Shown: positions 1 through 64,000 of the stretch, piece by piece
Position numbering within the stretch: position 1 is the stretch's first letter
Layout: the number at the start of each line of letters is the position of its first letter
Assembly (NCBI GenBank): GCA_023205875.1
Contig: CP060759.1
Span: 1-64,000, forward strand
Origin: Chloropicon primus
Lineage: Eukaryota; Chlorophyta; Chloropicophyceae; Chloropicales; Chloropicaceae
Length of the DNA stretch: 64,000 nucleotides
Direction: 5' to 3'
Program-made: the position numbers and the translations under genes
The notes under the pieces: model-generated
Seen by the model: the letters and a program-made list of their open reading frames with translations, nothing else
The model's database searches: none
Told to the model about the DNA's origin: nothing

Positions 1-210
1 AGGCCTAAGGCCTAAGGCCTGAAAGGCCTAAGGCCTAAAGCCTAGGCCTAGGCCTGGGCCTACCTAAAGCCTAAAAGCCTAAGCCTGGGCCTAAAACCTA
101 AAACCTAAAACCTAAACCTAAACCTAAAACCTAAAACCTAAACCTAACAACCTAAACCTAACAACCTAACAACCTAACAACCTAACAACCTACAAACCTA
201 CAAGCCTAAA
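1..210. repeat. degenerate telomere-like repeat tract at chromosome end
   Basis: Variants of AGGCCTA, CCTAAA, CCTAAAA and CCTAACAA follow one another without a unique sequence between them. The C-rich strand reads 5' to 3' inward from the left edge, as expected for a left chromosome end. The units are mixed, so this looks like the proximal, decayed part of a telomere (G strand TTTAGG/TTTTAGG) and not a clean terminal array. TTTAGGG-type telomeres are common in green algae; the exact unit here differs. Confidence 0.75.
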
Positions 211-220
211 CCTATGGAAG

Positions 221-1112
221 GACGACCTGGCCAAGGAAAGGAGCCGGAGAACAAAAGGAGCCTAGGACAAACACACCGTCGCATCATCCAAGCTTTCCGT
301 GGTGCCTCCGAGTAACCGCGTTTCCTAAAGCCTTGGGAGTCCTAAAACCTAACGCCTAAAAGGCCCTCTCGTGGGTCCGAAGTGCCTTGAGTAGAGTTTG
401 CCCGAGGAAGAAAGGAAGGACGACTTGGCCAAGGAAAGGAGCCGGAGAACAAAAGAAGCCTAAGAGAAAGACACCGTCGCATCATCCAAGCTTTCCATGG
501 TGCCTCCGAGTAACCGCGTTTCCTAAAGCCTTGGGAGTCCTAAAACCTAACGCCTAAAAGGCCCTCTCGTGGGTCCGAAGTGCCTTGAGTAGGGTTTGCT
601 CGAGGAAGAAAGGAAGGACGACCTGGCCAAGGAAAGGAGCCGGAGAACAAAAGAAGCCTAAGTGAAAGACACCGTCGCATCATCCAACCTTTCCGTGGTG
701 CCTCCGAGTCACCGCGTTTCCTAAAGCCTTGGGAGTCCTAAAACCTAACGCCTAAAAGGCCCTCTCGTGGGTCCGAAGTGTCTTGAGTAGGGTTTGCCCG
801 AGGAAGAAAGGAAGGAAGTCCTGGCCAAGGAAAGGAGCCCGAGGACAACAGAAGCCTGGGAGAAAGACACCGTCGCATCATCCAAGCTTTCCGTGGTGCA
901 TCCAAGCCACCGCGTTTCCTAAAGCCTTGGGAGTCCTAAAAACTAACGCCTAAAAGGCCCTCTCGTGGGTCCGAAGTGCCTTGAGTAGGGTTTGTCCGAG
1001 GAAGGAAGGAAGGACGACCTGGCCAAGGAAAGGAGCCGGAGAACAAAAGAAGCCTAAGTGAAAGACACCGTGGCATCATCCAACCTTTCCGTGGTGCCTC
1101 CCAGCCACCTCA
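221..1112. repeat. 198-bp subtelomeric tandem repeat, about 4.5 copies
   Basis: The landmark gacgacctggccaagg recurs at 221, 419, 617, 815 (as gaagtcctgg) and 1013, a period of exactly 198 bp. The last copy breaks off near 1108-1112. Each unit carries the blocks accgtcgcatcatccaa, gcgtttcctaaagccttggg and cctaaaacctaacgcctaaa, the last itself telomere-like. Copies differ by scattered substitutions only. No open frame is shared between copies, so this is most likely non-coding subtelomeric DNA. Confidence 0.92.
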
Positions 1113-2100
1113 TTTTTTCTTTCTGGTATAAGTTTTAAGTGTGATCTTGGTTTTAGTCGGCCATAAACCAGGTCGCATAAGACGACGGATTCCAGCAGAA
1201 GAGTGGATCAGGGTAAGGTTTACGATTGGACCTCTTTATTCTCTGGTGCCCTCTATTACACTCCACCCGGAACAGGGCTCTTCATCACGGACTCCATTCA
1301 CACATCCTCCTCCTCCTCCATGGAGGGCTGTGGTTTGGGTTTTAGTGGTCCGACAGATGGACCTCTACAGGTTCAAGGACGACGGGAAGATACACAATAT
1401 TAGAGGAGTATCCAAATATAAAATACAAGCCGCTTTTGACAAAGTTTCACAGCCATCGGACACGAACTGGATCCGTCACTCCACTATTCGTACCAAAAAA
1501 AGTAGGCCCAGAACAAACAATAAAAGCAACAGAATCATATCATACACACCTACATTACACAATCAAGTCAGCATGAACCAAACACAGATGATCCAATCCA
1601 CGAACAAATACCCGTAACACAACTCTCCTTGCCTCCTCTCCCCTCCCACACTCCTGCATTGCCCCAAGAACACCTCTCCTCTCCCCACCCCCTCGACACC
1701 GGTGCTTGGACCACTTCCCAACCGCGCATTGCCCATTCATCTCGGCCACCTTCCAGATCGAGTCGGTGGTTTCGTAACCCGATGCAAGGGCGTGACCCGA
1801 ATTCCCCTCCATCTCTTATCTTCCTCTTCCTTCCCCTCGCCTGCTCCCGCCAGTCGACTGCCTTTCCCCTCGAGACAGGCTCTGTTTTGATTTGAAAAGT
1901 TTCGTACAATTCAAAGGCGAAGGGAAGAGCCGAAGGAAGACGCGGAGGCGAAGGGACGGGCAGGAGCACGAGCGGCAGGGGAAGTGGCTTGGAGCTCACA
2001 GGAAGGCGTTCTACTTCGCATGGTGTCGTCTTTCGAGTTTCCTGCGGGGGGAAAGACCCCACAGCAGGACACCCCAGGAGGAGGGGTGAACTCCATCTTG
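1113..2100. other. gene-free spacer between subtelomere and first gene
   Basis: About 1 kb without a convincing gene. Open frames of 60-165 codons exist on both strands, but they lack recognisable motifs, often start with GTG and are C/T- or P/S/R-rich. The A-rich stretch 1420-1610 is lower in GC than the genes around it. The last 200 bp are probably the promoter and leader of the centrin-like gene. Confidence 0.6.
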
Positions 2101-2664
2101 ATGATGAGCCACGCTCACTCGGGGTCGAGTCTGTCGAAGCCCTCCGGGACTGCGCCGGAGAGCGTGAGGTCGAAGCTCAGGGTGCGGCGGAAGCGCCTGA
2201 CGGACGACGAGGAGCAGGAGCTCCGGGGGGCCTTCGAGGTCTTCGACAAGAAGAGGGAGGGCGTGGTCAAGTACCGGGAGACCAAGGCCCTGATTCGGGC
2301 GCTGGGCTTCGAGACAAGCAAGGGGGAGGTCAGAGACCTATTCCGGCTGTACGAGCGCGACGCGGAGACCGAGGGTCTCGAGTTCTTCGAGTTCAGGGAG
2401 ATCATGATGGACAAGATCCTGGAGCGAGACCCTCAGGAGGAGCACCTCAAGGCCTTCCACCTGTTCGACAAGGACGGGAGCGGGAAGATCTCTTTGCGCG
2501 ACCTTCGGCTTCTCGCGAGGCAAATCGGGGAGAAAATGACAGACGAGTCTCTTCTGGACATGATCGACGAGTTCGATTTGGACGGGGACGGGGAGATAGA
2601 CCAGCAGGAGTTCGTGCGGATCATGGCGAACGACGACATCGACCTCGACGTGGACATCCTCTAG
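2101..2664 (+). CDS. centrin/caltractin-like EF-hand protein
   Basis: Predicted 187-residue calcium-binding protein of the centrin/calmodulin superfamily, the size of a centrin. Four EF-hand units follow a basic N-terminal extension. Loops 1 (around 49-60, DKKREGVVKYRE) and 2 (around 85-96) are degenerate. Loop 3 (123-134, DKDGSGKISLRD) and loop 4 (159-170, DLDGDGEIDQQE) keep the Ca2+ ligands. The stretch between loops 3 and 4 (ARQIGEKMTDESLLDMIDEFD) follows centrin closely. Centrins act at basal bodies, centrosomes and nuclear pores. I start at the double Met at 2101/2104, which fits the family length; the frame is open to 1984 but the upstream residues look like leader. Function as a true centrin, as opposed to another centrin-like protein, is inferred. 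Confidence 0.85.
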   Translation: MMSHAHSGSSLSKPSGTAPESVRSKLRVRRKRLTDDEEQELRGAFEVFDKKREGVVKYRETKALIRALGFETSKGEVRDLFRLYERDAETEGLEFFEFREIMMDKILERDPQEEHLKAFHLFDKDGSGKISLRDLRLLARQIGEKMTDESLLDMIDEFDLDGDGEIDQQEFVRIMANDDIDLDVDIL

Positions 2665-2952
2665 TGTGTGAATGAAAACCACTGTGCACAATACGCAGGG
2701 CCGGCCGTGGATGCGAAGTGTGGGCCCTTTGTGCTTCACCGCACCTTCCACAACCCGTCTTTTCCCCTGTAAACCACTTACCTTTCCTGCCACCCTCTCT
2801 CCCCCTCTCTCTCTCTCTCTCCTCTGTTCTTCAAGCTTGTTTGGGTTTCGCCCCAGTCCCTCTTCCTTTCCTCTCCTGGTTTCCTGCCTCCTGCGCAGTG
2901 TTATGTGTTGTGCATTGCGGAGTGTGTTGTGTCCCCCCTTGCATTGCCCTTG

Positions 2953-2998
<46 letters not shown>

Positions 2999-3135
2999 AT
3001 GTCCTCCCCGAGCTCTCCTGGTGTCTTGGCCCTGCAGAGCGGAAGGGGCCGGTGCCGGCGCAGGAGGAGCAGGGACAACACAACACAACATAACACACGA
3101 GACACGAGACACGAGACACGAGGAGGACAAACACC
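2665..3135. other. spacer with (CTCGTC)n microsatellite and AC-rich leader
   Basis: Contains the centrin-like 3' region, a pyrimidine tract (CT)n near 2800-2820, a (CTCGTC)n hexamer array at about 2953-2998, and an ACA/CGAGACA-rich leader (3074-3122) directly before the TrmB start. No gene seen. Confidence 0.7.
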
Positions 3136-4142
3136 ATGAACCAAAACAACAACAACAACAACAACAACACGAAGACGAAGACGGCGGCTGGTGGTGGTGG
3201 TGCGGGGGACAAGAAACGTGCACCCGGGGGTAGGGCCGAGGACGAGGACAAAAACACGGCTGCTGCTGCTGCTGCACTGGAGTTGGAGAGGGAGGAGAAG
3301 AGGAAGAAGATGCAACCGCCGAAGAAGAGACTGTATCGGACGAGGGCGCACAGCAATCCCCTGAACGACCAGTCGTTCAAAGTTCCTAGGCACCCATCCG
3401 AGGTGAACTGGGCGGAGCACTTTCCTGCGGTGGCGAAGAACCCCGAGGCCAAGCTCGAGGTCGAGAACGTGGATGTCGGCTGCGGCTTCGGTGGGTATCT
3501 GCTCAAGCTCGGGGAAGTGTACCCCGACCAACTGAGCCTGGGGCTGGAGCTCAGGGACAAGGTGACCGAGTACGTGGCAGATAGGATCACCGCGCTGAGG
3601 GCCGAGGAGGGGGGGGAGGGGGGGGAGGGGAAGGAGGGGTGCACGTACGAGAACGTCGCCGTGCTCAGGGCGAACGCCCAGAAGGACCTCCCCCACTACT
3701 TCAGGAAGGGGCAGCTGAGGCGGATGTTCTTCCTGTTCCCTGACCCGCACTTCAAGGCGTCGAACCACCGAAGGAGGATCATCAGCGAGCAGCTTCTCGA
3801 CGAGTACGCCCACTTCATCCGCAGCGGCGGCAGGCTTTACACCATCACCGACGTCGAGGAGCTCGGGGCCTGGATGAAGAGCCACCTGGACGCCCACCCT
3901 TTGTTCGAGCGGGTGGGGGACGAGGAGCTGGACGGGGGCGGGGACGAGGCCGCCAAGTTCCTGCCGTCCGCATCGGAGGAGGCCCAAAAGGTGAAAAGGA
4001 ACGAGGGAAAGGTACGTTTTGCTTGTTGCGTTGTGGAGAAAGGGAGGGATTCTCGTTTCTCTCCGCCGACTGGTCGACTGACACGCTTGGCTTCTCCTTT
4101 TTCTTTTCCCAGACTTACCGGTCCGTGTACAGGAGGCGGTAG
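3136..4142 (+). CDS. TRM8: tRNA (guanine-N7-)-methyltransferase, TrmB/METTL1/Trm8 family, one intron
   Basis: Predicted 301-residue SAM-dependent enzyme making m7G46 in tRNA, in eukaryotes with a WD40 partner (Trm82/WDR4). Exons are 3136-4011 and 4113-4142; the 101-nt intron has gtacg donor and cccag acceptor. Splicing restores the family's C-terminal end (TYRSVYRRR); the unspliced reading would give an unrelated tail. Motifs: SAM-binding GCGFGG (115-120), GLELR (136-140) and the signature FPDPHFK (201-207). The N-terminal 60 residues are low complexity (Asn run from an AAC repeat, then Ala and Gly runs), and 159-166 is a Glu/Gly insertion within the fold. The ATG at 3136 is the first after the AC-rich leader. 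Confidence 0.93.
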
Positions 4143-4564
4143 AGGTTTGGGGTTCGTTCCCAAAGGAGTGGAGCAGTGCGGAAGGGGTCCGCGTCTTTAG
4201 CGTTGAGGAGGATCGAGGGTCCATGCAATGCAATGTAATGTTTTGGTTCCTTATTTATAAGTTATCTATTCTTCCTCTTGGTCTTGGTCTTGGTCTTGGT
4301 CTCCCTCCTCGTTGTCGTTGTCGTCCTCGCTCTTGTTGTCCCTCGTTCGTTCGTTCCCCCTGGCCGGGATTGTCCTTCCCCCTTGGAGGAGAGGCCCCGC
4401 CCGAGCAGGAGGAGGACGACGAGGACGACGAGGGCGAGGAGGACGACGAGGGGGACACCCGCACAACACAACACACACAACAACACACGACACACGACAC
4501 ACGGAAGACGGGGACGAGACGAACAAAAACAAAAACACCGGAAGAGGGAGACGTCGTCGATGAG
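4143..4564. other. spacer with G/T- and GAC-rich simple sequence
   Basis: After the TrmB stop come an AATGTAATG stretch, a CTTGGT repeat (4275-4302), GACGAGGACGACGAG-type purine repeat (4410-4450) and an ACAACACAC leader (4460-4505). The frame is open upstream of 4565, but its residues derive from these repeats, so I treat this as leader. Confidence 0.6.
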
Positions 4565-5722
4565 ATGGGGGACCGAGGGGGGAAACCAGGAGGGGTGGTG
4601 GAGGGGAGGACCCGGATCACGTTCTCCCCGTCCTTTCTGGAGAGCAGCGGCCTTGTCGGTGGTTTCGGGTCCAAGGGGCCGCTCACCCTCACCCTAGACG
4701 ACGCCAAGCTGGACGAGTGCAGGAGCGAACCGTGCGTCATTACGCTGGCCAGGAGGAACACCACCGGAACCACGAGCACCACAAGCACCACGAGCAGCAG
4801 CAATGCAGGTGGTTTGACGAGGACGTACGAGGACGTGGGCGTGGGCTCGGACACCGCGGGCTCCGAGGAGGAGGAGGAGGCGGTGTCGAAGCTCGCGGAG
4901 ACGGTGTCTTGCCTGAGCAGGGAGAGGGCCCGGGAGGCCGAGGCCTTGGGGTCAGTGACCCGGGACTTGGACACCCTGGCGGAGGAGGTGGAGAACCTCT
5001 CCCGCCAGGTGCGCGGGAGCCTGAGGAGGGAGAGGGGGAGGAGGGAGCCTGAGGAGGTCGCCCTGGTGAGGCGGAGGGGCGAGAACCACAACAACATCGG
5101 GACGCAGACGGAGGAGGAGGCGAGAGGGGGGGAGGCCGAGGGCGTTCGCCAGGAGCAGGGGGACTCGGACGAGGGTGCCAGCCGGTGGATCGACCTGGTC
5201 GCCAAGTGCTTCTTCGACCAGTGCGTCACCCACGCCGCGAGGAGGGTGGAGGTCCCGGGGGGGGAGCGGGACCCGCCAAAGAGTGCCGAGGCGGACCTCT
5301 TCGTCCTGGACCACCTGTCCACCCGGTACTTCGAGCAGCTCCTGTCCGAGGCCAAGGAGGAGGTCCTGCCGGTCGAGACAAAGGAGGAGGAGGTCCTGCC
5401 GGTCGAGACAAAGGAGGAGGAGGTCCTGCCGGTCGAGACAAAGGAGGAGGAGGTCCTGCCGGTCGAGACAAAGGGGGAGGAGGTCCTGCCGGTCGAGACA
5501 AAGGGGGAGGAGGTCCTGCCGGTCGAGACAAAGGGGGAGGAGGTCCTGCCGGTCGAGACAAAGGAGGAGGAGACCCTGCCCTCGGGGACGGGGCCTCGGA
5601 GCCGGGAGGAGCTGCAGAGGGAGCTGGAGTGGACCGTGAGGGCCCTGAACGAGCGCTTGGCCTTCCTTAAGTCCCGAGAGGAGCGGCGCGGGGGCACGAC
5701 GGCTGCTGCTTCGACGAAATAA
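4565..5722 (+). CDS. coiled-coil protein with tandem VLPVETK repeats, unknown function
   Basis: Predicted 385-residue hydrophilic protein that I do not recognise. Start chosen at MGDRGGK (ATG 4565); upstream in-frame residues come from simple sequence. The N-terminal part is Thr/Ser-rich. A coiled-coil-like segment (about 115-160) has leucines at heptad spacing among Glu/Arg. A folded-looking segment follows, including WIDLVAKCFFDQCVTHAARR and FVLDHLSTRYFEQLLSEAK. Then come seven 10-residue repeats of VLPVETK plus acidic residues (about 265-335) and a short helical C-terminus. The repeat is a near-perfect 30-bp minisatellite, so copy number probably varies between strains. The 3' end faces the OSB gene. 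Confidence 0.7.
   Translation: MGDRGGKPGGVVEGRTRITFSPSFLESSGLVGGFGSKGPLTLTLDDAKLDECRSEPCVITLARRNTTGTTSTTSTTSSSNAGGLTRTYEDVGVGSDTAGSEEEEEAVSKLAETVSCLSRERAREAEALGSVTRDLDTLAEEVENLSRQVRGSLRRERGRREPEEVALVRRRGENHNNIGTQTEEEARGGEAEGVRQEQGDSDEGASRWIDLVAKCFFDQCVTHAARRVEVPGGERDPPKSAEADLFVLDHLSTRYFEQLLSEAKEEVLPVETKEEEVLPVETKEEEVLPVETKEEEVLPVETKGEEVLPVETKGEEVLPVETKGEEVLPVETKEEETLPSGTGPRSREELQRELEWTVRALNERLAFLKSREERRGGTTAAASTK
5355..5566 (+). repeat. 30-bp coding minisatellite, 7 copies
   Basis: The core gaggtcctgccggtcgaga repeats every 30 bp, seven times, then decays into an eighth partial unit (gagaccctgccctcgggg). Copies differ mainly at one position (aaggag versus aagggg), which changes Glu to Gly. 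Such low divergence suggests recent expansion or ongoing conversion. Confidence 0.9.
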
Positions 5723-5907
5723 ACGTGTTATTCTTATTAGGAAGGAAGGGGCCAAAAACCCTAACAACAACAACGACGACGACGACGACGACGACAAACA
5801 CTCTACTTGGAGATTCCTTCTTTTCTTTCTTGATTGGATTGCTTCTTTTCTCTTCTTTCCTTTTCTTGTCCTGTTAGGTTGCCAGTCGCCCGCTCGCGCT
5901 CACGCGC

Positions 5908-6891
5908 TCAGAAGGGGATCTCCTCCTGGTTCCCGCCCCTGTGCTGGCTCGGCGGCGGCGGCCCGCCCCCGCCCTGCTGCTGCTGGGTGAACAGGGAGTT
6001 GATGTCCACCTGCTTGTTCATGTCGAGCTCCTTGAGGGAGGAGGCGACCCAGGCGGGCGTCCCCCTGCTCTCGATCCAGAGGGCCTCGCCGGTCTCCTTG
6101 TGCTTGAAGTCCGGGGCCCTGGGGTTCTTCTTGGTCGCCCTGTTGTCCCAAAAGTCGCCCGGGGAGCAGAACAGCGCGGCCCACCGGCCCTCGAGGTCCT
6201 TGCTGGCCACGGCCCCGCCGCCCCTCCCCCCGGAGGGCGAGTACTTCCCCCCCAAGCCCCCCTGGAAGGAGTCGAAGCCTCCGTCCCCTCCCCCCTGGGC
6301 CCCGCCCGCGACCAGGGCCACGCGGTTGCACACCACCCTGACCTTCTCCTTCTTCTGCCCGGTCATCTTGTCCCTCCAGGTGTTCTGGGTCAGTCGGCCC
6401 TGGACCTGGACCTGCTGCCCCTTCCGGCAGTTGTCCGCCACGAGCCTGGCGTCCTCGTCCCAAAAGTCGAGCTCGAACCAGTGGGCGCTCTGGTTCTTCC
6501 CCCTCGAGACCGCGAGGCTCACGTTCGCGGTCACCTTGCCGTTCTCCAGGTACTTGACCTCCGGCTCCCTGCCGAGCCTCCCGATCAGCGTCACCGCGTT
6601 GGCGTTCTCCGCCTGCCACTCCACCTCCTCCAGCCCCGACGAGGGCGAGGAGGACGCGTTGTACGCGCGGAGGCCCAGGCCCAGGGGGGCGGACCGAGAC
6701 CGAGACCGAGACCCTGCCTTGCTGGCTTTGCCGTTCAGGTGCGGGTTCAGGTGGATACCAGCAGCAAAGGGGGTGACCCTGGAGAGGGGACCACCCAGGC
6801 TCCTCGCAAACGTCAACGCAGTCCTCGAGGCCTGGTGCGTCTTCATGGTCCCACTGGTCTTGAGCCAAACCCTCATCAAGTGCATGTGCAT
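5908..6891 (-). CDS. OSB: organellar single-stranded DNA-binding protein (OSB-like, SSB fold plus PDF motif)
   Basis: Predicted 327-residue protein. An N-terminal basic, Ser-rich segment of about 85 residues looks like a transit peptide. An SSB-type OB fold follows (about 96-195, with NAVTLIGRLGREPEVKY and WFELDFWDEDARLVAD). Then comes a plant-type PDF motif (about 244-273, DFWDNRATKKNPRAPDFKHK). The C-terminus ends EEIPF, like the acidic DDIPF tip by which bacterial SSB recruits partners. In plants, OSB proteins bind ssDNA in mitochondria or plastids and restrain illegitimate recombination. Met codons at 6891, 6876 and 6846 are all possible starts. Targeting to one organelle or both is not decided by the sequence. 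Confidence 0.9.
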   Translation of the reverse strand: MHMHLMRVWLKTSGTMKTHQASRTALTFARSLGGPLSRVTPFAAGIHLNPHLNGKASKAGSRSRSRSAPLGLGLRAYNASSSPSSGLEEVEWQAENANAVTLIGRLGREPEVKYLENGKVTANVSLAVSRGKNQSAHWFELDFWDEDARLVADNCRKGQQVQVQGRLTQNTWRDKMTGQKKEKVRVVCNRVALVAGGAQGGGDGGFDSFQGGLGGKYSPSGGRGGGAVASKDLEGRWAALFCSPGDFWDNRATKKNPRAPDFKHKETGEALWIESRGTPAWVASSLKELDMNKQVDINSLFTQQQQGGGGPPPPSQHRGGNQEEIPF

Positions 6892-6960
6892 GGAGCAATC
6901 CCGCTCAAGCCGAGAGGAGTGCGTTGGTTTCGGGCCAGGAAACGTGGCGAGACCGCGGCA

Positions 6961-7000
6961 CGCGAGGTAAGGCTAAAGGTTTAGGGTCTAAACCTAAACA
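6961..7000. repeat. short telomere-like interstitial motif
   Basis: ggtaaggctaaaggtttagggtctaaacctaaac contains a TTTAGGG-like piece and its complement (CTAAACCTAAAC) head to head. It lies between the OSB start and the tRNA terminator. Confidence 0.45.
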
Positions 7001-7003
7001 AAC

Positions 7004-7014
7004 AAAAAAAAAAA
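7004..7014 (-). terminator. RNA polymerase III T-run terminator of permuted tRNA gene
   Basis: Eleven consecutive T on the minus strand, 9 nt after the 5' half of the tRNA. Its position after the 5' half, with none between the two halves, supports one precursor carrying both halves in permuted order. Confidence 0.85.
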
Positions 7015-7023
7015 GATCGTCTG

Positions 7024-7111
7024 ATGCGAAGCGAGCGCTCTACCATATGAGCTACAACCCCGTCGTCTCTTGCTGTTGGAGTTGGAGAGAATCGAACTCC
7101 CTGCCTCTCGC
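7024..7111 (-). tRNA. circularly permuted tRNA-Ala (anticodon CGC)
   Basis: On the minus strand the 3' half comes first (7111 down to 7077): anticodon-stem strand GCGAG, variable loop, T arm GGGAG-TTCGATT-CTCTC (B box), acceptor strand CAACTCC and discriminator A73. A 15-nt linker (7076-7062) follows, then the 5' half (7061 down to 7024): GGGGTTG acceptor, D arm (A box) and CTCGC-TTCGCAT. Joining the halves gives a standard cloverleaf. The acceptor is GGGGTTG/CAACTCC with one G-U pair, the anticodon stem is CTCGC/GCGAG, and the loop is TTCGCAT with anticodon CGC. The junction lies in the anticodon loop, where CAT occurs at both ends. No 3' half lies downstream, where a T-run ends the transcript. 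Permuted tRNA genes, matured through a circular intermediate, are known from Cyanidioschyzon and small green algae. Confidence 0.9.
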
Positions 7112-7317
7112 ATGTACACTGTGACGTCACTCACCAAAAAACTTCTGGTGCTGACATTTACGGGCTTTCATCCCTTATGTATCCCTGGCCCGCGAAAACA
7201 CGGTCAAAGAGGGGCCGCGCTCTTCTCTCGCTCTCTCCCAAAGTACCTCGTGCTACAATAAAAATGCCAATCATAACTCATCCTCTCTCCATTTCAATTC
7301 CTCTCTCTCGCTCTCTC

Positions 7318-8274
7318 TCAGCGATTCCCCTGCTGCTGCAGCAGCCTCTGCCTCGCCTTCTCGAACTCCTCCTCCGTGGGCTCCGCGCCCCCCTTCTTCT
7401 TCCCCTTCCTCGACTTCTTGTTGCTCTTTTTCTCCTTGTCGCTCCCGTACTTGTCCTCCAGGCTCCCCAGCAGGGACTCCATCCTGCCCCTCTGCTTGGC
7501 CCGGATCTGGAGGGCGAGGGAGTCCAGCCCCCCCGCGCCGGACCCCTTCTTCTTCTTCTTCTTCTTCTCCTGGTGGAGCTTGCCGATCTTCTTCGCCCTC
7601 GCCTTCTTGCTGCTCGCCCCCCCCTGCTTGCGCGCCCACCTCTCGAACCGGGTGCCGGGACCCCCGTGGTCCGCGACCTCCCCCGCCCCGACCGCCGCCC
7701 GGACGACCTCCAGGAACCTCGGGCCGTCCTCCGCCGGCCGGGAGCAAAGCACGTAGCAGAACACCTTGTCCATGTCCCCCTCGAACTCCCCGTAGTACCG
7801 CAGCAGGTCCGACCTCTCCTCCTCGCTGCCCCTGTACCTCTGCTCAAAGGCCTCGATGTCCTCCTCGGTCACCGGCGCGAAGACGGACCGGTAGTACCGG
7901 TACAGCTCGTCAAAGTCCTTGCCCGAGAGGTCGGTGCCCATGTCCCTGTCGAAGTCCAGGGAGCCCGTCTCGTCGTAATAAGCCCGCTTCTCCGGGTCGC
8001 TCAGCACGGAGAAGATGTGCTGGACCTGCTGGAACTTGGCCTTGGCCTCCTCCAGCAGAGCAGCTGCGTTGTTGTCGTCGTCGTCGTCGTTGTTGTTGTT
8101 GTTGTTTGCCTGGACCTTGTCCGGGTGCATCCTGAGCGCGAGCTTGTGGTAGGCCTTCCTGATCTCCTTGGCGCTGGCGTCGCTCTTCACCCCCAGCACT
8201 CCGTACGCGTCCACCCCTCCCCCTCCCCCTCCCCCTCCAGGCGACGAAGGCGGTGTCCCCATCTTCTTCCCCAT
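7318..8274 (-). CDS. DNAJC9: J-domain protein, DNAJC9-like
   Basis: Predicted 318-residue Hsp40 cochaperone. The J domain (about 22-102) has an intact HPD at 50-52, so it should stimulate Hsp70. An Asn/Asp run (57-69, from simple repeats) is inserted just after HPD in the loop before helix III. The segment after it (DELYRYYRSVFAPVTEEDIEAFEQRYRGS) is typical of DNAJC9, a nuclear J protein and histone H3-H4 chaperone in animals. The C-terminus is Lys-rich and basic, consistent with a nuclear role. The start is ATG 8274, with a second Met at 8262. The upstream spacer carries a long (GTCGTG)n array. Confidence 0.85.
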   Translation of the reverse strand: MGKKMGTPPSSPGGGGGGGGVDAYGVLGVKSDASAKEIRKAYHKLALRMHPDKVQANNNNNNDDDDDNNAAALLEEAKAKFQQVQHIFSVLSDPEKRAYYDETGSLDFDRDMGTDLSGKDFDELYRYYRSVFAPVTEEDIEAFEQRYRGSEEERSDLLRYYGEFEGDMDKVFCYVLCSRPAEDGPRFLEVVRAAVGAGEVADHGGPGTRFERWARKQGGASSKKARAKKIGKLHQEKKKKKKKGSGAGGLDSLALQIRAKQRGRMESLLGSLEDKYGSDKEKKSNKKSRKGKKKGGAEPTEEEFEKARQRLLQQQGNR

Positions 8275-8336
8275 CTTCTTCTCCTCGTGTTCTCCTTTCG
8301 CTCACCAACGTCCTCGTCCACAAGTCCTCCTCCCCC

Positions 8337-8391
<55 letters not shown>

Positions 8392-8650
8392 CGTCCTCTC
8401 CCTTCCCTGTTGTGGGCTGTTTTGTGTGTGTGTTTTGGCGGGAAGCCGCGGAGGCCCATTTCCCTTTCCTTTCCTTTCCATATGGATATGACGAGACCAA
8501 CCCAGGGGAACAACAACACAGAAGCAAACATCAGCATCAGCGCAGGGGCACACCGGCCTGAGAGAGAACACGACACGAACACACACACCCTTTGGACTCC
8601 TCCTTCGCCTAAAGCCTTCTCCTTGGGCTTCTCCTTGAAGCTGGGAAACC
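8275..8650. repeat. divergent promoter spacer with (GTCGTG)n array
   Basis: Separates the divergent DNAJC9-like and five-span membrane protein genes. Bases 8337-8391 are a near-perfect (GTCGTG)n hexamer array. The rest is leader-like with AACACAGAAGCAAACATCAGC-type A/C-rich sequence before the next ATG. No gene seen. Confidence 0.75.
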
Positions 8651-10858
8651 ATGGGGAACCAAGGGAAGACCGAGTTCCTGCCGAGGTTCAGTGTGGTGGA
8701 CGACACCTTGGAATTGTACGACAAGGAACAAAACCCAGTAGTGGTCAACAGTCAGGAGTACTGGGCCTCGGTTGCGAGTGTGGGGGCGGTGGCATACGCC
8801 ATTGCGGGACTCGTGCTTCTGTACCTCGTCCTCGTGGGGATCTTGCGCGCGGTCGTGGTGGGGGCCAGGGCCTGCAAAGGGAAGAAGAAGTTCGAGGAGT
8901 ACGAGAACGAGTACGCCCAGGACAGGAGGGCCTCGATCGCCGGGGGGGGGAGCCCAGCCAACGCCTTCTCCCTGGTGAGGGCGATCACCAGCAGGCGGAG
9001 GAGGCTCGTGGTGGACGGCCGGGGGGGTCCAGACGAGCAGGGGAGGCTGTACTCCAGGTGCTTCCTGGACACGGTCAAGGTGGCCACCCTGGCCCTCGTG
9101 CTGGCGGGCTTCGTGGCCTCCTTGGTCTTCATGTTGTACGGCGCGGAGATGGTCTCGCTGACGGAGGGGGGCACGAATGTCCTCGGGGAGACACTCAGGG
9201 CCCAGGCGGCGGACCTCCGGGGCGTGAGGCAGCTGACCGCCTCGAGCCCGGTGGAGCAGATCCGGGGGGAGATCCTGTGGGAGGACTTCGTCCGAAACGT
9301 CATGCCCGTGGTGAACTCCAATCTGAACACCCTGGACGAGGCGTACTTTGGCGCGAAGGTTCTCACGTACTTCGTCCCCTCCGCGGTGTTCTTGGTCTCC
9401 CTGCTCGTCTTGGGTTACGCTTTCCAGCTCCACACCTGCTTTGTGGACCTCTCCCCCGCGCCCCTCGTCCCGTGGCTGTTCGTGATCGTTTCCCTCTGCC
9501 TCGGGATGGGCCTGGCACTGCCTTCGCTCTACTCGGACGTGTGCGGGCAGGCGGACAAGTACATGGACGGGGACCACTCCGGACCCGAGGACGTCAACAG
9601 GAGTCTGGCGTTTGCCAACTCTCTCTACCCTTGCGGGGGTACCGCCGCCATGCATTTCGGGAATGCTACGGTGCGCCCGGAGGAGGTCGGCGTCGCCCTG
9701 GCTTGCCTGGAACTCTCCAACGACTTCAGGTCACACGCCTTGGGGCTCATCCAGGGACTGAACGGGGATCTGCTGGGCTTTCGCAACGCGTTTGGGATCT
9801 CCTCCACGACTCTTCCCTTGCTCTGCGTGCCGTACGAATCCGACGAGACCGTCAGCAGCAACGGAAGCTCTGAGAAGCAGTGTCAGCAGCAGTTCCGCCC
9901 TGGGTCGGCGTGCACCGCCGGTGTAGTCGGCATGGCAGGGTGCGTGAGCTCCGTGGGAAGCATGTGGAATCCCACGGACGTGAACTCTTTGGTCTGTGCC
10001 CTGAATGGGAAGGGCAACACCCTGGGAAGCCAGGTGCTCAACGACGGCAAGATCAAGGACGTGGACGGCGCGAGCTTGCTGCAGAACGTCGGGTTCGGCA
10101 GCGTCGGGTTCACAAACCAGCACTTCCAGAACGTGATCGGGATGGGAGGACTCACCACGCCAGCGTCGGTGTACAAGCAGAAATCTTGCAACACGGGGAA
10201 CCAGCGGCAGAACCTCGTGGCGAACTTTGGGAAACCCTTGACGGAGTACGGCTACAGGGACTACTCCCCAGCAATGCACCAGCACGGCCTCAACTTCGAG
10301 GAGATGGAGGGTGACGCCGAGGAGGCGCTCCTGGCCATGAACCGGAGCGACGCCGTCCTGATGACGGCGAACTGCGAGTACACCCGCCGGGCAGTGGGGC
10401 AGATGACCGAGTACGGGTTCGGGAACAGGTGCAAGAGGCTTGACCTGGTCTCCACCGTCTTCTGGATCGCGAACGCTGTCCTGGCTCTCGTGTGCGCCCT
10501 CCTTGCCCTGATGCTGGAGATGCTCGAGGCGGCGTACTGGGATGTTGAGGACGAGGAGGACAAGCAGCAGGGTGCAGTCGCATTTGTAGACGAGGCGGGG
10601 GGCTTCGAGTACGGCGGCGGTGCGGGCCACTACGAGGACTTCAACTCGAGCGGGACTTCGGCAGCCAGCGCGCCGCCCATGCCGACCCTGCAGATGCCCC
10701 TGCAGACCCAAGCATCGGCGGGCCCGGTGATGGGATACGCCATTCGCAGCCCTTCGGCATTCGACATCACTGCCCCTCCTCCCCGCCCTTCCTCTGCCCC
10801 CCCGGCGAGGCAGGTGGACCACTACGTGCTGGAGCAACCCCCCATGAAAGTCCTGTGA
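8651..10858 (+). CDS. five-span membrane protein, tweety/prominin-like topology
   Basis: Predicted 735-residue membrane protein with about five hydrophobic segments (42-70, 144-165, 236-257, 270-291, 598-625). Two large loops lie between segments 2 and 3 and between 4 and 5. The second is about 300 residues, Cys-containing and has several N-x-S/T sites (for example NRS, NAT, NGS), so it is probably extracytosolic. This layout resembles tweety-homologue and prominin families and the related plant membrane proteins, but I see no single diagnostic motif. The C-terminal 110 residues are Gly/Pro/Ser-rich and probably cytosolic. The ATG at 8651 is in a good context (accATGG). Confidence 0.7.
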   Translation: MGNQGKTEFLPRFSVVDDTLELYDKEQNPVVVNSQEYWASVASVGAVAYAIAGLVLLYLVLVGILRAVVVGARACKGKKKFEEYENEYAQDRRASIAGGGSPANAFSLVRAITSRRRRLVVDGRGGPDEQGRLYSRCFLDTVKVATLALVLAGFVASLVFMLYGAEMVSLTEGGTNVLGETLRAQAADLRGVRQLTASSPVEQIRGEILWEDFVRNVMPVVNSNLNTLDEAYFGAKVLTYFVPSAVFLVSLLVLGYAFQLHTCFVDLSPAPLVPWLFVIVSLCLGMGLALPSLYSDVCGQADKYMDGDHSGPEDVNRSLAFANSLYPCGGTAAMHFGNATVRPEEVGVALACLELSNDFRSHALGLIQGLNGDLLGFRNAFGISSTTLPLLCVPYESDETVSSNGSSEKQCQQQFRPGSACTAGVVGMAGCVSSVGSMWNPTDVNSLVCALNGKGNTLGSQVLNDGKIKDVDGASLLQNVGFGSVGFTNQHFQNVIGMGGLTTPASVYKQKSCNTGNQRQNLVANFGKPLTEYGYRDYSPAMHQHGLNFEEMEGDAEEALLAMNRSDAVLMTANCEYTRRAVGQMTEYGFGNRCKRLDLVSTVFWIANAVLALVCALLALMLEMLEAAYWDVEDEEDKQQGAVAFVDEAGGFEYGGGAGHYEDFNSSGTSAASAPPMPTLQMPLQTQASAGPVMGYAIRSPSAFDITAPPPRPSSAPPARQVDHYVLEQPPMKVL

Positions 10859-11472
10859 GTAGAGGCGGCAGCAGTGATGAAAGATCACCCATCGTGGTGG
10901 TCCTCATCCTAAAGGAGTGGATCTGGATTAATATAAAGTATCATAGTTATCAGTTATCACTTATTGTGTCTGCTTTGCTTTGTGCACCAATGCCCCTTGC
11001 GTTTTCCTATGAAATCAAACACGCACAAACACACAAACCCAAGCGAGCAAGTCTTCGTCTTCGTCTTCGTCTTCCCGTTCCTTGGACCCATGCCATTCCA
11101 AGTCCATTTGGTTGTCCTGGGCATCATCGGCTTATCCATTGATTGATTGGGAGATCACTTTTCGGGGCAGCAGCCGTGACGAGGCGAGGCGAGGAGCAAG
11201 GGCGGAACGAGGCGCGACGAAGCACGGAAGACCAGGGGGAGGCGAACCACACCCACAACAAACAACACAACACAACACCGGCACCTTCGTTCTCTCCCGC
11301 AAGAGAGACAGAGACAGAGACAGAGACAGAGACAGAGACAGACGAGAGAGACGGACCCGCGCAACCTGAACCTGGTGCTGGTGCTCACCTGAACCCAACC
11401 CAACCCAACCCAACCCAACCGAACCGAGTCGAATCGAGTCGAACCGTGCGGCGTGCACTGGACAGCGTCGCG
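10859..11472. repeat. spacer with (GAGACA)n and (CCCAA)n arrays
   Basis: Contains TCTTCG repeats (11045-11078), (GAGACA)n at about 11303-11342 and (CCCAA)n at about 11393-11420, the last two ending 50-130 bp before the TLC-gene ATG. The block 10920-11000 is AT-richer and is probably the 3' UTR and end signal of the previous gene. No gene seen. Confidence 0.7.
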
Positions 11473-12756
11473 ATGACACTGGTGTCGCCTTGTGCTTTGG
11501 GCTCGCGGGGCCTCGCCGGCAGGCGGCTGGATTCCTCCCGAGCGACGACGACGACGACGACGACGACGAGAAGGAGGCCGGCCTCCTGCAGCGCGTGGAG
11601 AGCCTGGAGTGTCTCGGGCAGGAGGAGAGGAGAGGCGAGCAGCGGGGGGGGGGAGGGGAGGTCGAGGGGCTTGCCGGGCGGGCGACAGATTGAGCGCGAC
11701 CTCGAGACGGATAGGACGGGTGGGGGAGGGGGGAAGCTGCCGCCACCTCGGAGTCTCCGCGTCTCCTTCAGCGGGGACGACGGCGACCCGCAAGACCACA
11801 TTCCCTTTGGCTACGGGAGTTTCCTTGCCCTCGTGCTCTTGGTCGCCAAGTGCCTCGTGTGCTACTGCACCGAGGACGTGGAGACTGCTTTCATGTCGAT
11901 CGACTTGGGGTTCCTTACATTTTTGGGTTGGCTCTGCCTGTTCGCGTTCCGGGCCCCGAGCATGGCGGCGCTGCACCCGTTTCTCATCGAGTTGGGAAGC
12001 GCGGTCATCATGGAGGAGATGGTCTTCTCCATGCTGCTGGTGAACAAAATCAAGCCGGACTTGGACTACAAGGTGACGAAGGATTTTTTGGTTCACCACG
12101 TCTCCAGCGCGATCATGGGCTGGCTCGCGCTCTATTTCTGCACCAGGGCCCTGGGCACGGGCTTCGTGGCGGTTGGAGTCATCGGGACAGGTGAGATGGA
12201 TTTCTTTCTTTCTTTCTTTTTTCTTTTGCGGGCCCTTTCCCTCTTCCCCTTTCGCTCACTCCTTGCCCCCTTCTCTTTTGGTCTTTTTTGCGCGCGAGCT
12301 GCAGAGGTGACGACCTTCCTTCCGGTGGCCTTCAGAGAGTCCGTGAGGAGCAAGAAAATCTCCAGTGACAAGCGCATCTCTGCGTTCTTGGGCGTCGTTT
12401 TCCCGGCAGCATTTTGCTGGAGGACCTACTGGTCCTCAAAGATGTGGCTGAGGCTGCTGAAGGTCGGGAGGAGCTACTTGGCGACCAGCCCCGTCCTGGC
12501 GAACCAGGTGCTGTGGAGGATAGGTGAGCTCTCCGTGGCGACTGTCGTGGGCTGCAACTGGGTTTGGACGCACAGAATACTCAAGGGGAGCATGAAGGTG
12601 GCGATGCGTCGCAGTCGCGGGCAGGTAAGTCAACAAGGGAACGGACGCGTGCATTGATTTTCATGTCACTGACTCTTTCCGTTTGCCTCCGCACCACCAC
12701 CATTCCTCGCATCGCAGAAGTCGGATGACCAGTACTTCCAGAAAGAGATCGAGTAA
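11473..12756 (+). CDS. TLC (TRAM-LAG1-CLN8) domain membrane protein, two introns
   Basis: Predicted 358-residue multi-span membrane protein. Exons by my reading are 11473-12190, 12305-12624 and 12718-12756. Introns are 114 nt (gtgaga...gctgcag) and 93 nt (gtaagt...atcgcag). Splicing gives TEVTTFLPVAFRESVRS and a C-terminal KSDDQYFQKEIE. The TLC-like region has DFLVHHVSS, like the HH motif of LAG1-type proteins, and EVTTFLP near the family's conserved lipid-facing segment. TLC proteins include ceramide synthases and lipid regulators; which activity this one has cannot be told. The 114-nt intron is a multiple of three with no stop, so retention would only insert 38 residues. Confidence 0.75.
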
Positions 12757-13063
12757 TCCCTGTCCTCCTCCTCCTCCTCCTCCTCTTCGGTGCTGGTGCA
12801 GGTGATTGTGTATGTTTTTTTCCATCATCCATTCATTCATTGATTCCTGTTTCTGTTGTTCTGTTGGATTGGATTGGATTGGGTTGAGTTGGGTTGTAAT
12901 AAAGAAGAGTTTCCTTTGCTTTCCTTTGTTTTGCTTTCCTTTGCATTGTTTCCTCTCTCTCCATGGGCGTCTTCCTCTGTCCTGGTGGGTTCTGGTTGGC
13001 CTAGCATCCTTCCAAGGATCTGATCTTCTTCCCTTCCCTAGGTCGCGAGTGGAGGAGAGAGAG

Positions 13064-13097
<34 letters not shown>

Positions 13098-13141
13098 GAG
13101 TCCGGTCCTGTTGTGGGTCGAGGACGAGGACGAGGACGAGG
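12757..13141. other. spacer with CTC, GGATT and (GA)n simple repeats
   Basis: A CTCCTCCTC tract (12764-12784), TTCATTCATTGATT, TTGGATTGGATTGGG (12863-12885), ttcctttgctttcctttg repeats and a (GA)n run (13066-13097) before the cyclase start. No gene seen. Confidence 0.65.
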
Positions 13142-15493
13142 ATGTGGAAGCTGAGAACGGCGGAGGAGGGGAGGGAGGTGAAGCCGGAGGGGGGGATGCC
13201 CTTGCGGACGCTATGCGGACTCGCGGGGAGGCAGGTCTGGGAGTACGTCGAGCAAATCAACAAAGGGGAAGAGGACCAGGGGATCGCACACGACAAGGCC
13301 AGGACCGAGTATGTCAGGAAGAGGAAGGAGCTCGGAGTAAGGCACAGCGCAGACGAGCTCATGAGGGTGCAGCAGTGCGGCCCGGGGTACAAGGAGGTGG
13401 TCCGCGTCAAGCCCAAGGGGAAGAGCAAGGCCAACACAAAGTCCCCGGTGGACGGGGCGGACCTCGACCGCGGGGTGTTGGGCGGCCTCCAGTTCTACGA
13501 GCAGCTCCAGATGGACGACGGCCACTGGCCGGGGGACTACGGCGGTCCCATGTTCCTGATGCCCGGATTGATCATCACGTGTTACGTCACTGAGACGATG
13601 GAAACGGTCTTGGGTCCCCACAGGAAGCGAGAGATGGTGCGGTACCTGAAGAACCAGCAGAACCCGGACGGGGGGTACGGCTTGCACATCGAGGGCCACT
13701 CCACGATGTTCGGCACGGTTCTCACGTACGTCTCGATGCGGTTGCTCGGCATGGACGCCGATGACACGGAGTGCGTGAGGGCAAGGAAGTGGATATTGAT
13801 TCACGGGGGGGCGACGATGATACCGAGTTGGGGCAAGTTCTGGCTGTCCGTGCTGGGCGTCTTCGAGTGGGATGGCTTGAACCCCGTGCCCCCGGAGGTT
13901 TGGCTCCTGCCTTACAGCGGGAAGACGGGGATAGGCTACATGCACCCTGGCAGGTTCTGGTGCCATTGCAGGATGGTCTACCTTCCGATGAGTTACATTT
14001 ACGGCGCCAGGATCGTGGGGAAGATCACTCCGTTGGTGAAGAAGATGAGGGAGGAACTCTTCTTGAACCCCTACGAGAAGGTCGACTGGAACAAGGCGAG
14101 GAACGAGTGCGCCAAGGAGGACTTGTACTACCCCCACCCCGTGGTGCAGGACGCCCTGTGGTGGACGCTGTACAAGCTGGAGAACCTGCTGCTGCCGAAC
14201 AGGCCCTTGGCGTTCCTGAGGAGGAAGGCGCTCAAGGAAACCCTCAGGCACATCACGTACGAGGACGAGAACACTAGGTACGTTTGCATCGGACCGGTGA
14301 ACAAGGTCATGAACATGCTGTGCAGGTGGCACGAGGACCCCAAGGGGGACGCCTTCAAGTTGCACGCGACCAGGATACCTGACTACTTGTGGGTGGCGGA
14401 GGACGGGATGAAGATGCAGGGCTACAACGGGTCCCAGCTTTGGGACACCACGTTCGCGATTCAGGCGATCTTCGCGACGGGAATGGAGCAAAAGGTTGAC
14501 CAGTGCGTCCGCAAGGCCGCGAATTACTTGGAAGCCACCCAGGTGCGAGAGGACTGCCCTGGTCCCCTCGTCGAGTACTACAGGCACATCTCCAAGGGGG
14601 CTTGGCCTTTCAGCACCAGGGACCACGGCTGGCCCATCTCCGACTGCAGCTCGGAGGGCCTCAAGGCGTACCTGACCATGGAGCCCTTCCTCGGGGAGTT
14701 CATCTCGGACGACAGGCTGGACGACTGCGTGAACGTGATTCTGTCCTACCAGAACAAGACCGGCGGGTGGGCGACTTACGAGAACACGAGGAGCTTCCCC
14801 CAGCTCGAGCTGATCAACCCCGCGGAGACCTTCGGGGACATCGTGATCGACTACGATTACGTGGAGTGCTCGTCCGCCTGCCTGACGGCGCTCGTGGCTT
14901 TCATCGAGCGCCACGACAGGAAGGGTTGGAACAGCAGGTTCCACAAGTCGAAGCTCGAGAAGGTCTTGGCGGACGGCATCCGGTTCATCGAGAGCATCCA
15001 GAAGCCGGACGGGTCGTGGTACGGGTCGTGGGGCGTGTGCTTCACGTACGCCTGCTGGTTCGGGTGCGAGGCCCTCTCCGCCTGCGACAAGGTCCTCGGG
15101 ACGGACAGCCAGGCCAGGCTGGACAGGGCGGCCGACTTCCTGCTGGAGCACCAGAGGCCGGACGGGGGCTGGGGCGAGAGCTACCTCTCCTGCGAGCTCA
15201 AGGAGTACTCTCAGCTGCCCGAGGACGAGCCCTCCCACGTGGTGAACACAGCCTGGGCCCTGCTGGCTCTGCTCAAGGCCGGCCAGCAGCACAGGGACCC
15301 CACCCCCCTCCACCGGGCGGCGAGGTGCCTCCTGAACGCCCAGATGCCCTGCGGGGACTGGCCCCAGCAGCACATCAGCGGCGTCTTCAACAGGAACTGC
15401 ATGATCACCTACGCCAACTACAGGAACATCTTCCCCCTGTGGGCCCTTGGGGAGTACAAGCACCTCGTCCTTTCCGCCGGCGAAGAGTCGTGA
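13142..15493 (+). CDS. CAS1: cycloartenol synthase (2,3-oxidosqualene cyclase)
   Basis: Predicted 783-residue oxidosqualene cyclase, slightly longer than plant CAS1, and intronless. It converts 2,3-oxidosqualene to cycloartenol, the first committed sterol step in the green lineage, on the ER membrane. Five or more QW-type motifs are visible (for example QNPDGGYG, QKPDGSWYGSW, QRPDGGWGES). The catalytic motif reads D501-C-S-S-E where the family usually has D-C-T-A-E. The product-specificity residues of CAS are all present: Tyr428 in GYNGSQ, His495 in DHGWP and Ile499 two residues before the catalytic Asp. Lanosterol synthases differ at these sites. The start MWKLRTAEEG matches the plant MWKLKIAEG beginning. 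Confidence 0.95.
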   Translation: MWKLRTAEEGREVKPEGGMPLRTLCGLAGRQVWEYVEQINKGEEDQGIAHDKARTEYVRKRKELGVRHSADELMRVQQCGPGYKEVVRVKPKGKSKANTKSPVDGADLDRGVLGGLQFYEQLQMDDGHWPGDYGGPMFLMPGLIITCYVTETMETVLGPHRKREMVRYLKNQQNPDGGYGLHIEGHSTMFGTVLTYVSMRLLGMDADDTECVRARKWILIHGGATMIPSWGKFWLSVLGVFEWDGLNPVPPEVWLLPYSGKTGIGYMHPGRFWCHCRMVYLPMSYIYGARIVGKITPLVKKMREELFLNPYEKVDWNKARNECAKEDLYYPHPVVQDALWWTLYKLENLLLPNRPLAFLRRKALKETLRHITYEDENTRYVCIGPVNKVMNMLCRWHEDPKGDAFKLHATRIPDYLWVAEDGMKMQGYNGSQLWDTTFAIQAIFATGMEQKVDQCVRKAANYLEATQVREDCPGPLVEYYRHISKGAWPFSTRDHGWPISDCSSEGLKAYLTMEPFLGEFISDDRLDDCVNVILSYQNKTGGWATYENTRSFPQLELINPAETFGDIVIDYDYVECSSACLTALVAFIERHDRKGWNSRFHKSKLEKVLADGIRFIESIQKPDGSWYGSWGVCFTYACWFGCEALSACDKVLGTDSQARLDRAADFLLEHQRPDGGWGESYLSCELKEYSQLPEDEPSHVVNTAWALLALLKAGQQHRDPTPLHRAARCLLNAQMPCGDWPQQHISGVFNRNCMITYANYRNIFPLWALGEYKHLVLSAGEES

Positions 15494-15933
15494 GGGAGGG
15501 AGGGAGAAGAAGGAAGGCCGTGTGTCCCTAAAAAGCCGACGCACGCTTTTTTATTTTCAGGGTAGAGGCGTAGAGGTCGTTTTCCTGAATTCATCTTCCG
15601 AGAAGAACAAGCCCAAGTCTTGATGAATGCATGCAATGTCATGTCTATCATTATCTCTCATGTCAATGTCATCTCATCCGTTCCGGTCATCTTGATCTTG
15701 ATCGGATCTCCTGTCCTGTCCCGTCTCTGCCCTCTGTTTTGCTTCCTTTTTGTTTCGTCTCTCGCTGAAATCTTATCCGCTCGGCCGCATTTTGTGGTCA
15801 CAGGAGAGAGGAGAGGAGACCCACCCAACCCAACCCAACCCAGCGACGAGGACGAGGACGAGGACGAGGATACCCCGGGAAGGAGGAAGGGGAAGGAACA
15901 CCAAGACCACAACCACAATAACACGATAACACG
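15494..15933. other. spacer between cyclase and uL18 genes
   Basis: 3' region of the cyclase gene with ATGCATGCAATGTCATG, then the uL18 leader with CCCAACCCAACC (15822-15840), GACGAGGACGAGGA (15845-15870) and a CACAATAACACGATAACACG stretch just before the ATG. No separate gene seen. A further 5' exon encoding a transit peptide could lie here but cannot be fixed. Confidence 0.6.
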
Positions 15934-16534
15934 ATGCCGCCTCCAGTGGGGACGAGGAATACGACGACGTGCATGGCAGCCAAGCCCAAGTCCAAGAGAC
16001 AAAAGAGGCAGCAGAGGTGAGGGAGGGAAGGACGACGGACGCGGCGCACGACCTCTCGCGCGAGTGTCCTGCGGAGGAGTGGACTTGGACTGACTCGAGG
16101 ACTTGGACTGACTCTGACACCCTGCTTTCCTGCTTCCTGCTTCCTGCTTCCTGTTCTTGTCGGTTGGGTGTTTGTGTTTTCTACGATGAAAAAGGCACGA
16201 GCGCCAGCGCAGGAAGATCTATGGCACGGAGGAGCGTCCCCGCCTAGCGGTGTTCCGCTCGAACGAGCACATCTACGCCCAGGTCATCGACGACAGCAGC
16301 CACGAGGGGAAGGGCCACACCCTCTGCGCGTGCTCTACGCTCACGCCGGCCATTCGCGAGTCCTTGTCCACCGGGGCCAACGTGGATGCCGCCACCAAGG
16401 TCGGAGAGGAGATTGCGAGCAAGTGCAAGGCTCTTAACATAAGCTCGGTCGTCTTCGACAAGGGCGGTTTCCTTTACCACGGGAGGGTGCAGGCCGTCGC
16501 GGAGGCCGCGAGAGAGGGCGGACTCGTCTTCTGA
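15934..16534 (+). CDS. organellar (bacterial-type) ribosomal protein uL18, one intron
   Basis: Predicted 134-residue uL18 of bacterial type, which binds 5S rRNA in the large subunit, probably of plastid ribosomes. Exons 15934-16016 and 16213-16534 are joined across a 196-nt intron (gtgagg...gcgcag). The join reads [16 protein letters not shown]-like sequence, the expected uL18 N-terminal pattern (R-K-x-x-G-T-x-x-R-P-R-L). The core [15 protein letters not shown] and [20 protein letters not shown] is a close match to chloroplast/cyanobacterial L18. The N-terminal region is short for a transit peptide, so an upstream exon or a non-canonical signal is possible. A long hairpin lies 29 nt after the stop. 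Confidence 0.85.
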
Positions 16535-16875
16535 GCGACGACGACGACGAAATCAACTCAACTCTCGAGCGGCGACGCAAGGGGGGAGGAGCCACCCGCC
16601 CCCTGTGTCGCCGCTCGAGAGGAAAGGAACCCATTGTGTAGTATAAGAATTCTAGAGAAACAAGCTCGCCGACCTGCTTCCCCCGTCCTCCTCGGGTCGG
16701 AAACGTCATCGTCGCGGTAAACTAGGAGTACAGTACAATAAAAGGCGGGAGAAGGAGAGAGAGAGGGGGGGGGAGAGAGGAGGTCGGGGAGGAGGAGGTC
16801 GTGTCACCTGCCCCTCGACCGCGAGACCCCACCCCCCTTCTCCACCTCGTGTGTTATTGGGTGCATCGCTTGGGA
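16535..16875. other. convergent 3' spacer with hairpin and purine tract
   Basis: Besides the hairpin at 16563-16620 it holds ACAATAAAAGG (16735-16745), an AATAAA-like element, and a GA/G-rich tract (16755-16800). No gene seen. Confidence 0.6.
16563..16620. repeat. 58-nt GC-rich hairpin in the 3' region of uL18
   Basis: Arms 16563-16576 (tctcgagcggcgac) and 16607-16620 (gtcgccgctcgaga) are perfect 14-bp inverted repeats. The interior adds further pairs (gca with tgt/tgc-like, then GGGG with CCCC), giving about 21 pairs in all around a small loop. It lies between the convergent uL18 and unknown small-protein genes. Confidence 0.85.
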
Positions 16876-17292
16876 TCAGTAGCTGTTGTTCTCAAAGTCC
16901 TTGAAGTCGCGTTCGACCTCTTGAAGGTTCTTCAAGTGCTGCTCCAAGCTCAACGCGTTGATCCTCGCGGAGGCGGTCGGGGCAACGGAGTCCTCCCACG
17001 AGCGGCCGCCCAGGCACCTGACGTTGGTGAAGAAGCCCCCTGACCCCGACGCGGCGGCCACCTTCTTCGACAGCCACTCGGCGAGGTCGTCGTCCTCGGC
17101 GTCGAAGGCCACCACGGCGGCCCCCGTCTCGCACAAACCCACGGCGTTCTTCTCCACCGCCACGCGCCTGAGCGCCCTCGTCGCCCCGCCCCCCTCCTGA
17201 AGGAGCTGCCCGAGCTTATCCCGGAGCTTCTCGTCCGTGCAGTCCAGAGGAAGCCCGAGGAGTCCCACCACCTGGCCCCCCCCTGACCCCAT
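16876..17292 (-). CDS. small protein of unknown function, possibly RRM-like
   Basis: Predicted 138-residue protein starting at MGSGGGQVVGLLGLP (ATG 17292). The frame is open further upstream to 17463, but those residues come from a CCCAACCC repeat. The first 90 residues have a beta-alpha-beta rhythm (VVGLLGLPLDCTDEKLRDKL ... GAAVVAFDAEDDDLAEWLSK) loosely like an RNA-recognition motif without clear RNP motifs. The C-terminus is helical and charged (LEQHLKNLQEVERDFKDFEN). The length and codon use match neighbouring real genes. I do not recognise the family. Confidence 0.6.
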   Translation of the reverse strand: MGSGGGQVVGLLGLPLDCTDEKLRDKLGQLLQEGGGATRALRRVAVEKNAVGLCETGAAVVAFDAEDDDLAEWLSKKVAAASGSGGFFTNVRCLGGRSWEDSVAPTASARINALSLEQHLKNLQEVERDFKDFENNSY

Positions 17293-17489
17293 CGCCCTGA
17301 GGATCCCCCTCCGCGACCCTCCAGCCAGAGACCACCCTCCTCCGTTTCTCCCCTTGCCTTGGTGCAACCCTGCGCCCCCTCCTCTGGGTCTGCTGGGTCT
17401 GCTGGGAATCACTCCACCTCCATCCCATCCCATCCCAACCCAACCCAACCCAAAAGGAGTCAACCAAGACCAAGACCAAAACCAAGACC

Positions 17490-17531
<42 letters not shown>

Positions 17532-17772
17532 TTGTGTGTGGTCCGGTCCAGTGCGGCCGCCCTGTCCTGTCCTTTGTTCACCTCGTCCTTTGTTCGCCTC
17601 GTCCACGCCTCCTTAAAACCTAAACCTAAAAACCTAAAACCTAAAACCTATCCCCCACAGGATCTTGGTCTTGGTCCAGCACAAGCAAGAGAAGAGAACA
17701 GAGAGAGAGAGACAGAGAGAGACAGAGAGAGAAAGAGACCTTTTCAAGTCTCGAGTCCGAGACAAGGAGAAG
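17293..17772. repeat. divergent spacer with (GT)n and interstitial telomere-like tract
   Basis: Between divergent genes: CCATCCCATCCCAACCCAACCC (17421-17445), a (GT)n run at about 17493-17530, CCTCGTCCTTTGTTCG direct repeats, an interstitial CCTAAAA tract (17611-17653), and an AGAGAGAGACAGAGAG tract just before the EGF/RING gene. No gene seen. Confidence 0.75.
17611..17653. repeat. interstitial telomere-like (CCTAAAA)n tract
   Basis: ccttaaaacctaaacctaaaa, then further CCTAAAA units up to cctatccc. The same unit type as the window's left end, here 17 kb inside and about 120 bp upstream of the EGF/RING gene start. Confidence 0.85.
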
Positions 17773-20604
17773 ATGTTGGCAAAGTCGGTGATGGATAAGA
17801 CCAGACTCGTGGTCCTCACTTTTCTTTTTCTTCTGGCCGGGTGTCAAGGTGAGTGCTTTGCCCCAAACCAAACATCTTTTTCCGTCTCTTCTTCTTCGTG
17901 CGTGGGAAGGATACGACCTACCCTACCGGGAAAAAGGTTCGAGCACGCTGACCTTGCTTGCCTTGCGCTTGCTTGTCCTCAGGACTGGAGGGGTTCCGCG
18001 GGGGAGAGGCGCAACATACACCGGCGGCCACAGACACCGAGCAGAGGGCGAGGGATGAAATCAACGTAAGTCGTACAACGAGGACAGGACGACCTGTCGA
18101 TGACGATGACGAGGACGAGGACGAGGACGATGATGGTGGTGACTTTCAAGGCGTGGGAACTGACCCGTGAGTTTTGATTTTTCATCGTTTATCCTTTATC
18201 CCTGAACACGCTGCAGAAACTGAAGCTCGGCGTGATTAACCGAGAGAATTTGGTGTACCCTTCGACCCTGGAGAAGTCCAGCAGCGTGCTCTCGGGCGGG
18301 AGGCACTACTTCGACCTGAAGCCGTCCTTGTGCACCGATGCTTTGATCGAGAGGATCAAGGACGAGGAGGGGGAGGACCCGTACGAGCAGCTGTATGTGA
18401 TGTTCGAGATGTGGGACCTCGGGATGCAGAAAGGCGACGCCTTGCTCTCCATGTCCACTGAAGGGAAGCCTTACTCCACGTTCGACACGGAGAGTGGGAA
18501 CTGGACGGAAAACGCTGGAACAATCTCAGACTTCCCGAGCCACAACTTGTTCCTCCGGTACCACAAGCTCACCGTGCCGGTGGACATTGTGGAAGTCGCC
18601 CAGTGCATCAGAAGCAGAACGAGCGCAAAGTGCGACAAAGTTCTTTGGCATGCCGCGATCTACAACGTGGAGTTCTGGACGAAACAGACCCTGCTGTACC
18701 ACGTGAAGGCCACCTGCACGTACAGGGGGAAGATGCCTTGCGAGAAGACCCTTGGACCTCAGGCCGAGGAATGCAGCGGCAGGGGGACATGCGTCAAGCC
18801 GGGGCAGACAGTCGTCTACGACGCGAACCTGCAGCTGGTGAACGGGTCTTCCACCTCCTCCGCGTACTCCTCGGACACGTCGCTGCTGCAGCCCGACCTC
18901 TCGAAGACCACGGACTTCCACAACTCGTACAACCAGACCTTGTGCCAGTGCAACGCTTTTCATGGGAACACTGGGTGCCAGACCACCGTGTTTGAGCTCA
19001 AGGAAGGGAACTGGATCTATGAGGTTGGCCTCCAGGTGGACAAGTGGAGGTATTACAGGTACATGTCGAAGAATGCCAAGTCCAAAGACATGAGGAGGTA
19101 CGTTCGGATTGAGTTGAAGCGGTCCCAGGGGGACACGATCCTGTTCGCCAAGAACATCTTGGACGGCAGCATCATCAACGGGCTGCCTCACCTGCAAGAC
19201 TACCAGACGATGAGCGACAAGGACAGCTTCAGGAACAGGAAGGATTACCATTACATCATCCTGGAAGACGTGGACGACAAGTACGACAACCAGATTTACT
19301 ACATAGGGGTCCTGAATAACAACGCCCAGATCAAGATGGACGCCAAGTACCACATCAGGGTCCAGGAGATCCTCTTGCCCAGGACGAGCGAGCAAGGAGT
19401 GTGCGGCGACGACTGCGGGGGCGCCAAGAATGGGGAGTGCCAGAGGAACTTGGGGGCGGGGGGCGACAAGTGCGTCTGCAAGGAGGATTACGCGGGGCCC
19501 CTGTGCGAGGGCTTCCTCGAGAAGCTCGCCCCGCAGCAGACGTACAGCGGCATGCTCTCTGCTGGGGAGATCCACTACTACCAGATGGACATCGCGAGCG
19601 ACAAGAACATGAAGCACTACTCGATGTCTGATGGGTTTCTTGGGCCCATCAAGTGGGACCTCGTCATCGAGTTCCACAAGGATGGTGGCCAGGTTGTTGT
19701 GATGGGCAACTACGACCAGACGCCGAGCATCCACACCAACGATTTTGTGTACACCTTCGGTGCGATGGACGAGAAGAACAGCACGACCCAGAACACGATG
19801 CTGACGAGACCCGAGATGGAGAAGGGCAAGTACTACATCGCGGTCTTCAACCACAACTACCAGAACGTTGCCACGACGTGCACTTACAGCATCAGGGTGA
19901 GTTTGGTGAGCAACGTGAACTTGATTTACGGGCCCTACATCCCTGTCGTCCTGGGCGTCCTCGTGGCCATGTTCCTCCTGTTGCTCACGGGAGTGTGCTG
20001 GAAGTTCGCCCTCAGGCACACGTCGATCGGAAGAATCTTGTTCAACAACAGCACGGCGAACACGAGGGCATTCTCCATGGACGCCTTCGGCAACCCCAGA
20101 AACGGAAACGGGGTCGTGGATCTCAGCAGGAACGACAGGAGGGGCCTGAGCAAGGAGGCCATCAACCAGCTGCCGGAGATCAAGTACACCTTGCCCGTTG
20201 GGGACGAGGAGAACAACGAGCCGGTGTGCTCCATCTGCCTCTGTGAGTTTGAGAAGGACGACACTCTGAAGAGGATTCCGGCTTGCAACCACGAGTTCCA
20301 CAAGTCTTGCATCGAGCAGTGGCTCTATCAGCACACCAGCTGCCCCATGTGCAGGGTGGAGATTCAAGCGGAGCCCATGGAGCAGAGGCCTATTCCCCAC
20401 TCCCCCTCCCGCAGCTCCCCTGAGCTGGAGGAGGAGGAAAACGGGGAGGAGGAGGAAAACGGAGTGCCACCCACCGCCAACGTCACCAGCAACAATCTTT
20501 CCGGCGGCAACGGGGGTGTCCAGGCCGCCGTGGAGCTCCAGCCCATTCAGTCCCGCACCTCTTACAGGCTGGTGTTCCCCTCCCCCTCCCCCTCCAATGT
20601 ATGA
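17773..20604 (+). CDS. type I membrane RING-H2 protein with EGF-like region, two introns
   Basis: Predicted 848-residue protein. Exons 17773-17848, 17983-18065 and 18217-20604 have introns of 134 and 151 nt (gtgagt...cctcag; gtaagt...ctgcag). A signal peptide (LVVLTFLFLLAGCQG) precedes a large extracytosolic part with scattered Cys pairs and an EGF-like segment (about 449-484, CGDDCGGAKNGEC ... CVCKEDYAGPLC). One transmembrane helix (about 628-650) is followed by a cytosolic RING-H2 finger (about 724-765, CSIC ... CNHEFHKSC ... CPMC) and an acidic Pro/Ser tail. All eight zinc ligands are present, so E3 ubiquitin ligase activity is likely. The layout resembles PA-TM-RING ligases, but the ectodomain is EGF-like and much larger. 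Confidence 0.85.
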
Positions 20605-20995
20605 TTTCTTGCGGTTGGGAATGCATTCTCCCACGAACGTGCGCGCGCGTTTGTGTCGGTCGGTGCCAAACCCCCTCCTTGGACGCGCCTGGTAGACGGT
20701 AGAGCTCTTCTCTCGATCGATCGCGTTTCGGGCGGGTCGCCTTGTACTTGTAATACTTACCTCGTATTTTTTTGTACCTCGTTGTCCCCGTTTTGTTCCT
20801 CCTCCTCCTCGGTCCCTGGTTCCATTGCCATGGTCTCATGACAAGAGTCCCCTCTCCAAGGTCCTCGTCCCTGTCCCTCCAGGTTTTCCCGCCAAAGGGA
20901 GGGAGTCGAGGGTCGTGGGGTCGCAAGGTGTGGCGCCGTCCTGTCGCTGTCGCCGTCGCTGTCCTGTCCTGGGGGGAAGAAAGGGAAGGGCAGGG
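20605..20995. other. spacer, probable promoter of RRM protein gene
   Basis: 3' region of the EGF/RING gene, then GC-rich sequence with CGTCGCTGTCGCCGTCGCTGTCC repeats. The frame of the next gene is open upstream to 20825 but has no ATG before 20996. No separate gene seen. Confidence 0.55.
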
Positions 20996-23161
20996 ATGTG
21001 GCGGGCGACGGCACACCCTCTCCGCCCCTCGAGGGGAAACCTGGGGCACGAAGAAAAGAAGCAGCGACGAGCCAAGAATGGGAAACGCCAACGCCAACGC
21101 CAACGCCACGAGGGGGAAGAAGAAACAAAGAAGAAACAAGTCACCCAGCAACTCTTGGGAGACTGGCCGAGCAAGGAGGCGAGGAGCGAGTTCAAGAAGA
21201 TCATGCAGAGCGTGAGGGCCAAGCCCACCAAGGACGTCCTGACGAAGAGGCTCGTGGACTTCGCGGACAACCACACGTTCGAGGGCGGGGAGGACCAGGA
21301 CGCGTCGTGTTGCCTTGACGTTATCTGCGGGACGCTGCTCGAGCAGTTGAGGTCGACCAACCCCAAGGTGAGGCTCCACTTCCTCTATGGGCTGTCATCG
21401 TTGGTGAGGCACACGCGAGGCCGGAGGCACTTCGCGGACAACCTGGAGAGGGAGCTCGTGGACAAGGGGGTGTTCAGGCGGATTTTGGGAACCCAAAACG
21501 GGAAGGAGGTGACAGCGATGAGGGGGGAGGAGCTCCGCTACGCGGCTCGCTTGTGCAGCGTGTGGAAGAGGGACAGCGCCTTCTCCGATGAGGGCGCGCA
21601 GAAGATGCTGGAGGAGTGCGAGGCCGTGGAGGAGGAGACCAGGTGCAAGCTGGAGTACGAGGAGAGGAAGTGTTACTTATTGGAGGGCGCGGCTCACCAG
21701 GAACCAGACGGGAAGGACAGGAAAGGGCTGCTCAAGGTGGACGACCGGGAGCTGGAAGTGATCTCCAAGTACTACCAGGACTTGTCCGGGAAGAGGAGGA
21801 GGATCGAAGGGCTTTACGCTTCGACGTCCGACGGTGTCCACGCCTCGGGGGAAGGGAAAGGGTGCTTGGACCGCCTCAGCCACTTCATCGAGTGGGGTCA
21901 AGGAGGAGGCGACTGCGGCGCTTTCAAGCCGCTGGGTTATTACGGGGCAAAGGGGCGGGACGCTCTGGAAGCTCCAAGGCCTGATCCTAGCTTCTGGCGG
22001 GAGCTGGTGAAGGAAGGGGGAGACTTGGCTTCAGACTGGCCAGTGGAGGACGAGCGGAGGCTGAAGCGCTCCATTTCAGTGTTCGTGAGGGTGCAGCTTT
22101 CGAACCCATACCCCTCGGAGCTGCACGAGTGCGAGGTGAAGAGACTGGAGTGGAACTTGCTTCACAAGCTTCACGAGCTGACCTTGGTTCCGGTCACTTT
22201 TGATGTGCCAAAGGGTGAAGAGTACGAGTTCGCCAGACGGCGCAGAGGGACGGAAGGCTGGTCTTACAGCTTTTGCGCTCAACTGACTGCGAGGACGCCA
22301 AGGGAGCTCAGCAGGATCAAAAGTATATGCGCAAGGGAGTTCGCCATGGGCAAGGACATCACGATTGTTCGGAGTGAGTTTGAGGAGTCAAGGTTCTCCT
22401 GCTGCGTTTGCAATGGGAAGTATGCCCATCGGGGCGACGCCCTCGTGAAGGCCTCGAAGGCGGATTCGCCCCAGTCCCTGAAGCTTCAGTACATGCTTGA
22501 GAAAGAGGCTGCGGAGCATCTCCAGGGGGACGGATGGACGGGACCACCGAGGATACCTCATTGCCGCGCTGGCTGGGAGGAACCAAGGAGGTACGGCAAG
22601 AACAAGGTGGGTGGGAATCGGCACGATAAATGGGGGAAATTGTGGAAGGACCTGGCTGGAGAAAAGCCAAAACCCAGAGCCGAGCAGGGCGTTTCGCACA
22701 GACCCCAACCGCCGTGTGATGCAGCGATGAAGAGCATGATCTCCAACGCGCCTCAAGGGGCCGTGATTAGGGTCTTTAACGTGGACTTCGACGCGGAAGA
22801 AAGGGATATCAGGGCCTTCTTCAAAGACTTTGAGGTGGTTGGGGTGGTTGTCATGAGGCGGCCTCCCGGTGCGAAAGGGCCTGGACAATGTAACGGGACG
22901 GTATTTGTCGAGCTCTCCAGCTCACAAGAGGCAATGAAGGCAAGGGAGAACCGGCGAGACCAACCGATGATGAAGATGTACCCCGTATGCCGCATTGTCA
23001 GAGATCGCGATGATCCCTATCATCTGCGGGAGCGTCGCCAGAATGCGCTAGTAAAAGCAAACAAGCTCAGCAAGCCTTGGAAAGATCGGGAGCGTCGCCA
23101 GAATGCGCCAAATCCAAACAAGCCCAACAAGCCTTGGAAGAGGAGACAGGAGAGGAAATAA
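20996..23161 (+). CDS. RRM-containing protein with helical N-terminal domain
   Basis: Predicted 721-residue protein. It has a basic Gln/Arg start and an all-helical region (about 60-180; SKEARSEFKKIMQSVR, LRSTNPKVRLHFLYGLSSLV) like an RPR/CID or VHS fold. A long middle part lacks motifs I recognise. A C-terminal RNA-recognition motif lies at about 588-665 (AVIRVFNVDFDAEERDIRAF ... GTVFVELSSSQEAMKA). The end holds two copies of RERRQNA...NK..KPWK. A CID-like plus RRM pairing would suggest RNA processing coupled to polymerase II, but this is inference. Start at MWRATAHPL, the first in-frame ATG. Confidence 0.7.
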   Translation: MWRATAHPLRPSRGNLGHEEKKQRRAKNGKRQRQRQRHEGEEETKKKQVTQQLLGDWPSKEARSEFKKIMQSVRAKPTKDVLTKRLVDFADNHTFEGGEDQDASCCLDVICGTLLEQLRSTNPKVRLHFLYGLSSLVRHTRGRRHFADNLERELVDKGVFRRILGTQNGKEVTAMRGEELRYAARLCSVWKRDSAFSDEGAQKMLEECEAVEEETRCKLEYEERKCYLLEGAAHQEPDGKDRKGLLKVDDRELEVISKYYQDLSGKRRRIEGLYASTSDGVHASGEGKGCLDRLSHFIEWGQGGGDCGAFKPLGYYGAKGRDALEAPRPDPSFWRELVKEGGDLASDWPVEDERRLKRSISVFVRVQLSNPYPSELHECEVKRLEWNLLHKLHELTLVPVTFDVPKGEEYEFARRRRGTEGWSYSFCAQLTARTPRELSRIKSICAREFAMGKDITIVRSEFEESRFSCCVCNGKYAHRGDALVKASKADSPQSLKLQYMLEKEAAEHLQGDGWTGPPRIPHCRAGWEEPRRYGKNKVGGNRHDKWGKLWKDLAGEKPKPRAEQGVSHRPQPPCDAAMKSMISNAPQGAVIRVFNVDFDAEERDIRAFFKDFEVVGVVVMRRPPGAKGPGQCNGTVFVELSSSQEAMKARENRRDQPMMKMYPVCRIVRDRDDPYHLRERRQNALVKANKLSKPWKDRERRQNAPNPNKPNKPWKRRQERK

Positions 23162-23264
23162 TTCTTGTGTGTCTTGTGTATATAGAATAAAATCGTTGGT
23201 TTCTCCTCCTTGCCGAAGACCGCAGAGCGGGATTTCTTGCTTGCCCCCCTCCTGCGCGGGCGGA

Positions 23265-24332
23265 TCACGACCTGTCCTGCAGTTTCGCCTCGAGTTTGGC
23301 GTGCCTCACACTCCACTCGCGAATGATGGCTCGAAGCCTCGCGTTCTCGGCAACGTGCTGCTGGTTCGTGCTCAGCAGCTGCTGGTTTTCCGTGTCCAGG
23401 TCCATGAGTCTTTTCTTGCCCTCCCTCACTTCCTTCTGCAGCGTGTCCCTCTCGCCGTTCAGGGACCTTATCTCTCTGTCCCTTGCAGCGACGATGTGGT
23501 CCAAGTCGCTGGAATGCTGGCCCGAAGTCATTTCTGGGCTCAAGCCTCCTCTCGCCGGGTTTGCTGCCCCTGCCCCAGCCCCCCTTACTCCCGCGCCGCC
23601 ACTGCCACCACCCTGGTCAAGCCTGGCCTGGAGCTTGAGCACCTGCTTGCTCAGCTGAGTCGTCCTCAGTTGCAGGAACCTGATCAGCTCGGCCTGCTCG
23701 TCGGTCACGCTGTCCAGCCCCATCCCGTGGTCTATGGCGTACAGCAGCGGGGTGTCCTCGGATCCCATCTCTTGCAGGGCAGTCAACGCGTCCGGTGGAG
23801 GCTTTCTTTTGTTGTGCCTCACGAGAATCCGAGCGTAGTGTACGAAAATGATGAGGAGGAGGACCTCTTCCAAACCCAAGATGCACTTGATGGCGTCGTT
23901 CAGGCAGAACTTGGGGGACTCTATCCACACCCCCAAAGCCAGCAAGGTGCACTCTCCGAGGATGACCACGAGCGGGGGTATGAGGACGAAGGGCTTCAGC
24001 CTGGAGTGGAGCCTTATGTAACCCTGCCTCTTTTGGATCTTGTGCCCCCTTCTCATGGCTTTCGACAGCACGAGCGAGAGGACCACGAAGAAGGTGTGTA
24101 TGCTCGCATCCAGCTTTGATTTGAAGTCCAACGTTTCCCCCTCATGCCTGTCCGTGCTGTACCCGAAGGGATTGGCGAAGATGTACACGCAGAACAGCGA
24201 AAGGAGCGCCAAGTACGCACCGAAGTAGAGGTGCGTCCTCAGGGGATAGAACTTGGCTATCCCAGCGAAGAGGTCCTCGCCCCTAATGTCCCTCGAGGAC
24301 GAGGTCATCGGGCTGCCCTGGTACTGGTACAT
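23265..24332 (-). CDS. TMEM192: TMEM192-like four-span membrane protein with coiled-coil tail
   Basis: Predicted 355-residue protein. Four hydrophobic segments (about 35-55, 79-97, 117-137, 148-168) are followed by a cytosolic helix (LIRFLQLRTTQLSKQVLKLQ), a Gly/Ala linker and a coiled coil (about 275-350). The layout and the helix after the last segment match TMEM192, a late-endosome/lysosome membrane protein of unclear function in animals. A strong acceptor (ccttctgtttag) ends one base pair before CG-ATG. A donor (cag|gtgagt) lies at 24454, so a 119-nt intron (24453-24335) sits in the 5' UTR. The upstream exon is open in frame but has no ATG, so I start at 24332. Confidence 0.75.
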   Translation of the reverse strand: MYQYQGSPMTSSSRDIRGEDLFAGIAKFYPLRTHLYFGAYLALLSLFCVYIFANPFGYSTDRHEGETLDFKSKLDASIHTFFVVLSLVLSKAMRRGHKIQKRQGYIRLHSRLKPFVLIPPLVVILGECTLLALGVWIESPKFCLNDAIKCILGLEEVLLLIIFVHYARILVRHNKRKPPPDALTALQEMGSEDTPLLYAIDHGMGLDSVTDEQAELIRFLQLRTTQLSKQVLKLQARLDQGGGSGGAGVRGAGAGAANPARGGLSPEMTSGQHSSDLDHIVAARDREIRSLNGERDTLQKEVREGKKRLMDLDTENQQLLSTNQQHVAENARLRAIIREWSVRHAKLEAKLQDRS

Positions 24333-24919
24333 CGCTAAACAGAAGGAGAGGAGAGGAAACTTCCGTGTCAGTCGTTGTCGACGAAGCGGTTTCGTGTGTT
24401 GCGCGCGTGCGTGTTGCGTGTGGCGAGGCCCCTGCCCTGGGCCCAGGACTCACCTGGCGAGGCTCCCTCGAAAAAGTTGAGTCGTGCAGTGGGTTCGCTC
24501 CCACCTTTCGCTTGCTCGTTTCGTGTCGTTGCTCCCAAGGCCCTCCTCCCTATCCTGCGCCTGTCCTCGGCTAGTTCATCGTCGTATGGACTGAGCACTT
24601 TCCTTGGAGAGAGAGAGAAACCACGCGTATCCACAGAGTCTTCCGTCCTGCGTTTCGTCCTCTTGCTCCTAATTCTGTCCCCCTCGCTTTGCGTTATGTC
24701 GCGTTATGTCGTGTTATGTCGTGTTGTGTGGTCCCCCCGCCGAGCAGTCCATTCCCCCTCTCCCCTCGTCCTCGTCCTCGTCCTCCCTCTCTCTGTCGTT
24801 CTCGTTCTCTCGTTCTCGAGCGCGCGATCGCGATCGATTCAAAGGCGGGACCACCTTTGGCGGTTACGGAACAAGGAGAACCATCACGCAACAACACCAA
24901 CACCAACACCAACACCAAC
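24333..24919. other. divergent spacer with 5' UTR exon and repeats
   Basis: Holds the 5' UTR intron of the TMEM192-like gene (24335-24453) and its upstream exon. Also present are GTTATGTCGCGTTATGTCGTG triplicate motifs (24693-24727), a CTCGTCCTCGTCCTC tract (24766-24784) and a CACCAACACCAACACC leader (24898-24919) running into the next ATG. No further gene seen. Confidence 0.6.
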
Positions 24920-25326
24920 ATGGGGAAGGGAAAACAAGGTAGGGCCACAACAACACACACACACACACACAACACAACACAACGACAACATGACATGACA
25001 CTGTCTAACCAAAACACCACGCCGCTCTCTCACCGCTCTTCTTTCCTCTTCTGTCTTCTCTGTTTTTTGTTCTTCGGGTGGGTAGAGGACTCGTGCTGCT
25101 ACAGGGTGTGTTGCTTTCCGTGCTACTGTCTCGGAGGGGCGGTGGACGTCTTGTGCGACTTCTTCAAGCTCGTCCTGTGCTGCCCCTGCAGGTGCATCTG
25201 CGGTGAGTTCGCTCTCGAGGGCGTCTCCTGGATTCTTCGCTTGCTCACTCACTTCTCTCTCTCTCTCTCTCTCCAACAAACCAAAACCCTAAAGGATGCC
25301 CGGAGCTAGCAGCGGAGCGAAGCTAA
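24920..25326 (+). CDS. 55-residue cysteine-rich mini-protein, three exons
   Basis: Exons 24920-24938, 25086-25202 and 25295-25326 are joined across introns of 147 nt (gtaggg...gggtag) and 92 nt (gtgagt...ctaaag). The protein starts MGKGKQED and continues with a dense Cys array: CC, CC, C-x-C, then VDVLCDFFKLVLCCPCRCIC and GCPELAAERS. About 14 of 55 residues are Cys. Gly2 could be N-myristoylated and the Cys clusters palmitoylated; alternatively it binds metal. Reading frames agree at both joins, and the first exon follows a CACCAA leader like those of neighbours. I do not recognise the family. It ends 72 bp from the convergent acyltransferase fusion gene. Confidence 0.65.
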
Positions 25327-25398
25327 AACCAAGCCAAGGACACACTCCAACGTGGTTTGGTTTTGTTTTGTTTTGTTTTGTTACAGATGTTTTATGTA

Positions 25399-28300
25399 CT
25401 AGGTGGTTTCCTTGCTGCACTCGAACAGGGCCTCGAGGTCCCTCACGTCCATGACCAGCGCCCTCGCCTCCGCGTTGGCGACCCCGTAGCCGATGACCAC
25501 CTTGCCCTGCTCGGGCAGAACCAGCAGGCTGCTGGCAAAGGCTCTGGTGCTTCCCTGCAGGGGCAGGGGCTTGCTCACGCCCAGCACCTTGAACGGAGGC
25601 TTCGCCTCGAACTTGTATGCCAGCGATGTGTACACCCTCTCCTTCCTGGTGAGATAGTGAAGGAGGGCGAGGTAGTAATCGTCCCCGTCGGGATTCGACA
25701 CGAGCGTGGCCGACCCACTGCCGTGGATGTCGGCTTCGGCGGCCAAGGAGGCCTGGAAGAGCGGGAGGTAGTCCGCCGTGGACCACTTCTCCACGCAGGC
25801 GCCGTCCTCCTTCCTCACCTGAAGAACCTTGTGCGGGTAGACCGAGTACACGTAAAGCAGCTGGTCGCCGTACTGGAAACCGATCCAATTCTTCTCGTCC
25901 CTCGTCTCGGACCCGCACTTGAGCCTCACGGCGTGGGGCAGGGTGCCGGACTCAACTGCCGTGGGGTCGTAGGGGGAAGACAGGAACATCTGCTGCACGC
26001 CGTACCTCGTCTGGTGGCACTGGGCGGTGATCGCCAGATTCGGGGGGAGGAGAGAATTGAAGGTCAAGAAGGTGGCCGCGCCCAGAGACAGCAGCTTTGG
26101 GTCCTCTGGACCTGTTACGACTTTCCTGATCAGAGTGTTGTTGCTTGGAATGTACACGGGTTCGGGCTCGCACAACGGACCAAACCTCGGGTCGTGGAGT
26201 GACCCCCAACGCGATCGGTGAGGCTCCGTGACGTTGGAGACGAGAGCCAGGTCCTCGACCTTGAAGTCACTCAAGTTCCATGAGCCGGCATCCCACCCTA
26301 GCCAAGAGCCGGCATCCATCGCATTGTGCCCAACAACGAGGGAGGAGTACCACCTCGTGACGATCTCAGTGACACTTTTGCCTTCCCACTGCACGTTCTT
26401 CCTCTTCTCCTCCGTTATGCCGTGGAGGCGCGCCACCAGGACCAGCTTTCCCTTCACGACAGCCAGGCTTGGGTTGATCACAGCCAAGCCCCCATCTCCG
26501 CCTGGGGGGTACCGCTGGAAGTTGAGCCGCATGTCAACGGCAATGTACTTGCCTCTAGTCGTGTTCACGTGAACTGGGAGAGCGGGGTAGGACCCTTCGC
26601 CCGAGCTCCTTGGCTTGTACAGCTCTGATAGGGCGACCATGACCACCATCAGCAGTGCTGGCGAAATAACAGCAGAAGCCCTCGCCAGCATCCAAAGCCT
26701 CCTGGCATTCTCCTGTATTGCTTTGGCGCTGATGATAGCCACCGACGTCAGAAAGATGAAGAAGGAGGGGTCCCTTATGGTCTCCGTCGGCCACACCTCG
26801 TAGGCCACGAACTGTAAAACGTACTGGGGGTAACTGGAATCCCCCACAACCTTTGGGATGCTCTTGAAGGCCCTGGCAACCGGGTCGCCTTCGAAGGATA
26901 GCCCGAGCAGAACGAGACCTTGTAACGGCATCAAGATGGACAGTCTCGTAGAGATTTTGTGGGCGGGCGGCTGGATCTCTCCCACGTTCATGACGAGCAA
27001 GAGTCCTGCGTAACCGACCGAGGCGCAGCCGCACTGCACGGCCCGCCAAAGCAAAGGCAGTTTCTCCATCAGGTGTGACCTGTGGTCCTCCAGAATGAGA
27101 ATTCTGAGCCTGGAGAGGAGCATTCCGAAAGCGAAAACATGCCAGTAACACAGTGGGTTGAACTTGATGAACACGGTCCATATATCCACGGCGTTGTCCA
27201 CGGCTCCGGTCCGGTGCTCCTTGTACCACAAGAGAGGCTCGCCGATCAAAGGCGGCATCACCATGGAAGCGAGCCATGGGACCAACGCCAGCGCAAAGAG
27301 AGCGAGGAGCGTTTGCTTGAGCCTCATTTCCTTGACCACCGCGGTGTACAAAGGCTTGAATGAGACCCAGTAAGCCACCATACAGCTCAGGAACCAGCAG
27401 TGCACCTGAAGAGCCCTTTCGGTTGCCATTGGAATGAAACTCTGGAGCAACCAGGACTGAAGGACCAGAATCCAAGTCTGGGGCAGCGTCTTACTCTGGG
27501 CCACCCGTATCAGCGCTGCTATCAGCACCCCTACTGCGTACATGGGGAAGATGTTCGCCAGCCTCTTCCAGACGAAGGTGAGCGTGTCGTCAACTTTGGA
27601 TGGATCCCTTGAAGTGAGCCTTGCGTGAGTGAGAACAAAACCAGAGAGCATGAAAAACCAAGGTACCCACGAGAAGCCGTACTGGAACATGTGAATCGGG
27701 TTTTTGAGCGCGCCCTTGGCGTAGAGGTGGCCGACAACAATGTGGACGCTTGCAATGAACCTCGCAAATCCCAAAGCCCCCAAGTAATGGGTTGGCTTCT
27801 TCGCCTCTGCCGCGGAATCTGGGTTCTGAGCGGTGGTCCCCTCGAGCTTCGATGGTGGCTTGCGCATCATCCACTTTCTTCGCTTGAATTCCTTGCCAAA
27901 GAGGATGAGAATGGCAGCAACAGAGACCAAGCTGCAGAGCAGCCAGGCATCCCCCGCGCTTCCTTGCCACACCCTCCTCCTTGCCCCTGTACCGCGGGGG
28001 GGGTGGGACGTGTCCACGTGGATGTCAGGTCTGCAGGCCGCGTCGGAGGCGTTCCTCACCCTGGTGTCACTGCTGATCGCCCTCGCTCCCACGGAGCAGC
28101 TTCGCGAGTTAAGGCATTCCCAATCTTTGCACCCATCTGTGTTTTTTGCGCACATCTCTTTGTACAGTGGGCACTGACACTCAGAGCATTCTAGGTCCTC
28201 AAGGTTGCCAGCGGTGCAGCCCTTCGTGAAGGTGACCTGCTGGGGGCACCCCACGTCGTGCTCCTTGTACTCGCAGATCGAGTTCAGGAGGATCGTAACG

Positions 28301-30159
28301 ACCCACAGGTGCATCGCGGGGGTCCAGTGGTTGTCGACGATTTCCATCGGCTTGAGGGTCGATATGGAGAAGACGTCCAACCACTTGATCTTGCTGCTCC
28401 CCAAATTCGCGATGGCTGTTTTGACGTCCTCCATCATGGCTGGCAAGACACTCATCGCTTCCATCTGGTACAGTTGGGGAGAAATGAAACACCCGAGGCT
28501 TGCCTCGCACTGGGATTGGGCTGAGGCCAAAAAGTTCTCGAAATCTCTTTTGTACACAGCGACCGTTTTAGCGGCGCCTAGACCACGGTAAGCCGGCTGA
28601 GTGCAAAAGTATATGTCCCACAACCCGCAAACCAGATACCAAATCATGATCTGGGCCCAGAGGGTCTTGTTGGCGCCTTTCCACGGCGTAGTCAAGTCAT
28701 TCATGGCACTCCACGCCTGAGCTGTGTTCTGCCAGAACTGGCCGATCACCAGCGTGATCCGAACCAGGCCTTCCGTGCTCTGCTTGCCATTCTTGTCCGT
28801 GTACGTCGCCTCGTCCCACTCCCTCACGAGCCTGGACCTCATGGTCTCGGTGATCGCCCCTTGAAACTGGTCGTAGTCGCCTGACATGTATTCCTCGAAC
28901 GTGGTCATTTGTGACCACAGCTTCCTGTTCTCAAACACGATCTCACCGTTCAGGTCGAACACGATATCGACCATATCCACGTAAAAGGTTCTCATGTCCT
29001 CCCTCTGCGTGTGCAGGTGACCCGGCTTGATTGTATTGATCCAGTTCAAGTATGTCAAGATGGCGTTGCTTCCGCCCGACACGAGGATCCACGATCCCTC
29101 CAAGCACTTGAGGTGGTCCTCCGTGCTCGCTACGTGGTAAGAGCACTTGGTCCCTTTGGGCGCGTACACCCAGCCGTCCACGAACTCTCCCTCGTTGTGG
29201 GGCTCCTTGCACCTCGGCGTGTCGCAATCGGCGAAGAAGGGGTCCACTTCCTCGACATCGCCGACGCAAGCGTTTGGGACCCCCGCAACGGTGGGGGGGC
29301 TCACTCCGAGAAGGCTGCTTGTCTCCAAGCCACAGGTCTGCGGAACTGCTCCTGCCGCGTTCGTTGGAAGCTTGCCCTTCAGAACGCAAAGGCCCTGGCT
29401 CAGGTTCTCTCCGAAGGAGAAGGTGAACCCCGCGCAGGCGCCCGGCACCACGCCGGACTCGCAGCGCTCCTGGCAAGAGGTTGCGTTCATCACGGACACC
29501 CCTGATGTTGTCGCGTTGGAAGGCCACCAGCCTTGGGCCGTGCCGAAGGCTAGCAAGTCACTCTGCCCCGAGACCTCCAGGGTCTCCAAGTCGGCGCAGG
29601 CGCCGCCCTCTGCCTCGCCGAACGACTTGCCCGCGGCGTAGCACGTCTCCTCCCCGTCCCCCTTGCGCAGCCCGTCGAAGGGTGTCATCCATTTCACGCC
29701 GCAGTCCCTTGGCGCGCTGAAACTGTCGTAACCCGAATCCTCTGTCCACATCGGACTCGCCCAAGTCGTGGCCTTCTTGAACTCGCACTTGAACTCGCTC
29801 TTCTTCCAGGTGAAGACTTCGCAATCTGATAGCTGCTGGCACAGTTCCTCGCACTCGCTCGGGTGCATGATGTGCTTGTCCACAAGCACCCCCTCGCCGT
29901 ACCAAGCCAGAGCTTCCCGGTAGCAAGATTCCCCGCACGCCACGCCCACGAGGGGTGCGAAGGCCGCAGCCCCAGCGGACGAGGAAGACGAAGACGGCTC
30001 GCCATACGTCCCTGCAGTGAGCTGGTACCCGTGGCACTTTTCCGTTACCAGCGCACTCGCCGTTCCCGACGTGGACAAAAAGCCACCGCTGACCAGCAGG
30101 ACCGAGATCCCACAGGACCACTTCAAAGATGGCGCCTTTCGCCTCCTCGCCTTCCCCAT
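25399..30159 (-). CDS. giant secreted/membrane fusion: apple-like, acyltransferase-3 and propeller-like domains
   Basis: Predicted 1,586-residue intronless protein. Start at MGKARRRK in strong context (gccaccATGG), followed by a signal peptide (about 13-36). Cys-rich PAN/apple-like segments come next (about 70-135, and a second around 230-260). A long central ectodomain has a Cys-rich end near 650-690. A transmembrane helix lies at about 735-757 (WLLCSLVSVAAILILFG). An acyltransferase-3 multi-span domain follows (about 790-1200; ARFIASVHIVVGHLY, PWFFMLSGFVLTHAR). A luminal C-terminal domain (about 1200-1586; NPSLAVVKGKLVLVARLHG, TGPEDPKLLSL) resembles five-bladed glycosidase/phosphorylase-like propellers. 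Acyltransferase-3 proteins O-acylate sugars at membranes, so a cell-wall or glycan acylation role is plausible but inferred. Confidence 0.8.
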   Translation of the reverse strand: MGKARRRKAPSLKWSCGISVLLVSGGFLSTSGTASALVTEKCHGYQLTAGTYGEPSSSSSSAGAAAFAPLVGVACGESCYREALAWYGEGVLVDKHIMHPSECEELCQQLSDCEVFTWKKSEFKCEFKKATTWASPMWTEDSGYDSFSAPRDCGVKWMTPFDGLRKGDGEETCYAAGKSFGEAEGGACADLETLEVSGQSDLLAFGTAQGWWPSNATTSGVSVMNATSCQERCESGVVPGACAGFTFSFGENLSQGLCVLKGKLPTNAAGAVPQTCGLETSSLLGVSPPTVAGVPNACVGDVEEVDPFFADCDTPRCKEPHNEGEFVDGWVYAPKGTKCSYHVASTEDHLKCLEGSWILVSGGSNAILTYLNWINTIKPGHLHTQREDMRTFYVDMVDIVFDLNGEIVFENRKLWSQMTTFEEYMSGDYDQFQGAITETMRSRLVREWDEATYTDKNGKQSTEGLVRITLVIGQFWQNTAQAWSAMNDLTTPWKGANKTLWAQIMIWYLVCGLWDIYFCTQPAYRGLGAAKTVAVYKRDFENFLASAQSQCEASLGCFISPQLYQMEAMSVLPAMMEDVKTAIANLGSSKIKWLDVFSISTLKPMEIVDNHWTPAMHLWVVTILLNSICEYKEHDVGCPQQVTFTKGCTAGNLEDLECSECQCPLYKEMCAKNTDGCKDWECLNSRSCSVGARAISSDTRVRNASDAACRPDIHVDTSHPPRGTGARRRVWQGSAGDAWLLCSLVSVAAILILFGKEFKRRKWMMRKPPSKLEGTTAQNPDSAAEAKKPTHYLGALGFARFIASVHIVVGHLYAKGALKNPIHMFQYGFSWVPWFFMLSGFVLTHARLTSRDPSKVDDTLTFVWKRLANIFPMYAVGVLIAALIRVAQSKTLPQTWILVLQSWLLQSFIPMATERALQVHCWFLSCMVAYWVSFKPLYTAVVKEMRLKQTLLALFALALVPWLASMVMPPLIGEPLLWYKEHRTGAVDNAVDIWTVFIKFNPLCYWHVFAFGMLLSRLRILILEDHRSHLMEKLPLLWRAVQCGCASVGYAGLLLVMNVGEIQPPAHKISTRLSILMPLQGLVLLGLSFEGDPVARAFKSIPKVVGDSSYPQYVLQFVAYEVWPTETIRDPSFFIFLTSVAIISAKAIQENARRLWMLARASAVISPALLMVVMVALSELYKPRSSGEGSYPALPVHVNTTRGKYIAVDMRLNFQRYPPGGDGGLAVINPSLAVVKGKLVLVARLHGITEEKRKNVQWEGKSVTEIVTRWYSSLVVGHNAMDAGSWLGWDAGSWNLSDFKVEDLALVSNVTEPHRSRWGSLHDPRFGPLCEPEPVYIPSNNTLIRKVVTGPEDPKLLSLGAATFLTFNSLLPPNLAITAQCHQTRYGVQQMFLSSPYDPTAVESGTLPHAVRLKCGSETRDEKNWIGFQYGDQLLYVYSVYPHKVLQVRKEDGACVEKWSTADYLPLFQASLAAEADIHGSGSATLVSNPDGDDYYLALLHYLTRKERVYTSLAYKFEAKPPFKVLGVSKPLPLQGSTRAFASSLLVLPEQGKVVIGYGVANAEARALVMDVRDLEALFECSKETT

Positions 30160-30563
30160 GGTGGCCTCCCAGGCTTCCTCCTCTTGCCCTCTGACCCCTC
30201 CCGTCCCCCCCCCTCCTCCTCCTCCTCCCCTTAACCTCCCCTCCTGCCAGGCAACGGTTTGTCCTCCCTCGCGAAGCACATTTGTCTCCTTGAATCCCCT
30301 GTCCCTCCTCTCCCTCCTCCCTCCTCCCTGTCCCCTCCTCCCTCCTCCCTGTCCCCTCCTCCCTGGTCGGGCTCCGCTCCAAGGCACCTGTCCCCGCTCC
30401 TGGTTCCAACTTCCAATTTCAATTTCATTTTCATCCCCTCCCCTCGTCATTCGCATCCGCCCCACGACCACGACGACGACGACGGGCGCGAGGAGGAGGC
30501 GAGGTGAGGTGAGGTGACCAACCAACCAACCAACCAACCAACCAACCAACCAACCAACGGTTC

Positions 30564-30611
<48 letters not shown>

Positions 30612-30742
30612 TTTGGTTTGGGCGACAGGGACTGAGACGTTCTTCCTTGCATGGCAATCCTTTCTCCTTTCCTTGTTTCGTTTCCTATGGTTTCAAGCAG
30701 GCAGGAGGGTTGGCTTGGCGCGAAGGGGAAGAGACGAAGGGG
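30160..30742. repeat. divergent spacer with (ACCA)n, (CT)n and (GT)n arrays
   Basis: Holds CCCTCCTCCCTCCTCCCTGT minisatellite units (30302-30365), (ACCA)n at about 30517-30558, then (CT)n and (GT)n to 30611. Frames are open on both strands through these repeats but encode only low-complexity peptides. No gene seen. Confidence 0.75.
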
Positions 30743-31396
30743 ATGTGGCGTTTGTTGGGAGGGGGGAAGGGATTGGCAGGGAGGATTGGGGCGCGAGTGG
30801 TGGGACCTGCGACGCTGGAAAATGCGGGAGGCAACCTTCATGTAAGGGAAATGGTCCTCCGAGGAAACCTAGCGAGAGACACGGCGAGAAGTCTGTGTGA
30901 CTCGATCCAGCCCAGAGCCGGTGAGATCGACGGCCTCAGGCACTCGCTCTTGTTGCGGAGCGCGCAAGCGCACGGCCTCCAAGCTTGCAGGATCCCGGGA
31001 AGGTCCGGAGGAGCCAAGGAAGAAGGTTGTGACAACGAAGGCTTGGCCCGCGGCGGGTTGGTGCACCCAAGCGTCCTGCTGTGGGGGGATTCCGTCTCGA
31101 TGGCAGAGGCGGGGCAGAAGACAGAGAATCGCCTGCGCCTGGGACCCTCCGTCCCGCGTGCTCCCTGGGCGCTGTTGAGCGGTGAGGTGGGCGACATGGT
31201 GGATCCACGCCCGGCGCTAGTAGTTCCAGGTTACGGTCCAGGAGAGGGCATGCTCCTGGCTCCCAAACGGACTTACCAGCCCTCGATCCTTCGCAGGAAG
31301 AGGCGGCACGGTTTCCTGAAAAGGAAATCGACCGTGGGTGGCCGACGGGTCCTGAGCCGAAGAAGGAAGAAGGGCAGGTGGAGACTCACGGCTTGA
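30743..31396 (+). CDS. organellar ribosomal protein bL34 with long N-terminal extension
   Basis: The last 43 residues ([20 protein letters not shown], then [20 protein letters not shown]) are a clear bL34, the small basic large-subunit protein of bacterial-type ribosomes. The frame is open upstream for about 170 residues, starting at [20 protein letters not shown]. That beginning is Arg-rich and free of acidic residues, as in a mitochondrial presequence. Part of the extension could be intron: a gtaagg at 30842 and ccag at about 30909 would remove a frame-preserving 69 nt. Mitochondrial or plastid location is unresolved. Confidence is high for the C-terminus and low for the exact start. Confidence 0.8.
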
Positions 31397-31513
31397 CTTG
31401 GCTCGAACTCTGGACCGAGGCCTGGCAGGAAAGACCGAATATTCGTTCGTGGAGCATAAATAAATAGCAAAATTCGGGGATAGGGCTTGGTGATCTTTAT
31501 TTTTTTTGTCCCT

Positions 31514-33128
31514 TCAGTTGTAGTTCTCCACCCCCATGTCCCTGAGCGCGGCGATCGCAACGTCGTTGCAGATCTTCTGGTGCTGTTCCTGGATGGCCCT
31601 CACTTGCTTCTCCATGCCCGCCTTGAGGAGCAAGGCCTTCACTTTGGCGCTCCTCACGGCGCAGTTCCTCAACAGCATGCAGCACTGCTTCATCAGCTTG
31701 GGCTTGTCCAGGTATTTCGCGATGAATTCAAAGACAAAGTCGAAACCCCCGCAGTCCGCGAAGTGTTCCGCAACGTCAGGATTCCGCAGAGCTATGTTGG
31801 TCAGGATGTAAAGCAGGGACTGGATGACAGTAGTGCTGCTGGCGGTGAGGTTGTTCTCCTTGTCGTGCCCCTCGAAGATCTCGATGGCCATCTCGATCGC
31901 CTCCGACTCTATGAGCTTCTTCTTCACGGTATCGCAGGCGGAGATCTGCTTCAGCAGCATGAGGACGGACATGGCGACGTCCTTGGACTTGGCAGCCGCT
32001 GACCCGGCGCTGGACCTCAGGACAGAGAGGAGCATGGGGATGCAGTTGGGCTTCTCCTCCACAAACTTTTTGCAGATCTCGTCGTTCAGTGCGATCTTCC
32101 TCATGGCGATGGCCAAGCTTCGCATCACGTCCCTCCTCGCGGGCTCCTCGATCTCTTTCGCGTGCATGTTCACCTCGAAGCAGGACATGAGCGCGCTCGT
32201 CACGCCATCCTTGTCCATGCTCAGCGCCTTCATGAACTCTCCGCCGAACTGGGCCTCCAGGGCGAGGGGCGTTGGCCTTTCGTCGGAGAGGGAAACGGGA
32301 AAGGGGCGACCAAAGCAGTCAGAGAAGCGGAACCGAGGGTTCGGGGGTTCGGGGGAGACTCGCGACGTTATCGATGACTCACCTGGTGTCGTCCGCCGTC
32401 AGGATGCCCTTGATGCAAGAGCAGCACGCTTCCACGTTCGTCTTGCTGTGAGTTCCCTTGTCTCCGTACCGCCCCAGGTTGGCCGCCAAAAGTTTGGGCA
32501 GCCCGTCCGACATGAAGTTGCACTTGCCCTCCTCCTGCTCCTTCATCGAGATGGCGCTCACCTCCAGCAGCAGGTCCAGGAGGGCGACGTCTTCAGGAGT
32601 GGCGTCGTCCTTCCCGCACTCCTCCAGCTTCATCATCATTCTCCTCGGGCCTTTCCCCTCCACGAAGTGGTCGCGCGCGTGGTCCGACTCGAGCTGCAAC
32701 TTGAGAGTGCCGAGCGCCAGAGAGAGGAGTTGGCGGTCGCTTTCGGCCTCCGCCCGATCGCACACCGCGAAGAGGGACTCGACGCTGCCCTTCTTCGCCG
32801 AAGCGAGGAAGAGCTGCGCTTTCTTCCCCTCGTCGTCCTCCTCCAGGGCCCTGAGCAGCTCCTCCTTGAGCCCCTGGACCCCCTCCCTGACGTCTTTGTC
32901 CTGGTCCTCCCTTTCGAGAACCCTCTTGAGCTCCGTCGCCATGTTCGCGGTTGGCATGTTGGCCAAGACCTGCGCCCCCTTGACCTGTTTGATGATCCCT
33001 TCCAAGGAAACCCCTTGTATGTCATACTCCTCTATCGCAGCCTGCACGGCTTCGTTTGGTTCGAGTCCCAACCCTTCCACCATCTCGTCCACCGCATCGT
33101 CAAACTCCTCCTGCGTGATCCTCTTCAT
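31514..33128 (-). CDS. ARMC6: armadillo-repeat protein, ARMC6-like, one intron
   Basis: Predicted 502-residue all-helical armadillo protein. Exons 33128-32383 and 32276-31514 are joined across a 106-nt intron (gtgagt...cgaaag), giving DDTRPTPLALEAQFGGEFMK. The N-terminus KRITQEEFDDAVDEMVEGLG with GLEPNEAVQAAIEEY and QGVSLEGIIK is the ARMC6 signature. Armadillo repeats run from about 130 to the end (LLMLLKQISAC, YILTNIALRNPDV, CCMLLRNCAVRS). Start at MKRITQ (33128). Upstream in-frame Asp/Asn/Glu runs come from a GTC/GTT simple repeat. ARMC6 is widely conserved but its biochemical role is poorly known. Confidence 0.88.
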
Positions 33129-33545
33129 CCCAACACAACACCAGCAATCCTCCTCGTCCTCGTCCTCGTCCTCGTCTTCGTCGTCGTTGTTGTCGTCCTC
33201 GTTGTTGTTGTCGTCTGTCGCTGCTGCGTTGTTTTGTGTTTTGGTTTTGAAAAAGACGGATCCGGTTCCCGCCACGAGAGGACCATATTTGTGGCGGGAG
33301 ATCGAGGACCACAACTAAGGAGGAGAGGAAACACAGAGGACGACAGAGGACGGGACACAACACACACACAGAGGACAACACACAACACAGAGGACAACAA
33401 GGAGGAGACACAACACACAAACAAAGCGGGACAGAAAAACAACAACGACAACAACGACGACGACACAACGGGATTGGATTGGTTTGGTTTGGTTTGGGAT
33501 CACAACACCAGCACCAGGATCGTGTGGTGTGGTGTGCGGCGTGGG
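33129..33545. other. divergent promoter spacer, simple repeats
   Basis: CTCGTCCTCGTCCTCGTC (33150-33180), GTCGTTGTTGTCGTC runs, ACACAGAGGACAACACA-type repeats (33330-33420) and GGATTGGATTGGTTTGG (33470-33496). No gene seen. Confidence 0.7.
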
Positions 33546-34184
33546 ATGGAGAGGTGCGGAGGGGGTCGTGGGAGGGCAAGGGGGAGAGGGATGCTCGGGA
33601 GGACGAGCAAGGCCCCGAGGGGGGTGCCGAGTGCGAACCGAAGCACGATCTCACGAGGAGGGGCAGGGACGTCGTGGGATGAGTTGGGGCTGGAGATGGC
33701 GCTGAGGTCTGCGGAGGCCTCCGCGCTGGCGTCGTCGTCCGAGAGCGGTGGGGAGGTGGAGGACGAGCCGGAGTTCAGGGCGTGCGTCGAGAAGGTGATG
33801 GGGCTCGAGGGGGGGCTCCTGGACGAGGAGGAGAGCACCGCCGCGCTCAAGGACGCGTTCGGGTGGTCGAAGCAGACCTACTGGAGGAAGTCCAAGGTCG
33901 AGGAGAATCCATCCTCCGCAGAACTCGAGGGGAGGCTGGCCGTCCTGCTGGACCTGGGGCTGACGGAGGCGGAGGTCGTCAAGGTGGTTCGGGACTTTCC
34001 AGAGTTCCTGGGGTGCGACGAGGAGCTCCTGAGGAAGAACATCGAGTACGTTGGCAAAACTTTCTTCGTCAGAGACAAGGCGCTTCTGCAGACGATCGTG
34101 AGGAAGCCCGCTATCCTGGGCAACATCGTGGACTGCGAAGGAAACTGCGTGGGCGAGTGCAACCGTTGTTGGGTTCGATTCTAA
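33546..34184 (+). CDS. short mTERF-like organellar protein
   Basis: Predicted 212-residue protein. The first 45 residues are Arg/Ser/Gly-rich and free of acidic residues until about 45, resembling a transit peptide. The middle has mTERF-type helix pairs (LLDLGLTEAEVVKVVRDFPE, FLGCDEELLRKNIEYV). The end CEGNCVGECNRCWVRF is a Cys-rich tail that I associate with a plant mTERF-related plastid protein. mTERF proteins bind organellar nucleic acid in transcription, splicing or translation. With only two or three repeats this one is much shorter than typical family members, so a protein-binding or minimal role is possible. Start chosen at ATG 33546; 33696 (MALRSAEAS) is an alternative. Confidence 0.7.
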   Translation: MERCGGGRGRARGRGMLGRTSKAPRGVPSANRSTISRGGAGTSWDELGLEMALRSAEASALASSSESGGEVEDEPEFRACVEKVMGLEGGLLDEEESTAALKDAFGWSKQTYWRKSKVEENPSSAELEGRLAVLLDLGLTEAEVVKVVRDFPEFLGCDEELLRKNIEYVGKTFFVRDKALLQTIVRKPAILGNIVDCEGNCVGECNRCWVRF

Positions 34185-34764
34185 AGTTCACCCCTTTGGG
34201 GGTTGGGTGTGTTACAAGCACCCCTTGGATTTCTTTGTGCTTCTCCGTTTTCCCCCCTTCCCAGCAGTCCCTTCCCCTCTTCTGTCCCCCCCACAGTGGT
34301 CTCGGGAGCCCAGACGAGCCCCGATGAATGACGGAGAGGAGACCACCTCTGCCTCCCCATTGCATCCCTCCCGTGTTCCCTCCTCCTCCTGGCTCCCTCC
34401 CGCCATTTTCCAAGGCTCCACCTTGGCTTGGCCCCGGGGAAGAGGAGTGGAGAACCAATTCATCCCCGCTCCCAAACCTACCCCCCCTCCTCCACCTCAT
34501 GATGATGATCACCCCCCTCCTCCCTCCTCCCTCCTCGGTCCTCCCTCCTCGGTCCTCCCGCCCTTTTTCAATCCAGCGTCCAAGGCGTCATCTTGGGAGG
34601 CCAAGGCCAAGACGAGGCGAGGCGGGAGGAGAGCCAGGACGAGGACGATGACGCAAGGGAACTCCCAGAGAGGGAGAACACAGACACAACACTGAGGCAG
34701 AGCAAAGAAAACGATTTTCTAAACCAACCATACAAAGGAGGAGGACCGGTCGGTTGTCGGTTGC

Positions 34765-34795
<31 letters not shown>

Positions 34796-34814
34796 CGACA
34801 ACAACGACAACAAC
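34185..34814. other. spacer before NTF2-like gene
   Basis: C/T-rich sequence with CCTCCTCCCTCCTCCCTCCTCGG units (34513-34560), then the AAC-repeat leader (34768-34813) running straight into the ATG. The in-frame extension upstream of 34815 includes an Asn run from this repeat. No gene seen. Confidence 0.65.
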
Positions 34815-36395
34815 ATGTCGGTCTCCGAGACACCACAGAAGAGCGTGGACCAGCTTGTCAAGTTCTATGGCGAGCTTTACGACAAGGAGCGGGACGAGGC
34901 GTCCTCGGGGGCGAGCACGAACACGGGGTTCTCCCTGCGGAGCTCCGAGGGGGCGACGACCTCCCGGGGGGCGAGCACGAGCGGTGAAATGTTTTTGAGG
35001 GAGTACTACGAGTGCCTCTCGAACGACCTGGACAACCTCGTGGAGTTCTACGACGAGGAAGCGGTGCTGACCCTGCAGTACGACGACGAGGGCGAGGAAG
35101 TGTCGAGCAAAGTGGTCGGCGTCTTTGACACCACGGACGACGAGGAGGACGGGGGAGGGAAAAGGAGGACGGGGGAGGGAAAAGAAGGCAAGGTCTCCTT
35201 CCCCTTGTCGCCCATAGGACGGGAGATAAGGCGGCAACCGATCGTGGAGGGAAAGGAGGCGATAGGGGAGAGGCTGCGACTCATCTACCAGGGGAGGAGG
35301 GCCACGATCTCTTCCATAGACTGCCAGATGAGTTCGAGAGGGACCATGCTGCTCGTGGCTTCGGGGACCCTGGACCCCAAGCCAAGCGCAACGGTGGACG
35401 TGGAAGCGCTGTACGGGTACGACAGCGCGCCATTCGTGCAGAGCTTCATCGTGACCTGCGTGGAGGGGGAGGACTTGAAGATCACGAACGACATCTTGCG
35501 CCGGTCGGAGCCCAAGATACTGGGGCAGGTGCCCCAGCTGGACAGCAAGATCGGGACTCCGGTGATCGGCCGGCCGAAGGGCCTCGGCCTGAATTCTGAG
35601 GAGCCGGCCGGGGGAAGTGAGAGCGTCGCCGGGGTCGGCACGGGAGGGAGCACGACGGCCTTGGAAGGCAGCTACACCACGCCCCTGACCAACCAGTCCG
35701 CGGTGAGGTATTCTGGGAAATCCAAGTCCAAGTCAACGTCCTCGTCGAGCAGGAAGCTGAGCTCGTCGTCGAGGAAGCGGAGGAAGGAAAGGACGAGGCG
35801 GCCCACCCCCAAGCGCCTCTTTCAGCCCGTGTCCCTCACCGAGAAGATCAAGGGGGGCGGGGAGGCCACCGGGACGGGCAACAACCTCGCCGCGTTGATG
35901 ACGTTCATCGCGTCTCTTTGTGAGATTCTCGTCAACAGCGTGTGGAGTGCGGTGGCCATCCTTCACGTCGTGGGCACCCTCAGCCTCCTCCTCTCGGTCT
36001 CTGCCATGTTCCTCAAGTCCAGGAACGACCTTTTTGCGCTAGAGCAAAAAGCCAAGGAGATAGAGCAAGGGGTGGCAGAAGCCGCGGTGGTGGGGGACTT
36101 TGGCCCTTCCGCCGTGAAGAACCTGGCATCGGGCACTTTCTTGCAGGCGAGCAAGATGAAAGCGGAGTCGGGCCACCACCGCAGGCCTCACTTTGAGGGC
36201 GGGAACCTCGACCAATGGAGCTCCAACTCGAACTCTTTGGACTACCTCAACGTCAAGGTGAACACCGATGAAGTTTTGGGCTCCTCGAAAAGCGGGGCGG
36301 CGTACAGCAGCACGGGACTCCTCAACTCCTTGCAGAACGGAGAATACGACCTGGTGAAAGGTGGCGGAGGGCTGCCACCGTTCAAGGACGAGTGA
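34815..36395 (+). CDS. membrane-anchored NTF2-like domain protein
   Basis: Predicted 526-residue protein starting MSVSETPQKS. An NTF2-like domain spans about 55-230. Its visible elements are FLREYYECLSNDLDNLVEFY, IVEGKEAIGERLRLIYQGRR, SSIDCQMSSRGTMLLVASG and FVQSFIVTC ... ITNDILR, the order found in NTF2/G3BP domains. The loop around 110-130 is an acidic insert. A Ser/Lys-rich linker leads to two close hydrophobic helices (about 360-405, ALMTFIASLCEIL and AILHVVGTLSLLLSVSAMF), then a tail without motifs. G3BP-type NTF2 domains bind FxFG-like peptides; here the domain would be tethered to a membrane, facing the cytosol. Function is inferred only. Confidence 0.75.
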   Translation: MSVSETPQKSVDQLVKFYGELYDKERDEASSGASTNTGFSLRSSEGATTSRGASTSGEMFLREYYECLSNDLDNLVEFYDEEAVLTLQYDDEGEEVSSKVVGVFDTTDDEEDGGGKRRTGEGKEGKVSFPLSPIGREIRRQPIVEGKEAIGERLRLIYQGRRATISSIDCQMSSRGTMLLVASGTLDPKPSATVDVEALYGYDSAPFVQSFIVTCVEGEDLKITNDILRRSEPKILGQVPQLDSKIGTPVIGRPKGLGLNSEEPAGGSESVAGVGTGGSTTALEGSYTTPLTNQSAVRYSGKSKSKSTSSSSRKLSSSSRKRRKERTRRPTPKRLFQPVSLTEKIKGGGEATGTGNNLAALMTFIASLCEILVNSVWSAVAILHVVGTLSLLLSVSAMFLKSRNDLFALEQKAKEIEQGVAEAAVVGDFGPSAVKNLASGTFLQASKMKAESGHHRRPHFEGGNLDQWSSNSNSLDYLNVKVNTDEVLGSSKSGAAYSSTGLLNSLQNGEYDLVKGGGGLPPFKDE

Positions 36396-36576
36396 GTTTG
36401 TCTCAAAAAAAACGCTACGCTTTGTTTAAGAAATTGTGCGCAATACATGTATTCATTCCTTGTGCGTGCGAGCGTGCCGTGCATGTGCTTACTCACTGAC
36501 ACCCTACTACTATTTAACAACGCGGGAACGGGAACGACTTGAGCAAGTCCTCGCCTTTCGGTCGCACGACTCCCGC

Positions 36577-37184
36577 CTAGTTGACCTTCTCCTTGTTGTC
36601 CTTCTTCGTCAATGTGGAGGCCAAGGTGAGAATCAGCAGGAGAACTCCGGTGGCCTCCAGGAGCTTGGGCACCACGACCACGTAAGGAATGAACGAGAAC
36701 AATTGGGCCTTGGTGTTCACCTCGATGAGAACACCAAGGAGAAGGAGGCCGATGGCCCAAAACGAGAACAAGTTGGCTCCTCTCTGCAAGGAGGACAAGT
36801 CAGTTTCCGGGGATCTGGAACACCTGGGACAGGACAAACGAAACGAGGGACTATTTTACTTACCCCGTCCACGACCAGGTTCACGACTGGAGGGATGGCC
36901 AGTATGCTCGAGATGGCAACAACGAATTGGCTCAACTCCGCTACTTGCGAGACCAGGCCCGGAAGGAAGACCTTCAAGAGCATGGGTGCCTCGGTCCCTA
37001 TCAGCAGTCCGCAGACCCCAAGCAAGAAGGTTGGGATGGCCATGGTCAGCAAGATGCCGTTCACGCCCATCTGGCGGAGTGCGAAGGACACGTAGAAGTA
37101 AGCCAGCAAAGGCCCGGCCACCATTGATACGAGGAGGCCCACGTCCACGAGGTCAAGCCCCGGGTAGAGCTCTTCTTTGAACAT
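36577..37184 (-). CDS. small multi-span membrane protein, one intron, unknown function
   Basis: Exons 37184-36864 and 36783-36577 are joined in phase 0 across an 80-nt intron (gtaagt...cttgcag), giving a 175-residue protein. About five hydrophobic helices are visible (LLVSMVAGPLLAYFYVSFAL, GILLTMAIPTFLLGVCGLLI, FVVAISSILAIPPVVNLVV, NLFSFWAIGLLLLGVLI, PKLLEATGVLLLILTLAS), with a basic C-terminus KKDNKEK. No family recognised. The 3' end faces the NTF2-like gene, 182 bp away. Confidence 0.75.
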
Positions 37185-38515
37185 TCTTGTGCGATATCCA
37201 AGTGCTGCTCTTCACCCCTTCGGTGTTGGTGTCTTGGCGTGCGTTCGTCTCTCCACCAATTCAATTACAACTCCCTCTTCGGTTGGAGCGTGAGCGTGAG
37301 TTGGCAAACGCAAACGCAAACCAAGTCAAGTCTTGTCCAGTCAAGTCTTGTCCAGTGTCCTCCAGGACCCCGAGTCACCCCCTTCCCACGCTAAGCTAAG
37401 GCTAAGGCTAAGGCTAAGCGAGGCGCTACGATCAATCCAGGGGACCAAACCGAAACCTTTCCTCCTTTTTCTGGGACCAGAAGAAGAAGAGAAGAGGTAC
37501 ACTCGATCCTCGCTCGCTCCCCCCTCAACGGAACTTCTTCCCTTTCCCTTTCCTTTTCCTTTTCCTCCCACGAAAACGAAAACGACCCCGAAGATTCTTC
37601 CAAGAATACAATACAATAGCACGTGGACGATGATTCTCCTTTCCTCTCCTCTCCTCTCCTCTCCTCTCCTCTCCTCTCGTGTCGTGTCGTCTGCTTCCTC
37701 GGGGGTTGATAGGCTATTCGATCCTGTGGAAACTCAAGAGCATCTTTGTTGACCCCAACCAAGGGGTCTCCTTCTCCATACCATGGAATTGGTACCAAGT
37801 CTCTTGTCGTCCTCCTGGGCTCCTGGACACTTTTTCACTCCCCTCGCCTCGCGTCCCTGTCTCGTCCTGTCTTGTCCTTCCCCCAGCTCAGGCAAGCAGC
37901 GCAGGCCGGGAAGCCCACGCCACCACCTTCACCACAACCTTCACCACAACCTTCACCTTGACTTGAGCAGAGACGAGGGACGAGCAACACGAGGTGGACA
38001 CGAGGTGGACACGAGGGGAGGATACACATAACACAATCAGGGGGGACGACCGCGGCGAACACACACGCACGTACACTTACACTTGCTTTAGAAGAGGTAG
38101 GGAATTACCATTGATTCCAAGACAAGGCTTGGGAATTACCCTGCCTTGGCCCAGTAGACGGACCTGAAGCAACAACTTGGGTGTTGTGTTGTGTTGTGTT
38201 GTTTTCCAGCTCCAGCTCCGCGTGTTGAAGGGTTTCCATTACGACTTGGACTTGTACATTGAGGCGGACGAGTGCGAGACATTCATTCCCTTTGTTGAAG
38301 TTGCTGCGGTGGGTCGGTTTAGCAAACCGATACCAATCCAATCCAATCCAATCCAACAAGATCGAACGATCGATTGAGACATAGTCGAATACTCTAAGCG
38401 GTGGGCGGCTTGAGTGCTTGGTAAAGAGGAAGTCTTCGTCTTCGTCTTCGTCTTCGTCTTTGTCTTTGTCTTTGACAACACAACAGCAGCCGATCGAGAC
38501 CGAGACCGAGACACC
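37185..38515. other. 1.3-kb gene-free divergent spacer with several microsatellites
   Basis: Longest gene-free stretch inside the window. It holds a duplicated CAAGTCTTGTCCAGT (37326-37357), GCTAAGGCTAAGGCTAAG (37394-37418, telomere-like), CCTTTTCCTTTTCC (37545-37565), (TCTCC)n at about 37641-37678, ACCTTCACCACAACC repeats (37926-37955), CACGAGGTGGACACGAGG repeats, and GTCTTCGTCTTCGTC (38432-38462) before the kinase ATG. One possible acceptor (ttgttttccag at about 38211) precedes a 60-codon open frame, but I could not find a matching exon. Confidence 0.6.
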
Positions 38516-39844
38516 ATGGGTTGTGGTTCTTCGGCACCTGCAGTGGACGAGGACCAGATGTCCCTGACGTGGTTCTCCAAGGAGCGCGTGATAGGGAAGG
38601 GAGGGTTCGGGAAGGTGAACGCGGTGAGGAAGGTTGTGGGCAGCGACAAGGATTGCTGGTACGCCATGAAAACGATAGCGAAACTTGAGACGGTGACTAA
38701 GGGCTCGAGCGCGCTCGCTCAGGTGGAGAACGAGCTCCGTCTTTTGCGGGACTTGACCCACAGCCGGCTGATCCAGCTGCACTACGCGTTCCACGACGAG
38801 ACGAAGCTTTACATGGTGACCGATATCTGCTTGGGCGGGGACTTGCGGTACCACCTGCACTACACGAAGAAGAAGACGAACCCTTGCGTGGACATGTCCA
38901 AGGGAAAGAGGTGGTTCTCGGAGAAGACGGTGAGGTATTACATCGCGCAGATACTCTTGGGCCTCAAGTACCTTCACGGCCAAAAGATCATCCACAGGGA
39001 CCTGAAACCGGAGAACGTGGTGCTGGACGAGAACGGCCAGGCCAAGATCATTGACTTTGGCATCGCCAAGGACATCTCGGACAAGGACTTTTGCGATGCG
39101 CGCAGCGGTACAGGCGTGTACCAGGCGCCGGAGATTGCCCTCAAGGGGCACAAGCACTCGTACGCCTCCGATTTTTATAGCTTGGGCGTCCTGGTCTACG
39201 AGTTTCTCGTGGGGTTCAACCCCTTCTTGTCACACGCCAACTCCAAGGCCCTTTACGAGGTGAAGAAGACCTTTGTGGAGAAGGAGATCGCCAAGGCGAA
39301 CGGCCTGATGAACGTCAGCGTGCACTGCCTCGACCTCATCAAAGGCCTGCTGCAGGTGGACCCGGAGAAGAGGCTCGGCTTCTTCGGGATCGATGAGATT
39401 ATGAAGCACCCTTGGTTCAAGTCCGTCGACTGGGACGCGCTGGAGAACGGGGAGTGCGACGCCCCCTTCGTGCCCGAGTGCAAGACCAGTAACTTTGCTT
39501 CGGGCCAGGAGGACCTCATTGAGACCTTCTTCCCGGAGGACAAGTCAGCAGTGAAGAAGGAGATCGAGCAGCTTGAGGAGCACCAGGACAAGTTTAGCTT
39601 CTTCAGCTACAACAAGTTGCAGGACCCCAATGCGAAGAGGAAGAAGGGGAACAGCGTGGTCAGCAACGCCTCGTCGCTCGGAGACAATGGAGACTTGTCA
39701 GCCTTAGAGACACACACAATTTTGCCGGGCACGCCGTCCACGTCTCCAGGGCCAGGCCGAAGGGGCTCGAGGAGGGACCCCGCGGACTCCATGTTCACGG
39801 AGCCAAGGTCGTCCGTGATCGACCCCTCGACGGCACCGGCCTAG
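38516..39844 (+). CDS. AGC-type serine/threonine kinase, STK32 (YANK)-like
   Basis: Predicted 442-residue kinase. MGCGSS at the N-terminus is an N-myristoylation signal with a palmitoylatable Cys, so membrane attachment is likely. Kinase elements are GKGGFGKV (27-34), VAIK-type Lys52 (YAMKTIAK), HRDLKPEN with catalytic Asp162, DFG at 180-182 and a VYQAPE activation-segment end. All catalytic residues are present. An insert of about 15 residues (KKKTNPCVDMSKGKR) lies between helices D and E. The order and C-terminal extension match STK32/YANK kinases. The last 100 residues are a Glu-rich helix and a Ser/Thr/Pro tail. The ATG at 38516 has an excellent context (caccATGG). Confidence 0.88.
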   Translation: MGCGSSAPAVDEDQMSLTWFSKERVIGKGGFGKVNAVRKVVGSDKDCWYAMKTIAKLETVTKGSSALAQVENELRLLRDLTHSRLIQLHYAFHDETKLYMVTDICLGGDLRYHLHYTKKKTNPCVDMSKGKRWFSEKTVRYYIAQILLGLKYLHGQKIIHRDLKPENVVLDENGQAKIIDFGIAKDISDKDFCDARSGTGVYQAPEIALKGHKHSYASDFYSLGVLVYEFLVGFNPFLSHANSKALYEVKKTFVEKEIAKANGLMNVSVHCLDLIKGLLQVDPEKRLGFFGIDEIMKHPWFKSVDWDALENGECDAPFVPECKTSNFASGQEDLIETFFPEDKSAVKKEIEQLEEHQDKFSFFSYNKLQDPNAKRKKGNSVVSNASSLGDNGDLSALETHTILPGTPSTSPGPGRRGSRRDPADSMFTEPRSSVIDPSTAPA

Positions 39845-40006
39845 TCGGTCCACCAAGTGATTCTGTACCAATACAAGCTAGAGGAAGAGAGAGAACTGAG
39901 CATACATGGCTTTGTTGCGCAGTCGGGGAGAGGGATAGGGCAGTTCGCCAAAATCGCATTCATCATAAATTATTATCTATCATTGCATCATATGTAACAA
40001 TCATTA

Positions 40007-41524
40007 TTAATAGAGCTGGAAGCCTTCGATCTCCGTCGACAGGCCGTTGTAGTCCTTCTCCGGCTGGGGCTCCTCCGCCAGGGACACGAGCGACGTGGTG
40101 GGGTGCTTGGTCGCCAAAGCCTCCAGGCGGCCGTACAGGTCGTTGAAGTCCTCCTTGGTCCTGCAGTAGAAACCCAGCGCAAGGGAGGGGTCGAGCTTTC
40201 CGCAAAGCATGTGGTGGATGGCGTCGCAAAAGTAGGAGTCCGCGATGTCCTCCCCTTCTCCTTGGGCGTCCGTGGTGCCCTGACCCTTCCCGCCCTCCGA
40301 GTAGCAGGGCTTGAGCGTGTGCGGGTCCAAGTACAGTATCCTGTCCGACTGCCTTCCTATGACGTACACGGAGGAGCCTGGCTTTCCCCCGATTATCCCC
40401 ACGCTCTGAGGCATGGACAGCACCGTCAGGATCTGGGGCACGTAGCAAGGGTTGATGCTCGGCGTCACGCCCAAGGTCACGGGGATCAAGGTCAGCAGGG
40501 GCTTCCACGGACTAGGCCCAGCCGCCTCGTACCCCCTGCTCCTGTACAGGGTTGGGATGCCGCCCGCCTCCGCGACGAGGTGCATCGCGATCGGGGCCTC
40601 GAGAAATTCCGCTGCACGCGAGTTCCCGCCCTTGTTGAAGATCTTGTTGAAGGTCTGGCAAAGAACGTACGGACCGACCCAGTGGCCGGGCACGATCCCA
40701 AAAGAGGCGCCCTCCCTCACGATGTTGTGGATCGAAAGCGAGTGCTTTGGCGAAGGAGAGTCGAAGAACATGGACAGGACGTCCGTTTCCTTGACCTTGG
40801 AGAGCCGGCCTGCACCGACCACTTTGTCTTCCGCCCCACTCCTCCTCCACCTCCTTCCCTTGAAGTGGACGAACAGGCAGTTCAAGAGAAGCATCTGGCC
40901 ACTCCTTATGGTGCACCCCCAGCCCGCATCGGTGGTCAGGAGTGACGGTCCGAGGGGGGAAAACCCGCTGTGTTTGTTTGTTTGTTCGTATCGTGCAAAG
41001 CAGGACGTGAAACGAAACGTTTTTGGTGGTGTGTCAGTCGATGGTGCTGCGTGGCTGCGTGTGGATTGTGTGATGTCGCTGCAGGGGTCGCTTGCTTTGG
41101 GGGGGGGGGTAAGAAAAGCATTTGTGTTGTGGCGCAGACTTTTTCCCTCGTTACGTTACCTTCTGTACGTCACCCAGGCCCTGCTCGCCATGTCCTCCGC
41201 GAATCGCTCTGTCCTCTGCCTGACTTCCTCCTCGTCCTCCGTCTCGCTCTCGCCCTTCCTCAAGCTCTCGTACCGCTCCCCGAGGAGAAAGAGGGGCTCC
41301 ACGGTCTCTGGCAGCGTGGAAACCCCGCTCACGATGGCCCGAAGCCTCTGGAGCCCGAACGTCTCGACGAGAGAGTACCACGTGTGCGAGAGGTTCAGCC
41401 TCGTCCTCTCCGTTAAGCTCAAGCTCCGTTGCACGACTCCGACTCCTCCTTGGCTCGTCCCCACTTCCGAAGCGGAGGAGCCATGGTCCCCCCTCTCCGT
41501 CGCCAAGTAACGCGCCCAGTCCAT
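40007..41524 (-). CDS. ATG4: ATG4 cysteine protease, one intron
   Basis: Autophagy protease that trims ATG8 and later frees it from lipid. Exons 41524-41160 and 40967-40007 are joined across a 192-nt intron (gtaacg...aacacag), giving a 441-residue protein. The join reads RAWVTYRSGFSPLGPSLLTT and leads into DAGWGCTIRSGQM, the ATG4 active-site block with catalytic Cys140. The Asp-His pair lies in YLDPH (Asp336, His338). The C-terminus is acidic (EDIADSYFCDAIHHM and after). The first exon carries the conserved FLLGERY and RFAEDMASRAW parts. Start at MDWARYLATE (41524). The 5' leader contains TTG/TTGTT repeats and a 12-bp repeat. Confidence 0.93.
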
Positions 41525-42013
41525 CCCCACAAAAACAAAAACAACAGAAACAACAACAACAACAACAACAACAAGGGTGTGCCCTGTCTCTGTCTTTCCT
41601 GAACCTCGAGCCTGCACGTGAACCTCTTCCCGTCCGTCTCCCCTCCTCGTGTCGTGCGTTGCGTCGTGCGTTGCGTCGTGCGTTGCGTCGTGCGTTGCGT
41701 CTCCCCCTCCTCGTCCCGGTCTCTTGTCCCTTGTCTCTGGTCTCTTGTCTCCTCCTCTTCGTCCTGTGCCTCGCCTCGTGGTCCGATGGGAGGAGAATCC
41801 CGCTCTGCCCAGAGCGGAGGCTTCAAGGGGCGCCAGAGGAGACAGGGCGGGGAACACCCTGGGGGGGGACAGAACACAAGAACAAGAACAAGGACCTGGA
41901 CGGCCTTGCCATCCATGGGACAAAACACAAACAAAAACAAAAACAAAACAAAAACAAAAACAACGCGAGACGGAACTTGACTTGACTTGACGGAGACCTC
42001 GGCCTCGAGCGTT
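41525..42013. repeat. divergent spacer with 12-bp repeat and AAAAC repeats
   Basis: Between ATG4 and the transporter: AACAAC runs (41550-41572), four copies of GTCGTGCGTTGC (about 41651-41700), CTCTTGTCCCTTGTCTCTGGTCTC units, and an ACAAAAACAAAAAC run (41928-41962) in the transporter leader. No gene seen. Confidence 0.8.
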
Positions 42014-42160
42014 ATGAATATGGACGGCACCAGGGAGGCGCTAAACGTGGAGGGGAGGGTTTCGGCGGAGGTGGACCTCGATACCGTTATGAATATGGAC
42101 GGCACCAGGGAGGCGATGAATGTGGAGGGGAGGGTTTCGGCGGAGGTGGACCTCGATGTG
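42011..42160 (+). repeat. 75-bp tandem duplication in transporter N-terminus
   Basis: gttatgaatatggacggcac recurs at 42011 and 42086. The two 75-bp units differ at about five positions, for example gcgctaaacgtg versus gcgatgaatgtg. Each encodes NMDGTREA.NVEGRVSAEV. Confidence 0.92.
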
Positions 42161-43912
42161 GACGTGGGAGATTATGCGCCGGAAGGATTCGTCGAGAAGA
42201 GCTTGCATCCGAGGATAAGGCCTCTCTTGTCTCCGCCCGCGTTCACAGTCGTGGTGTGCCTGTTCGGGGTGCTCATGAGTGGAGTGACGACTGGTCTCTT
42301 CAGCTCCTCCGGGGGGAGTGTGCAGCGCAGTCTCGGACTGACGGCCACGGATTGGGGCCTCATCAGCACCTTGTTCGAGGTCTTCGCGGTCGGGTTCACG
42401 GTAATCACGGCGTACTATGGCGGGAGGAGCCATCTCCCCAGGTACTTGAGTTTGTGCCTGATGATCTTCTCATTGGGCTGTGTATTGTTCACTGCCCCCC
42501 ACTTCGCGTTCTACCGAGGGGCGGGGGCGAGGTTCAGCTCCTTTGACATCTGCAGCGTGACCAGCGTCTGTTCGGAGGGGCAAAACACCCAGAAAACCGC
42601 GACCTTGCTCGTGTTCCTCGCAGCTCAATTGTGCATCGCTCTGGGGTCCGCGCTCTGGATTTTGGGGCCGATCTACCTTGACAGACACGTGTGCCAGTCC
42701 TCCATGAACCTTTACCTTTCTTGCCTGTACGCCTCGGCAGCTCTAGGACCGGCGGTGGGTTTTTTGATGAACGGAGCTCTGCTCGATCGCTGGGTGAGCC
42801 CCTGGGAGGAAGCGCCGAGTTCCTTGACCCCGGACTCCCCGATCTGGACGGGGAACTGGTGGATCGGCTATCTCATCTTTGGCGCCGTTGGACTCGTTTG
42901 CGTCGTACCTTTGTCTCTCTTTCCTCGATACTTGCCAGGGACGGTGGAGGTTCGAAAAGCCAAGTTGAAGAGCCGGGAGCTTGTCATGGATCACGACGCG
43001 GATCAAAAGACGACCATGAATGTCGAGAGCAGCGCGAGGGACCAGGAGACCCCCAGGGGAGAGAAAGTGAGAAAGTTTGTCGCAAAGGATTTCAAGACTT
43101 TCTCAATGGCTTGCAAGGACATCTTGGGGAGCTTCATGCGTGTCTTTACGATGTTGGCACATGGGACGGAAAACTTCGCTGTGTCTGCCTTGTCCACTTT
43201 TCTCCCCCAGATTATCCAAGCCCAGTTTGGCATAACGCCCGGCCTCACCAGCATCATTTTCGGGGTCACGATCGTGATCGGCGCGGTTTCCGGAATAGCC
43301 TTCGGCGGCTGGTTCGTGAAGTGGAGGAATTACGATGGCGTCCAGACTGCGCGATTTTGCTTCATAATCGCTTGCGTCTCTCTTCCGCTGTCGTTCTCGT
43401 TCCTCCTGCTGGGATGTCCAGGAAACACGGTCTTTCCGGCGGAGGAGGACGATCTCATCCTGTTCGCGGAGGACCTGTGCGAGAGCCCTAACACATGCAG
43501 GAGGCGCCTCGCTTTATTTATCGTCCTCCTTTTTTTGCTGATGTTCACGACATTCAGCAACAACGTCCCTGGGAGTCAAGTGATCCTGCGATCGACGGAG
43601 CTGAAGGAGAGACCTCTTGCAATGGCCTTGAACTCAACGATAGCACGGTTGACCGGAAGCATCCCCGCACCGCTTCTGTTCGGCTTGGGACTGGACAGGC
43701 TGTGTCTCGTGCACTCCTCTGAGACGTGCAATGGCGGCACCTGCCTCCTGGCGGACAACACCAGGGTCAAGTACCTGGCCCTCATCGTCAGCTTCGTGTT
43801 CAAATCGGCGAGCGCGATCTTCCTTCTTCTTGCGTGGCGGTTCTACAAGAAGAATCAAGCGTGCAGGCAAATTGCCAGCACGTCGGACAGCAGCAACGCC
43901 CGCCTTTGCTGA
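42014..43912 (+). CDS. OATP/SLCO-type major-facilitator transporter
   Basis: Predicted 632-residue membrane protein with about 12 hydrophobic helices. OATP-like signs are the position of the large extracellular loop with NWWIGYLIFGAVGLVCVVPL (compare the WxGxWW motif), YASAALGPAVGFLMNG, NFAVSALSTFLPQIIQAQFG and RLTGSIPAPLLFGLGLDRLC with a Cys-rich loop before the last helix. OATPs are sodium-independent carriers of organic anions; the substrate here is unknown. The N-terminus is a 25-residue acidic peptide repeated twice by a 75-bp tandem duplication (42011-42160). Start at MNMDGTREAL; the second copy has its own Met in the same frame (ATG 42089), so either could initiate. Confidence 0.85.
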   Translation: MNMDGTREALNVEGRVSAEVDLDTVMNMDGTREAMNVEGRVSAEVDLDVDVGDYAPEGFVEKSLHPRIRPLLSPPAFTVVVCLFGVLMSGVTTGLFSSSGGSVQRSLGLTATDWGLISTLFEVFAVGFTVITAYYGGRSHLPRYLSLCLMIFSLGCVLFTAPHFAFYRGAGARFSSFDICSVTSVCSEGQNTQKTATLLVFLAAQLCIALGSALWILGPIYLDRHVCQSSMNLYLSCLYASAALGPAVGFLMNGALLDRWVSPWEEAPSSLTPDSPIWTGNWWIGYLIFGAVGLVCVVPLSLFPRYLPGTVEVRKAKLKSRELVMDHDADQKTTMNVESSARDQETPRGEKVRKFVAKDFKTFSMACKDILGSFMRVFTMLAHGTENFAVSALSTFLPQIIQAQFGITPGLTSIIFGVTIVIGAVSGIAFGGWFVKWRNYDGVQTARFCFIIACVSLPLSFSFLLLGCPGNTVFPAEEDDLILFAEDLCESPNTCRRRLALFIVLLFLLMFTTFSNNVPGSQVILRSTELKERPLAMALNSTIARLTGSIPAPLLFGLGLDRLCLVHSSETCNGGTCLLADNTRVKYLALIVSFVFKSASAIFLLLAWRFYKKNQACRQIASTSDSSNARLC

Positions 43913-43988
43913 GCTTGGACACAAAGCGAACGCACCCTTCGTAAAAACAAATCTTTTGGAAAGTAATTATATCCGCTTAAAAGGAAAG

Positions 43989-45094
43989 TTACAACTCCCT
44001 GTCCATCCTCTCGCTCAGCTCCGTCATGAGCTCGTGGAACATGCTCAAGATGTCCTCGTCGTGGTAGTTCACCAGGTCGATCTTCTTCAAGACGGTGAGC
44101 GCATCGGCTGCCCGCATGCTCACGTTAGATCTCACCGCCGTGATGAGAAGGTGGAGGAAGTGGTGCTCCCCCGTCTCCAACAGGCAGGCCTTCTCCAAGG
44201 CGTTCACGGCCCTCTCTGGCTGATTGGAGAAGAGAGCACACTCCCCAATGATAGCGTAAGTGTGAGCGAGCTTCTTGTCCTGAAGGAGAGCCCGTTGCGC
44301 CCAATGCAAGCAAGTCTCGTACTCCTCCTTGTGCTTGTAAGTGTCCGCAAGGCCCAACAGGATCGGGTTGGAGTCCGGCTTGATCTGAAGCCCGTCCTGG
44401 AAGGTCAGCACGGCGTTCTCGAAGTCGCCCAAGCTCAAGTAGTAAGAACCGAGGGAAGCGTAAGTAATGTCGTCCTCTGGGTTCACCTCCAGTGCTCTCC
44501 TGTAGAAGTGAACGACGTCTCCCACCATCTTCGTGGTCTTTTCCCTCCTTCCCTGATTCCCGTGCATGCCGAACTCGTGCCTGATACGGTAGACGTCCGC
44601 CATGAGGTAAAGGGCCTCCGCATGGTCGTTGTCGATGTGGAGAAGCTCCGTGAGCTTCGCCTCCGCTCCGACGAAGTTGGCCATCGACAAGTGGAGCTCA
44701 CTTATGGCTAACATGGCCGCCGTGTCCTTGGGATTGTGCTTCAGGGCCTCCTCAAAGCAGATCATGGCAAGGGAAGGGTTGTTCTCCTCTCTTTTTCACG
44801 AGGATGAAACCAAACACACACACACAAGCGCTTGTCAGACAATACGAATTGAGGCACGACTGGTCGAATCCGCATCGTGAGAACCTCCGTGCCATCGGTG
44901 TCCCCCCGATCCGATCCCCCCTGACCCCGTCCGTCTTCTCGGGTGTTCCTGTCTTACCTCATTTCCCTCCCCTTGAGCACCTTGTGGTCGTCGTCCGCTG
45001 GACAAAGGTGCTCGTTGGACCCATCTTGTGCCTGTCCCAAGGACAGGTAGCACAGACACGCCACGAGAACGACGTTCCCAATGAATCCCTTCAT
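43989..45094 (-). CDS. TPR protein with N-terminal signal peptide or anchor, one intron
   Basis: Exons 45094-44958 and 44790-43989 are joined across a 167-nt intron (gtaaga...gaaaaag), giving a 312-residue protein. The first exon encodes a hydrophobic leader (MKGFIGNVVLVACLCYLSLG) and a short hydrophilic stretch. The second encodes five or more TPR units (AMICFEEALKHNPKDTAAML, DVVHFYRRALEVNPEDDITY, NAVLTFQDGLQIKPDSN, TCLHWAQRALLQDKKLAH, RAVNALEKACLLETGEHHFL). The frame joins cleanly, but the acceptor has a weak pyrimidine tract. A separate, unspliced TPR protein starting at 44765 is the alternative. If the join is right, the TPR domain is luminal or membrane-tethered, which is uncommon. Confidence 0.65.
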
Positions 45095-45653
45095 CCCTCC
45101 TTGGCCTTCCTTCCTCACTCCGCAACAAAAAGCCTTGGCCTCGGTTGGCGCCAAGGTCTAGGTCTGTCTATGAGGGCGAGGACTCCTCCCCTTTGCTGCT
45201 GCTGCTCCATCAACCAAACCAGGAGGAGGACAGCGAAGGAGGACAGCGAAGGAGGACAGCGAAGGGGAGGGCGAACACCAGGACGACGACGAGGAGGAGG
45301 AGGACCGTCAAGAGGGCTTCTTGGTGCGGTACCACGCGGGACGAGGAAGACGCTTGGTTGAGCCTGGAGCCACCTTTCCTTTGGTGCAGGGATCCCAAGG
45401 AAAACCGGGAAAGTGCAGGGACAGGAAGCCACACTTGTGAGCATTGTCTTGCTACAGTTCCTCAGAACTCGAGGAAGCGAGAGGGACTCGAACGAGGACG
45501 AACGGAGTGGGACCAGGGCTGGCGTCCGGAGTGAACGGGGGGGAGAGGACGACGCTCGTGGACCGATCTTGCCACCTTCCTCTGGTGCAGGGATCCCAAG
45601 GAAAGTCAGTCCATCGATCTCCGACTCGGTTAGGTTTGTGAGGCATTCGGAGG
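45095..45653. other. divergent spacer with direct repeats
   Basis: A GGAGGACAGCGAA triple repeat (45228-45266) and a 33-bp direct repeat about 203 bp apart, ggtgcagggatcccaaggaaa, at 45382-45402 and 45585-45605. No gene seen; the direct repeat could be a remnant of local duplication. Confidence 0.6.
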
Positions 45654-48020
45654 ATGGAGGAGGAGTACGACGAGTTCGTGGACCGCGTGGACGAGGTGAC
45701 TCGGCTGATCGAGGGTCTGAAGGATGGAAGCTTGCCCCCCGACTACGTGGACCACCGCGAGAGCGAGATCAACGACAGGGAACGCAAGAAGGCGGAGGAG
45801 AAGAAGAAGGCGGAGAAGGAGGAGGAGGAGTCCAGGTTCGACAAGCTGCCCAAGGAGAGGCAGGAGGAGCTCCTGAAGAAGGTGGAGGAGCTCCAACGGA
45901 ATAAAGAGAGGAAGGAGAAGCTCCGGGCGGCCTTCAACGCCCATGTGGAAGAGAAGAAGAATAAGGCGACTGTGCAGGGGACGGACTACCACGCTTGGGA
46001 CCTGTGGACCCCAAGCGACGAGGAGGACGAGCTCTACAACAACTTGACGCCGAACTCGCCAGAGTTCAAGGCCATGGAGAAGGACATCGATGAGAGGCAC
46101 GCTAAGCTGCTGAGGAGCAGGCAGTTCGCGGAGAGGCAGCGCGTCCTCGGCAACGATTACTTCAAAGGCAAGCAGTATGCAAAGGCTCTGCAGGTGTACG
46201 AGGAGGGAATAGCGTCGGAGAAGTCGAACATGGCTCTCAACGCGAACGCTGCTGCCGCTGCGCTCAAGCTGGGCTGCAACATCCAAGCGATCGAGCACTG
46301 CGACAAGGTCTTCAGCATTGCTGACTTTTGCTTCGAGAACAAGCCGTCGACGATTCCCATGCGGCTCAAAGCGTTTCAGAGGAGGGCGACCGCTCGCCTG
46401 GCTCTTCGCCACTTTCGGGAAGCCTTGGCCGATCTAGAGGAGGCCAAGAAGTTGGCGGGGGAGGGCGACGAGGAGGTCAGCCAGCAGATTCTCAAGGCCC
46501 AAAAGGCGTACGACGAGCACAAGATCGCGAAGAAGCTGAAGAAGGTGTTGGATGGAGACGACCTCAGCGAGTCTGGCGAGGCCGAGAAGCTGCGGGAGAT
46601 ATCGACTTTGTCCAAGGAAATGCACGCGGGGTCGGGCAAGAAGGCAGAGGCCTGCGACAAGCTCGCTGCGATTTTGGGAGACTTTGAGAACGGCAGGATA
46701 TTCTCCAGGGAATGCGGCGTGCTGAACAAGGTGCTTCAGCTGTACGTCGAGTCTGTCAAGGGGGCCTCGGGGCAGGGGACGGCGAGGAAGTCCGCCCTGG
46801 ATGCCATCAGGAGCGCCTGCTCGAACGACCAGAACGCGCAGTACGTCTGCGACTACCCGATGTTCCTGGACAAGTCCATCTCGAATTTTGTCAAGAACGA
46901 GCAGACGCTCGAGGAAGACTTTGCCTTCCTGGGCCTCCTTCACGCCTGCTCCATCGAGGCTGAGCCCAGGAAGAAGATCGCGGAGGAGATGATGAGGGCC
47001 GGCAGGGCTGGCGGCGGCGGCCAGGAGTCGGCGATCCTCAAGCTCTGCACGTTCATCAAGAAGGACACCAAGTCTTCCATCTTGCTCGCTTCTCTGCAGT
47101 TGCTCGGCAACCTTTGCCTGCACAACCCCTTCCGAAAGGCGCTGGTGGATTCGAGCGCGGAGACCTTGTGGCAGTTCGTGGAGAAGGCGCTGGAGATCAT
47201 CAGCGCCAAGGACCTCGTGGGCATTCACGAGGCCGTGGGATCCCTCTTGGGAAACCTTTGCAACAATCGCAGGGTCAGGCTGATGTTCGCGGAGCGAGAA
47301 TCGTCCCTGAAGAGCCTTTTGGACAACGCCAGGATGGCCAAGCTGAACAAAGCCTCCAAGGAGAGGTTTCCAAAGCTCCTGAACGTCATCAGCAACCTGG
47401 CCGTGGAGGAGGCCAACCAAGAGGCCCTCTGCAAGCTGGGCGGAGTCCTGCGACTGCTGGACCTGCTCGAGGCGCAGAGGGAGCACTCGAAGCAGATCGT
47501 TGGCTGCTTGGCGAGGCTGAGCAAGGTGCCCTCCGGAGCCAAGACCCTCGTTTCCAGCGGAAACATCTCCAAGCTCTTTGGCCGCGTCCGGGGCGGGAAC
47601 CAGCAGGGCGTCCCGCGGGAGGTTCTCGACCCCATGGTGAGGGTGGCCGCGAACGTGATCATGAAGTCCGGCGTGGAGGTCGAGACAGTGTCGGACTGCC
47701 TGTTCCCCCTCGGCTTCTATGCCCTGTGCAGGAGCGCCATAACAGATCCCGAGGCCAGCGACCTCGTCGTCGGCAACGCTGCTCTCTGCATTTCGGAGGT
47801 CGCGAAGAGCGAGGCGGTTCTCGCCAAGCTGGATGCCGAGGGGGCCATCGACCTCATCGAGCCCCTCACGAAAATTGCCCACAAGAGGCAGGGCGGAGCC
47901 CAAAAGAACGCCGCCATTGCCCTGGCCAGGCTCGCCAAGTGCGGCAAGGACGGCCGGTACATCGAGAAGCTCAGGGAGCACCACGCTTTCGAGATTATCG
48001 CAAAGTACGTGAAGCTCTGA
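45654..48020 (+). CDS. TPR-armadillo protein, TTC12/UNC-45-like
   Basis: Predicted 788-residue intronless protein. It has an acidic/basic helical N-terminus, a conserved-looking block (DYHAWDLWTPSDEEDELYNN), three TPR units (about 155-290; ERQRVLGNDYFKGKQYAKAL, AIEHCDKVFSIADFC, RRATARLALRHFREALADLE) and a long armadillo-type C-terminal solenoid (about 340-788). This order is shared by TTC12, a dynein-arm assembly factor, and by UNC-45, an Hsp90 myosin cochaperone. The charged block before the TPRs favours a TTC12/SPAG1-like group. If TTC12, it implies motile-cilium genes in this organism, in line with the centrin-like gene. The assignment within the group is tentative. Confidence 0.8.
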   Translation: MEEEYDEFVDRVDEVTRLIEGLKDGSLPPDYVDHRESEINDRERKKAEEKKKAEKEEEESRFDKLPKERQEELLKKVEELQRNKERKEKLRAAFNAHVEEKKNKATVQGTDYHAWDLWTPSDEEDELYNNLTPNSPEFKAMEKDIDERHAKLLRSRQFAERQRVLGNDYFKGKQYAKALQVYEEGIASEKSNMALNANAAAAALKLGCNIQAIEHCDKVFSIADFCFENKPSTIPMRLKAFQRRATARLALRHFREALADLEEAKKLAGEGDEEVSQQILKAQKAYDEHKIAKKLKKVLDGDDLSESGEAEKLREISTLSKEMHAGSGKKAEACDKLAAILGDFENGRIFSRECGVLNKVLQLYVESVKGASGQGTARKSALDAIRSACSNDQNAQYVCDYPMFLDKSISNFVKNEQTLEEDFAFLGLLHACSIEAEPRKKIAEEMMRAGRAGGGGQESAILKLCTFIKKDTKSSILLASLQLLGNLCLHNPFRKALVDSSAETLWQFVEKALEIISAKDLVGIHEAVGSLLGNLCNNRRVRLMFAERESSLKSLLDNARMAKLNKASKERFPKLLNVISNLAVEEANQEALCKLGGVLRLLDLLEAQREHSKQIVGCLARLSKVPSGAKTLVSSGNISKLFGRVRGGNQQGVPREVLDPMVRVAANVIMKSGVEVETVSDCLFPLGFYALCRSAITDPEASDLVVGNAALCISEVAKSEAVLAKLDAEGAIDLIEPLTKIAHKRQGGAQKNAAIALARLAKCGKDGRYIEKLREHHAFEIIAKYVKL

Positions 48021-48396
48021 ATGGAGACCGCGATCGCGATCGGATGTGGATGTTGCGGTATGTATACAAAAATTGTTATACGATGTACCCCAAAGAGAAC
48101 TGGGACCTCCCTCCTCGTCATCATCATCATCATTGCCCCCGACGACACGAGACCTCCGCGTACGTTCCATAGAAAGCAAGCGGCCGATCCATCCATTTGT
48201 TGAAAGAATCGAAAGCATGGGAGAGAGCAGCATCAGCAAGCAAGCAAGTCCCTCCCTCCTATCCCCCTCCTCCAGGACAAAGACAAAGATCTCAAGAGCG
48301 CAAGATCTCAAGATCCCGTGGCCGTCCATCTCACACTCGTGGCGCGCATGAGGGGAAGCAAGAGGGAGAGGGAGGGAGACGAGTGTTAGGGAGAGA
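48021..48396. other. spacer before CGLD27
   Basis: 3' region of the TPR-armadillo gene (ATATGTATACAAAAATTGTTATACG, AT-rich), CATCATCATCATCAT and a GA-rich leader before ATG 48397. No gene seen. Confidence 0.6.
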
Positions 48397-49320
48397 ATGG
48401 AGGGAAGGGGGTTGGCGAGGACGAGGGGATGCTGCAGGTGGTGCGCGAACGAGTCCCGCGAGACTCCGAGGACAAGGGCGCGGAGGAGGAGCGGAAGGCG
48501 AACTTTGTCTACCGTGACGTGTAGAGCCAGCAGTGGTCGTGGTGGCAAGAAGGCGAGGGAGGGGGAGGCGAACGGGGGAGGCCTCTCGCCGAACTTGGAG
48601 ATGGCGGTGCCGAAGGAGCAGAGGCCCGTGAACGAGCTCAACGCTCTGAGGGAGGGGCCGATATCCGGCTGGGCGGGGCTCGACCTTCCGAGCTTCGTGC
48701 AGAGGCTCGGAGCCGTTTGGATTGTGGGGTTCGTGTTCAGCTGCCCCGTCGCCGCGGGATCCTACGAGCCGTCCAGGGACACGCCGGAGTTCTTGCTGAG
48801 CGCCGGCGTCGGCGCCACCCTCCTCCAGACGGCCCTGGTGGTCCGCCTGTACACCTCGTGGAACTACGTCGCCAAGCGCTTGCTCAGCGCGGCGTTCGAG
48901 TACGAGGAGACCGGGTGGTACGACGGGCAGACCTTCCTCAAGCCCCCCGAGGTCCTGGCCAGGGACAGGCTTTTGGGAACCTACGAGGTGAAGCCCATCA
49001 TGGCCAAGCTGAAGCTTGTGACGTTCGGCACGGTGGGGGGTCTGCTCGCCTGCGTCCTCGCGCTCGGTCTCTTCGACACGATACAGGACACGTACGCCTC
49101 CCAGGCTCCGACCGCGAGGCTCACGCAGAACGGGATCCTGTACAACAGCTTCATCACGGACATCAACGTCCTGAAGGAGAGCGACGACGCCGCAGCTGCG
49201 GAGGCGGCTGCCCAGAAGGGGAGACCTGGTTATTGTGGAGACGAATACTACAGGGCCATGGCCGGAGGAAGCGCCGGCACGTGCGAAAAGCTCAAGTACA
49301 AGGGAGGTTCGGGCCCTTGA
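48397..49320 (+). CDS. CGLD27: CGLD27/Ycf36 (DUF1230) chloroplast membrane protein
   Basis: Predicted 307-residue protein. The first about 70 residues are Arg/Ser-rich with almost no acidic residues, a good chloroplast transit peptide. The DUF1230 block EYEETGWYDGQTFLKPPEVL with ARDRLLGTYEVKPIMAKLK is diagnostic. Hydrophobic helices flank it (AVWIVGFVFSCPVAAG, LLSAGVGATLLQTALVVRL, LVTFGTVGGLLACVLALGLF). The homologue is plastid-encoded (ycf36) in some red-lineage algae and nuclear in green plants. There it is conserved in the green lineage and diatoms and has been linked to iron-deficiency and photoprotection responses. Its presence supports a photosynthetic host. Confidence 0.92.
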   Translation: MEGRGLARTRGCCRWCANESRETPRTRARRRSGRRTLSTVTCRASSGRGGKKAREGEANGGGLSPNLEMAVPKEQRPVNELNALREGPISGWAGLDLPSFVQRLGAVWIVGFVFSCPVAAGSYEPSRDTPEFLLSAGVGATLLQTALVVRLYTSWNYVAKRLLSAAFEYEETGWYDGQTFLKPPEVLARDRLLGTYEVKPIMAKLKLVTFGTVGGLLACVLALGLFDTIQDTYASQAPTARLTQNGILYNSFITDINVLKESDDAAAAEAAAQKGRPGYCGDEYYRAMAGGSAGTCEKLKYKGGSGP

Positions 49321-49508
49321 AGGGGGGCGAGACGCCTCTCCGGCAGACGAGCGGGGAAAGTTTTGATTGTTGAGAGTTAGGGACTATGAAGGTCTTTCGT
49401 TGGGTGTGCGTGTGTGTGTGTCTTGATCGATCGCGTGAGTAAACACATTTGAGTAACACCCAAATTTTATGTTAAGGAGATTCTTCTTTCCCAACGTCGC
49501 CCTCGTGA

Positions 49509-51455
49509 TCAGGGCAAGTCTGTCACCTCGTAATCTGGCGTGCAAGAGTAGCTTCCGCTCTTGAAGACCGACTTGTACAACCGCTCCTGCCGATCACCCA
49601 AGCCCCCCAAAGCAAAGCCGGACACGGAGCCGGGAGTGTGAAAGTGCGCGTGGGCCACGAGGGGAGGGTCGTCCAGCTCGTGTACGCCTCTGGTCTTCCC
49701 CTCACCGCCGTCCTCGTCCGTCTCCATGACCACTCTCAGGGCCGTGTTGCGCTTGAGGTTCCCCAAATTCCACCTCAACTTGCGCTCTTTCAGACTCACT
49801 TCGCAGGGGTGGGAGGACAAGAGCCTGGCGATCTCGCCCTTTCCCCTCAGCTTGAGCTGTGGAATTCCCTGGAGGGTGACGTGAAAGTTGTCCAGGGGCT
49901 GGCCGAGAAAGGGTGAGGGCGCCAGGCAGATGCTCACCACGAGCTCCTTCCTCTTGTTGTCCAGGCTGAGGCTTCTCCTGCACCAGGTGAGTTGCATCAC
50001 GAGGGGAACTTTGCAAAGATCTTTCTGCAGTTTGTACCTCACGAGTGGCGTGGCCTCCCCCGAGAAGCTCTGGGGAATTTCCTTGAAACCAAGCGCCAAA
50101 ACATTCTTTTCCCGGACGCACTTGACCCTATCCTCGCTGAGAGCGTCGTGCAGGCTGAATTGTGCTCCCTGGAACATCTCATCCTCCTCGCCCCCGTCGT
50201 CTGGGTTGGTCGCCGCCGCGGCGGAAGGGACAACCGCAAAGTCGAGGGGCTTGCCCGCATTCCTGGTGATGAGAGGGTCGGAAGCTTTGATCTCTCCAGC
50301 GACGCCGAATTTCGCGAGTTTGTTGCCGCAAAACTCAGCGTTCACCGTCTCCGCCATTTCCAGGAACTCTTCCGGAGGCACGAAGTCTTCCCTTTGCACC
50401 GTCTCGAGCGCATACGTCTCTGCCGCTCTGAGCGAGTTCCTGGGGGAGATCCTGGGGCTCGGGTAGTTGCCTTCGGCCTCATTCCACTCGATGCAGTACG
50501 AAGCCGGAATCAACCCCTGCTCGAAAGTTCCGTCCTCGTTGAAGACCTTGGCGAGGTACCATCCGTCGTCCTCGGAGATGACATCCACGACGTCCCCAGC
50601 CCACACCGTCAGCTCCTCCTCGCCATCGGCCATGAAGTCGTGAACCACCTGGTACAAGCTCTGGTTGGCCGGCCTGTTGACGCTCGTGTTGGAAAACGTC
50701 CTGCTGGTCGTCTTGAGAAGCAAGGGGCTGTTCGGCTCCTCGCTCCAGCCATCATCATCCTTCGTGAAGGTCACCGCGGGACTCGTGTCCATCCCCACGG
50801 AGGAGGTTCCGGACACCTGGCTGCCAGGGGACTGGGGCTCGACGATCTCGCTCCTGAAGCTGGGCGGCCTCAACGCGTTTGCCTCCTGCCACTTCCTCCT
50901 CGCCTCCTCGATGGGGGAGACGAACTGCTGCGGAGGCGGGCGTTCCGCGGCCGGGCCAGCCTCCTCCTCCCTGGCCGTGACATCCAGGGGCTTGTCCACC
51001 ACTGCCGCAGCGGCCGCCTGCGGTGACGTCGCCGCGACGTCACCCGCTGGCGATCCAAAGTCCTCCCAGACGGAGGAGGACGCCGCGGCCGAGGTCGTCC
51101 CTGCGTTCGACGACGCGGCAAAGGGATCGAGCAGCACCTTCTTCTTGCTCTTCTGCGAACCGGGTCGGACGACCCTGTCCGAGGAGATCGAGATCTTCTT
51201 CAAGCGATCCGACAGGCTTATCTTGCTGCTGGCGGTGGTGCTGGTGCTGGTGCTGGTGCTGCCGTTGTTGTTGTTGTTGTTGTCCTGCCGCACGGAGCCC
51301 GTCCTCGCCGTCGTTGCGACGGGTTGCGAGGTACCTGCCCCAAAGTCAAAGTCCAGTCCACCTGTTGACGCGTTCTCCGGAGGACTCTCCCTCGGGTCTC
51401 CCTCGACCCCCTCCGCCTTGGTCTTCGTAAACTTTTTCTTGAGCTTCTTGAACAT
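49509..51455 (-). CDS. SH3 plus mu-homology-like endocytic adaptor
   Basis: Predicted 648-residue protein starting MFKKLKKKFTKTKAE, a basic amphipathic start suited to membrane contact. A long disordered Ser/Thr/Pro/Ala linker is followed by an SH3 domain (about 270-325; VVHDFMADGEEELTVWAGD, DDGWYLAKV, GLIPASYC, with the usual ALYDY-like, W and P-x-x-Y positions). The C-terminal 270 residues form a beta-rich domain resembling a muniscin/TML mu-homology domain (VRYKLQKDLCKVPLVMQLTW, LRWNLGNLKRNTALRVVME). SH3 and mu-homology modules are separate subunits (TASH3, TML) in the plant TPLATE/TSET complex. Combined here, they suggest a clathrin-coat adaptor. The mu-homology call is by eye and less certain than the SH3. 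Confidence 0.7.
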   Translation of the reverse strand: MFKKLKKKFTKTKAEGVEGDPRESPPENASTGGLDFDFGAGTSQPVATTARTGSVRQDNNNNNNGSTSTSTSTTASSKISLSDRLKKISISSDRVVRPGSQKSKKKVLLDPFAASSNAGTTSAAASSSVWEDFGSPAGDVAATSPQAAAAAVVDKPLDVTAREEEAGPAAERPPPQQFVSPIEEARRKWQEANALRPPSFRSEIVEPQSPGSQVSGTSSVGMDTSPAVTFTKDDDGWSEEPNSPLLLKTTSRTFSNTSVNRPANQSLYQVVHDFMADGEEELTVWAGDVVDVISEDDGWYLAKVFNEDGTFEQGLIPASYCIEWNEAEGNYPSPRISPRNSLRAAETYALETVQREDFVPPEEFLEMAETVNAEFCGNKLAKFGVAGEIKASDPLITRNAGKPLDFAVVPSAAAATNPDDGGEEDEMFQGAQFSLHDALSEDRVKCVREKNVLALGFKEIPQSFSGEATPLVRYKLQKDLCKVPLVMQLTWCRRSLSLDNKRKELVVSICLAPSPFLGQPLDNFHVTLQGIPQLKLRGKGEIARLLSSHPCEVSLKERKLRWNLGNLKRNTALRVVMETDEDGGEGKTRGVHELDDPPLVAHAHFHTPGSVSGFALGGLGDRQERLYKSVFKSGSYSCTPDYEVTDLP

Positions 51456-52065
51456 GGTTCCCGCCTCGAACACCAACACCAACACGAACACGTCTTCCTC
51501 TTCCTCTTCCTCTTCCTCTTCCTCTTTTCAAAAGAGAACGAAAAGAAAACAAAAGAACGAACGAACGAGCGAACGCGCGAACGAGGTACTCGGTCGTCCC
51601 AATGCCCCCTCCCTCCTCCCTCCTCCCCTCTGATCGATCGCGATCGTCGTTAACGTAACGCCTCCCTCCTCCGCTCCCCTCTGATCGATCGCTCGTTTCT
51701 TTGTTTTTTGTTTTTTGGAAAGGAAAACAGAGAGAGCGGGGCGAGGACGAGGACGAGGTAAGCCAAGGACAAGGACGAGGAGGACGAGGAGGAGGACGAG
51801 GAGGAGGACGAGGAGGACGAGGGACGAGGACGCTGCCAGGAACACAACACTCAACACCAAACAAGGGCTTGGCTTGTTTTTGTTTTTGTTTTGTTTTTGT
51901 TTTGTGCCGCGCAGGAGTGACGTGACGACACCGACAAGCGACCTTCGAGAGGGGCCTCGATCGTACGTACGATCATAGCATCCTTCGTTTCGTTTCGTTT
52001 CGTTTCGTTTCGTTTCGTTCCGTTCGAAGGAAGGAAGGAAGGAAGAGATCGAGTGGAGTGACGGG
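51456..52065. repeat. divergent spacer rich in simple repeats
   Basis: (CTCTTC)n at about 51493-51528, ACGAACGAACGAGCGAACG (51551-51570), a duplicated CCCTCTGATCGATCG (51626 and 51675), GAGGACGAGGAGGAC repeats (51770-51825), TTTTGTTTTTG runs and (GTTTC)n at about 51984-52020 before RBX1. No gene seen. Confidence 0.75.
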
Positions 52066-52580
<515 letters not shown>

Positions 52581-52911
52581 ACGAGCGAAAGGAGAGGCGG
52601 GAACTCATTCTGTTTTCTGTTTCATGTACACTAGGCTTCTTCAAGTTGCGTTGCTGTCTTTCCCCCCGGCGTCGCAAAGGGTTGTTTCACCCCTTGTCCG
52701 TGTCCGTGTCTTCGTCGTTGTAGAAGAGAGAAAGAAAGAGAGAGAGAGAGAGAGAGAGAGGAAGGGTGCAACAATCATCCGTCCACCCGCGCACGTCAAG
52801 GTCTTGGCTCAATTAATATTACAAAAAACGATTTGCCGGGGTGCTTATTCGGAGAGAAGAGAGTTCACCGTCCTTTTTGTACTGCGCTCGCCCAACCCCC
52901 CGCCATTCTTC
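52581..52911. other. convergent 3' spacer
   Basis: A GTCCGTGTCCGTGTC repeat (52695-52710) and an AG run (52735-52762). An ATTAATATTAC stretch near 52813 is probably part of 3' end signals. No gene seen. Confidence 0.6.
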
Positions 52912-54036
52912 TCACGCCAAGACGTTCAGCGCCTCCAGCATCTTCGTGTGCAGGGGTGCCGGGTCCTGAGCCCCGCTCTTCAGGGCGTTCTGAGAGATGT
53001 CGTAGAAGAAGCCGTTCCTCCATGGAAGCTCCTTCACTGCGGTTGGGAAGTGAGCCACGGACCTGCCGTACGCCACGAGCCTGTCCACCAGAGCGGGAGG
53101 GAAGTTGCATCCGTAGTTGGAAGAGATCACCCCAGCGAGCTCGTTGATGACCTCGGCGAGCTGGTCCCTGTGGTTGTCGCAGACCGCTCCCACCGTGCAC
53201 CCTCCGTTGCTCGCGCCCACGATCATGAAGGAAGAGATCCAGATGAGCTTCTCGTACATGCGGACGTCGTAGTCCTCCTTGTTCAGCACGTGGCAGCTCA
53301 GGTCGCTGAGATGGAGCCTCTCCGCGACCTCTTCCGCCCACTTCCCCGTGATGCTCGTCAGACCCTCCGGGTTGAGCTCCGTCTTGCCGTCCGTGGGCTT
53401 CTCTCCCGCCCTCGCGACGGCAAAGTACGCCAGCATCTGCGAGCAGTTCTGAAGCCCCATCTTCTCCAGCCAAGGCTGCAGGACCCCGTTCTGCAGGAAG
53501 ACCAAATCCTCCCACCTTCCCGGCGGGATGCCGTACACGACGTCCTCGAGCACGTCATTGCGGGTGCAGACGACGATGGGGCACCTCCCCTCCAAGTCCG
53601 ACGGGAACTTGTCCCCCCTCTTGAGGACCAGATCGACTCCGTTTCCCATCTCCGCCAGGGCCTGGCCGACGCGTCCCGCGCCGACGATCACAATGGGCTG
53701 GACCTTGGACTTGCTCGCCCGCTTCGCCCCTCCGAAGCCCTTTGGCTTCTTCTTCGTCGTCGTCATGGCCTTTGGCTCGACCTCCTCGACCTTCTCCTCG
53801 ACGGCGACCTCCTCCTCCTTTGGCTTCTCCTCCTTTGGCTTCTCCTCTGAGAACTTAAAGAGCATGGACCCGTCGTTCCCCGTCTCCCTGGACACGCAGT
53901 ACAGTTCCTTCCCCTGGCTCCCGGCCCTCAACCCCTTCGCTTGCCTCCTCCCTCTCCCTCTGGCCACCCCTCCCTTCCCTTGCCCTCCCACTCTCCCTCC
54001 TGGACTCCACGTTGTCGTCACTCCCAAACCCTTCAT
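52912..54036 (-). CDS. Rossmann-fold protein, ketopantoate-reductase-like, plastid-targeted
   Basis: Predicted 374-residue protein. The N-terminus (MKGLGVTTTWSPGGRVGGQG) is Gly/Arg-rich without acidic residues, a likely transit peptide, followed by a Lys/Glu linker. The nucleotide-binding motif IVIVGAGRVGQAL lies at about 113. ApbA/PanE-like landmarks follow (VVCTRNDVLEDVV, VFLQNGVLQPWLEK, a Lys-containing YEKLIWISSFMIVGA). The C-terminal helical domain (LAEVINELAGVI, FPPALVDRLVAYGRSVAHFP) fits the 6-phosphogluconate-dehydrogenase C-terminal-like fold. Real ketopantoate reductases make pantoate for coenzyme A. This sequence is closer in feel to the uncharacterised plant relatives, so the substrate is unknown. 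Confidence 0.75.
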   Translation of the reverse strand: MKGLGVTTTWSPGGRVGGQGKGGVARGRGRRQAKGLRAGSQGKELYCVSRETGNDGSMLFKFSEEKPKEEKPKEEEVAVEEKVEEVEPKAMTTTKKKPKGFGGAKRASKSKVQPIVIVGAGRVGQALAEMGNGVDLVLKRGDKFPSDLEGRCPIVVCTRNDVLEDVVYGIPPGRWEDLVFLQNGVLQPWLEKMGLQNCSQMLAYFAVARAGEKPTDGKTELNPEGLTSITGKWAEEVAERLHLSDLSCHVLNKEDYDVRMYEKLIWISSFMIVGASNGGCTVGAVCDNHRDQLAEVINELAGVISSNYGCNFPPALVDRLVAYGRSVAHFPTAVKELPWRNGFFYDISQNALKSGAQDPAPLHTKMLEALNVLA

Positions 54037-54431
54037 CACAACAAACAAAACAAAACAAAACGAAACGAAACAACGCACACCTCACGCCCTCCTCCTCGTC
54101 CTCGTCCCCGTCCTTGTCCTTGTCGTGGTCGCGGTCGTTGGTTGCGCTCGAGCCAAAGGGCGCCGCTCCTCAATCTCGATCTCGTAATCTCCCGCCAATT
54201 TGGATAAGATGATAATCTTTTGTCATCCAATGATGAACCCTTCGCTCCCCTTCCCCTTCACCACGACCACAACCACGACCACGACCAGGACCACGACCAG
54301 GACGAGGAGGAGGACGGAAGGAATCCGATCCGCGTGCTAGACCGTGGGACCCACTGCCGGCGGGATCAACACAACGCAAAACACAGGCTGTGGTTCGCAT
54401 TCATTCGATTGGGTGGGATGGAGAGGAGAGG
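54037..54431. other. divergent spacer with CACGACCACAACCACGACC repeats
   Basis: AACAAAACAAAACAAAACG (54043-54066), CTCGTCCTCGTCCCCGTCC (54095-54115), and a CCACGACCACAACCACGACC array (54262-54302) before the lyase-family gene. No gene seen. Confidence 0.7.
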
Positions 54432-55871
54432 ATGGGGGTGATGGGATACTATGACGCCAAGAAGGGATTGTGGACGACTTCGCGGGGTCACAATCGGCTT
54501 CACCACATGAAAATGCGTCCTTCCGTCCGAGCGGGCATCCGTGCGCGTGCTCTCTCCTCAGGAGAGGAGGCCATGTCGCCGAGCAGCAGGCTGAGGAGGC
54601 TTCTGCACGAGTCGTCCGAGGCTCTGGCCTGCCCGTGCTGCCACGACGCGCTCAGTGCCAAGCTTATCGAGAGGGCAGGCTTCGAGGTTGCTTTCGTTTC
54701 GGGATTCACGACGTCGGCGTCCCGGTTGGGGGCCCCGGACGCGCAGCTCATCACGTACAGCGAGATGCTGGACGAGTCCAGGGCCATGAAGGAGGCGACG
54801 AAGGAGCTATGCTTGATCGTGGACGCGGACAACGGGTACGGGAACGTCTTGAACGTGCGGAGGGCGGTTGAGGGGTACGCCCGCGCGGGAATGGCGGGCA
54901 TCCTGCTCGAGGACCAGGTCAACCCGAAAAGTTGTGGCCATGTGCTCGACAGGAAAGAGGTGGTCTCCAGGGAGGAGTGTGTGGCCCGTTTGAAGATGGC
55001 CACGGACACGAGAGACGAGATGGGATCGCGCCCGGTGGTGATCGGGAGGACCGACGCAAAGCGCGCCGAGAGCATGGAAGAGGCCCTGTGGAGGGTTGAG
55101 GCCTTTTTGGATCTGGGGTGTGATGCCGTCTTCGTCGACGCCCTCGAGACGAGGGAGGAGATGAACCAGGTCGCTGGACTGGTTCGGGGGGCTAGGGCGC
55201 GGGGCCAGCAGGTCGTGGCCATGGCGTCCCTGCTGGAGGGCGGGGTGAGTCCGACAAACTTTTCCTTGGAGGAGCTCCACGAAATGGGGTTCACGCTCGT
55301 CTCCTACCCCCTGAGTCTCCTGGGGGTTTCGATAAACGCCATGCAAGAAGCGCTGTTGGGGTTGAGAGAAGGACGGGTTCCGGAGCAGATTCCTCCCTTC
55401 GAGGAAATGAAAGAGATTCTTGGCTTCCCGGAGTACTTCCGTGACCTGAACCAATACACTAGAGACAGCGAGTCCTTCGTCGCTCGACGACGACGAGTCG
55501 ACGACGACAACGACGAGCCTGCCGTGGAAGCGGAAGTGCCAGGGAGGAGCGACATCGTTCTCGCCGAAGTGGTCACGACCAGCGACGAGGGGGGGGCAGG
55601 CTGGAGGGCGAACGGCCCGCTCAAGCTGCGGGTCACCAACGTGCAGACGGGAGTGAAAGAGATCGAGGTCACGCTGCCCTCTGGGGTGGGAAGGGACGTC
55701 AAGGATCTGATCAGCTTGTTGTCTAGTTTTGGGTTGAACCTCCAGGACCAGGACCAGCAGCAGCAGGAGCCGGTCACAAAGGCAGTGGGAGGGAAGGACT
55801 ATTTGATCGATTCAGTCAACGAGGGCAAAAGGATCGAGGTTTGGATCGACGACGACTCGGCATCGACATGA
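54432..55871 (+). CDS. isocitrate lyase/PEP mutase superfamily enzyme with C-terminal extension
   Basis: Predicted 479-residue protein. A basic N-terminus (about 1-45, probable organelle signal) is followed by the (beta/alpha)8 lyase domain (about 50-335). Visible elements: CPCCHDALSAKLIERAGFEV, VDADNGYGN (metal-binding Asp-rich segment), GILLEDQVNPKSCGH (the KxCGH-type active-site loop, here KSCGH), IGRTDA and VSYPLSLLGVSINAMQEAL. This matches the plant carboxyvinyl-carboxyphosphonate phosphorylmutase-like group, whose members cleave C-C or C-P bonds in 2-oxoacid-like substrates. About 110 extra residues at the C-terminus (LKLRVTNVQTGVKEIEVTLP, EGKRIEVWIDDDS) are of unknown role. The last third was copied into the tandem duplication downstream. 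Starts at 54432 or 54441 are both possible. Confidence 0.85.
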   Translation: MGVMGYYDAKKGLWTTSRGHNRLHHMKMRPSVRAGIRARALSSGEEAMSPSSRLRRLLHESSEALACPCCHDALSAKLIERAGFEVAFVSGFTTSASRLGAPDAQLITYSEMLDESRAMKEATKELCLIVDADNGYGNVLNVRRAVEGYARAGMAGILLEDQVNPKSCGHVLDRKEVVSREECVARLKMATDTRDEMGSRPVVIGRTDAKRAESMEEALWRVEAFLDLGCDAVFVDALETREEMNQVAGLVRGARARGQQVVAMASLLEGGVSPTNFSLEELHEMGFTLVSYPLSLLGVSINAMQEALLGLREGRVPEQIPPFEEMKEILGFPEYFRDLNQYTRDSESFVARRRRVDDDNDEPAVEAEVPGRSDIVLAEVVTTSDEGGAGWRANGPLKLRVTNVQTGVKEIEVTLPSGVGRDVKDLISLLSSFGLNLQDQDQQQQEPVTKAVGGKDYLIDSVNEGKRIEVWIDDDSAST

Positions 55872-55999
55872 CTCGTTCGTTCGTTCGTTCCTCGCCTCGT
55901 CGTCGTAGCCGATTTGTTTCGTAAGTTGTATGTATTTTTTGAGAGCTAGTCTTGTTTGTTTATTACATTGTGTGTATTCCTCCACTGATGTGGTGTCCA

Positions 56000-56835
56000 C
56001 TAGGCCTTTGGGTACTGAGGATGCTGGCCGGGGTAACCCTGGCCAGGAACTGGGACGCCCTGGGCCTGGCCAGTGCTGTGGTTGATGGTTGGGTACTGGA
56101 AAGTCAGCCCTGGGTTCGCCGTCATCACCGCCTGAGGTGGAGCAAGCATCGGGTTGCCCTCAACGATGGGGCAGATGCACTGCATGTTCTCGTTACGGAA
56201 CTTGATCTGGTCCCTGTGCTGGGTCTGCATGCACGCGCAGACGCTGCAGTACACCAAGTCCGCGACGGCGTCTACGGTCTGCGCGGCTTCTCTGAGGCCT
56301 GGCTCGAATATGGACGCGATGTAGCACACGCAAGCGAGTCCCTGCAAGGCGACCATGGTGTTGAACAAGCAGTTGTCGCACTTGGTGTTCTCCAACTGCA
56401 TCTCGTCCTGGAGAAGGTACCTCGTCGCCAAGACGGAGTTGGGGAAGCAACAGGACACCTCCAGGCAGAGGCAGACCTCTGGGCACTGCTCCTCCTTCAT
56501 CCTTCCACTGCAGGGCAAGAGGCCCTGGCAGCAAGTGTAGAACCTCATGTCTCCGTGAAGGGCCTCCTGACGGTTCGAGTAGGACACGCAGGGAGAGCAG
56601 AAGACGGCCAAGCAGCAGAACAGAGGATTCGAAAAGCAAGCGCTCTTCATCTCCGTCTGCCAGGTGTAGCTATACTGGCCACGGTTGTTGTACATCATCT
56701 TCCTCTGCTCCAGCTTGGCCTGCAAAGAAAAGGAAAGGTCAGCACAGGGCCGCGAGGCTTTCCAACAGGAGACTGGCTCTCGAACAGAAGACTTACCTCC
56801 CTCAAACTGGGTTTGCCGCCTCCGTTGTTCATCAT
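56000..56835 (-). CDS. PLAC8-like Cys-rich membrane protein, copy 1, one intron
   Basis: Exons 56835-56797 and 56719-56000 with a 77-nt intron (gtaagt...tttgcag) give a 252-residue protein starting MMNNGGGKPSLRE. A Cys-rich core (SACFSNPLFCCLAVFCSPCV, FYTCCQGLLPCSGRMKEEQC, CLCLEVSCCFPNSVLATR, TKCDNCLFNTMVALQGLACV, LVYCSVCACMQTQH) matches a plant PLAC8-like family in Cys spacing, with two membrane-associated helices. The C-terminus is Pro/Gly/Gln-rich. PLAC8/cell-number-regulator proteins are linked to metal or calcium transport and organ size in plants. The duplication breakpoint lies only about 30 bp before this ATG, so the native promoter has been replaced by lyase-gene sequence. Confidence 0.85.
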
Positions 56836-56872
56836 CTTGTCTTGTCTTTCATGGGCGTTCTCGTCTCGTCTC

Positions 56873-57377
56873 CTACCCCCTGAGTCTCCTGGGGGTTTCG
56901 ATAAACGCCATGCAAGAAGCGTTATCGTTATTGGGGTGGAGAGAAGGACGGGTTCCGGAGCAGATTCCTTGAACCAATACACTAGAGACAGCGAGTCCTT
57001 CGTCGCTCGACGACGACGACGAGCCTGCCGTGGAAGCGGAAGTGCGAGGGAGGAGCGACATCGTTCTCGCCGAAGTGGTCACGACCAGCGACGAGGGGGG
57101 GGCAGGCTGGAGGGCGAACGGCCCGCTCAAGCTGCGGGTCACCAACGTGCAGACGGGAGTGAAAGAGATCGAGGTCACGCTGCCCTCTGGGGTGGGAAGG
57201 GACGTCAAGGATCTGATCAGCTTGTTGTCTAGTTTTGGGTTGAACCTCCAGGACCAGGACCAGCAGCAGCAGGAGCCGGTCACAAAGGCAGTGGGAGGGA
57301 AGGACTATTTGATCGATTCAGTCAACGAGGGCAAAAGGATCGAGGTTTGGATCGACGACGACTCGGCATCGACATGA
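56873..57377 (+). pseudogene. duplicated 3' fragment of lyase-family gene
   Basis: Copy of the last third of the 54432-55871 gene, created by the tandem duplication. It has no 5' part of the coding sequence. Relative to the parent it carries a 52-bp deletion (parent around 55393-55445), a short insertion near 56921 and a 17-bp loss in the GAC repeat. The reading frame closes soon after VPEQIP. The downstream frame (57030-57377), encoding the C-terminal extension, is intact and ends at the same stop as the parent. Since PLAC8 copy 1 starts head-to-head beside it, this sequence may now serve as that gene's promoter. Confidence 0.9.
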
Positions 57378-57505
57378 CTCGTTCGTTCGTTCGTTCCTCG
57401 CCTCGTCGTCGTAGCCGATTTGTTTCGTAAGTTGTATGTATTTTTTGAGAGCTAGTCTTGTTTGTTTATTACATTGTGTGTATTCCTCCACTGATGTGGT
57501 GTCCA

Positions 57506-58341
57506 CTAGGCCTTTGGGTACTGAGGATGCTGGCCGGGGTAACCCTGGCCAGGAACTGGGACGCCCTGGGCCTGGCCAGTGCTGTGGTTGATGGTTGGGT
57601 ACTGGAAAGTCAGCCCTGGGTTCGCCGTCATCACCGCCTGAGGTGGAGCAAGCATCGGGTTGCCCTCAACGATGGGGCAGATGCACTGCATGTTCTCGTT
57701 ACGGAACTTGATCTGGTCCCTGTGCTGGGTCTGCATGCACGCGCAGACGCTGCAGTACACCAAGTCCGCGACGGCGTCTACGGTCTGCGCGGCTTCTCTG
57801 AGGCCTGGCTCGAATATGGACGCGATGTAGCACACGCAAGCGAGTCCCTGCAAGGCGACCATGGTGTTGAACAAGCAGTTGTCGCACTTGGTGTTCTCCA
57901 ACTGCATCTCGTCCTGGAGAAGGTACCTCGTCGCCAAGACGGAGTTGGGGAAGCAACAGGACACCTCCAGGCAGAGGCAGACCTCTGGGCACTGCTCCTC
58001 CTTCATCCTTCCACTGCAGGGCAAGAGGCCCTGGCAGCAAGTGTAGAACCTCATGTCTCCGTGAAGGGCCTCCTGACGGTTCGAGTAGGACACGCAGGGA
58101 GAGCAGAAGACGGCCAAGCAGCAGAACAGAGGATTCGAAAAGCAAGCGCTCTTCATCTCCGTCTGCCAGGTGTAGCTATACTGGCCACGGTTGTTGTACA
58201 TCATCTTCCTCTGCTCCAGCTTGGCCTGCAAAGAAAAGGAAAGGTCAGCACAGGGCCGCGAGGCTTTCCAACAGGAGACTGACTCTCGAACAGAAGACTT
58301 ACCTCCCTCAAACTGGCTTTGCCGCCTCCGTTGTTCATCAT
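57506..58341 (-). CDS. PLAC8-like Cys-rich membrane protein, copy 2, one intron
   Basis: Exons 58341-58303 and 58225-57506 have the same 77-nt intron as copy 1. The 252-residue product differs from copy 1 by my reading only at residue 9 (MMNNGGGKASLRE versus KPSLRE). An intronic difference (gactgactc versus gactggctc) and one in the leader are also visible. This copy keeps the original upstream sequence (58342 onward, with tctcgcagcagcttc), so it is probably the one with the ancestral promoter. The near-identity reflects either very recent duplication or gene conversion. Confidence 0.88.
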
Positions 58342-58636
58342 CTTGTCTTGTCTTTCTTGGGCGTTCTCGTCTCGTCTCTCGCAGCAGCTTCAACACAAAA
58401 GGGAAAGAAAGTCGACCAAAGGTACCCTCTTGGACAACTGCACCAAAGTCTCTCGGCGTCTGCTGTAAGTAGTAAGTCCTCGCTCGCTCCTCGCACGCTG
58501 ACTCTTTGCGGCGTCTTTCGTTCTTCTGTTTTTGGGATCTTGGTGGGTGGTTCGAGACGAAGGGAGGCCAAAGCAGCAATGCAATGCAGGAACAATGAAA
58601 CGCATGGATGGAAAGAAAGTCTTGACTTGACAGCAG

Positions 58637-59675
58637 TCACCCGGGTCGATAAGCCGGCGGCAGCGTGTTTGTCTCCTCGCCCAGAGTCATGGCGCGGGCT
58701 CTCCTCCACTTCATGGCCTTCCTCACTGTTCCCCTCATCTTCTTCAAAGGGCGGTGGTGGTTGCCCTTTGACCTCTTGCGCCTCCTTGCTCTGGCGCGCC
58801 TCGACACCTCGTGGTGGTAGCTTGGGGAGGGAGGAGAAACGAAGCGCGTCAGTCGAGTCATCATTCATCGAGGTCGTGAAAACGCGGTGCACCTACCTGT
58901 AATCGCCATCTTTTCCCCTTGGCCCCTCCCCCTCCCGAGCCTGTGCGCACAACCCGCAGGTGTACCGGCAGAAGCTGGACGCCGTCCCCGCGGTGAGATC
59001 GCAAAAGCCATAAAACAATTGCTCCGCGCAGGTGAATTCTCCCGCACGAGTCCTCACGTCGCAGCAACTGGGGTCTTCTGGATCGCAAAGGACGCCCTCC
59101 TCCGAATCGACGCCCTCCTCCCTTGGCACGAGGATCTCGTCCATCACCAGCAAAAGGCCGTTGCAGGCCTGGATGCTACGCAACAGTCTCGCCTCGCCGT
59201 TCAGGGTCACCCTTGTCGAGCTCGGATCCACCACCAGCGAGGAGCAGTTCTTGCAGAGCGTCTCGATCTCAAACGGCCCGCTCCCCTCCTCCAGCTCCTT
59301 GTTGCGGTAGTTGTCGTACCCCGACGTCGTGGCGACGTGGTAGCTGATCAGCTTCAAGAGCTCGATCCCGAGCAACTCGGCATCTTGGTTCGGGCCAGGC
59401 TCCTCCCCCTCGTCCCGGAGCCTCTCGAAGGCGGCGTCGATCGGCGCGAGGACCAGGTAAGGCCCTGGGCCGTCGAGGTTCTCGTCGAGGGAGAGGTCCT
59501 TCAGAGCGCGCGAGAAGAACACCAAGTCGTCCTCGTTCTCGATCCGAAAGCGCAGGGTGTCGAAGCACTTGCCGTCGCCCTGCGCCTCGGCACAACCACA
59601 AACAAGGAGGGAGACCAGCAGAAGGAGGGGGAGGAAGCGGAAGCGGTCGGTGGTGGCGCGGCACGTCATCGTCAT
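58637..59675 (-). CDS. secreted fasciclin (FAS1) protein with ShK-like Cys module and basic tail
   Basis: Signal peptide (FLPLLLLVSLLVCGCAEA) then one FAS1 domain (about 35-185; FFSRALKDLSLDENLDGPGP, YLVLAPIDAAFERLRDEGE, CNGLLLVMDEILVP) and a six-Cys module (CDPEDPSCCD ... FTCAEQLFYGFCDL ... CRYTCGLC) like ShKT domains. Unspliced, the frame stops just after GDYR at 58893. The stop overlaps a donor (ACAG|gtaggt), and a 76-nt intron (58896-58821, acceptor ccccaag) keeps the frame. It adds a very basic tail (YHHEVSRRARARRRKRSKGN to LPPAYRPG) ending at 58637. Both versions are plausible; spliced length is 320 residues. FAS1 proteins mediate adhesion and matrix binding. Confidence 0.75.
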
Positions 59676-59847
59676 GGAAGGAGTAACGCCCGTGGCCGCG
59701 GCCCCCGTCTCGTCGTCCTTTCCTCTGATCGGAGGCCTCGGAAATGAACGAAAATTGGTCGAATTTTTGGCGGGAGCTCAGATGATGCTGGGGAGGACTG
59801 ACTCGGGACACAGGGGGAAAGATTTGATTGCTCGTGATGCATTGATT

Positions 59848-60774
59848 TTAGCAAGGCCTCCAGCCGGCACCCTCGTGGACGGCGCTGGACCGAGCGTCCG
59901 AGCACCAGCGTGGATCGAGGACGTAGCAGACACTTCTCGTCTTCTTGCTCCGGGCGGCATTCTCGGAGGCCCACTCCAACGCTTCCTTCTCCCAGTACTT
60001 GCCAAAGAAGTCGGCGTAACCGTAAGAGTCCGACTTCTTGTTGTCCTCGAGCTGGGAGACTGCCTCACCGATCCTGCGGCCGAAGGACTTGGCCATCGAC
60101 ACGAGGATGTCCTTGTTGAGCTCAAAGCAGCCGCTCTTCCCGGTGTTCGCGCCCCCTGACATCCCGTCCGGAGTGCACTCGCAAGCATCGCCCGAGTAGT
60201 CATCGCCCGAGTAGTCATCGCCCGAGTAGTCGTCGCCCGAGTAGTCGTAGTCGCGGTAATCTCCTGCATCATCGTCGTCGTCGTCGTCCCCGGCGGGCGC
60301 GCCGGGGGAGAGGAGCCCGTCGATCACGACCAGCGCGCCGTTGCACGTCCGAATCGTCTCCAAGGCCCTCGCCTCCCCCCCGTTCAGGAGCGTCTGGCCG
60401 CCCTCGATGCGCACGTTCACCTCGGCGCAGTCGCTTCCGCAAAGTGTCTCAAAATCCACGTCGTCGCCGGGGCGCAGCCCGAGGTACTCCTTGCTCCCCT
60501 GCAGGAGGATGTGCCCGCGGATGAGCTCCTTGAGGGAGGACTCCAGCAGCGCTCCGTCCGTGATGGACTCGAAGGCGGAGTCCAGCGGGGCAAGCACGAC
60601 GTATGGCCCGGGTCCGTCCAGAGACGCGTCCAGAGACGTCTCCCTCAACGCCTTGGAGAAGTAGGTGAGTTCCCGGTCGCTGTCGACGGCGTCCAAAACC
60701 GTTTCCCCGCACTCCTGGGCCCCTGCTCCTGCACCGAGGACGAGCACGAGGAGGAGGCCCGCAATAATCCTCAT
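59848..60774 (-). CDS. secreted fasciclin (FAS1) protein with C-terminal Cys/Trp module
   Basis: Predicted 308 residues from MRIIAGLLLVLVLGAGAGAQ, a signal peptide (alternative Met at 60792). One FAS1 domain follows (YFSKALRETSLDASLDGPGP, YVVLAPLDSAFESITDG, CNGALVVIDGLLSP). Next is an Asp/Tyr/Ser/Gly linker with a DDYSG repeat encoded by a 15-bp minisatellite (about 60186-60250). The end is a Cys module: CECTPDGMSGGANTGKSGCF ... GRRIGEAVSQ ... CYVLDPRWCSDARSS ... GAGWRPC. The same end module is present in the 61320-62465 protein. The ShK-like module found in both neighbours is missing here. Confidence 0.85.
   Translation of the reverse strand: MRIIAGLLLVLVLGAGAGAQECGETVLDAVDSDRELTYFSKALRETSLDASLDGPGPYVVLAPLDSAFESITDGALLESSLKELIRGHILLQGSKEYLGLRPGDDVDFETLCGSDCAEVNVRIEGGQTLLNGGEARALETIRTCNGALVVIDGLLSPGAPAGDDDDDDDAGDYRDYDYSGDDYSGDDYSGDDYSGDACECTPDGMSGGANTGKSGCFELNKDILVSMAKSFGRRIGEAVSQLEDNKKSDSYGYADFFGKYWEKEALEWASENAARSKKTRSVCYVLDPRWCSDARSSAVHEGAGWRPC
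60186..60250 (-). repeat. 15-bp coding minisatellite (DDYSG repeat)
   Basis: tcatcgcccgagtag-type units follow one another about four times with single-base differences (tcatcg versus tcgtcg, synonymous for Asp). Confidence 0.88.
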
Positions 60775-61319
60775 CCGACGGTTCAGGCCCATTGGTGAAT
60801 ATATCCAACTTGTTCCAACCACCGATGCCTATGCCTCTGCCTCCGTTCTTGTCTGGTGATGCTGCTGCTGCTGCTGCTGATGATGATGTTGGTACTATTG
60901 GTGATGATTGCTGCTGTTGCTGTTGCTGATGCTGACGTTGGTGATGTTGGTGATGTTGGTGATGTTGGAGTTATAACGGTGATCCCTCCCTCCCTTGCTT
61001 CCTTCCTGGTGTGTTGACCCTTGACCACCACCATGAGATCCATCTCCAAAATTTTGGGGATTCAAATGATTTGCATTCCAAGAATGAGAAACGCGTAGTC
61101 GTCGTCTCGCATCAGCGCCAGCAGCGCAACGTTACCACTGTGTCGTCGTCGTCGCCGCCGCATCAGCTCAGAACCAGAAGCGCAACGTCTTACCACTGTG
61201 TCGTCGTCGGCGGCGCACCAGCATCAGCATCGTGATCATCTTACCGCCGCCTCGTCGTCGTGGTTTTAGAGAACCAGAACCGTTACGGTGTGCCACGTTT
61301 TATCGTAACGGCTGAGGGG
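60775..61319. repeat. divergent spacer with GTTGGTGAT and CTG repeats
   Basis: CTGCTGCTGCTGCTG followed by ATGATGATG (60860-60890), a (GTTGGTGAT)n array at about 60932-60966, and imperfect repeats of GCGCAACGTTACCACTGTGT with TCGTCGTCG (61130-61150 and 61179-61212). It separates the two divergent FAS1 genes and probably holds both promoters. No gene seen. Confidence 0.75.
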
Positions 61320-62465
61320 ATGGTGGCGTCGTCGTCATCGTCGTCGTGGCTCGTCAAGGTTGTCCTGGTGCTCCTGTCGTCGAGCGCGCTGGTGGCCTCG
61401 GTGGCGTGGGCGCAGGGTGCGGGTGCTTGCTTCGACACCCTTGGCAGGCAGATCGACAGCAGGAATGATTTGAGGTACTTCTCGAGCGCGCTCCGGGAGG
61501 CCGAGCTCGACGCCTCGCTCGACGGCCCGGGGCCGTACCTCGTCCTCGCGCCCTCGGACAAGGCGTTCGAGTCCCTCCGGTCGGACGAGTCCGGGGACCT
61601 GCTAAACATGGAGCTGTCCAAGCTGGTCGCCTTCCATCTCGCGGGCGCCAAGGGGTACGAGGACTTTTTGCGCTCGAGGGCGGGCCAATCCTTTGGCCTC
61701 AGCACCCTCTGCAGCGACTGCGGCAACCTGGAGGTCACTTCCCTCCAGTCGGGCCAGGTCCTGGTGGGCGAAGCGAGGGTCGAGTCGACTCTGGAGACGT
61801 GCAATGGGCTTCTGGTCGTCATCGACGAGATTCTCAGGCCGGGAAGGAGCGTTCCGGGGTCCTCGCCGCCGGAGCTGGAGTGCTCCTCCTCGGACCCGTC
61901 GTGCTGCGACGCGCCCCCCCCGGAGTATTCCTGCATGGAGCAGAAGATCTGGGGCAAGTGCGACGAGGCTTGGCTCGTCGTGGGCGGCTACTGCAAGTTC
62001 ACATGCGGACGGTGCGGAACTAGACCCACGTTCCGTGAGCCCGCCCGTGAGCAGCCCGAGGAGGAGATTGGTCGCCGCGGGGGGGATTCCGGCCGGGGAT
62101 CCCGGAGGCAGCCCCGGTCCCCCGCCAGGTACCCTTGCGAGTGCACGAACGACGGTTACTCTGGAAACGTTCAAACTGACCGCCGCGGCTGCTTCACCAT
62201 CAACGTGGCGGAGGAGGCCGCGGCGAGGTACGCCGGCAACGCGGGAGGCAGGGTCGGCGAGGCCATCGCCGGATACTGGGGCGGGGACGCCGCTCAGTTC
62301 TCCTCCTACTTTGCGGGCCTGTGGAGCAACGTCGCCCAGAGCTGGGCCCGGACCAACATGAGAGATTCTACCACGAACATCTGCTACGTGGTCGATCCGC
62401 AAAACTGCGCTTCCTCGAGGGAGAGCGAGCTCTTCCCCGGGGCTCGCTGGCGCTCCTGCGACTAG
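61320..62465 (+). CDS. secreted fasciclin (FAS1) protein with both ShK-like and C-terminal Cys/Trp modules
   Basis: Predicted 381 residues from MVASSSSSSWLVKVVLVLL, a signal peptide. One FAS1 domain follows (YFSSALREAELDASLDGPGP, YLVLAPSDKAFESLRSDES, CNGLLVVIDEILRPG), then an ShK-like module (CSSSDPSCCDAPP ... YSCMEQKIWGKCDEAW ... CKFTCGRCG). After an Arg/Gly/Pro-rich linker comes the end module (CECTNDGYSGNVQTDRRGCF ... GRVGEAIAGYW ... CYVVDPQNCASSRESEL ... GARWRSC). This is the fullest architecture of the three clustered FAS1 proteins; each of the other two carries only one of the two Cys modules. Confidence 0.87.
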   Translation: MVASSSSSSWLVKVVLVLLSSSALVASVAWAQGAGACFDTLGRQIDSRNDLRYFSSALREAELDASLDGPGPYLVLAPSDKAFESLRSDESGDLLNMELSKLVAFHLAGAKGYEDFLRSRAGQSFGLSTLCSDCGNLEVTSLQSGQVLVGEARVESTLETCNGLLVVIDEILRPGRSVPGSSPPELECSSSDPSCCDAPPPEYSCMEQKIWGKCDEAWLVVGGYCKFTCGRCGTRPTFREPAREQPEEEIGRRGGDSGRGSRRQPRSPARYPCECTNDGYSGNVQTDRRGCFTINVAEEAAARYAGNAGGRVGEAIAGYWGGDAAQFSSYFAGLWSNVAQSWARTNMRDSTTNICYVVDPQNCASSRESELFPGARWRSCD

Positions 62466-62921
62466 CCGGGCTGTTCAAGATGCATGATGTAAGTGGATGA
62501 AACAGCAACTAACAACAGCAAGCTCACTGTTGCCTTTGCAAAACATATACATATATAGACGTCTCTCTCTCCCTCCCCCTCTCTCCCTCCTCGTTCCTCG
62601 TCCTCCACCGCAACTCGTTGACCCTTCTTCTGGTTCCCCCCACCTTTCTTGACTTCCCTCCTTCCCCCTTGCGTCCTCCTGAACCTCTCCAGCTCACTCC
62701 CCCTCTCGGCGCCATGCCAGCCTAATTAGGGCTCCAGAGGCTTTATCAGCGCGGGGGGCGACCTCATCTAAACAAGGAGAGAGAGAGGGGGGCGTGTTAT
62801 ATATGTATTGTTTCTATATATAAAAAAGATATGAAATATATGATTGGGAGAGAGACAGAGAGAGACATCGGTTGCTCGAGGAGAAGATGAAGAAGACGAG
62901 AAAAAAAAAGCATGATGAAAG
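62466..62921. other. spacer with (CT)-rich and unusually AT-rich blocks
   Basis: CATATACATATATAGACG (62546-62563), a CTCTCCCTCCCC tract (62565-62590), and an AT-rich block (62797-62845, TATATATGTATTG, ATATATAAAAAAG). This is the most AT-rich part of the window and marks the change to the compositionally different last ORF. No gene seen. Confidence 0.6.
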
Positions 62922-64000
62922 CTAAGCTGCGGAATGGAAGTACTTGTCGGTCCACGTGTCTGCCTTGTTACGCGCGTGCGGGTTCGGCTGCACGCCAATC
63001 TGCGACGCGTGCAGCTTCAGGCACGTCTTCCCAGGCTGCGACTCCGATTGCAGGTACCCTTTCGCCTCCAGCTCTGCCGCGGGGATGATCCAAAAGTATG
63101 CTTTGCCTTCCACCCACGCCACCGCCACTAGCTCGTCGAACGCCCCTGCCGGGTAAGGATCTTGCAGCCGCTTGCCCGCCTCGTCACGCCCGGCGTAGGT
63201 GTTCAGGCTGCACATAAACCCGGCGGCGCCGTTAGACGCCGCGCTCGCCGTCTTGAACTGCTGGCGCGTCGTCGCATCCTTGAGCAGGTCGACTTGGGTG
63301 TTCTGTCCCTCGGGGAAGGCGTAGCGGTGCTTTGGGAAGCTCGCCTTGAACGCGTCGATGCCGCGCATCTCGAGCGCTTGGGCCGCGGACGCGAAGTCGT
63401 GCCGCGCGGCGTGCTCGGTGACGGTCGTCCACCGACACAGATGGGCCTGGGCCTGGGCCTGCTCGCTCAGCCATTGCACGAGCGCGTCGAGGTTGAGGTC
63501 ACGCGCGAGCGCGAGCTCACAGTTCTTGCGGCGGGGGGTGACGCTCAGGTCCAGCTTGCCGCGCTCGTTCAGCGCGTTGCCGTTGTACACCCACGCATCG
63601 CCGACGTCGCACCGCCAGCACACCACACACATCCCCGAGTAGCCGGTGACGTTGTGGAAGTTCCACGTATTCGGGCTACCCTTCACGGTGCCGCTCGTCG
63701 TCTTGAGCTGCACCGGCAGCCACGCGTCCTCCTCGCTCAGGCGGAGGAGGACGTCGGCTTTCGTACCGTCGTTTAGCACGAGCGCCGCGCTCGCGGGGAA
63801 GGTCGCCTCCCATCTGGCGACGAGGGCGAGCGCCACTTCGCGCTCCGTGGCGGAGTTCCGGCCGTAGATCGCCAGGTTGCGGGCGCGCTTCACCGCGAGC
63901 GCGGCTCGGTCGGTCTCCCTCTTCTTGAGTTTGCCCGCGCGGTACGCCTCGAGGGCGGCGACGGCCTCCGCCACGGTGGCGAAGTATTCCGGGCGGCGAC
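62922..64000 (-). CDS. PD-(D/E)XK nuclease-like protein, partial at window edge
   Basis: The frame is open from the stop at 62922 through the window end with no ATG near the edge (PEYFATVAEAVAALEAYRAG), so the N-terminus lies outside. At least 355 residues. A segment RNLAIYGRNSATEREVALAL ... DGTKADVLLRLS ... WLPVQLKTTS has the D ... (Q/E)xK layout of PD-(D/E)XK nucleases, with Gln where Glu is usual. The rest (GMCVVCWRCDVGDAWVYNG, FDELVAVAWVEGKAYFWIIP, KTCLKLHAS, ADTWTDKYFHS) looks like a second, related alpha/beta domain. Arginine is mostly CGC/CGG here, unlike the AGG-rich neighbours. Together with the AT-rich flank this suggests transfer or a mobile or viral source. Family not confirmed. 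Confidence 0.65.
   Translation of the reverse strand, partial: RRPEYFATVAEAVAALEAYRAGKLKKRETDRAALAVKRARNLAIYGRNSATEREVALALVARWEATFPASAALVLNDGTKADVLLRLSEEDAWLPVQLKTTSGTVKGSPNTWNFHNVTGYSGMCVVCWRCDVGDAWVYNGNALNERGKLDLSVTPRRKNCELALARDLNLDALVQWLSEQAQAQAHLCRWTTVTEHAARHDFASAAQALEMRGIDAFKASFPKHRYAFPEGQNTQVDLLKDATTRQQFKTASAASNGAAGFMCSLNTYAGRDEAGKRLQDPYPAGAFDELVAVAWVEGKAYFWIIPAAELEAKGYLQSESQPGKTCLKLHASQIGVQPNPHARNKADTWTDKYFHSAA

Follow-up and report, generated by a model that had tools for sequence, protein, structure and literature searches.

Near the start of a Chloropicon primus contig, a short stretch of the minus strand carries the two halves of an alanine tRNA in reversed order. Is this a gene whose product can be matured into a functional tRNA, or is it a dead relic, a split tRNA or a product of chance? 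We examined the locus within the first 64,000 nucleotides of contig CP060759.1 (hereafter the window), which are the start of contig 6 in a genome of 17,584,162 bases and 20 contigs. The evidence makes it highly probable that C. primus has here a genuine nuclear gene for tRNA-Ala(CGC), circularly permuted with a type II (37/38) junction and probably working.

Gene order and position of the junction

On the minus strand, a leader, the tRNA 3′ half, a 15-nt linker, the 5′ half, a 10-nt trailer and a run of 11 T residues follow one another in the sequence. The features, in the order of transcription, are as follows (R1 is the covariance model described below).

7155-7181, minus strand: TATA-like TACATA (7181-7176), then AAATG (7159-7155), upstream of the tRNA gene
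7113-7132, minus strand: leader, including the GTGACGTCAC palindrome at 7121-7130 (sequence and fold)
7077-7112, minus strand: 3′ half of tRNA-Ala(CGC), positions 38-73, including the B box (ARAGORN on the joined halves; R1 match)
7062-7076, minus strand: intervening sequence of 15 nt, from the acceptor 3′ end to the acceptor 5′ end (sequence)
7025-7061, minus strand: 5′ half of tRNA-Ala(CGC), positions 1-37, including the A box and anticodon CGC (ARAGORN and R1)
7015-7024, minus strand: trailer, predicted to be cut off at 37/38 (sequence)
7004-7014, minus strand: 11-T run, resembling an RNA polymerase III terminator (sequence)

The reversed halves, the linker and the T run are thus all where the sequence-only reading, an earlier description made from the letters of the window, had placed them. 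With its 3′ half upstream of its 5′ half on one strand and a short spacer in between, the locus has the arrangement of a type II permuted gene. Joining position 37 to position 38 restores the anticodon stem and a 7-nt loop, which sets the junction at 37/38 and agrees with the earlier proposal of a break in the anticodon loop. The trinucleotide CAT is common to both edges, and a cut anywhere inside it gives an identical product; the cut point is therefore ambiguous, as had been pointed out before.

Halves that are separate in the DNA might also be expressed as separate transcripts, pair through the anticodon and acceptor stems, and be joined in trans, as happens with the split tRNAs of some archaea. 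Here, however, the halves lie only 15 nt apart, the linker (7076-7062) contains neither a T run nor a TATA-like word by reading alone, and the T11 run comes after the 5′ half.

Upstream of the locus, on the same strand, an open reading frame for a DNAJC9-like protein (7318-8274, minus strand; DnaJ and HTH_DNAJC9 domains) ends about 200 bases from the tRNA gene. Positions 1-210 of the window consist of degenerate CCTAAA-type repeats, which fits a telomere end at the start of the contig and agrees with the telomere repeat given for C. primus in the published genome description (PMC12301720).

Identity of the joined tRNA and tests against chance

ARAGORN calls the joined 73-mer a tRNA-Ala(cgc) in which the acceptor, D, anticodon and T stems are all paired, in accordance with the cloverleaf and anticodon proposed from the sequence. 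The joined molecule has a G3:U70 pair, which we take to be the alanine identity element. Folded alone, it has a z score of −1.87, with 9 of 200 shuffles folding equally well. An ARAGORN search of the window for linear tRNAs comes back empty, and a scan of the window with Rfam returns no RNA family at the gathering score.

Two approaches addressed the permuted order itself. Within a duplicated segment, a permuted tRNA reads as a linear, intron-bearing tRNA, which ARAGORN can recognize; applied to duplicated 150-nt segments, the program gave a single match in the window, the permuted Ala locus. None of three initial shuffles gave a match, yet at least one match occurred in 54 of another 200 dinucleotide-shuffled windows, which makes this procedure loose and insufficient as a sole test. 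We therefore rely on R1, a covariance model of a 37/38-permuted tRNA that was built by permuting nine linear tRNAs from this genome in silico and giving them random linkers. The initial alignment had 15 rows, of which six were removed, five for a variable loop that misaligned the anticodon stem and the sixth, Ala(TGC), for independence; the training set contains neither an Ala tRNA nor the window gene. R1 matches positions 7112-7025 with 57.6 bits and an E-value of 1.3e-17 (E-values are rough), whereas the second-best match in the window reaches 11.3 bits. A circularly permuted tRNA-Ala(CGC) gene, as first proposed, is thus the best reading of the locus.

The frequency of weak matches in shuffled windows is the one observation in favor of a chance resemblance or an assembly artefact. 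Against it stand the score of the independently trained R1 and the similarity of the joined body to the linear Ala tRNA of the same genome, with which it shares 64 of 73 positions (88%).

An anticodon CGC would be of use to the alga, since GCG accounts for 55 of the 146 Ala codons in four Pfam-supported open reading frames. The permuted-Ala pattern had no match in either the viral or the prokaryotic collection, as expected for an algal gene.

Comparison with linear tRNA genes

The Rfam tRNA model, with which 63 of 285 candidates were scored, identified 33 linear genes over the cut-off and one weak match below it (L119). ARAGORN on selected stretches added Ile(AAT), Val(TAC), Val(AAC), tRNA-Sec and one gene re-read as Thr(CGT). 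The resulting 38 linear tRNA genes compare with 46 tRNA genes published for C. primus RCC138, where tRNAscan-SE 2.0.4 was used (PMC12301720); our list is incomplete, as expected isoacceptors such as Ala(AGC) were also not seen.

The sole linear Ala gene among the 38 is Ala(TGC), which has a 53-nt intron at 37/38. It resembles the window gene in its body, in the position at which the tRNA is interrupted and in having a U32 complementary to intron base −3; it differs in its anticodon and in the normal order of its halves. The nine differences between the joined exons of the one and the joined halves of the other comprise anticodon base 34, two D-loop bases and six bases in three compensated pairs (5-68, 27-43 and 52-62). 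Pairs 5-68 and 27-43 each span both halves, with one base in each. As the differences retain pairing, the tRNA body is intact. The compensated pairs could predate the permutation and have arisen in a linear ancestor, in which case they would speak for an intact body but not for function after the permutation. By eye, the leader and trailer show no resemblance to the ends of the Ala(TGC) intron, and hence no trace was found of an origin from that gene.

A permuted gene usually has no linear counterpart for the same anticodon, though this is not a requirement. No linear Ala(CGC) was seen among the 38 linear genes of our incomplete list. The genome search for a normal copy that had been proposed as a check was carried out with the joined 73-mer at E-values up to 10 and returned only the gene's own two halves; this search is insensitive to diverged copies, having also missed Ala(TGC), and a diverged linear Ala(CGC) could have escaped it.

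These comparisons bear on the possibility that the locus is a dead, unprocessed relic, in which a 3′ half came to lie beside a 5′ half when a linear tRNA-Ala gene was tandemly duplicated or rearranged. Against this, the locus shows no sign of decay: every stem is paired, and the differences from Ala(TGC) preserve pairing. Furthermore, a linear parent was not seen, in a search of limited sensitivity.

Further permuted tRNA genes in the genome

A genome survey, in which B boxes were located by short patterns and R1 was run on the surrounding stretches, covered 201 loci besides the window. It included all sites of GGTTCGAWTCC (33 of 33) and GGTTCGASYCC (96 of 96), the first 100 of 266 sites of GGTTCRANYCC (contigs 1-5), 16 of the 50 sites of AGTTCGANYCT (12 newly added, 4 already included) and 10 of the 12 sites of GGTTCAAWTCC (5 newly added, 5 already included). 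Among the 201 loci of this partial survey, six more permuted genes stand out by their R1 scores.

L048: permuted Arg(ACG), 60.8 bits
L170: permuted Glu(TTC), 46.3 bits
L070: permuted Ser(CGA), 43.9 bits
L136 and L137: permuted Glu(CTC), two copies, 39.7 bits each
L077: permuted Ser(TGA), 36.4 bits

The best score below the six, 28.1 bits, lies over a linear tRNA (L004). When the halves of each of the six were joined, ARAGORN called the expected tRNA; the 3′ half of Ser(TGA) had been re-read by eye for this purpose, R1 having misplaced the variable arm. T runs follow five of the six, and none is present in the 30 bases shown after Arg(ACG). All seven genes, the window gene included, have one layout, with linkers of 11-47 nt. 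As the survey was partial, seven is a lower bound.

The presence of six similar genes elsewhere in the genome weighs on every alternative. Together with the R1 score and the similarity to Ala(TGC), it leaves a chance resemblance or an assembly artefact with practically no probability. Along with the 15-nt spacing and the T11 run after the 5′ half, the recurrence of a single layout with short linkers makes halves transcribed separately and joined in trans very improbable as well. The relic interpretation would, in addition, have to accommodate six further loci with joined bodies that ARAGORN accepts.

Two lower-scoring loci were considered as permuted genes and rejected. L119 (18.9 bits; contig 4, about 559.8 kb) looks like a degenerate copy of a Lys-like tRNA whose intron-like insert resembles the insert of Lys(CTT) (L011), and L064 (17.1 bits) looks like the surroundings of the linear Ile(AAT) gene.

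Transcription signals and processing enzymes

Permutation places the B box ahead of the A box, and upstream TATA-like sequences may consequently carry transcription, as argued by Soma (2014; PMC3978253). The TACATA and AAATG of the window gene belong to a pattern, a TATA-like word followed within 3-25 bases by AAAT(G/T) or similar, that precedes 11 of 33 linear tRNA genes (the 38 minus four near-identical copies and tRNA-Sec); in 300 dinucleotide-shuffled sets the mean was 0.4 and the maximum 3, a contrast whose strength is overstated, as the pattern was picked after the sequences had been viewed. Three of the six distinct permuted genes have the same pattern in front of them, namely Ala(CGC), Arg(ACG) and Ser(CGA). 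The TATA-like element upstream and the T11 run downstream of the window gene both speak against a relic.

Domains for the endonuclease/ligase route named in the sequence-only reading are present: the genome encodes the catalytic domains of a tRNA-splicing endonuclease, with two PF01974 matches, on C3 and C7, and an RtcB protein, for which PF01139 matched over the whole model. The PF09511 ligase profile had no match in the genome, but its control matched nothing either.

An open reading frame at 3136-4200 on the plus strand of the window, about 3 kb from the tRNA gene, matches Methyltransf_4 (PF02390; 142.6 bits), a family that includes the tRNA m7G methyltransferase TrmB.

Pairing around the junction

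The minimum-energy fold of the precursor contains the anticodon, acceptor, D and T stems and a helix between leader and trailer. In this fold, CGTC of the leader (7126-7123, within the GTGACGTCAC palindrome) pairs with GACG of the trailer (7021-7018), and GTGT of the leader (7119-7116) pairs with GCAT, which is made up of positions 35-37 and the first base of the trailer, in a helix of four pairs. These helices are candidates for the bulge-helix-bulge-like motif that a type II permuted gene would have at its junction. The A at leader position −3 (7115) could pair with U32 by complementarity, although the fold leaves the two unpaired with each other. The fold energy of the whole precursor is unremarkable (z = 0.04; 100 of 200 shuffles are equally good), and 37% of 500 shuffles are as good as the window gene in leader/trailer pairing, which is not significant. 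This lack of an advantage over shuffles counts in favor of a relic. Weighed against the intact body, the flanking signals and the related genes, it leaves a dead relic improbable, and we continue to read the locus as a permuted gene.

The other five distinct permuted genes compare more favorably with shuffles: four beat about 94% of leader/trailer shuffles and Ser(TGA) beats 87%. Relative to shuffles, a gene's own leader and trailer gain −3.6 kcal/mol on average, and leaders swapped between genes gain −1.2 kcal/mol (s.d. 3.0, 30 combinations). Of 23 linear intron-bearing tRNAs, 21 have a base 32 complementary to the intron base third from the end (−3); of the two that do not, L030 is of uncertain reading. 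The proportion is 32% with shuffled ends and 75% with real ends exchanged at random between genes, so that much of this complementarity reflects shared base preferences. It is found in three of the six distinct permuted genes, the window gene among them, in a comparison of small numbers.

The palindrome to which the sequence-only reading drew attention is indeed present at 7121-7130. It carries no special weight: ten-base palindromes are common in the window (85 versus about 62 expected), and we rejected it as a special signal.

A model for maturation

The gene order, the intact tRNA body, the splicing-endonuclease domains and the RtcB gene are established here, and for transcription, cutting, circle formation, end processing and charging we draw on published work on other algae to propose the following pathway. 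RNA polymerase III would start upstream, guided by the TATA-like element, and produce one transcript comprising leader, 3′ half, linker, 5′ half and trailer that ends in the T11 run. The leader would pair with the trailer beside the anticodon stem, and the tRNA-splicing endonuclease would then cut on both sides at 37/38. A ligase, probably RtcB, would join the two tRNA ends into a circular RNA, from which RNase P and tRNase Z would excise the linker between positions 73 and 1, whereupon CCA would be added.

Linear genes for Glu, Arg(ACG), Ala(CGC), Ser(CGA) and Ser(TGA) are absent from the 38 linear tRNA genes seen. We tentatively entertain the idea, to which we are not yet inclined to commit, that both Glu isoacceptors and these four others are encoded by permuted genes only, that RtcB closes the circles and that C. 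primus might thus depend on tRNA maturation through circular RNA for translation.

Relation to known permuted tRNA genes

Permuted tRNA genes are a known kind, of which Soma (2014; PMC3978253) tabulated 34. In that table, the green algal genes have their junction at 37/38 with one exception, and those of the Mamiellophyceae (Ostreococcus lucimarinus, O. tauri, Micromonas pusilla and Micromonas sp. RCC299) are taken from Maruyama et al. (2010). The sequence-only reading had named small green algae among the expected hosts, and C. primus is such an alga; it belongs, however, to another class, the Chloropicophyceae. The type II genes of the Mamiellophyceae resemble the window gene in being nuclear genes of green algae with a 37/38 junction and a short linker (11-64 nt in the tabulated green algae versus 15 nt here), and some have an AT-rich region upstream (PMC3978253). 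Ser(CGA) and Ser(TGA) are permuted both in the Mamiellophyceae and in C. primus, whereas Ala(CGC), Arg(ACG), Glu(CTC) and Glu(TTC) of C. primus are absent from the 34-gene table (PMC3978253).

In the red alga Cyanidioschyzon merolae (Soma et al. 2007, as described in PMC3978253), the gene order is the same and maturation passes through a circular intermediate, as proposed here for C. primus. C. merolae has a permuted Ala(TGC) gene and, as here, an upstream TATA-like sequence and a T stretch, but its Ala gene is of type IV (59/60) and not 37/38 (PMC3978253). Permuted genes are also described for the Amorphochlora nucleomorph (PMC4494063). In another green alga, Auxenochlorella UTEX 250-A, the tRNAscan-SE set was incomplete and permuted genes were then found, their anticodons being given in a supplementary figure (PMC12636532, 2025); the four passages of that paper with the word 'permuted' do not name Chloropicon. 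A further paper that contains both words, PMC13353863, has them in its reference list only.

The word 'permuted' is absent from the main text of both Chloropicon genome papers (PMC6731263, PMC12301720). The published annotation relied on tRNAscan-SE for tRNAs (PMC12301720) and may well lack the permuted genes. Among titles and abstracts, with subscription papers and supplements outside reach, we found no report of permuted tRNA genes in Chloropicon and nothing that links Chloropicon with tRNA splicing; for the Chloropicophyceae as a class, likewise, we found no earlier report in the searchable literature. If they work as proposed, the genes described here would extend permuted tRNA genes to the Chloropicophyceae and add the isoacceptors Ala CGC, Arg ACG and both Glu to those of the 2014 table (PMC3978253). 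With at least seven permuted genes and many linear tRNA introns in 17.6 Mb, the C. primus genome is a good testbed for how permuted genes arise; it also suits testing whether the endonuclease reads permuted and linear junctions alike, given their 32:−3 complementarity (3 of 6 versus 21 of 23).

Sequences adjoining the other permuted genes

The two Glu(CTC) copies, L136 and L137, lie on opposite strands of contig 5 at about 490.7 kb and 493.1 kb, approximately 2.4 kb apart, and have an identical 47-nt linker. A dispersed repeat, GCTCCGTGAGA...GATTCGGTGAGAGACGTTA, at times with GAGGCGGCGAAACAACAGTCGCCTC, is found directly 3′ of certain tRNA genes or tRNA-like copies (L003, L008, L016, L048, L082, L119, L170 and L201). 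It adjoins two permuted genes, Arg(ACG) and Glu(TTC), but not the window gene, and could represent an element whose insertion sites lie next to genes transcribed by Pol III.
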